25,853 nucleotides of DNA, taken from positions 1 to 25,853 of the IMG/VR virus record IMGVR_UViG_3300032267_000055. One strand, given 5' to 3'. This DNA comes from a virus. Every line of letters starts with the position of its first letter. The stretch's first letter is position 1. Below, one piece after another: positions 1 to 25,853 of this stretch. The notes under the pieces are model-generated. The model had not been told where the DNA came from. It worked only from the letters and a program-made list of their open reading frames with translations, and did not search any database. Made by a program: the position numbers and the translations under genes.

Positions 1-32
1 TACAGTTTGCCAAATCCGCACAACCGAAATGA
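1..32 (+). CDS. 3' end of an upstream gene (frame uncertain)
   Basis: The window opens inside a gene. One frame ends QFAKSAQPK with TGA at 30-32. A second frame ends at TAA 38-40. The first leaves room for the strong AAGGAG ribosome site of the next gene. By the usual order of such phages this would be the C-terminus of a portal or nearby head protein, but nine residues cannot show that. Confidence 0.3.
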   Translation, partial: QFAKSAQPK

Positions 33-49
33 CTTACTAAGGAGAAATC

Positions 50-316
50 ATGGCATTAAAGCTCGCAGTTCAAACCCAATTTGGCGTACCAGCCCCACAA
101 GCCTACGCTAGAATCACTAACTTTTTTGGCACTAAAGACCAAATTCAAGTCCAAGTGGCTATTCATTATGACGAGTCGGCAAGGCACAGCAACATGGCTA
201 CAGTCAAAGAAAACGCACATTACATCGCTATGGAAGATTTAGAAGGCGATTTAATCCCTGCAATCTACGCAGTATTAAAGACTTTTAGCGATTACGAAGG
301 TGCAAAAGACGTTTAG
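50..316 (+). CDS. Small conserved-looking phage protein, function unknown
   Basis: An 88-residue soluble protein with no signal peptide or membrane segment. The start is well supported by AAGGAG a few bases upstream of the ATG. The sequence mixes short beta-like stretches (VQVQVAIHY) with an acidic C-terminal half (EDLEGDLIP). I recognise no domain. It lies just before the scaffold and coat genes, in the late head region, so a minor virion or assembly role is possible, but this rests only on position. The next small ORF begins two bases after its stop codon. Confidence 0.75.
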   Translation: MALKLAVQTQFGVPAPQAYARITNFFGTKDQIQVQVAIHYDESARHSNMATVKENAHYIAMEDLEGDLIPAIYAVLKTFSDYEGAKDV

Positions 317-317
317 T

Positions 318-434
318 ATGGGTAATTTTTTTAACGGATTTTTCTTTGCAGGTGGTTTTTTTGGTAGTATTATTACTGCGGCGACACAACTTTATGTAAA
401 ACTCCGGTCATTCACGGAACGAGGGAGATATTAA
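318..434 (+). CDS. Phe/Gly-rich 38-residue microprotein, probably membrane-associated
   Basis: A 38-residue ORF filling the gap between two firmer genes. It starts with ATG two bases after the preceding stop. Its TAA shares one base with the ATG of the next gene (TAATG), so both junctions look translationally coupled. The first 20 residues are hydrophobic and rich in Phe and Gly (NGFFFAGGFFGSIITAA), followed by a basic tail (KLRSFTERGRY), as in a one-pass membrane peptide with the basic end in the cytoplasm. There is no strong ribosome site, so translation probably depends on readthrough from the upstream gene. It matches no family I know. Confidence 0.5.
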   Translation: MGNFFNGFFFAGGFFGSIITAATQLYVKLRSFTERGRY

Positions 435-739
435 TGTCTATGAATTTAAAAGCGATAACCGTATGTATTGGTTATCAACAGATTACAAGCCTAAGTTCGG
501 CTCAGAGCCTTACAGTGCCTGCCACTGACTTAACTGGGCTTAACCAAAAACCGACTTTTGCCTTAATTACCCCTGAAACACAAACTGTTCGGTGGCGTGA
601 TGATGGTATAGCCCCGACCGCTTCGGTTGGTATGCCTTTGGCGGCTGGCGTCACTTTACAGTACGACGGCAATTTAAAAAACATTCAATTTATTGAGCAA
701 ACTGGCAGCGCCAAGCTCAATATCTCTTATTACGCGTAA
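434..739 (+). CDS. Putative minor virion protein, function unknown
   Basis: A 101-residue protein preceded by a good purine-rich site (GAGGGAGA) and overlapping the preceding stop by one base. The sequence looks all-beta: alternating hydrophobic strands, one charged segment (TVRWRDDGIAP), and a C-terminus ending in NISYYA. This style is common among small phage head or tail accessory proteins, but I see no diagnostic motif. It sits between the microprotein and a coiled-coil gene, upstream of the scaffold, so involvement in head assembly is inferred from position only. Confidence 0.7.
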   Translation: MSMNLKAITVCIGYQQITSLSSAQSLTVPATDLTGLNQKPTFALITPETQTVRWRDDGIAPTASVGMPLAAGVTLQYDGNLKNIQFIEQTGSAKLNISYYA

Positions 740-748
740 GGAATAGAC

Positions 749-1246
749 ATGGATCTCTCTAACGGCTCTGGCGGTATTGACTCTAGCAAATTAATGGACT
801 ATTTCACCAAAGATTTTTTGAAAGATCTTGGCAAAATGGCTGTTTTATGCGATGAATTGGCTAAACGTCAAGGCGCCCTGTCCGCTGTTGAAGACGCCAA
901 TAAGCTGCGTTCAGACGCCCAGGCTTACGCTGATAGCGTAAAAGCAGAGGCCGACATCAATTTAGACCAGGCTAAACAAGCTAATGCGGCAGCTAAAGAA
1001 CTAAAAAAAGCCTTAGACACGCGTGAAACAGACCTAAATAAGCGTGAAGGTCAATATGAAACAAATCTAGCCGATCTGACAAAAACAGCAGAAAAGCACA
1101 AAAAGGCCGTAGTTGACAATGAAGCTTCTTTAGCTAAACTACAGTCTGATTTAGAGGCAAAACAAAGACAAATAGACGCAGACCGAAATGCCTTAGATGA
1201 GCGAATTAAAGCCTTCCAAGCTAAAGTTGCGTCAATAGAAGTTTAA
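749..1246 (+). CDS. Coiled-coil protein of the head module
   Basis: A 165-residue protein with a ribosome site (AAGGA) a few bases before the ATG. Residues 1-35 form a short glycine-containing head. From about residue 40 to 160 the chain is almost entirely charged heptad-like helix (Ala, Lys, Glu, Asp, Gln) with no proline, as in a long coiled coil. There is no signal peptide or membrane segment. It directly precedes the scaffold gene, so it could be a scaffold helper, a head-tail ruler or a minor internal protein. None of these is shown by the sequence. The coiled coil itself is clear. Confidence 0.75.
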   Translation: MDLSNGSGGIDSSKLMDYFTKDFLKDLGKMAVLCDELAKRQGALSAVEDANKLRSDAQAYADSVKAEADINLDQAKQANAAAKELKKALDTRETDLNKREGQYETNLADLTKTAEKHKKAVVDNEASLAKLQSDLEAKQRQIDADRNALDERIKAFQAKVASIEV

Positions 1247-1260
1247 TTTTTTAGATCGTA

Positions 1261-1277
1261 CTGGTGCGATACACCAG
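1261..1277 (+). terminator. Weak hairpin between the coiled-coil gene and scaffold
   Basis: CTGGTG (1261-1266) pairs perfectly with CACCAG (1272-1277) around a five-base loop, followed by GGTTTCTT. The stem is short and the T tract is broken, so at most it is a partial terminator or processing hairpin upstream of the scaffold ribosome site. Confidence 0.3.
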
Positions 1278-1299
1278 GGTTTCTTAAGGAAACATTGAA

Positions 1300-2088
1300 A
1301 TGGACGAAAGTCAAGAAGTAGTCTTAGCGGACTCAACTGCCGCGCCAGAACAGGTAGCAACGGCTGCACCTGTTACTGAAGAAGTAGCGCCGGAAGCAGT
1401 AGAGCCAACAGCAGAAGCACCCAAAACCTTCTCCCAAGAAGAATTGGACGCCGCTATTGGTAAACGACTTGCTAGAGAACAACGTAAGTGGGAAAGAGAA
1501 CAGGTAGCTAGAGCCGCTGAAAAGCAGCTTAAAACTCCAGTAGAAATCCCGCCGATTGAGCAGTTTAATTCACCTGACGAGTATGCCGAGGTATTGGCAG
1601 AGCGTAAGGCAGAAGAATTGCTTGCTAGGCGTGAACAAGCTAGGATGCAGTCCGAAACTCTTGAGGCATTTCACGACAGAGAAGAAGAAGCACGGAATAA
1701 GTACGATGACTTTGAACAAGTTGCGTATAACCCTAGGCTCCCAATCACTGACGCAATGGCTCAAACGATTCAATCTTCCGATGTTGGCCCCGACATGGCT
1801 TATTACCTAGGGTCTAATCCGAAAGAAGCTGATCGTATTTCTCGTTTATTGCCGCTTCAGCAGGCTAAAGAATTAGGGAAAATTGAAGCTAAATTAGCTG
1901 ATAATCCTGTAGTAAAAAAGACTTCGAGCGCCCCAGCACCAATTGCTCCGATTACGGCAAGATCCTCTGGATCTTCAGCAACAGACACAACGGATCCGCG
2001 TGCCATTAAAAGCATGACGACTTCAGAGTGGATTGAAGCTGACCGCCAACGTCAGATCAAGAAGTGGGAAGCGCAGAGAAACCGCTAA
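1300..2088 (+). CDS. Scaffolding protein
   Basis: A 262-residue protein that directs procapsid assembly and is normally absent from the finished virion. The N-terminal 45 residues are acidic and Ala/Pro/Glu-rich. They are followed by FSQEELDAAIGKRLAREQRK, a segment typical of phage scaffold proteins, and then long charged helices. The C-terminus is basic (DRQRQIKKWEAQRNR), matching the coat-binding helix-turn-helix end of P22-type scaffolds. The gene lies immediately upstream of the coat gene, the usual order, and has AAGGA nine bases before the ATG. P22 scaffold is slightly longer (303 residues). The role is well supported by composition plus position rather than by a strict motif. Confidence 0.85.
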   Translation: MDESQEVVLADSTAAPEQVATAAPVTEEVAPEAVEPTAEAPKTFSQEELDAAIGKRLAREQRKWEREQVARAAEKQLKTPVEIPPIEQFNSPDEYAEVLAERKAEELLARREQARMQSETLEAFHDREEEARNKYDDFEQVAYNPRLPITDAMAQTIQSSDVGPDMAYYLGSNPKEADRISRLLPLQQAKELGKIEAKLADNPVVKKTSSAPAPIAPITARSSGSSATDTTDPRAIKSMTTSEWIEADRQRQIKKWEAQRNR

Positions 2089-2112
2089 CTATTTTTTTAT
2101 TAGGACTTTATT

Positions 2113-3315
2113 ATGTCAAATTCGATCTTAACCATCGACATGATTACAAGAAAAGCTCTCGAAATCCTTGAGAACAACCTTGTAATTACACGTAACGTAA
2201 ACCGCCAATATGATGACTCTTTCGCTGTTGAAGGTGCCAAAATTGGTTCAACCCTCCGTATCCGCTTACCAGACCGCGCTTTGGTAACTGACGGTGCCGC
2301 CTTGCAAGTTCAAGACGACAACGAGCAGTTCACAACTTTGACTGTAGCGTCACAAAAGCACATTGGTGTTAATTTCACCTCTGCTGAATTGACTATGCAG
2401 TTAGATGACTTTGCAGAGCGTGTTTTAAAACCACGTATTTCACAGTTGGCTTCTTCTATCGATGCAGACGTAGCAAACAGCTACAAAGCAATCTATAACT
2501 CAGTTGGCACACCTGGCACAACTCCTTCTACTTCTTTGGTGCTGTTACAAGCTCAACAGAAATTGAACGAAAACGCTGCTGTTATGTCCCCACGTTACGC
2601 TACTGTTAACCCAGCAGCCAACGCAGGTTTGGTTGAAGGCATGAAAGGTCTGTTTAATCCTACAGACACAATCAGCCGTCAGTTTAAGAATGGCATGATG
2701 GGTATGGGTGTATTGGGCTTCGACGAAGTTAACATGAGCCAATCTATCAAGCAACATACAACTGGTGCTTGGGGTACAACCATTACTGTAACTTCAACCG
2801 TTGCTACTGAAGGCCAAGCTACTTTAGGTATTAGCTTTACAGGCTCAAGCAAGACTTGGAACGTAGGTGATGTATTTACAATCGCTAGCGTATACGCTGT
2901 TAACCCACAAACCCGTGAGTCAACAGGTAGCTTGCAACAGTTTGTTGTAACTGCTGCTGCAACTGGTTCTTCTACAGCTACATTGTCTATTAGCCCAGCG
3001 ATTTATACGTCTGCTAACGCATTGGCAACTGTGGATTCATTCCCACAAGCTTCTGCTGTAGTAACTATGTTGGGTTCTGCTTCTAGCCAGTACGCTCAAA
3101 ACTTGGTTTACCACAAAGATGCGATCACTTTTGCGACCGCTGACTTGTTGTTACCACAAGGTGTTGACATGGCTTCTCGCCAAGTTCATAACGGTATCTC
3201 TATGCGTGTTGTACGTCAGTACGATATCAATAATGACCGTTTACCTTGCCGTATTGACGTTCTGTATGGCTTTAGCACAATTCGTCCACAGATGGCCTGC
3301 CGTATTTTTGGCTAA
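2113..3315 (+). CDS. Major capsid (coat) protein, P22 gp5-like
   Basis: A 400-residue HK97-fold coat protein of the P22 type (the P22 protein is 430 residues). The N-terminus (SILTIDMITRKALEILENN) and the following FAVEGAKIGSTLRIRLPDR are characteristic of this family. Residues about 217-328 form a beta-rich Thr/Ser/Gly insertion containing GDVFTIASVYAVNPQT, matching the telokin-like I-domain that P22 coat carries. The C-terminal segment ends in FSTIRPQMACRIFG. AGGA lies seven bases before the ATG. A GNRA-loop terminator follows directly, as expected for the most abundant late product. It acts in the procapsid shell and interacts with the scaffold encoded just upstream. Confidence 0.93.
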   Translation: MSNSILTIDMITRKALEILENNLVITRNVNRQYDDSFAVEGAKIGSTLRIRLPDRALVTDGAALQVQDDNEQFTTLTVASQKHIGVNFTSAELTMQLDDFAERVLKPRISQLASSIDADVANSYKAIYNSVGTPGTTPSTSLVLLQAQQKLNENAAVMSPRYATVNPAANAGLVEGMKGLFNPTDTISRQFKNGMMGMGVLGFDEVNMSQSIKQHTTGAWGTTITVTSTVATEGQATLGISFTGSSKTWNVGDVFTIASVYAVNPQTRESTGSLQQFVVTAAATGSSTATLSISPAIYTSANALATVDSFPQASAVVTMLGSASSQYAQNLVYHKDAITFATADLLLPQGVDMASRQVHNGISMRVVRQYDINNDRLPCRIDVLYGFSTIRPQMACRIFG

Positions 3316-3322
3316 TCTAACT

Positions 3323-3346
3323 GCTCCCGCGCAAGCGGGGGCTTTT
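3323..3346 (+). terminator. Intrinsic terminator after the coat gene
   Basis: An eight-pair stem (3323-3330 with 3335-3342, one G-T pair) is closed by a GCAA tetraloop and followed by TTTT. The tail is short, so partial termination is likely, which would reduce transcription past the coat gene. Confidence 0.8.
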
Positions 3347-3372
3347 AAACTTATTTTTTAAGGAAACATATC

Positions 3373-3768
3373 ATGGCACTTCCAAATGGAGCAAATGGTT
3401 ACCAAGTTGGTGATGGTAATTTAGATGAAATTATTATGGGGACTCAAACAGCCCCTACAGCTAAAACAGCCGCCGCAGTTTTAACTGCTGCTGAATTAGC
3501 AACGGGCATTATTACTTACACTGGCGCCGCCGTAACTTTAACCGTACCTACTGGTACTGAATTAGATACTGCTTTTGGCAACATGAAAGTAAATAGTTCG
3601 TTTGATTTCAATATTATCAATATTGGCGCAACAAACGCCGCTACAGTAACCGCTAGTACAGGTAGTACATTAGTTGGTGTAGCAGCCGTTTCAGCAAACA
3701 CTGCTTGTACTTGGCGCGTTCGTAAGACCGCTGAGGCAACTTATGTTTTCTACCGTATTGCTGGTTAA
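3373..3768 (+). CDS. Putative capsid decoration or accessory virion protein
   Basis: A 131-residue protein. It starts MALPNGANGYQVGDGNLDE, a glycine-rich opening I associate with small virion proteins downstream of coat genes in environmental podoviruses. The rest is Thr/Ala/Val-rich, strand-forming and without charged helices, ending in ATYVFYRIAG. There is no signal peptide or membrane segment. A strong ribosome site (AAGGAAA) precedes it, and it is flanked by a terminator on each side, so it may be expressed as a discrete high-copy unit. Decoration protein is an inference from position, size and beta composition. Confidence 0.7.
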   Translation: MALPNGANGYQVGDGNLDEIIMGTQTAPTAKTAAAVLTAAELATGIITYTGAAVTLTVPTGTELDTAFGNMKVNSSFDFNIINIGATNAATVTASTGSTLVGVAAVSANTACTWRVRKTAEATYVFYRIAG

Positions 3769-3776
3769 TGTAATAT

Positions 3777-3803
3777 CCCGCCCTTCGGGGCGGGTTTCTT
3801 TTT
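3777..3803 (+). terminator. Strong intrinsic terminator
   Basis: CCCGCCC (3777-3783) pairs perfectly with GGGCGGG (3788-3794) around a TTCG tetraloop, followed by a T-rich tract (3795-3803, one C). This is the most convincing terminator in the window. The ribosome site of the next gene begins immediately after it. Confidence 0.92.
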
Positions 3804-3814
3804 AAGGAAAAATT

Positions 3815-4309
3815 ATGGCAAATACAAAACCTGTTGGTGTTGCGTTTAGCGACCCCGAATTAACTTCTGGCACTACCGTAAGCGGCGCAGTAATCGATAG
3901 CAGCACAATCGGTTCGTCAACGCCATCTACAGTTGTTGGAACTACCGTTTACGCTACAACCGAAATTGGCTATTCAGCAGCAGCACAAGGAGCTGTAACG
4001 CAATTGACAAGTAAATCGACAGGCGTGACTTTAAACAAGTCTGCTGGCCGTATTACTATGGATGCTGCTGCACTAGCTGGGGCTACTGCCGTTTCGTTTA
4101 TTTTGACCAATAGCACGATCTCCATCAATGACACAATCATTGTGTGCGTTTCTAGTAATACTACTGGTAGCGCTGCTGGGGCTTACACTACTTACGTTTC
4201 TTATTTAGCTGCGGGTTCTGCTTTGATTACTTTGAGAAATTTAACGGCTGCTACTTCATATTCTGAAGCAGTAATCATTAACTTTTCTATTATTCACGGC
4301 GCATCGTAA
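3815..4309 (+). CDS. Putative accessory virion protein, Ser/Thr/Ala-rich beta protein
   Basis: A 164-residue protein with AAGGA upstream. It is extremely rich in Ser, Thr, Ala, Gly and Val, has few charged residues, and has regular strand-like periodicity (SAGRITMDAAALAGATAVSF, YTTYVSYLAAGSALITLRN). It lies between two hairpins, three genes before head-completion proteins start. The composition fits an external virion protein such as a fibrous decoration or Ig-like head protein. I do not recognise the family. It is uncharged enough to be surface-exposed packing material but lacks a secretion signal. Confidence 0.68.
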   Translation: MANTKPVGVAFSDPELTSGTTVSGAVIDSSTIGSSTPSTVVGTTVYATTEIGYSAAAQGAVTQLTSKSTGVTLNKSAGRITMDAAALAGATAVSFILTNSTISINDTIIVCVSSNTTGSAAGAYTTYVSYLAAGSALITLRNLTAATSYSEAVIINFSIIHGAS

Positions 4310-4312
4310 TAA

Positions 4313-4332
4313 ATAGGGGGCTTGCCCCCTAT
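4313..4332 (+). terminator. Perfect CUUG-loop hairpin, possibly RNA-stabilising rather than terminating
   Basis: An eight-pair perfect stem (ATAGGGGG with CCCCCTAT) is closed by a CTTG tetraloop. No T tract follows (CTAACTAA), so classical intrinsic termination is unlikely. It could block exonucleases at the 3' end of the preceding message or mark a processing site. Confidence 0.6.
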
Positions 4333-4347
4333 CTAACTAAAGAAAAT

Positions 4348-4560
4348 ATGCCACTTATTTATCTAGAGCATCCTGACCACGGCAATAAAGTGGCCACAAT
4401 GGAACAAGAAGCAGAATTTGATGAACAAAACGGTTGGGTACGATATACTCACGATACGCCATCAATTTCTGAAGAAGTTGAAACAGTAGAGGAAGCTACT
4501 GAAGTTGCGGCTCCTGTTAATACGCTGGAAGTAAAAAGACGTCGTAAAACCGCACAGTAA
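4348..4560 (+). CDS. Small acidic protein with basic tail, unknown function
   Basis: A 70-residue protein. The N-terminal half (MPLIYLEHPDHGNKVATMEQ through NGWVRYTHDTP) looks like a small folded segment. It is followed by an acidic linker (EEVETVEEATEVAAP) and a basic end (EVKRRRKTAQ). The arrangement resembles small phage head-joining or assembly helper proteins, which often carry a compact N-terminus and charged tail. The ribosome site is only AAAGAAAA, weaker than its neighbours. It lies just before the gp4-like gene, with which it is probably cotranscribed. Confidence 0.6.
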   Translation: MPLIYLEHPDHGNKVATMEQEAEFDEQNGWVRYTHDTPSISEEVETVEEATEVAAPVNTLEVKRRRKTAQ

Positions 4561-4570
4561 GGAGTAGGCT

Positions 4571-5284
4571 ATGGCGACAACCGCCGGTGATCAAATTAAC
4601 GCAGCGTTACGTTTAATCGGTATGCTTGCCGAGGGTGAAACGCCTTCTGCCAACACTTCTAACGATGCTCTTAGTGCTTTGGATCAAATGATTGATTCGT
4701 GGAATACTGAGCGTTTGACCGTCTTTTCAACCCAAGATCAAATTTTTACTTGGACAGCTAATCAAATTTCTAGAACATTAGGCCCTACAGGTAATTTTGT
4801 AGGTAACCGTCCTATTTTGATAGATGATTCAACCTATTTTAAAGATCCGACCAACGGCATTTCGTTTGGTATTAAGTTAATTAACCAACAACAATATAAC
4901 GGTATTGCGGTTAAAACGGTGACTTCCACTTATCCACAAGTGATGTGGGTTAATATGAATTACCCTAATATTGATATGTACGTTTACCCAGTGCCTACAA
5001 AAGCATTGGAGTGGCACTTTATTTCGGTTACTGAATTAACACAACCTGCTACTTTAGCAACCAGTTTGACTTTCCCGCCTGGCTATTTAAGATGCTTTAA
5101 ATACAATTTAGCGTGTGAAATAGCTACTGAATTTGGCGTTGAACCCCCGTCCAATGTGGCTAGAATTGCCATGACTTCTAAGCGCAATCTGAAACGCATT
5201 AACAACCCTGACGATATTATGTCCTTGCCTTACAGCATTGTTGGTACTCGTCAGCGCTTTAACATTTTTGCCGGTAATTATTAA
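4571..5284 (+). CDS. Head-completion / tail accessory factor, P22 gp4-like
   Basis: A 237-residue protein of the P22 tail accessory factor (gp4) type, which binds the portal ring after packaging and forms the platform for the tail hub. The N-terminal helical part (GDQINAALRLIGMLAEGETP...DALSALDQMIDSWNTERL) is the familiar start of this family. The C-terminal part (PPGYLRCFKYNLACEIATEF...) is the second conserved helical region. P22 gp4 is shorter (166 residues); many relatives in environmental phages have the longer form with an internal beta insertion, as here (about residues 85-165). A good ribosome site (AAGGAG) precedes it. Its stop overlaps the gp10-like start by one base (TAATG), so the two partners are translationally coupled. 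Confidence 0.85.
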   Translation: MATTAGDQINAALRLIGMLAEGETPSANTSNDALSALDQMIDSWNTERLTVFSTQDQIFTWTANQISRTLGPTGNFVGNRPILIDDSTYFKDPTNGISFGIKLINQQQYNGIAVKTVTSTYPQVMWVNMNYPNIDMYVYPVPTKALEWHFISVTELTQPATLATSLTFPPGYLRCFKYNLACEIATEFGVEPPSNVARIAMTSKRNLKRINNPDDIMSLPYSIVGTRQRFNIFAGNY

Positions 5285-6723
5285 TGAAATCGCATATTTT
5301 GGGGCAATCTTATGTTGCCCGCAGCATCAATGCGGCGAACGATGTAATGATGAATTTGTTTCCCGAAGCTACACCTCTTGAGGGTAAAGAAAACGGTTTT
5401 TTAAACAGAGCGCCTGGGATGCGCAAACTTGCCACTATTGGCAATGGCCCCATCCGCGCGCTGTGGACGCAACAAACTAACGCAAATAACGCTTACGTTG
5501 TGTCAGGCAACGAAGTATTTAAAATTGATAAAGGGTATTTGCCCGTTAAATTGGGCAATATTGCTGGGTCTGGCCCCGTATCTATTGCAGACAATGGAAC
5601 ACAGTTGTTTTTTGCTGCTAACCCAGAGGGCTACATTTACAACATAACCACTAATACTTATACCCAAATTACTGATGTTGACTTTCCTGGCGCAGTAACG
5701 GTAGGCTATTTAGACGGTTATTTTGTGTTTAATGAGCCAGACAGCCAAAAGCTATGGGTTACTGAGATATTTGACGGCACTATTATTGAGCCGTTAGCGT
5801 TTGCTAGTGCTGAAGGCGCGCCTGACTTGATCGCAGCCATTAACGTAGATCAACGAGAACTATGGGTGTTTGGTACAAGTACGATTGAGGTATGGTACAA
5901 CGCGGGTACCGCTAATTTCCCTTTTGCGCGCATCCAAGGCGCTTTTAATGAATTAGGGTGCCTAGCCCCTTACTCGGTAGCAAAACTCGATAACACGCTG
6001 TTTTGGCTTGGCAACGATGCACGGGGTTATGGCGTAGTGTACCGCGCCGAAGGGTATCGTGGAAAACGCGTATCAACACACCCAATTGAGTTTGCTATCC
6101 AAAGCTACGGCGATGTATCGAACGCGCTTGCGTACACGTACCAACAAGAAGGCCATGCTTTCTACGTCTTAATATTCCCAACGGTTGATAAAACATGGGT
6201 ATTTGATGTGGCTACAGGCGCTTGGCATGAACGCGCTGGGTTTGAAAATGGCTACTTTACCCGCCATCGCTCAAATTGCCAAATGAACTTTCAAAGCGAA
6301 ACGATTGTAGGTGACTACTTAAACGGTAATTTATACGTATTTGACCTAGACTATTACACTGACAATGATGCAGTGCAAAAATGGGTTCGTTCTTGGAGAG
6401 CGCTTCCTACAGGCGTTAATAACTTAAAACGTACGGCGCAGCACTCATTACAGCTTGACTGCGAGTCTGGGGTTGGTACAAACACTGGGCAAGCGCAAGA
6501 CCCACAAGTCATGCTTCGCTGGTCAGATGACGGCGGTCATACCTGGTCAAATGAGCATTGGGTTTCTGTTGGCAAAATAGGCGCTTATTATCAACGTGCT
6601 ATTTGGCGTCGCCTTGGCATGACAGTTAAACTGCGTGACCGAGTGTATGAAATTTCAGGCACAGACCCAAATAAGATAGTTATTATGGGCGCCGAACTAA
6701 TACTGAGTGGTACAAATGCCTGA
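5284..6723 (+). CDS. Tail hub / packaged-DNA stabilisation protein, P22 gp10-like
   Basis: A 479-residue protein, close in length to P22 gp10 (472 residues), which assembles onto gp4 to close the packaged head and carry tail appendages. The opening (GQSYVARSINAANDVMMNLF) and the downstream PGMRKLATIGNGPIRALW match the start of this family. The middle consists of repeated beta segments with aromatic-turn motifs (GYFVFNEPDSQKLWVTE, WYNAGTANFPFARIQGAF), consistent with a beta-propeller-like hub. The start shares one base with the gp4-like stop codon, and the end overlaps the following small gene. Adjacency to the gp4-like gene strengthens the call. Confidence 0.88.
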   Translation: MKSHILGQSYVARSINAANDVMMNLFPEATPLEGKENGFLNRAPGMRKLATIGNGPIRALWTQQTNANNAYVVSGNEVFKIDKGYLPVKLGNIAGSGPVSIADNGTQLFFAANPEGYIYNITTNTYTQITDVDFPGAVTVGYLDGYFVFNEPDSQKLWVTEIFDGTIIEPLAFASAEGAPDLIAAINVDQRELWVFGTSTIEVWYNAGTANFPFARIQGAFNELGCLAPYSVAKLDNTLFWLGNDARGYGVVYRAEGYRGKRVSTHPIEFAIQSYGDVSNALAYTYQQEGHAFYVLIFPTVDKTWVFDVATGAWHERAGFENGYFTRHRSNCQMNFQSETIVGDYLNGNLYVFDLDYYTDNDAVQKWVRSWRALPTGVNNLKRTAQHSLQLDCESGVGTNTGQAQDPQVMLRWSDDGGHTWSNEHWVSVGKIGAYYQRAIWRRLGMTVKLRDRVYEISGTDPNKIVIMGAELILSGTNA

Positions 6724-6892
6724 TAATTTAACTGCCATTCCTGCGCCTCGGGTTCCTTTAATAGACCCCGTTACTGGATTAATTTCTAATGAATGGTATC
6801 GTTTTTTCTTTAATTTATACACATTAACAGGATCGGGTAGAAATGCTATTACTTTGATAGATTTGCAACTTAACCCGCCATCTGTAGATTAA
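6716..6892 (+). CDS. Small tail-junction protein with WYRFF motif
   Basis: A 58-residue protein reading PAPRVPLIDPVTGLISNEWY followed by RFFFNLYTLTG. The pattern of a proline-rich N-terminus, a DP-TG-I-S turn and WYRFF is common in tiny proteins encoded next to hub or fibre genes of many phages. No function has been assigned that I know of. I chose ATG at 6716, which overlaps the end of the gp10-like gene by eight bases. A GTG at 6707 would add three residues. Where P22 encodes the tail needle (gp26) only this protein is present, and it is far too short to be a needle. Confidence 0.7.
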   Translation: MPDNLTAIPAPRVPLIDPVTGLISNEWYRFFFNLYTLTGSGRNAITLIDLQLNPPSVD

Positions 6893-6950
6893 GTATGCTT
6901 TTTTATACCTACCCTTCTGATACACTAGCACGAAAGCTACGAGGTAACTT

Positions 6951-7889
6951 ATGACAACAGCCTTAACACCATCACCGAAACAGCAATTCTTTACTGCTGG
7001 CGGTGTTCCTTTAGTTGCGGGTAAACTTTACACCTATGCCGCAGGCACTTCTACGCTTTTAGCTACCTATCAAGATTCTACTGGCACAGTTAGCAATACT
7101 AACCCAATTATTTTAGATTCAAGAGGCGAGGCAAATGTATGGCTTTCGCCAAGTGACGCGTATAAATTTGTTTTAAGAGATTCTGCCGATGCGTTGATTT
7201 GGACGGTAGATAACATCAATATTGGCATTAATTTTGGTAACGTCATTATTACCGGCGGGCAAATTAACGGCGCCGTAATTGGCAATATTAGCCCTGCAGC
7301 TGGGTCTTTTACTGATCTTTCGGCAAGCGGCGATGTGGTGTTTAACTCCACAAGTCAAATGCAAATCCCTGCGGGTTTAACTTCTGAACGGTCAACAACC
7401 CCTGTAGACGGAATGTTGCGGTTTAACACTACCGTTGACGAATACGAGGGCAATATATCCATTGCAGGGCAAACTATTAGCACTTTAGTAAATACAGGCT
7501 CCCCAGCTACTACCGCCGTATTAACCACTACCACGCCGCACGGTTTATCAACAGGGGACTACATTACTGTCAGCGGCGCTATACCTACTAATTACAACGG
7601 TTCGTACAACATTACGTATATTAGCACTACATCATTTAGCTACGTTATGGCGTCAAACCCAGGCAGCAGCGCTTCAACGGTAGGCAGCTACGTTGCCCAC
7701 ACTTGGACACAAATCGGCGGCGGTGCAACAGGCGGTGGCAACGATCAAATTTTTGTAGAAAACGGTCAAACAGTTACTGCTACATATTCTATTCCTAGCG
7801 GTAAAAACGCTATGTCAACTGGCCCAATTACAATCAATTCAGGCGCAACCGTTACTGTTCCTAGCGGTAGTCGCTGGGTTGTTTTATAA
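6951..7889 (+). CDS. Tail fibre / tailspike-like protein with head-binding N-terminus
   Basis: A 312-residue virion appendage. Residues 1-90 (FTAGGVPLVAGKLYTYAAGT ... NPIILDSRGEANVWLSPSDA ... YKFVLRDS) have the pattern of the particle-binding domain that anchors podovirus fibres and tailspikes. Residues about 100-165 contain short repeats (GGQINGAVIGNISPAAGSF, GMLRFNTTVDEYEG) typical of fibre shafts. Residues 190-250 form an Ig-like insert (TPHGLSTGDYITVSG...YNGSYNITYISTTSFSY). The C-terminus (NAMSTGPITINSGATVTVPS) is a recurrent fibre-end motif. No enzymatic domain is visible, so this looks like an anchor/shaft protein, with the following genes supplying tip modules. The ribosome site is GAGG. 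Confidence 0.85.
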   Translation: MTTALTPSPKQQFFTAGGVPLVAGKLYTYAAGTSTLLATYQDSTGTVSNTNPIILDSRGEANVWLSPSDAYKFVLRDSADALIWTVDNINIGINFGNVIITGGQINGAVIGNISPAAGSFTDLSASGDVVFNSTSQMQIPAGLTSERSTTPVDGMLRFNTTVDEYEGNISIAGQTISTLVNTGSPATTAVLTTTTPHGLSTGDYITVSGAIPTNYNGSYNITYISTTSFSYVMASNPGSSASTVGSYVAHTWTQIGGGATGGGNDQIFVENGQTVTATYSIPSGKNAMSTGPITINSGATVTVPSGSRWVVL

Positions 7890-7898
7890 GGAAAATAT

Positions 7899-8474
7899 AT
7901 GTCTATTGTCTTACAAGGTTCAACTTCAGGTAGCGTTACATTACAAGAACCAGCCGTTGCTGGTACTACTGTATTAACCTTACCAGCCGTATCAGGAACT
8001 ATTTTAACTACTAGTAGTGTTGGTACTGTGTTGCAAGTGGTTAATTTTCAAACAGGGACTCTTGCAACAGGTTCTACGGCTATTCCTTTTGATAATACTA
8101 TTCCTCAAATTACTGAAGGCGATGAATATATGTCGCTTGCGTTTACGCCAAAATTTTCAACAAGTAGCTTAAAAATAGATGTTGTGTTTCAAGGTACTAA
8201 TACTTCTGTATCATCAAGTGGTTTTGTAGTTGCTTTATTTATGGTTGGAACTTCTAATGCTCTTGCCGCAACTTTTAATAGTACTACAAACGATTCAATT
8301 AGTAATTTTTTGTTTACACATTACATGACTTCAGGAACAACATCAGCAATTACTTTTAAAGTTCGTGCGGGGTCTGGTACTAGTGCTACAACTAGCTTTA
8401 ATGGACAAAGTGGTTCTGCAAAAGGTGGTGGTGTGTTGGCTTCTAGCATAACAATTTCGGAGATAGCGGCATGA
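7899..8474 (+). CDS. Tail-fibre distal / receptor-binding module A
   Basis: A 191-residue protein preceded by AAGGAAAA. The N-terminus (GSVTLQEPAVAGTTVLTLP) is a shaft-attachment motif seen at the starts of many phage fibre proteins. Residues about 45-185 form a beta-rich domain (VVNFQTGTLATGSTAIPFDN, LAFTPKFSTSSLKIDVVFQG) known from fibre tips of several tailed phages, with a Gly/Ser-rich variable stretch near the end. The stop overlaps the next start (ATGA), so it is translated together with the small 89-residue protein. Receptor binding is inferred from family style and position. Confidence 0.75.
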   Translation: MSIVLQGSTSGSVTLQEPAVAGTTVLTLPAVSGTILTTSSVGTVLQVVNFQTGTLATGSTAIPFDNTIPQITEGDEYMSLAFTPKFSTSSLKIDVVFQGTNTSVSSSGFVVALFMVGTSNALAATFNSTTNDSISNFLFTHYMTSGTTSAITFKVRAGSGTSATTSFNGQSGSAKGGGVLASSITISEIAA

Positions 8475-8740
8475 TTAATGCAATTTATAAACTATACCCA
8501 CAAGTCGTGCGGACACTTGAAGATAAGGCTTACGATGCCAATGGTAACGAAGTCGCATACGATAAATCTGCAGTACAGGCTTATGTAGATGCTCATGCTT
8601 ATATTGCTAAAAGAGCATCAGAATACCCACCCATCACAGATTACATTGATGGTGTAGTAAAGGGTGACCAAGTTCAGATTGATAAATACATTGCTGACTG
8701 TCTTGCTGTTAAAGCCCGTCATCCGAAGGGAGTAGCATAA
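8471..8740 (+). CDS. Small fibre-associated protein, possible assembly chaperone
   Basis: An 89-residue soluble protein, charged and mostly helical, unlike the glycine/serine/threonine-rich genes around it. The segment RASEYPPITDYIDGVVKGD followed by a short helix resembles small proteins interleaved with fibre genes in many phages (consensus YPPI-D-LD), thought to be assembly helpers. Coupling is tight on both sides: ATGA overlap with the upstream module and TAATG overlap with the next fibre gene. I infer a chaperone-like role only from alternation with fibre modules. A structural role is equally possible. Confidence 0.7.
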   Translation: MINAIYKLYPQVVRTLEDKAYDANGNEVAYDKSAVQAYVDAHAYIAKRASEYPPITDYIDGVVKGDQVQIDKYIADCLAVKARHPKGVA

Positions 8741-9342
8741 TGGCTGTCACACTAAATGCGAGTACAACCACAGGGCTAGTTCAGAGTGCGGATACAAGTG
8801 GTGAAATTAACCTACAAAGTAACGGCACTACTAAGTTATCTGTTTTGTCTACTGGTGTATCAGGAGTTATTACTAGTGGTACTGCTGTAGCAAGCACAAG
8901 TGGAACAAGTATTGACTTTACTAGCATACCTAGTTGGGTTAAGCGAATTACTGTGATGTTTAATGCTGTTTCATTAACTGGTACAGAAGCGTTGCTTGTT
9001 CAAATTGGCGATTCTGGGGGCGTAGAAACAACAGGCTATGCTTCTTCTGTTGCTTTTACTGGTACAAGTGCTGGCGGTAATAATAGAACTGATGGATATG
9101 TTATTACCGTTTCTGGAGGCGCAACAAATACTTATTCTGGTGCAGTAACTATAGTAAATATTAGTGGTAATAATTGGATTCAAACTGGCAGTATGATTTA
9201 TGAGTCAACTACGCCTATATCGTTTGTAATCCTTTCTACTGGTATAAAAACCCTTTCAGCAACGCTAGACCGAGTAAGAATTACTAATACAGGTGCAAAC
9301 ACTTTTGATGCTGGTTCTATCAACATTCTTTACGAAGGCTAA
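8740..9342 (+). CDS. Tail-fibre tip protein, paralogue 1
   Basis: A 200-residue protein with a short attachment N-terminus (SGEINLQSNGTTKLSVLSTG) and then a tip domain starting TSIDFTSIPSWVKRITVMF at about residues 56-74. The C-terminus (LDRVRIT... TFDAGSINILYE) closes the domain. The domain is widespread on phage fibres and presumably trimerises at the tip. The gene at 9506-10069 has the same ends with a different middle, so these are duplicated modules. It overlaps the preceding stop by one base. The variable core (about residues 80-165) would be where ligand specificity lies, by inference. Confidence 0.78.
   Translation: MAVTLNASTTTGLVQSADTSGEINLQSNGTTKLSVLSTGVSGVITSGTAVASTSGTSIDFTSIPSWVKRITVMFNAVSLTGTEALLVQIGDSGGVETTGYASSVAFTGTSAGGNNRTDGYVITVSGGATNTYSGAVTIVNISGNNWIQTGSMIYESTTPISFVILSTGIKTLSATLDRVRITNTGANTFDAGSINILYEG
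8890..8961 (+). repeat. Duplicated fibre-module segment, copy 1
   Basis: This 72-base coding segment encodes 24 residues identical to those encoded at 9632-9703. By hand alignment I count ten base differences between the copies, all of them synonymous. Confidence 0.85.
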
Positions 9343-9344
9343 TC

Positions 9345-9503
9345 ATGACACACAGAATTGTAGTAGATTTAGCAAATGGCACAATTACTCAAGTAGAGTA
9401 CACAGCAGAAGAACAAGCTATTTATGATGCAGCCGTACAAGAAGCTGAAGTACAATCGGAAACCCCTGCTGAACCTACAGTAGAACCTACACAAGAGGTT
9501 TAA
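9345..9503 (+). CDS. 52-residue fibre-associated small protein
   Basis: A short ORF between the two paralogous tip genes, two bases after one stop and two bases before the next ATG. It reads MTHRIVVDLANGTITQVEY, then TAEEQAIYDAAVQEAEVQ and a Pro/Glu-rich tail. The pattern of a short beta hairpin followed by a TAEEQ helix is typical of tiny proteins encoded beside fibre genes in many tailed phages. Function is not established; assembly helper or fibre accessory are the usual guesses. The tight packing and conserved style make it a convincing gene despite its size. Confidence 0.7.
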   Translation: MTHRIVVDLANGTITQVEYTAEEQAIYDAAVQEAEVQSETPAEPTVEPTQEV

Positions 9504-9505
9504 TT

Positions 9506-10069
9506 ATGGCAATCACTATATCAGGCGATAGTCCTAACCTAACGAGTGCTTCATTAACAACACCTACTTTAACTAGCCCTACTTTCGCTGGCACACCAAG
9601 CGGTAGCATTATTACTAGCATGACCGCACAAGCATCTACTAGCGGAACAAGCATTGACTTTACTAGCATCCCTAGCTGGGTAAAGCGTATTACTGTGATG
9701 TTTGATTCAGTTAGTACAAACGGAACAAGTGCAAAAATAGTTCAAATTGGTTCTGGTTCTGTTACTACAAGCGGTTATTTAGGAACATCTGTATATACAG
9801 GAGCATCTACTGGTGGCTCTACTTATACAACTGGTATTGGTATTGCCGATGGTTCTGCGGCAGATAATATTATGGGAACTTGTGTTATATGTTTATTAGG
9901 TAGTAACACTTGGGTAGCTTCAGTTTGCACAGGAAGAAGTAGTAACGCTTATGGGTTTTTAGGCGGTGCAAGATTAGCTTTAGGCGGCACACTAGACCGA
10001 GTACGCATAACCACAGTAAACGGCACAGACACATTCGATGCTGGTTCAATCAACATTCTTTACGAGTAA
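9506..10069 (+). CDS. Tail-fibre tip protein, paralogue 2
   Basis: A 187-residue protein. Its N-terminal 40 residues are a Thr/Ser/Pro shaft motif (LTSASLTTPTLTSPTFAGTP) common at fibre-gene starts. Residues about 43-66 are identical to 24 residues of the 8740-9342 protein, and the ends match again (LDRVRIT, TFDAGSINILYE). The middle, including a Gly/Ser/Ala-rich section and TWVASVCTGRSSNAYGFLGG, differs. This fits duplication followed by divergence of the exposed surface. The two could coexist on one virion or contribute to alternative fibres; the sequence cannot tell which. Confidence 0.78.
   Translation: MAITISGDSPNLTSASLTTPTLTSPTFAGTPSGSIITSMTAQASTSGTSIDFTSIPSWVKRITVMFDSVSTNGTSAKIVQIGSGSVTTSGYLGTSVYTGASTGGSTYTTGIGIADGSAADNIMGTCVICLLGSNTWVASVCTGRSSNAYGFLGGARLALGGTLDRVRITTVNGTDTFDAGSINILYE
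9632..9703 (+). repeat. Duplicated fibre-module segment, copy 2
   Basis: Partner of 8890-8961. The encoded 24 residues are the same and the ten base differences are silent, pointing to an old duplication held by selection on the protein. Confidence 0.85.
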
Positions 10070-10072
10070 ACT

Positions 10073-10414
10073 ATGCCCGTTTACGTCAAGGTTCTGATCC
10101 CCGCCAAGAATGCTGAAAATACGCAAACTACGCAATATACTGCGGGAAACAACATCACGACTATTATTGACAAATTTACGGCTACTAACTATAGCGCTTC
10201 TACGGCTACAATTAGTGTGAACCTTGTTACGGTAGCGGGTACGGCAGGCAATAACAACTTGATTATTAAGGCTAAGAGCTTGACCGCAGGCGAAACCTAC
10301 ACGTTTCCCGAGATTGTGGGGCAAGCGTTGGAGCCAGGCGGGTTTATATCCACCATTGCTAGCGCCGCTACGTCTATCAATATCCGGTCTAACGGGCGTG
10401 AGATTTCAAGTTAA
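10073..10414 (+). CDS. Small beta-rich virion protein, function unknown
   Basis: A 113-residue protein starting three bases after the fibre-tip gene. It reads as a single beta-sandwich-like domain: MPVYVKVLIPAKNAENTQTT, then a central segment with NYSASTATISVNLVTVAG, and a C-terminus GGFISTIASAATSINIRSNG. This pattern is common among small proteins of environmental phage fibre clusters. No catalytic or membrane features are visible. The stop shares one base with the next ATG (TAATG), coupling it to the cupin-like protein. A tail or fibre-collar role is inferred from position. Confidence 0.68.
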   Translation: MPVYVKVLIPAKNAENTQTTQYTAGNNITTIIDKFTATNYSASTATISVNLVTVAGTAGNNNLIIKAKSLTAGETYTFPEIVGQALEPGGFISTIASAATSINIRSNGREISS

Positions 10415-10962
10415 TGCAGCATACAGTCACCGTCAATTATGGCAAAGGGTTTAACTTCCTACCTGTAGTGCCTTTGCGTGAAAAAGTAGAAAAGTTGCAA
10501 GAGGCTTTATTACAGATGCCCCAAGCCGACGTTACGTTTTTGCATGACTTTGAACCAGGCAAGTACATTCGTACAATGATTGCCCCGCCTTGGTCGGTTA
10601 TTGTTGGCGCAGAACATAAGACGCCGTACAAAATTAGGCTTGAAAAAGGTACAATCGCTGTAAATATTGACGATGAAATTAAAGTATTAACGGCGCCGTT
10701 AGAGTTTGATGCGCCAGCAGGTGTAAAACGGGTAGGCCGTGTATTTGACGAAGAAGTAATTTGGGTAGATTATTACGATAATCCAGATGATTGCAGAGAT
10801 ATACAGACAATCGAAGAACGATTGTATGTCATTCCTGAGTGTGGCTTAATGTCAAACAGAGTTAAAGAGCTTGAAAACAAGCAAAATGATACCGAACAGT
10901 TAACTAATAGCGTTAAAATGCTTTTAGGCAATGGGTTTGGTTTTAGTGATAGGGAGAATTAA
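10414..10962 (+). CDS. Cupin-like virion-module protein
   Basis: A 182-residue protein. Residues about 45-125 have the beta-barrel pattern of a small cupin: FEPGKYIRTMIAPPWSVIVG, KIRLEKGTIAVNIDDEIKV, FDAPAGVKRVGRVFDEEVIW. A canonical cupin has His-x-His metal ligands in motif 1. Here I see only isolated histidines (HDFEPG, AEHKTPY), so metal binding or catalysis is doubtful. The C-terminal 40 residues form a helical, possibly coiled-coil tail (SNRVKELENKQNDTEQLTNS). It sits between fibre genes and ejection-protein genes. Cupin-type proteins recur at this position in other podoviruses with no assigned role. Confidence 0.65.
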   Translation: MQHTVTVNYGKGFNFLPVVPLREKVEKLQEALLQMPQADVTFLHDFEPGKYIRTMIAPPWSVIVGAEHKTPYKIRLEKGTIAVNIDDEIKVLTAPLEFDAPAGVKRVGRVFDEEVIWVDYYDNPDDCRDIQTIEERLYVIPECGLMSNRVKELENKQNDTEQLTNSVKMLLGNGFGFSDREN

Positions 10963-10963
10963 T

Positions 10964-11725
10964 ATGTCAGGTGGGATAACAGCAGCAGTTATTGGAGGCG
11001 CAGCCCTTGTATATAGCGCTAATCAATCTTCAAGAGCGGCTCAAAGCGCAGCCCAAATGCAAGCTGATGCCGCCGACCGTGCTAGTGCGCAGCAAGCCGC
11101 AGCTACAGAACGCCAAGTTCAACTTGGCGAACCTTATAGGGTAACTGGCACCGCAGCAATGAACCGCCTTGCGGCCATGACTGAGCCTGGAGGCCGTTTA
11201 GCGCAAGATTATGCCCCTACGCTAGAGGACATTCAAATGGATCCAGGTTATGGATTTAGGTTTAGAGAAGGTATAAAAGCGCTTAACGCAACCGCAGCCG
11301 CTAGAGGCGGTTTAATTTCAGGTAACGCTCTTAAAGCCGCTACAAATTATGGTCAAGAATTAGGGTCGCAAGAGTACGGTAATGCGTACAGCCGAGCGCA
11401 GAACTTGTTTCAAATGAACCGTAATAATTTAGTAGACCCTTTAAAATTTTTATCCTCGCAAGGTCAAGCTGCTGCCGCTGGGCAAGCAGCCAACATTGGT
11501 CAAGGCGCAGCTAATACTGCTAACTTAACTACTGGCGCCGCTAACGCTCAAGCTGCTGGCGTGATTGGTTCAGCGAACGCTTACACCAACGCCATTGGGC
11601 AAGGAGTTAGTATGTATCAAACTAACCAACTATTAAATAGATTTGCTCCACAACGGACAACACCAAATTTCTATACCGACCGCGCAGCGCCCGTCACCGA
11701 TTACAGCACCCCATTCGAAGGGTAA
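10964..11725 (+). CDS. Putative DNA ejection protein, position of P22 gp7
   Basis: A 253-residue protein, similar in size to P22 gp7 (229 residues), first of three large internal-protein candidates. Residues 1-20 are a hydrophobic Gly/Ala helix (SGGITAAVIGGAALVYSANQ), as expected for a protein that inserts into the host envelope during ejection. The rest is Ala/Gln/Asn-rich helix, with DPGYGFRFREGIKALNATAA in the middle, a motif I associate with phage injection-type proteins. I placed the start at ATG 10964, three bases after AGGGAGAATT; an in-frame ATG at 10931 would add 11 residues inside the cupin gene and is less likely. It would act inside the capsid and then in the infected cell's envelope. 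Confidence 0.75.
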   Translation: MSGGITAAVIGGAALVYSANQSSRAAQSAAQMQADAADRASAQQAAATERQVQLGEPYRVTGTAAMNRLAAMTEPGGRLAQDYAPTLEDIQMDPGYGFRFREGIKALNATAAARGGLISGNALKAATNYGQELGSQEYGNAYSRAQNLFQMNRNNLVDPLKFLSSQGQAAAAGQAANIGQGAANTANLTTGAANAQAAGVIGSANAYTNAIGQGVSMYQTNQLLNRFAPQRTTPNFYTDRAAPVTDYSTPFEG

Positions 11726-11734
11726 GGAATAATT

Positions 11735-12910
11735 ATGCCAATTGACCCAAATATTCCTTTACAAGTTCAAAATATAAAACTAGAGTCGCCTATGAATCAG
11801 TTGGCGATGATGGGTGAAGCTGTCAAGTTAGGTGAAATGCAACGCGGCGTTGAAACGCAAAACAAGCTGCGCGAACTGTATTCGCAAGGCATCGACGTTA
11901 GTACTCCTGAAGGTTTTAAACAAGTGGCAGCGCTTGACCCTGCAACGGCACTAAAGCTAAGAACTGACGCGTTAAAAAACATAGAATTGCAAGGCAACAT
12001 TAAAAAAACAGGTATTGAGGTTAACCAAAAGACGTATGACTTTGCCAAACAAAAGATGGCAGACTTGTCTTTTAACCCATCGGACAACAACATTAAAGCG
12101 CATTTAGAAGATGGTGTTTTAAAAGGCGAGGTAACGCCTGCTCAAGCCCAAGCAACATGGCAACAAGTGTCTGCTTTAAACCCTGAACAACGTAAAGCAT
12201 ACTTTATTGACCTAGGTGTTAAAGTAGAAGAACGCTATAAGATGAATACCATTAGCGCAGCGCAACAACAGGCTAATGCTACAACCATGCGCGGTCAAGA
12301 CCTTACAAATCAAAGAGCGCTTGAATCTCAACGATTACAGTATGGTCCAGATGTTGTGGCTAACACTGTTACAGACAGCGCAGGTAATGTAACCCAATTT
12401 AACCGTAAAGGTGAAATTATTGGTAAACCTGGCGCTGTTGGTAAACCAAGCGCTACGTTTGAAAAAACTGCTGCACTGCAAAAACAAATGGGCAGAGATC
12501 TTGATTTGGCTATTACTGAAATTGAAAACGCCATTAAAAAAGGCGGTACTCTTGATAAATCTACCGCCAGCGGTGCGGGTAGATTGCTTGATGCGGCGGG
12601 TAACTTTATTGGTTATGCTACCGAAGGTTCTATTGCAGCGGCTTCATTAAAACCAATTGCAGACTTAGGTCTTAAAATGGTACCGCGTTTTGAAGGCCCA
12701 CAATCTGACAAAGATACTGCGTCGTACAAAGAAGCTGCTGGTCAATTGGCTAACGAATCTTTACCTGTGGCTACCAGACGTGCTGCTGGGGAAACCGTCG
12801 TGCGCTTAATGAAATCGCGTAAAGGTCAGTTTGTTAACCAAACAATGGCAAACGAAGGTATTGGGGCTAACACGCCAGCGTTACCACCTGGGTTTACTCC
12901 TGATAAATAA
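11735..12910 (+). CDS. Putative internal virion / DNA ejection protein, position of P22 gp20
   Basis: A 391-residue, mostly helical soluble protein with AAGGAATAATT before the ATG. It is rich in Ala, Gln, Lys and Glu, with coiled-coil-like stretches (about residues 15-120 and 175-215) and a short beta turn (NTVTDSAGNVTQFNRKGEII). The C-terminus becomes Gly/Pro-rich (NTPALPPGFTPDK). It lies between a gp7-sized and a gp16-sized gene, which is the P22 7-20-16 order. P22 gp20 is 471 residues. No direct sequence motif for gp20 is visible, so the equivalence is positional. Enzymatic activity (for example lytic transglycosylase) is not evident. Confidence 0.68.
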   Translation: MPIDPNIPLQVQNIKLESPMNQLAMMGEAVKLGEMQRGVETQNKLRELYSQGIDVSTPEGFKQVAALDPATALKLRTDALKNIELQGNIKKTGIEVNQKTYDFAKQKMADLSFNPSDNNIKAHLEDGVLKGEVTPAQAQATWQQVSALNPEQRKAYFIDLGVKVEERYKMNTISAAQQQANATTMRGQDLTNQRALESQRLQYGPDVVANTVTDSAGNVTQFNRKGEIIGKPGAVGKPSATFEKTAALQKQMGRDLDLAITEIENAIKKGGTLDKSTASGAGRLLDAAGNFIGYATEGSIAAASLKPIADLGLKMVPRFEGPQSDKDTASYKEAAGQLANESLPVATRRAAGETVVRLMKSRKGQFVNQTMANEGIGANTPALPPGFTPDK

Positions 12911-12918
12911 GGGTCAAT

Positions 12919-14844
12919 ATGGCACTTCAAACCGCTACTAACCCTCAAACTGGGGAACGTGTTGCTTTAATTGGCGATTCTTGGAAGCCCATTACGCAGT
13001 CAGCTACCAATAAAGAAGGCGTTAAAGCCTATTTAGTTGATAACAAATGGCTGACTGATACACCTGCTGCCGCTTCTACTGAACCTGAAGGTCGTCAAAA
13101 CGTCGGCGCTGAATTACCCGCGTTTGCCAAAACAAACCCACGTTTGTATGCTAATTTAGTTCAAGCGCGTCAGTTAGTTGGCCCTACCGTTGAAATGCTT
13201 GGTGGTGTGGGTGGGGGCGCGCTTGGCGCTCCTGGTGGTCCAGTTGGTGTTGTTGGTGGTTCTGCTTTTGGTTATGCCACCGCTAAAGAACTGCTCAATA
13301 AAGCCGACGTAGCGCTTGGATTAGCCCCGCAAGAAACAGGTATGCAGGCCATGAAGCGTTCAACGGGCAACATTGCTGAAGGCGCTGCCTATGAAGTAGC
13401 AGGCGGTGTGGCTGGAAAAGCACTCAATAAGCTAGTTGATGTTAGTACGGCTGTTATGGGTAAAGTAGCGGACATTAACCAGTTGCCTAAACAATTGGCT
13501 GCTAAGATTGCGCGTAAGTCGTTTGAAACGCCCGCTAACGTCGCTGCTGGGCGCAATGCGCTGCAAGAAGCAGTTAAGGCAGGCGATGATGTAACGGCGC
13601 AGCAGGCCCTTGCACAAGGCAAAGTGGTCGCTCCTGGCGCCCAAGCCGTAATCCAAAAGACCATATCTAAGACATCCCCCGGAGTGCAACAAACAAAAGA
13701 ATTGGCTGATGAAGCTGCGCGGATGTCTACCATTAAAGAAATTACACCTGACCTAGACGCGGCGGTTAAGCTCCGCAAAGAAACGTCTAAACCTTTATAC
13801 GAGGCTGCTGACAAAGCAATTGTTCCAATTGATACAGACGTAGCAGGTATTTTGGCGCGTATGCCCGAAGGTACTTTGGCTGCCGCGGCAAACATTGCTA
13901 AGATGGAAGGCCGCCCATTTATTATGGGTCAAAGCAGCGTTGGTAAGATGGTTGAGATGCCAGGTCAATTTGACCAGTTTGGCAAGCCCATTATGATTCC
14001 AGCTACTAATAAAATGGCTGAATTAACTGGCGAGTCTATGCACTACATCCGGCGCGCCCTGTCCGATATAGCGTATGGATCACCTGCAACTAGCGCTGGT
14101 CGTGATACCCAAATTGCTGCGCGGGCTTTATTAGACGATTACGTTAAAGTATTTGAGTCCAAAGTGCCAGAGTACGGGCAAGCACGGGCAATATTCTCGG
14201 ACTTATCTGCGCCTGTAAACCAAGCGCAGGTGCTTAAAGAAATGGCGTCTGTATTAGCAAAACCTGGCGGTGGCGAACGTGTTGGGCCATTCTTGAACGT
14301 ATTAGGCCGCGGTGAAGAAGCCATGCTTAAACGTGCAGGTGGTAAAGGCGCGCCGCGTTATGAGGCTTTGTCTGAAGTATTGACGCCTGACCAATTAAAA
14401 ACAGTACGCGCTGTAGCGGATGAATTGGCTGCCGAAGCATCGATTGGCAAGCAAATCTCTGCTGGTCAAGAGTTAGCCACTAAACTGCTTAAAGACGAGT
14501 TGCCAAACTACCGTTTACCTAACATTTTTAACGTAATCGCCACCACAGCCAATAAAGTGCTAGACACGCTGGGCGTAAAAGTAGGTGAGAAAACAATTAA
14601 AGAGCTTGCTAAAGCAGGTGAAACGGCTAAATCGTTTGACGAACTGCTTGGCTTATTGCCAGGCGAAGATCGGGTAAAAGTTTTAAAAGCTATAAGTGAC
14701 CCAAACACATGGGCTAAGATTAATAAGGTAGCTACAAACCCTGCGGTCGCTAAAGGCTTGATGGGTACTACCGCCGATGTACCTCAAATGCCAGTTAACG
14801 CCTTAGCCCCTCCACAACAAAATCAAAATGCACTTGCGAGATAA
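12919..14844 (+). CDS. Large putative DNA ejection protein, position of P22 gp16
   Basis: A 641-residue protein, the largest late product, close to P22 gp16 (609 residues). Residues about 75-120 contain a glycine-rich hydrophobic region (GGVGGGALGAPGGPVGVVGG) that could insert into a membrane. The remainder is helical and Ala/Lys/Glu-rich, with segments PGGGERVGPFLNVLGRGEEA and FDELLGLLPGEDRVKVLKAI. The N-terminal 50 residues look like a small beta domain (ATNPQTGERVALIGDSWKPI). I see no peptidoglycan-cleaving active site. It completes the row of three internal-protein genes. Its stop is two bases before the next ATG. Confidence 0.7.
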   Translation: MALQTATNPQTGERVALIGDSWKPITQSATNKEGVKAYLVDNKWLTDTPAAASTEPEGRQNVGAELPAFAKTNPRLYANLVQARQLVGPTVEMLGGVGGGALGAPGGPVGVVGGSAFGYATAKELLNKADVALGLAPQETGMQAMKRSTGNIAEGAAYEVAGGVAGKALNKLVDVSTAVMGKVADINQLPKQLAAKIARKSFETPANVAAGRNALQEAVKAGDDVTAQQALAQGKVVAPGAQAVIQKTISKTSPGVQQTKELADEAARMSTIKEITPDLDAAVKLRKETSKPLYEAADKAIVPIDTDVAGILARMPEGTLAAAANIAKMEGRPFIMGQSSVGKMVEMPGQFDQFGKPIMIPATNKMAELTGESMHYIRRALSDIAYGSPATSAGRDTQIAARALLDDYVKVFESKVPEYGQARAIFSDLSAPVNQAQVLKEMASVLAKPGGGERVGPFLNVLGRGEEAMLKRAGGKGAPRYEALSEVLTPDQLKTVRAVADELAAEASIGKQISAGQELATKLLKDELPNYRLPNIFNVIATTANKVLDTLGVKVGEKTIKELAKAGETAKSFDELLGLLPGEDRVKVLKAISDPNTWAKINKVATNPAVAKGLMGTTADVPQMPVNALAPPQQNQNALAR

Positions 14845-14846
14845 CC

Positions 14847-15080
14847 ATGGATTGGCAAACAATAATCAACGTCGGCGGTGCTGCTGCCCTTTCTAGCCTT
14901 GGATGGTTTGCCCGCCAAATCTGGGATTCTGTTCAAAATTTAAAAAATGATGTAAAACAGATTGAGATTAATCTGCCAACAAATTACATTAAAAAAGACG
15001 AAATTAAAGATCGTTTTGATCGTATTGAAGTGTTATTAGATAAGCTTTATGAAAAGTTAGAACAAAAAGCAGATAAATGA
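14847..15080 (+). CDS. Small membrane-associated coiled-coil protein (XhlA-like layout)
   Basis: A 77-residue protein. The N-terminal 30 residues are weakly hydrophobic (IINVGGAAALSSLGWFARQI), followed by LPTNYIKKDEIKDRFDRIEV and a charged helix ending in EQKADK. The layout of one hydrophobic stretch plus a coiled coil is the same as for XhlA-type and other small phage proteins beside lysis genes, but here the hydrophobic part is N-terminal. It starts two bases after the ejection gene and begins the lysis region. A role in lysis timing or as an envelope tether is possible. No family is certain. Confidence 0.65.
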   Translation: MDWQTIINVGGAAALSSLGWFARQIWDSVQNLKNDVKQIEINLPTNYIKKDEIKDRFDRIEVLLDKLYEKLEQKADK

Positions 15081-15083
15081 TGT

Positions 15084-15530
15084 ATGCCCGATCCGTTTGG
15101 AATTATAGAGGGCACAAAACAGGTCACAAAGACTCTCAATGAGTCTGTAAAGGCATCTGAAGAACTTAGTAAGGCAATTGATGGCGTATTGGCAGTAGCG
15201 GATAAGGCAGCAAAAGAAAGGGCGGCGTCAAGAAAGAAGTTAAGGGAAGTAAATCCTGATACCACCACAATTATTGAAGCGGTAGACGAGTTCCAAAGGC
15301 TAATGTTAGCCAAGCAGTCTGAAGAAAAGATTAAAGAAGAAATTACTAAGAAATACGGCAGCCACGCTTGGGATGAGATACAGGGTATTAAGGCTAGGAA
15401 GCAATGGGAAGATAAGCGTGATAAGTATTTAGAGCAGAACGATAGACGGGTAATGAAAAGTGTTATGGCACTATGTTACATATTTGCAACTTGGATAGCG
15501 TACGAATGTACATGGGGTAGATGGAAATGA
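15084..15530 (+). CDS. Helical protein with C-terminal membrane anchor, lysis region
   Basis: A 148-residue protein. Residues 1-120 are charged helices (NESVKASEELSKAIDGVLAV, TTTIIEAVDEFQRLMLAKQS, EIQGIKARKQWEDKRDKYLE). Residues about 127-144 are a single hydrophobic segment (VMALCYIFATWIAYECTW), so it is probably a tail-anchored inner-membrane protein with its bulk in the cytoplasm. No signal peptide is visible. It lies between two other membrane/coiled-coil genes and ahead of the holin. The ribosome site is poor, consistent with coupling to the upstream gene. I recall similar uncharacterised proteins near lysis genes of aquatic phages but cannot name a family. Confidence 0.65.
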   Translation: MPDPFGIIEGTKQVTKTLNESVKASEELSKAIDGVLAVADKAAKERAASRKKLREVNPDTTTIIEAVDEFQRLMLAKQSEEKIKEEITKKYGSHAWDEIQGIKARKQWEDKRDKYLEQNDRRVMKSVMALCYIFATWIAYECTWGRWK

Positions 15531-15787
15531 ATATGCAAGACCTTTTAAAAGCGGTTATTCCTATTGTGGTCGTTTGTTTAGGCTGGTTGCTTGGTCAGGT
15601 ATCGTCATTCCAAACTCGCCTAACTCAGATTGAAGGCAAGATGCCAGCGTTAATTACAGCCGAAGGTGTACCAACAGACAGTCCTCTTTCAGCAGAAAAA
15701 CGGGCTAAGATGCGTGAAGAACTTTACAAAGAAATACATGAGCTTCATGTACGGGTTAAGTTACTAGAAGAAAGGTCTAAAAAATGA
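15527..15787 (+). CDS. Small N-anchored coiled-coil protein, possible i-spanin-like
   Basis: An 86-residue protein. An N-terminal membrane segment (LLKAVIPIVVVCLGWLLGQV) is followed by a charged, helical C-terminal part (KRAKMREELYKEIHELHVRV). This is the topology of an inner-membrane spanin subunit (Rz), though Rz proteins are usually longer, and no Rz1-type lipoprotein is encoded beside it on the same strand. I preferred ATG 15527 because it overlaps the preceding stop by ATGA and has GGGG nine bases upstream. ATG 15521 adds two residues. The stop overlaps the holin start by ATGA. An alternative is a holin regulator or antiholin. Confidence 0.65.
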   Translation: MNMQDLLKAVIPIVVVCLGWLLGQVSSFQTRLTQIEGKMPALITAEGVPTDSPLSAEKRAKMREELYKEIHELHVRVKLLEERSKK

Positions 15788-16194
15788 TTCCATTAATGGC
15801 ACTAGTAGATGTTGGGATGAAAGTCCTAGACAAGTTTATTCCTGACCCTGAAGCCAAAGCCAAGGCCCAAAAAGAACTCTTACAGATGCAACAAGAGGGC
15901 AGATTGGCTGAGTTAAACGCTGACATGAATGAGCAGAACAATGTATCAGACCGTTGGAAAGCTGATTTAGGTAGTGACTCTTGGTTATCTAAAAATATAC
16001 GACCCATGTCTTTAGTTGCTATTTTTGCTGGTTATTTTCTTTTTGCCATGATGTCTGCCTTTGGCTACGATGCTAAAGAGTCGTATGTAAATCTGTTGGG
16101 TCAATGGGGTATGTTGATAATGAGTGCGTACTTTGGTGGCCGCACCCTTGAGAAGATTATGGATATGAAAGCCAAGAATGAACCTAAGTCCTAA
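15784..16194 (+). CDS. Putative holin (3TM gene-transfer-agent holin family style)
   Basis: A 136-residue protein that would permeabilise the inner membrane at lysis. Residues 1-55 form amphipathic helices (MIPLMALVDVGMKVLDKFIP, DPEAKAKAQKELLQMQQEGR). Then SWLSKNIRPMSLVAIFAGYF starts a membrane segment of about 20 residues, and LLGQWGMLIMSAYFGGRTLE gives a second. WLSKNIRP before the first strong segment is typical of the GTA-type holin family (Holin of 3TMs, PF11351). It overlaps the preceding gene by ATGA and the endolysin gene by 17 bases. The call depends on family resemblance and on adjacency to the endolysin. Confidence 0.8.
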   Translation: MIPLMALVDVGMKVLDKFIPDPEAKAKAQKELLQMQQEGRLAELNADMNEQNNVSDRWKADLGSDSWLSKNIRPMSLVAIFAGYFLFAMMSAFGYDAKESYVNLLGQWGMLIMSAYFGGRTLEKIMDMKAKNEPKS

Positions 16195-16606
16195 CTTTAC
16201 CTTTGAAGAACTAACGCACACAGACCATCGTGAGTTTGACAATACCCCAAATGTAGAAGAAACCGAAAATTTGACTCGATTAGCAGAGTTCTTAGAACAG
16301 GTAAAAACTGTTTTGGGTGGTAAGCCTGTGATGATTAACTCTGCCTTTAGGTCAGAAGCCGTAAATACAGCCGTTGGAAGTCGCAACACCTCACAACATC
16401 GCATAGGTTGTGCAGCCGACATTAGAGTACCAGGCATGACGCCAGATGAAGTAGTCAAAGCGGTGATTGCCTCTGGTATTGGCTACGATCAACTCATTCG
16501 AGAATTTGATCGGTGGACCCATCTCTCAGTGCCTAGCACAAAAGACATGACACCAAGACGGCAAGCCCTTATCATTGATAAGCAAGGCACACGCGTCTAC
16601 GCTTAG
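16178..16606 (+). CDS. Endolysin, M15 family D,D-peptidase (peptidase_M15_3 type)
   Basis: A 142-residue zinc peptidase that cleaves peptidoglycan stem or cross-link peptides. Zinc ligands are visible as His74 and Asp81 in SQHRIGCAADI (S-x-H-x6-D) and His115 in WTHLSV. A catalytic acid is probably Glu109 or Asp111 just before it. FRSEAVNTAVGS earlier is the usual substrate-loop motif. The length is typical for single-domain phage M15 enzymes. There is no signal peptide, so release through the holin encoded just upstream is expected. The start lies inside the holin gene and its ribosome site is weak, so holin and endolysin output are probably coupled. The stop TAG overlaps the stop of the convergent minus-strand microgene. 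Confidence 0.9.
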   Translation: MNLSPNFTFEELTHTDHREFDNTPNVEETENLTRLAEFLEQVKTVLGGKPVMINSAFRSEAVNTAVGSRNTSQHRIGCAADIRVPGMTPDEVVKAVIASGIGYDQLIREFDRWTHLSVPSTKDMTPRRQALIIDKQGTRVYA

Positions 16607-16692
16607 GGTTCTTGCGTAACTAAGTAAAAAACAATAAAACCCATTGCTACGATCAGTATCCCTGCAAACGCCATGCACTCATCGTTAGTCAT
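16603..16692 (-). CDS. 29-residue single-pass membrane microprotein
   Basis: A short ORF that ends the minus-strand operon. It reads MTNDECMAFAGILIVAMGF then IVFYLVTQEP, so nearly the whole chain after residue 6 is one membrane segment with an acidic N-terminal stub. Its ATG overlaps the stop of the 69-residue gene by ATGA, a strong sign of coupled translation. Its TAA (16603-16605 on the plus strand) overlaps the endolysin TAG. I know no family for it. The size and shape resemble small phage membrane regulators, such as lysis modulators or exclusion peptides, but that is inference. Confidence 0.55.
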   Translation of the reverse strand: MTNDECMAFAGILIVAMGFIVFYLVTQEP

Positions 16693-16898
16693 CTAATCCG
16701 AGCTATTTTAGCTTTTTTAAGCGCCATTTCATATTCTATTTTGGCGTTATCGTCTAAGCGTCGTAATGGCAATTCTTGAAAATATTTGTATTTAGCTTGG
16801 TATTCTGGGAGTTCAGACGGGCGTATCCACCCGTATTTTTTAGCCCATCGTTCTTCTATATTGGTACCAGATGCAGTCCATATATGTTCGTTATTCAT
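16689..16898 (-). CDS. Small conserved phage-type protein, unknown function
   Basis: A 69-residue basic soluble protein. The run GTNIEERWAKKYGWIRPSEL then PEYQAKYKYFQELPLRRLDD looks like a compact, conserved phage domain. The C-terminus is lysine-rich (MALKKAKIARIR). It has a good ribosome site (AAGGGA) nine bases before the ATG, separated by 16 bases from the lipoprotein stop; this is the only non-overlapping junction of the operon. I recall similar proteins among early or accessory phage genes but no assigned function. Confidence 0.7.
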   Translation of the reverse strand: MNNEHIWTASGTNIEERWAKKYGWIRPSELPEYQAKYKYFQELPLRRLDDNAKIEYEMALKKAKIARIR

Positions 16899-16914
16899 TC
16901 AGTTCCCTTTCAGG

Positions 16915-17193
16915 TCAAAACATACTAACGGGCTTTGGGTGACAAGCTACATCAACAATAATGTCGGTGCTTAAGCTAGACGATCCAATACGCCGTTTTG
17001 CAAATACTAACACCGCCCGCATATTATTACTCGTACATTCTTGACTAGCTAAAATAACCTCACTTCTAGACATTGCCTGGACGCTTGGATCAATAATCAA
17101 GGTTTGTATAGGGGCTGCAGATTGATATTGAACTGGCGGTATTGATGTGCAAGCGCACATAGCAAAAGACACCAAAGGTATCATTTTTTTCAT
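16915..17193 (-). CDS. Phage-encoded lipoprotein, candidate exclusion factor or spanin
   Basis: A 92-residue protein with a lipoprotein signal: MKKMIPLVSFAMCAC, with the likely lipidated Cys15 preceded by Met-Cys-Ala. The mature part (about 78 residues) is a small soluble domain with two more cysteines, Cys53 (ASQECTSNN) and Cys84 (VDVACHPKP), which could form a disulfide in the periplasm. AGGAG lies seven bases before the ATG, inside the end of the overlapping upstream gene (ATGA junction). Its position in an early-type operon, opposite the lysis genes, suggests superinfection exclusion or envelope modification. An outer-membrane spanin role is less likely because it is not proline-rich and not in the lysis transcript. 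Confidence 0.75.
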   Translation of the reverse strand: MKKMIPLVSFAMCACTSIPPVQYQSAAPIQTLIIDPSVQAMSRSEVILASQECTSNNMRAVLVFAKRRIGSSSLSTDIIVDVACHPKPVSMF

Positions 17194-17333
17194 TTTAAAC
17201 TCCTGTTAAGTTGACGATAAGCTTCAATGGCGTCTTTTAATTCTTTTTTTAGTTCTACTATTTCTGTAAAACTTTGCTGTGCAAAACGCTCTAAATTCTC
17301 ACGGCTCCAAGTACTAAAGTCGGTTGTGGTCAT
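17190..17333 (-). CDS. 47-residue helical microprotein
   Basis: This ORF reads MTTTDFSTWSRENLERFAQQ, then SFTEIVELKKELKDAIEAY and RQLNRSLK. It is one short charged helix plus a polar N-terminus, with no membrane segment. It overlaps the upstream gene by ATGA (17330-17333) and the downstream lipoprotein by ATGA (17190-17193), and it carries the lipoprotein ribosome site in its last codons. These junctions make it a credible gene in spite of its size. Function unknown; small helical phage proteins like this sometimes inhibit or bridge host enzymes. Confidence 0.6.
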   Translation of the reverse strand: MTTTDFSTWSRENLERFAQQSFTEIVELKKELKDAIEAYRQLNRSLK

Positions 17334-17524
17334 GGTTGCGTGGCTTCTTTCATCAGTTCAATACGTTCTCTGGCACACCGCAACATGGTGTAACGCTGGT
17401 GTAGGCGTTGTAATACGGACGACCTACGGTTATGAGTCTTTTCTTCGTTTAGCATATCCAAGACTTCTTGTTCCGTCAATTGACTCAAAATGTCGTTAAG
17501 CTTGCGCCAAGTTACTTTTTGCAT
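17330..17524 (-). CDS. Small helical phage protein with LHQRYT motif
   Basis: A 64-residue charged helical protein reading MQKVTWRKLNDILSQLTEQE, then VLDMLNEEKTHNRRSSVLQR and LHQRYTMLRCARERIELMKE. The TE-EVL-ML-EE and RLHQRYT-LR--RER pattern recurs in small proteins of many tailed phages near replication or accessory genes; the role is not known to me. I use ATG 17524. A TTG at 17551 with AAGGA five bases upstream would add nine residues and cannot be excluded. It overlaps its upstream neighbour by 29 bases and its downstream neighbour by ATGA. The many Arg residues suggest nucleic-acid or protein-protein binding. Confidence 0.65.
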   Translation of the reverse strand: MQKVTWRKLNDILSQLTEQEVLDMLNEEKTHNRRSSVLQRLHQRYTMLRCARERIELMKEATQP

Positions 17525-17669
17525 ACTGTTCAACTTTCTTTTGTAATTCAATAACTTCCTTAGCAGTACGGGCTAACGCTCGTTGTGCCTGGTTGTATTC
17601 ACGCATCCGAATAATTTCCTCAGCCTGCGCAGCCTTTAGTTTTGCCTTGTAATGCAATAAGCGATCCAT
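17496..17669 (-). CDS. 57-residue coiled-coil microprotein
   Basis: This ORF reads MDRLLHYKAKLKAAQAEEII, then RMREYNQAQRALARTAKEV and IELQKKVEQYAKSNLAQA. It is a continuous charged helix with regular hydrophobic spacing, so probably a coiled-coil dimer. Its ATG shares one base with the stop of the 49-residue gene (TGATG). A GGGAGA site lies within the end of that gene. The 3' end overlaps the start of the next gene. There is no known family. Tight coupling on both sides supports reality. Confidence 0.6.
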   Translation of the reverse strand: MDRLLHYKAKLKAAQAEEIIRMREYNQAQRALARTAKEVIELQKKVEQYAKSNLAQA

Positions 17670-17818
17670 CAACATCTCCCATCTAAATCAAAATCTTCTT
17701 TGCCGTTTAGTCGGTCAATCTCGGCTACCAAACGGCGAATAATATCAGCAAGGTTAGTGTCTGGCGCATACTCATCAACATCATCAGCTAGTTTTAACGC
17801 TTCTTCTCGTAAACTCAT
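17669..17818 (-). CDS. 49-residue acidic helical microprotein
   Basis: This ORF reads MSLREEALKLADDVDEYAPD, then TNLADIIRRLVAEIDRLNG and KEDFDLDGRC. It is acidic, with two predicted helices and a C-terminal cysteine. The ATG overlaps the helicase stop by ATGA (17815-17818). The sequence style (AL-LAD-VD-YAPD-NLADIIRRL-AEI--L) is common in small phage proteins next to replication genes, with no function assigned that I know of. Confidence 0.6.
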   Translation of the reverse strand: MSLREEALKLADDVDEYAPDTNLADIIRRLVAEIDRLNGKEDFDLDGRC

Positions 17819-19149
17819 TTCAACTCCTCCAATGCAATATCTGAAATAACGCGTTTGTCATGCAACGCTGCCCAAATCCGTTCGTCTACGGACTTATTGG
17901 TTAACAAAATGTAACACCATACGTCTTCGGTTTGACCAGAGCGATGCAAGCGCCCAACAGTCTGCTCAAAGAGTTCTAGGCTCCACGGCAACGATACAAA
18001 CACAATTTTGCTACCGCCATGCTGTAGGTTTAGCCCATGCCCAGCGGACTTGGGGTGGATTAGTAATAGCTCAATCTTGCCCTCGTTCCAACGCTCAATG
18101 GCCTTGGAATCGTTAATCGTCTGGGCGTGTGGGTAACGGCGTTTTAGTTCAGCCAATTCCTCAACAAAGTTATAAACAATAATGGTATTGGCGTGCTGGT
18201 TTTCCTCAATCAATTCGTCTAACAAATCAAACTTGTGGCTAGAAAACCACACAGGTATATTGCTGACGTTCATTTTGCCAGGCGTGTCCGACGCCGTTGT
18301 TTCAGTCTTGTATATAAAACCTGACGCCATCTGCTGTAACTTGCCTGTGACGACTGCAGCGTTCATGGCTGTGATCTGCTCGGTGCCAAACTGAACTGCA
18401 AACTCTTTTTTCATCTTTTCGTATGGCGCGCGGTCTGCCATGTCGCACCGCATTTCGACCATGTGCAAGTCAGGCAGCTTGTCCTTGTAAGCGCCAGCTT
18501 CTAAAACAAAGGTTGCGGGTTTAATTTGTTTCATTACGGCCTCCAAAGAACCTACACGTGGCGCCCATTCGCCAAAATCTTTATTGATGCAAACAAAGTA
18601 TTGCTGCATAAACGCACCTTTGCTACGACCTAGCAAGGACTGATCGACAATTTTGCACTGCCCAAACACGTCCTCAAGACCATTACTGGTAAAGCTACCC
18701 GTCAAGCCCCACCGCACTTTGATCTTGTCAATAATCTTAATCAACGCCTTAAACCGCGCCCCGCTTGGGTTTTTAAGGCGCGTTAGTTCGTCAAACACAA
18801 TGGCGTCAAAGTCTAATGGCTCTTGGGCTAACCATTGAATATTGTCGTAGTTAGTTACCACTACGGGAAAACCCGAATGAAATGCTTGGCTGCGCTGGGC
18901 AGCCGTGCCGACCGCTACAGCGAGTGGCATATCAGGCGCCCACTTAGGCTGCTCAATCGGCCATACGTCCGTACAAACACGTTTAGGGGCTAAAACAAGC
19001 CAACGCTTGACGATACCATGCCGTAGCATTTCATCCATGCCTGTGAGCGTAATGGCGGTCTTACCAGCGCCTACAGGGGCTAGCACCATGGCTCGATCGT
19101 TGGAGTACAAAAAGTCAACGGCGCGTTCTTGGTAAGGGCGCAGTTTCAT
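17815..19149 (-). CDS. SNF2-type superfamily 2 helicase / translocase
   Basis: A 444-residue DEAD/SNF2-like ATPase acting on duplex or forked DNA, probably in replication or recombination. Visible motifs are Walker A GAGKT (residues 27-31) after an opening KLRPYQ, motif II DELT (120-123), motif III LTGSFTSN (149-156), motif V SAGHGLNLQ, and motif VI GRLHRSGQ with arginine finger (399-406). I placed the start at ATG 19149, which overlaps the VRR-NUC stop by ATGA. A TTG at 19167 would add six residues. Its partner nuclease lies directly upstream, a combination known from many phages. No nuclease domain is fused. The length is normal for the compact phage form. Confidence 0.9.
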   Translation of the reverse strand: MKLRPYQERAVDFLYSNDRAMVLAPVGAGKTAITLTGMDEMLRHGIVKRWLVLAPKRVCTDVWPIEQPKWAPDMPLAVAVGTAAQRSQAFHSGFPVVVTNYDNIQWLAQEPLDFDAIVFDELTRLKNPSGARFKALIKIIDKIKVRWGLTGSFTSNGLEDVFGQCKIVDQSLLGRSKGAFMQQYFVCINKDFGEWAPRVGSLEAVMKQIKPATFVLEAGAYKDKLPDLHMVEMRCDMADRAPYEKMKKEFAVQFGTEQITAMNAAVVTGKLQQMASGFIYKTETTASDTPGKMNVSNIPVWFSSHKFDLLDELIEENQHANTIIVYNFVEELAELKRRYPHAQTINDSKAIERWNEGKIELLLIHPKSAGHGLNLQHGGSKIVFVSLPWSLELFEQTVGRLHRSGQTEDVWCYILLTNKSVDERIWAALHDKRVISDIALEELK

Positions 19150-19421
19150 TGATTTTCTTTCATCCAAGTGTCAATATGGTCGGTTGACCACAGGCAGGCG
19201 TAATTCTGTTGTAAGGTCTTAAGGTTATGGGCGTGAACCTTTTGCAGCATGGACAGCTTGCCACTTTCGGTCTTGAGTTCTACAAACCACACCACTCCGC
19301 CTGGCAAACAAACGATGCGGTCGGTCACGCCGCGCTGGTTCGGCGATTTAAACTTGTACGCAATTCCGCCCATCTTTTTGACGGCCCAAACAAAATATTT
19401 TTCAATGTCTTTTTCTTTCAT
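19146..19421 (-). CDS. VRR-NUC domain nuclease
   Basis: A 91-residue stand-alone VRR-NUC (PD-(D/E)XK fold) protein. Catalytic residues are visible: Glu7 in KDIEKYF, Asp34 in RGVTDRI, Glu48 and Lys50 in FVELKTE, and Gln60 in SMLQKVH. This family is thought to cut branched or flap DNA together with the SNF2 helicase encoded next to it. I chose ATG 19421; an upstream in-frame start (19475) would add 18 residues but would run through the promoter. No Shine-Dalgarno site is evident. The predicted transcript start lies only about 15 bases upstream, so the leader is very short. Confidence 0.88.
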   Translation of the reverse strand: MKEKDIEKYFVWAVKKMGGIAYKFKSPNQRGVTDRIVCLPGGVVWFVELKTESGKLSMLQKVHAHNLKTLQQNYACLWSTDHIDTWMKENQ

Positions 19422-19442
19422 GTAAAAAAGTTTAGCACACAA

Positions 19443-19471
19443 ATTATTTTTATGGTACAGTGGAATCTCAA
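19443..19471 (-). promoter_or_regulatory. Sigma70-type promoter for the minus-strand operon
   Basis: Read on the minus strand: TTGAGA (plus-strand 19466-19471; 5 of 6 consensus), a 17-base spacer, then AATAAT (19443-19448; 5 of 6). Spacing is ideal. Transcription would start near 19436 and reach the nuclease ATG at 19421 after about 15 bases. Confidence 0.75.
19453..19461 (+). promoter_or_regulatory. Possible extended -10 promoter for the plus-strand replication genes
   Basis: TGG followed by TACAGT forms a TGn-type extended -10 with no recognisable -35. It lies between the -35 and -10 of the opposing promoter, so the two could not be occupied at once. Start would be near 19468. Support is modest. 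Confidence 0.35.
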
Positions 19472-19493
19472 TCACTACAGTAAAGGAAAGTAA

Positions 19494-20624
19494 ATGGCCT
19501 CACATTCTCAGATCGTCGGCGGGTCGACCGCCAAGCGGGTAATCAACTGCCCAGGCTCCGTAGCGCTATGCGCCAAGATGCCCCCACAACCGTCTAGCAA
19601 GTACGCTAACGAAGGAACTTTTTTACACAACATCATTGCCGAGGTGCTAGAACATGACAAAAAACCAACAGACTTTTTGGGAACCACGTATGAAGGAATT
19701 ACGTTCACTAAAGCTCTTTTGGAAGATAAGTTATATCCTGCTCTTGATTTACTTAACAAGGTTGATCCTGACTGCCAAATGGATATCGCCGTCGAAACAA
19801 GAGTGGGCTTTGGGGATTTTCTTAGCGATGTTTTTGGTTCTACTGATCTGCTTGGTCGGATTGGGAAACGCGCTATCGTTTTGGATTGGAAGTTTGGTGA
19901 CGGGGTAGCCGTAGAAGCTGAAGAAAACCCGCAGCTGATGTTTTATGCGGCAGCTGCCATGCGTACTCCTGAAGTGCAATGGGTGTTTGAAGGCGCTACC
20001 GAGATTGAGTGCATCATTGTGCAACCTCCTGAAATCAAACGATGGACAACCACGCCTGAGCGCATTAAGCAGTTTGAACAAGAACTCAAGATGGCCGTTA
20101 AGTTAGCCAAAAAAGATGATGCGCCTCTTAAAGTAGGCGATCATTGCCGTTGGTGCGCTGCCAAGCCTACTTGCCCGTTAATGACCGGCGCAGGCGATCG
20201 TGCCTTGACCATTGCTGTTGGCGACATTGATGTGATGCAGATCAACGACTATTTAAGCAAGGCAGATATGCTCGAGCAATGGATTAATGATCTGCGTGCT
20301 TTGACCTTTACCATGCTAGAGTCAGGCGCCGTAGTGCCAGGCTGGAAGCTGGTTGCCAAACGTGCTACACGCCAATGGGTAGACGAAAATCAAGCCCTAG
20401 TAACCATGATGAATGAGGGTATTACTGAAGAAGAATTGATGGTTTCTAAAGTAATATCTCCTGCTCAGGCAGAAAAAGTATTGAAAAAGCATGGCAAGTC
20501 ATTGCCTGCCGATCAAGTAGTAGCAGTCAGTAGTGGCAGTACGTTGGCGCCTGAGAGCGATCCCAGACCAGCGCTTTTACAACTAGGTAAGCAGTTATCT
20601 GCTGCCTTTTCTAAACTTCAATAA
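19494..20624 (+). CDS. DUF2800-like PD-(D/E)XK nuclease with Fe-S cysteines (Cas4/RecB-like)
   Basis: A 376-residue exonuclease-type protein probably acting in phage recombination or end processing. The RecB/Cas4 pattern is visible: CPGS near the start (Cys19), EGTFLH (Glu40, His45), GSTDLLG (Asp118), LDWKFGDG (Asp131, Lys133) and NPQLMFYAAA (Gln147, Tyr151). Cys218, Cys221 and Cys227 (HCRWCAAKPTCP) with Cys19 make the four-cysteine set that holds a 4Fe-4S cluster in Cas4 and AddB. The C-terminal third is helical and may contact the partner encoded next. GGAAAG precedes the ATG, and a divergent promoter region lies upstream. It forms an operon with the next gene 11 bases downstream. Confidence 0.85.
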   Translation: MASHSQIVGGSTAKRVINCPGSVALCAKMPPQPSSKYANEGTFLHNIIAEVLEHDKKPTDFLGTTYEGITFTKALLEDKLYPALDLLNKVDPDCQMDIAVETRVGFGDFLSDVFGSTDLLGRIGKRAIVLDWKFGDGVAVEAEENPQLMFYAAAAMRTPEVQWVFEGATEIECIIVQPPEIKRWTTTPERIKQFEQELKMAVKLAKKDDAPLKVGDHCRWCAAKPTCPLMTGAGDRALTIAVGDIDVMQINDYLSKADMLEQWINDLRALTFTMLESGAVVPGWKLVAKRATRQWVDENQALVTMMNEGITEEELMVSKVISPAQAEKVLKKHGKSLPADQVVAVSSGSTLAPESDPRPALLQLGKQLSAAFSKLQ

Positions 20625-20635
20625 AGGAAACAATA

Positions 20636-21289
20636 ATGTCAAATATCGTAACTTTCGCAGGTGCAAACCTACCTTCCGTCAAAGACCTTTCTACCGCTTT
20701 GCGTTCTATCGAAGCTGAGATTGGGCCAGCAGGCACAGTCATCATCAAGATGGACAAGACAGGGCATTGGGTCTTTGGTGCAGATCAAACTGAAATTGAG
20801 GACGAATCTACTTGGGCAATCAATCCCTTGTCATTTGTGCATGGGTATATTGCTTGGGGTGATGGAGAAGTTCTTGGTGAGAAGATGGTGTCTGTATCTC
20901 AGCCATTGCCCGAACTAGAGCCTGCGCCACCAAATGCCAAAAAGGGTTGGGAAACGCAAGTTGGTATGTCAATGAAGTGTCTTTCTGGCGAAGATAAAGG
21001 TTTAGAAGCGCGTTACACCACAACCTCGGTTGGTGGCAAGCGTAGCGTACAAGCCTTGGCTGTAGCCATTGCAACGCAAGTTGAGAAGGATCAAAGCAAA
21101 CCTGTGCCAATCGTTATGCTTGGTAAAGAGCATTACACGCACAAGAGCTATGGCCGTATCTTCACCCCCATCTTTGCAGTTCAAGAATGGGTTGGTATGG
21201 ACGGTGATGCTGTTGAAGCGCCTAAAGAGATTGAAGCGCCTGAAGCCGTAGAAGCAGCCCCAGCACGTCGGCGTCGTAGCGCGGTATAA
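20636..21289 (+). CDS. Probable ssDNA-binding protein, partner of the DUF2800 nuclease
   Basis: A 217-residue protein with AAAGGAAA upstream. Residues 1-185 look like one or two beta-rich domains (GPAGTVIIKMDKTGHWVFG, PLSFVHGYIAWGDGEVLGEK). The tail is acidic, made of repeated EAPE/EIEAPEAVEAAP, and ends RRRRSAV. Acidic tails are typical of phage single-stranded DNA-binding proteins that recruit partners, although such tails usually end in acidic, not basic, residues. It occupies the position of DUF2815-type proteins next to DUF2800, but I do not see a clear DUF2815 signature. An annealing or single-strand-binding role is inferred from context. Confidence 0.65.
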   Translation: MSNIVTFAGANLPSVKDLSTALRSIEAEIGPAGTVIIKMDKTGHWVFGADQTEIEDESTWAINPLSFVHGYIAWGDGEVLGEKMVSVSQPLPELEPAPPNAKKGWETQVGMSMKCLSGEDKGLEARYTTTSVGGKRSVQALAVAIATQVEKDQSKPVPIVMLGKEHYTHKSYGRIFTPIFAVQEWVGMDGDAVEAPKEIEAPEAVEAAPARRRRSAV

Positions 21290-21320
21290 AGGATAGGGGT
21301 GGTTAGGCAGACCCTCGAGG

Positions 21321-21398
21321 ATGTTGCAAGTGTGCTTTTTTTCTGCCTTCCAGCACACGTGTATTAGCAACCAAATTGACACCCCACTCTTATTATGA
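21321..21398 (+). CDS. Possible 25-residue leader peptide of the DNA polymerase
   Basis: This ORF reads MLQVCFFSAFQHTCISNQI then DTPLLL. Its TGA (21396-21398) overlaps the polymerase ATG by ATGA, and the polymerase itself has no Shine-Dalgarno site, so coupling would explain initiation. Initiation of the leader is uncertain: GAGG directly abuts the ATG, while a GTG at 21330 has GAGG nine bases upstream. The ORF also spans the hairpin at 21330-21358. Confidence 0.35.
   Translation: MLQVCFFSAFQHTCISNQIDTPLLL
21330..21358 (+). promoter_or_regulatory. Hairpin in the polymerase leader
   Basis: GTGTGCT (21330-21336) pairs with AGCACAC (21352-21358) around a 15-base pyrimidine-rich loop. The right arm runs into the palindrome ACACGTGT (21354-21361). 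It may regulate translation or bind a protein. It lacks a following T tract, so it is not an obvious terminator. Confidence 0.4.
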
Positions 21399-23356
21399 CA
21401 ATACTTTGGCTTGATTTTGAAACCCGTAGCCGTTGCGACTTACCTAGTCGTGGCGTCTACAACTATGCACAAGATCCGAGTACGCAAGTGCTGTGCATGA
21501 GCTATGCCTTTGACGATGAAGATGTCGTTACATGGCTTGCGGATCAACCATTTCCTGCCCGTGTTGCAAATCACACGGGTCAAATACGAGCGCACAACGC
21601 TGCTTTTGAACGCCTAATTACCTGGTACGTCTTGTGCGCAGACAAAGGTATCCCTGAACCAAAGCTAGAACAGTTCTATTGTACGGCAACGCAAGCCCGT
21701 GCCAACTGCGCTCCAGGCTCATTGGAAGATGTTGGTCGCTTTGCCGGTGCCAATATGAAGAAGGATCACCGAGGCAAGCAGTTGATCCGTGCGCTGTCAA
21801 TCCCACGATCAGATGGCACGTTTAACGACGACCCAACACTTATGGCCGAGATGGTGGCGTATTGCGAACAAGACGTAAAGGCCATGCGCTCAATTAGCAA
21901 AGCGATGCGTGACTTGTCAGATGAAGAACTATTGGATTACCATGTCAATGAGCGCATTAACGATCGCGGTGTGTTGCTTGATAAGCCATTAGCCGAGTCT
22001 GCAATTCGGTACGCCAGCCATGAGTTAGGTGAAATCGAAGCGATTGTGGAAGAAGTGACTAACGGAGAGATTACGTCGGTGCGCTCCCCTCGCATGAGGG
22101 ATTGGGTACTAGAACGTGTCGGCTCACAAGCCAAGAAGTTAATGGAGTCGTACAAAGATGGTGATAAGAAGTACAGTATTGATAAGACTGTACGTGCCAA
22201 TTTATTGATTTTAGCGGAGGAAAACCATGACGAAATTCCACACCACGTCGCAGACGTTATCCAGTGCGCAGATGACCTATGGGCATCCTCTGTCGCTAAG
22301 TTCAAACGTGCTGCCGACCTCGCTGATGAGGGCGATGGACGAGTTAGAGGTGCTTTTGTCTTTGCTGGCGGAAGCGCCACTGGGCGAGCTTCAAGCTATG
22401 GATTACAAGTACACAACTTCCCACGACGTTGCGCTGTCGATCCTGAAGCCGTTAGACAGGCGATGGTTAGAAGCCACGCAATTGTCCCTGCCTTTGGAAG
22501 ACGCGTTACAGACGTGCTTAAAGGAATGTTACGGCCAGCTTTGGTACCCGCTTTGGGAAAGACCCTTGTCGTAGCCGATTGGTCTGCGATTGAAGCACGC
22601 GTAACACCTTGGGTATCTGCCCACCGCAGTAGCATTGATAAGCTAGACCTATTTCGCACAGGCGAGGATGTCTACAAGGTCAATGCAGCTAAGACCTTTA
22701 GTGTGCCATTGCACAAGGTTGATAAGGATCAACGTCAGATTGGCAAGGTGCAAGAGTTGGCTTGCGGATTCGCTGGTGGTGTGGGCGCGTTTGCTGCGAT
22801 GGGTCGCATTTACGGCGTGATTATGACCGAATCTGAAGCCAAACGCATGGTCAACGGCTGGCGCCTAGCTAACCCGTGGGCGGTGTCGTATTGGAGCGAT
22901 CTTGAGGACGCTTACACCCGTGCCATGCGCAATCCAAACCATGAATTTACCGCAGGCAAAACGACCTATATGTATGATGGTTTACACCTATGGTACGCAC
23001 TTCCGAGTGGTCGCGTGTTATGCTATCCGTTCGCCCAAATTGATGTTGACGGAGTGTCCTACGCCAAAGCGTCTTGGAAACCTGCCGCTGACGCTAAAGA
23101 GTGGCCAAGGGCGCGTTTATGGAAAGGACTTGCGTGCGAGAACATTACTCAGGCAGTAGCCAACGACCTTTTGCGGTACTCATTACGAAATTTAGACAAT
23201 GTAGTTCTTCATGTGCATGACGAGATTGTGGTCGAAACGCATGAACCCGAAGCAGTAAAAGCAGAAATGGAGCGCGTGATGTGTACACCACCCGCTTGGG
23301 CGACAGGTTTGCCTTTAAGTGTAGAAGTCGGTGTGATGTCACGCTATGGTAAGTAA
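21395..23356 (+). CDS. Family A DNA polymerase with 3'-5' exonuclease
   Basis: A 653-residue replicative phage polymerase. The proofreading domain is intact: DFET (Asp7, Glu9), HNAAFER (about 67-73) and YCEQD (Tyr156, Asp160). Polymerase motifs are SATGRASS (327-334), motif A VVADWSAIEAR (Asp395), motif B QRQIGKVQELACGFAGG (Arg447, Lys451) and motif C HVHDE (608-610). There is no 5'-nuclease domain. Phe at the usual ddNTP-discriminating O-helix site is not obvious: motif B here reads ACGF. No ribosome site is visible, so translation may be coupled to the leader ORF ending at 21398. It acts with the primase-helicase encoded next. Confidence 0.95.
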   Translation: MTILWLDFETRSRCDLPSRGVYNYAQDPSTQVLCMSYAFDDEDVVTWLADQPFPARVANHTGQIRAHNAAFERLITWYVLCADKGIPEPKLEQFYCTATQARANCAPGSLEDVGRFAGANMKKDHRGKQLIRALSIPRSDGTFNDDPTLMAEMVAYCEQDVKAMRSISKAMRDLSDEELLDYHVNERINDRGVLLDKPLAESAIRYASHELGEIEAIVEEVTNGEITSVRSPRMRDWVLERVGSQAKKLMESYKDGDKKYSIDKTVRANLLILAEENHDEIPHHVADVIQCADDLWASSVAKFKRAADLADEGDGRVRGAFVFAGGSATGRASSYGLQVHNFPRRCAVDPEAVRQAMVRSHAIVPAFGRRVTDVLKGMLRPALVPALGKTLVVADWSAIEARVTPWVSAHRSSIDKLDLFRTGEDVYKVNAAKTFSVPLHKVDKDQRQIGKVQELACGFAGGVGAFAAMGRIYGVIMTESEAKRMVNGWRLANPWAVSYWSDLEDAYTRAMRNPNHEFTAGKTTYMYDGLHLWYALPSGRVLCYPFAQIDVDGVSYAKASWKPAADAKEWPRARLWKGLACENITQAVANDLLRYSLRNLDNVVLHVHDEIVVETHEPEAVKAEMERVMCTPPAWATGLPLSVEVGVMSRYGK

Positions 23357-23392
23357 AAAAATACCCCCACAAGCACGTGAAACTTGTAGGGG
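23355..23392 (-). terminator. Minus-strand intrinsic terminator between polymerase and primase-helicase
   Basis: Read leftward, CCCC-TACAAG pairs with CTTG-TGGGG (nine pairs, one bulged base) around a nine-base loop, followed by TA and seven T (A-run 23355-23361 on the plus strand). It would stop transcripts entering the polymerase gene antisense. On the plus strand the hairpin has no T tract. GGGG 23389-23392 can instead pair with CCCC 23397-23400. Confidence 0.65.
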
Positions 23393-23403
23393 CAAACCCC
23401 AGT

Positions 23404-23410
23404 AAAGGAG
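23404..23410 (+). promoter_or_regulatory. Ribosome binding site deciding a TTG start
   Basis: AAAGGAG lies seven bases before TTG 23418, the only suitable start codon, so the primase-helicase most likely begins with TTG. The site follows directly after the alternative GGGG/CCCC hairpin, which could mask it. Confidence 0.75.
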
Positions 23411-23417
23411 TAGTCAC

Positions 23418-25718
23418 TTGAATAACTTTTTAGAATATATCACAGGTTTAGCCCCAGAAGGTGAAACCGCCTTAATTGTCCGCCAAAAACCACAGTTACA
23501 GGGTGGTGAGTTGCAGTTTCATGCCGATGGCGTGATTAAATGCACTTGGCCGTCTTTCTTGCCTAGTCACAAAATGCGTGATAACGAAGCATGGTACGGC
23601 AACACCGGCTCGTTTATCGTCGATCGCTTTACCGAAGGCAAACCTAGCGCCTCGTCAGCAAATTGCGAGTACGTGCTGGTAATGATGCTTGACGACATTG
23701 GCACCAAGTCTAAAGAGCCACCGCTTGCGCCTACTTGGATTATGGAAACATCCGAAGGTTCATTCCAATGGGGCTATGCTTTTAAAGAACAACCCAGCAA
23801 GGGCGACTTTACGGCAGCTATTAAGGCAATCGCCAAGGCAGGCTTTACCGATCCAGGCGCAACAAACGCCGTTCGCAATTTCCGTTTGCCAGGCTCTGTG
23901 AATCTGAAGCCTGGACGCGATAACTTCGCCTCCCGCTTGGTAGAGTTTCACCCTGAGCGTGAGTTTAACCTTGAGGACATCTGCGCAGCGCTTGACGTAG
24001 TGCCTGAAGCGGCTGATACGGCTACGGCTGAGTCGGTTAAGCTCGTTGACACAGGCAAAGATAAGGTATTGACATGGCTAAACGACCAAGGTTTAGTCCT
24101 ATCGAATGTGAATCGTGAGGGCTGGGTAGCAGTAGTTTGCCCAAACAATGCCGAGCATACAACGGGTGAGATCGAGGCACGCTACAAGCCCCTTGATCGG
24201 TCATTCTGTTGCTATCACGGCCATTGCCAAGAGTTAGGCAGCCGTGAGTTTTTATCGTGGGTATCTGAGAACGGTGGTCCTGATGTCGATCACGGTCTGC
24301 GTGATGAGCTATTAGCAGAAAAGATGAACTTAGCCCTGTCAAAATTAACCCCTAACGAAATCTATCGTGACACCGCAGCAGAGCTTATTGCAGAGGTTGA
24401 ACGCAAAGAGCTTGGCCGTATAGAAAAAGCCGAGTGGTATCAGCGCTTTGCTTACATCCAAGACGATGAGTCTTACTTTGATATGCAAGACCGGCGCGAG
24501 GTAAGCCGTCAGACGTTCAACGCTTTGTTCCGTCATATCCCCTGCAAGTCCATTCATTCAGGGCGCAAAGTGGAAGCATCAATCTGCTTTGACGAGAACC
24601 GTCAAGTGATGGGCGCCAAGGCGCTTGTGGGTGTGACATACGCTGCGGGTGAGGGTGTGATCGTTACGCGTGATGGTGACCTGTTCGGTAACCGTTGGCG
24701 TGACGCAAGACCGGAGCTATCAGGTGCAAACAACGGCGGCATTGATATGTGGATGAAACACTGCCAGGAACTTGTGCCTGAGCAAGCCGAGCTAGATCAT
24801 ATTTTTGATGTGATGGCGTTTAAGTTACAAAACCCGAAGATCAAGGTAAACCACGCAATCTTGCACGCAGGCGATGAGGGTAGCGGCAAAGATACGTTTT
24901 GGGCGCCGTTTATTTGGGCAGTCTGTGGCGACCATCTAAAGAACCGCGGCATTATGGATAACAATTCTGTAACGTCCCAATGGGGTTATCAATTAGAGTC
25001 AGAGGTCCTGATCATCAACGAATTAAAAGAGCCTGACGCTGCAACGCGTCGGCAATTAGCTAACCAACTAAAGCCAATCATTGCTGCGCCGCCTGAGATG
25101 CTGCCGGTTAATCGCAAGGGCTTGCACCCGTACATGATGGCTAATAGATTGTTTGTCTTGGCATTTAGTAATGACCCTGTGCCTATCTCGCTAGCGTCGC
25201 AAGATCGCCGGTGGTTCTGCGTGTGGTCTACCGCCCCGCGCATGGACAGCAATAAAGCTAAAAAGATTTGGGATTGGTATAGAGCGGGAGGGTTTGCCTG
25301 CATAGCAAAATGGCTTATGGTTCGGGATGTATCTACATTTAATCCTTCAGCGCCTCCAATGTGGACTGAATTTAAAGCAAACCTAGTAGAGCATGGCATG
25401 AGCATGGCTGAATCGTATTTAGTTGAGATGTTACGCAACAGGGTGGGGGAGTTCAATAAAGGTGTAATTGGCTCCCCTTTTCATTCTTTGTGTGATCGTT
25501 TAGCGGGTGCGGCGCCGTCAGGTGTTAAGGTGCCGCAGGCTGCGTTATTGCACGCTCTTAAAGAAGCAGGGTGGGTAGATCGCGGGCGCTTAAAATCGCG
25601 CGACTATGACACCAAAAAACACGTTTTTGCGTGTCCAGAAATGGCCGATCTTTCTAAATCTGAATTACGTAGAATGGTAGAAGAAAATCCGCAGCCCAAA
25701 ATGGTTTTAGTTAAGTAA
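23418..25718 (+). CDS. Primase-SF3 helicase fusion (RepB-primase / DUF5906 type)
   Basis: A 766-residue replication protein with a TTG start. Residues about 55-195 are a primase-polymerase-like domain: acidic pair Asp92-Asp93 in VMMLDDIG, SFQWGYAF (115-122), and RNFRLPGSVNLKPG (153-166). Residues 241-270 contain C-P-N-N-x2-H and CCYHGHC, a likely zinc knuckle. The C-terminal half is a superfamily 3 / D5-type helicase: Walker A GDEGSGKDT (485-493), an acidic motif LIINELKE (Glu535), sensor FVLAFSND (Asn585) and DRRWFCVW. It would load at the origin, unwind DNA and prime synthesis for the polymerase upstream. The last about 160 residues look helical and basic. Its stop lies at the edge of a 23-bp repeat array that may be its binding site. 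Confidence 0.9.
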   Translation: MNNFLEYITGLAPEGETALIVRQKPQLQGGELQFHADGVIKCTWPSFLPSHKMRDNEAWYGNTGSFIVDRFTEGKPSASSANCEYVLVMMLDDIGTKSKEPPLAPTWIMETSEGSFQWGYAFKEQPSKGDFTAAIKAIAKAGFTDPGATNAVRNFRLPGSVNLKPGRDNFASRLVEFHPEREFNLEDICAALDVVPEAADTATAESVKLVDTGKDKVLTWLNDQGLVLSNVNREGWVAVVCPNNAEHTTGEIEARYKPLDRSFCCYHGHCQELGSREFLSWVSENGGPDVDHGLRDELLAEKMNLALSKLTPNEIYRDTAAELIAEVERKELGRIEKAEWYQRFAYIQDDESYFDMQDRREVSRQTFNALFRHIPCKSIHSGRKVEASICFDENRQVMGAKALVGVTYAAGEGVIVTRDGDLFGNRWRDARPELSGANNGGIDMWMKHCQELVPEQAELDHIFDVMAFKLQNPKIKVNHAILHAGDEGSGKDTFWAPFIWAVCGDHLKNRGIMDNNSVTSQWGYQLESEVLIINELKEPDAATRRQLANQLKPIIAAPPEMLPVNRKGLHPYMMANRLFVLAFSNDPVPISLASQDRRWFCVWSTAPRMDSNKAKKIWDWYRAGGFACIAKWLMVRDVSTFNPSAPPMWTEFKANLVEHGMSMAESYLVEMLRNRVGEFNKGVIGSPFHSLCDRLAGAAPSGVKVPQAALLHALKEAGWVDRGRLKSRDYDTKKHVFACPEMADLSKSELRRMVEENPQPKMVLVK

Positions 25719-25831
25719 AAAACGGGAGCGTTGCCCTGCAAAAAACGGGAGCGTTGCCCTGCAAAAAACGGGAGCGTTGCCCTGCAAAAAACGGGAGCGT
25801 TGCCCTGCAAAAAACGGGAGCGTTTGCCTGC
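25717..25831 (+). repeat. Five tandem 23-bp repeats, iteron-like candidate origin
   Basis: The unit is six A followed by CGGGAGCGTTGCCCTGC. Units are 25717-25739, 25740-25762, 25763-25785, 25786-25808 and 25809-25831. The first four are identical, and the last differs at two bases (GTTTGCCTGC). There are no spacers, so this is not a CRISPR array. Each unit carries a weak dyad (GGG...CCC) and an A tract spaced at 23 bases, near two helical turns. It begins on the last bases of the primase-helicase stop. It could be an origin, a repressor or packaging site, or a terminal repeat. On the minus strand each unit reads as a weak GC dyad followed by a T run. Confidence 0.9.
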
Positions 25832-25853
25832 AAGATTTAAAACAAACTGGTAA

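Follow-up and report, generated by a model that had tools for sequence, protein, structure and literature searches.

The array at the end of the replication module

The window analyzed here, 25,853 nt in length, corresponds to the complete G000 record, an entire IMG/VR fragment of a virus. Its replication module, located at 19146-25718, encodes a VRR-NUC-like endonuclease, a DUF2800 exonuclease, a 217-aa protein, a family-A polymerase and a primase-helicase; P22-type coat genes accompany it. The phage is of the freshwater type, and its nearest deposited relative is MW202483 (Manatee Spring), with a primase identity of 54%. The following features were localized at the 3′ end of the module:

23418..25718, + strand: primase-helicase gene, 766 aa, with a weak RepB_primase-like N-terminus, a DUF5906/SF3-type helicase at aa 485-598 and a predicted C-terminal winged-helix-like region at aa ~661-738
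25279..25301, + strand: unit-like word ATAGAGCGGGAGGGTTTGCCTGC within the primase-helicase gene, 437 nt before the gene end, with 17/18 bases matching the variant unit
25717..25739, + strand: array unit 1, AAAAAACGGGAGCGTTGCCCTGC, whose first bases lie within the primase-helicase stop codon
25740..25762, + strand: array unit 2, same sequence as unit 1
25763..25785, + strand: array unit 3, same sequence as unit 1
25786..25808, + strand: array unit 4, same sequence as unit 1
25809..25831, + strand: array unit 5, AAAAAACGGGAGCGTTTGCCTGC, with 2 substitutions relative to units 1-4
25832..25853, + strand: start of the AT-rich post-array segment, AAGATTTAAAACAAACTGGTAA, whose bases continue likewise in locus L006, truncated here by the contig end

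Based on Pfam, the primase-helicase contains DUF5906 (E 1.3e-9), while the RepB_primase match (E 4e-5) fell slightly short of the cut-off. Additionally, aa 462-603 gave a profile match to the helicase domain of NrS-1 PrimPol (6k9c/6k9e, E 1.4e-5). The last 116 aa were modeled by AF2 with a pLDDT of 80, and a PDB fold search with this C-terminal domain model returned no significant match; the full-length model (pLDDT 40) was too poor for use.

The original prediction described a tandem 23-bp array of four identical copies and one two-base-diverged copy at 25717-25831. This description was borne out by TRF (period 23, 5.1 copies, 97% matches, score 220, 25717-25833), by a scan of the window that tolerated up to 3 mismatches and found no other match to the unit, and by 100 dinucleotide shuffles of the window, which yielded 0 unit matches. 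The position assigned to the array, directly after the stop codon, was also correct, except that the first unit begins within that codon (TAA, 25716-25718; unit 1 from 25717).

The most common form among 71 units of the same type, collected from 22 loci, is the sequence of the last copy, CGGGAGCGTTTGCCTGC. Because the last copy has the common form, the four identical copies are probably a derived, expanded variant, and unit 5 probably represents the ancestral form. The same expanded variant is also present in L006 and L008. The weak GC dyad attributed to the unit is not conserved, as its GGG arm varies without compensation. Similarly, the suggestion of curved DNA was not sustained. A spacing of 23 bp does not keep A-tracts in helical phase, with five bends adding up to ~0.3 of a single bend at 10.4-10.5 bp per turn and to ~0.9 at 10.6 bp per turn; therefore, no strong net curvature is expected. 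A coding role of the array was rejected, since spacings of 23, 24 and 31 bp occur and no frame is kept.

Distribution and types of the array in related phages

An exact 19-mer scan of IMG/VR retrieved 6 further contigs, in each of which the repeat lies directly 3′ of the same gene, and a protein search retrieved 49 relatives of the primase-helicase with identities of 68-90%. After further word scans, 67 distinct loci were obtained, of which 21 carry a type-A array, 5 type B and 10 type C, with 31 having no array. Type A is defined by the unit of the window, type B by GCGTGCCGGTCGCTTTTT or GCCGTTCGCTTTTTGCGT, and type C by AATCGAAAAAAGCGTCT with a period of 25-27 bp. Across the types, the units are tandem, 18-27 bp long and in one orientation in all carriers, and their copy number varies among relatives. 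We refer to the B carriers L021 and L052 as B1 and to L033, L034 and L039 as B2; C73 and C85 denote the C carriers according to their primase identity to the window, ~73% and ~85%, respectively.

The search of other phages that the original prediction had called for found the unit beside the primase-helicase in many of them. In DNA-first scans of IMG/VR, the unit occurs almost only just 3′ of this gene family and on the same strand. All word matches in gene-containing loci are on the gene strand, either +3 to +241 after the stop codon or within the gene at -430, -433 or -469. Seven loci have word matches without a detectable primase gene, one of which (L127) is another piece of an array-carrying contig. 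Across 257 Gb of bacterial genome sequence, 40 scattered single matches were obtained, close to the ~30 that we estimate to be expected by chance. The unit sequence is kept between phages of 44% GC and of 60-62% GC, and in distant clades. Judged by this recurrence, the array is no private slip; many phages conserve it just 3′ of the primase-helicase. It does not mark a genome end, as had been contemplated: in relatives that are closed into circles by an end overlap of 103-127 bp, it lies inside the genome. Neither does it appear to be a requirement, given the 31 relatives of 67 that are without it, and these array-free phages are up to 92% identical to type-A carriers. On the primase tree (without the 73% clade), the array classes need at least 9 changes.

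In L121, an extra ORF lies between the primase and the array, so that the array stays with the operon end and not with the primase gene. Within the first 200 nt after the primase stop, the GTG start of this ORF overlaps the stop codon (GTGA), and the ORF runs on into the first two array units, which specify its C-terminus.

Outside the array, the word at 25279..25301 is the only such site in the window. Using position-weight matrices of the three unit types, with the threshold set on a background of 1.56 Mb, we found 51 sense and 0 antisense unit-like matches in the primase coding sequence (67 genes, 143.6 kb), while the background, taken from elsewhere, contained 15 matches on both strands without sense bias. 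Related genes share positions; therefore, the independent evidence amounts to approximately ten gene positions, all of them sense. In L014, a locus without a 3′ array, a near-complete type-A unit is located in a variable linker of the protein. On these counts, the in-gene unit-like copies are real. Their status as a conserved element was rejected: a peak of synonymous conservation arose from the word-based choice of sequences, and once the sequence sets were defined by clade, the in-gene site was under no overall synonymous constraint (rank 587/756). Since the peak was lost in this control, selection on the in-gene copies is not supported.

The key comparison of array type with the replication proteins came from one clade, in which L119 carries an A-type and L132 a C-type array beside primase-helicases that are 99.0% identical over 778 aa. 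The A and C phages of this clade have 86-97% nucleotide similarity up to the stop codon and none over the array. No alignment column of the primase-helicase separates A from C carriers, nor do the other replication genes, and a search for a phage gene tracking array type or presence returned no convincing candidate. Based on these alignments, the array is an exchangeable module. Unit specificity does not co-vary with the putative initiator protein, contrary to the specific recognition of the unit by the primase-helicase that had been predicted. The primase-helicase alone would not be able to set array specificity unless it reads a minimal core common to the types, namely, an A5-6 tract followed by (G)CG. 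Arrays of different types beside a constant primase-helicase make it probable that this enzyme does not read the unit by itself; the reader may be a host factor, or the minimal A-tract/CG core may be the basis of recognition.

Sequence between the array and the leftward operon

The array is located where the rightward replication operon and a leftward operon converge, and the sequence 3′ of the primase-helicase stop varies by lineage. In type-A relatives, the array gives way to a short AT-rich stretch and then to GC-rich low-complexity sequence hundreds of bases long, beyond which lies the terminator of the leftward operon. The window breaks at the start of the GC-rich low-complexity tract, which explains the contig end. 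In B2 and C85, a rightward terminator and CTGG-rich repeats lie 3′ of the array, together with an AT-rich dyad that is conserved and located between two terminators. B and C85 relatives have an AT-rich region beside the array; that of type A is short, the GC-rich type-A carriers lack it, and in the window it is truncated.

Within 170 nt of the stop codon, 27 of the 31 array-free loci have a rightward intrinsic terminator, but none of the 21 A, 8 C73 and 2 B1 loci do; in most array-free loci, an intrinsic terminator directly follows the stop. The B2 and C85 relatives have both array and rightward terminator. DNA folding z-scores of the 3′ region ranged from -1 to -3 in type A, from -2 to -9 in B and C, and from 0 to -6 in array-free loci, and in most type-A cases the post-array region folds not clearly better than shuffles. 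The post-array tract has 10-mers in common with the intergenic region before terS, which was the top window of the genome in 7 of 9 genomes; one of the 2 exceptions is a partial contig, for which the test is not valid.

Additional observations were made in these regions. Low-complexity tracts of hundreds of bases lie beside the array in L006 (3590-3950), L007 (8480-8700), L024 (2550-2800) and L052 (12460-12610), with units such as GGCGGGC, GGCCGGC, CTGGTCTGGTGT and GGTCGAGCT; some are strongly G-skewed, and assemblies are broken there in several contigs. The region before terS, located from the primase stop at +3300..+3945 in G017 (L077), +1250..+1920 in G010, +2550..+3302 in G003 and +3050..+3600 in G022, is densely occupied by direct and inverted repeats whose cores differ by lineage (TGTCCACA, ATGACCC, ATGACTA, TGACAATTTGACC) and surround a conserved AGCGATT. 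These repeats look like an operator array, a pac region or an origin, and are found with or without the 3′ array. In the array-free clade of L045, L046, L047 and L048, the first 60 nt after the primase stop contain the conserved sequence TAGCCTAGGGCG...TTTAAATCG..CCTAGCGCGTT. On the - strand, at 1345-1998 after the primase stop in L119 and 1403-2056 in L132, a protein of ~217 aa (MQFTIKQSQLKAMLNLASKQDIRYYLNGVFVEFN...) has a domain that by eye is sliding-clamp (DnaN)-like.

Possible roles of the array and comparison with known systems

The array looks like a real control element of replication. Our best single guess, which we hold tentatively, is that it constitutes an oriented, exchangeable array of cis-acting sites ending the replication operon, most likely an accessory origin or helicase-loading element; we prefer this reading because of the precedents of pRN1/BIP-1, lambda/Stx and NrS-1. 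The arrangement has the direct tandem repeats of ~20 bp in uniform orientation that are typical of iterons, in and beside the gene of the putative initiator, the primase-helicase. The uniform strand and the confinement to this gene and its 3′ flank argue for a replication element, and the uniform orientation, in-gene sites and repeat-rich flanks resemble known phage and plasmid origins. Also in its favor are the 10-mers shared with the region before terS, the AT-rich dyad of B2 and C85 and the persistence of the unit across GC contents. Counting against it are the A and C arrays beside near-identical primase-helicases, the 31 array-free relatives, the failure to find a convincing gene that tracks the array, the uninformative GC skew, the missing AT-rich block in GC-rich carriers, the lack of synonymous constraint at the in-gene site and the operon-end position of the L121 array. 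According to this proposal, the array would consist of oriented, iteron-like sites of the protein-binding type and would be the leading part of an exchangeable noncoding module located where the phage replication operon ends. The sites would act in cis in replication, with a repeat-bound protein assisting the opening or priming of neighboring AT-rich or G-rich repeats, as in the lambda, P4 and pRN1 layouts. It is also possible, although doubtful, that the lineage-typed, strand-oriented motif, with whole arrays exchanged between phages of practically identical replication proteins, represents a cassette of the origin-like or RNA-decoy kind, with its specificity determined not by the phage initiator but by another factor, for example one from the host; this would make it a swappable "replication allotype".

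The original prediction was closer to a classical iteron origin bound specifically by the primase-helicase, which we consider very improbable. The position of the array, the predicted C-terminal winged helix and the pRN1-type precedent are in its favor; nevertheless, the array type is decoupled from the protein, and many close relatives lack the array. Of the iteron-origin interpretation, the neighborhood and the plausible class of element have been retained, but not the primase-helicase specificity, the curvature, the genome end or the skew. Regarding the latter, the cumulative GC skew has its maximum near the primase stop and its minimum shortly after in many genomes with and without the array. 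Skew follows the gene strand, with exceptions, in carriers and non-carriers; therefore, it provides no origin signal. A rather unlikely alternative is that proteins bound to the oriented array act as a roadblock in place of an intrinsic terminator, halting or delaying RNA polymerases that converge between the rightward replication operon and the leftward one, and possibly replication forks as well. Operon convergence at the array, the terminator counts given above and the persistence of the L121 array at the operon end despite the intervening ORF are in agreement with such a barrier. However, the B2 and C85 relatives have array and rightward terminator together, and the in-gene sites are left without explanation.

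It is quite unlikely that the array acts as RNA, with the sense 3′ UTR transcript offering repeated binding sites (decoy or sponge) for a host RNA-binding factor or toxin, and the types reflecting host systems. This role would account for the sense-only orientation in the mRNA, in the gene and in the 3′ UTR, for the switch of type between phages with near-identical replication proteins and for the variable copy number, for which the pseudo-ToxI repeats of PhiTE provide a decoy/sponge precedent (PMC3475682). Against it, an Rfam search gave no family match, the hairpin arms of type-A units vary without compensation, and the units (18-27 nt) are shorter than the 36-nt ToxI-like units. A mimic of a type III TA antitoxin (pseudo-ToxI) was rejected on the same Rfam result and uncompensated arms. 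Functionless repeats, neutral or selfish, in which short words multiply by replication slippage and recombination at a site that tolerates them, appear distinctly improbable. Four identical copies, variable copy number, adjoining low-complexity expansions and the patchy distribution, with its at least 9 changes on the primase tree (without the 73% clade), would fit them, but the unit is kept across phages of 44-62% GC and distant clades, and random slippage would not yield one orientation and confinement to one gene and its flank.

If the array is an origin-type element, as we prefer, the near-identical phages with different arrays would provide a natural allele swap with which to identify the reader of an origin under a constant initiator. 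As an RNA or host-factor target, the array would point to an unknown host system driving repeated replacement at one fixed place. Either way, the unit is a DNA word that picks out a group of uncultured phages directly, and the assembly breaks are accounted for.

In phage P4, ori2 lies within alpha and is without iterons, which are located in crr and are bound by alpha. As in P4, the sites described here occur both inside the primase-helicase gene and outside it; unlike P4, where alpha binds the iterons, array type is decoupled from the primase-helicase. In lambda and Stx phages, the iterons are within the initiator gene (PMC7466680). The lambda-type origin has its iterons inside gene O together with an AT-rich region, and Stx phages have 4-6 iterons. 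The present array is similar in having oriented direct repeats of ~20 bp with an A-tract, in or beside the putative initiator gene, and a variable copy number. It differs in that the main array follows the gene, its type is independent of the primase-helicase, many relatives are without it, and the AT-rich block is weak or absent in type A; moreover, lambda iterons are inverted repeats, whereas the type-A unit maintains no dyad. With the PhiTE pseudo-ToxI, the array shares small intergenic tandem phage repeats that expand in number, but those are 36-nt RNA pseudoknot units mimicking a known antitoxin, and no such structure or match was found here.

In pRN1 and, by proposal, in phage BIP-1, an essential origin-like stem-loop is located just 3′ of the prim-pol/SF3 gene (PMC4234260). 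Our array likewise occupies a noncoding region directly 3′ of a gene for a primase and SF3-type helicase, as in pRN1/pRN2 and the Bordetella phage BIP-1; pRN1 needs a 100-bp stem-loop, whereas here the tandem units are the conserved part. Among the traits of pRN1-type proteins, DUF5906 and the match to the NrS-1 helicase are clear, RepB_primase is just short of the cut-off, and the winged helix is predicted from the AF2 model. Finally, NrS-1 PrimPol, whose helicase domain is homologous to that of the window primase-helicase, initiates DNA synthesis where the template carries a specific sequence (PMC7102993, PMC8718748).
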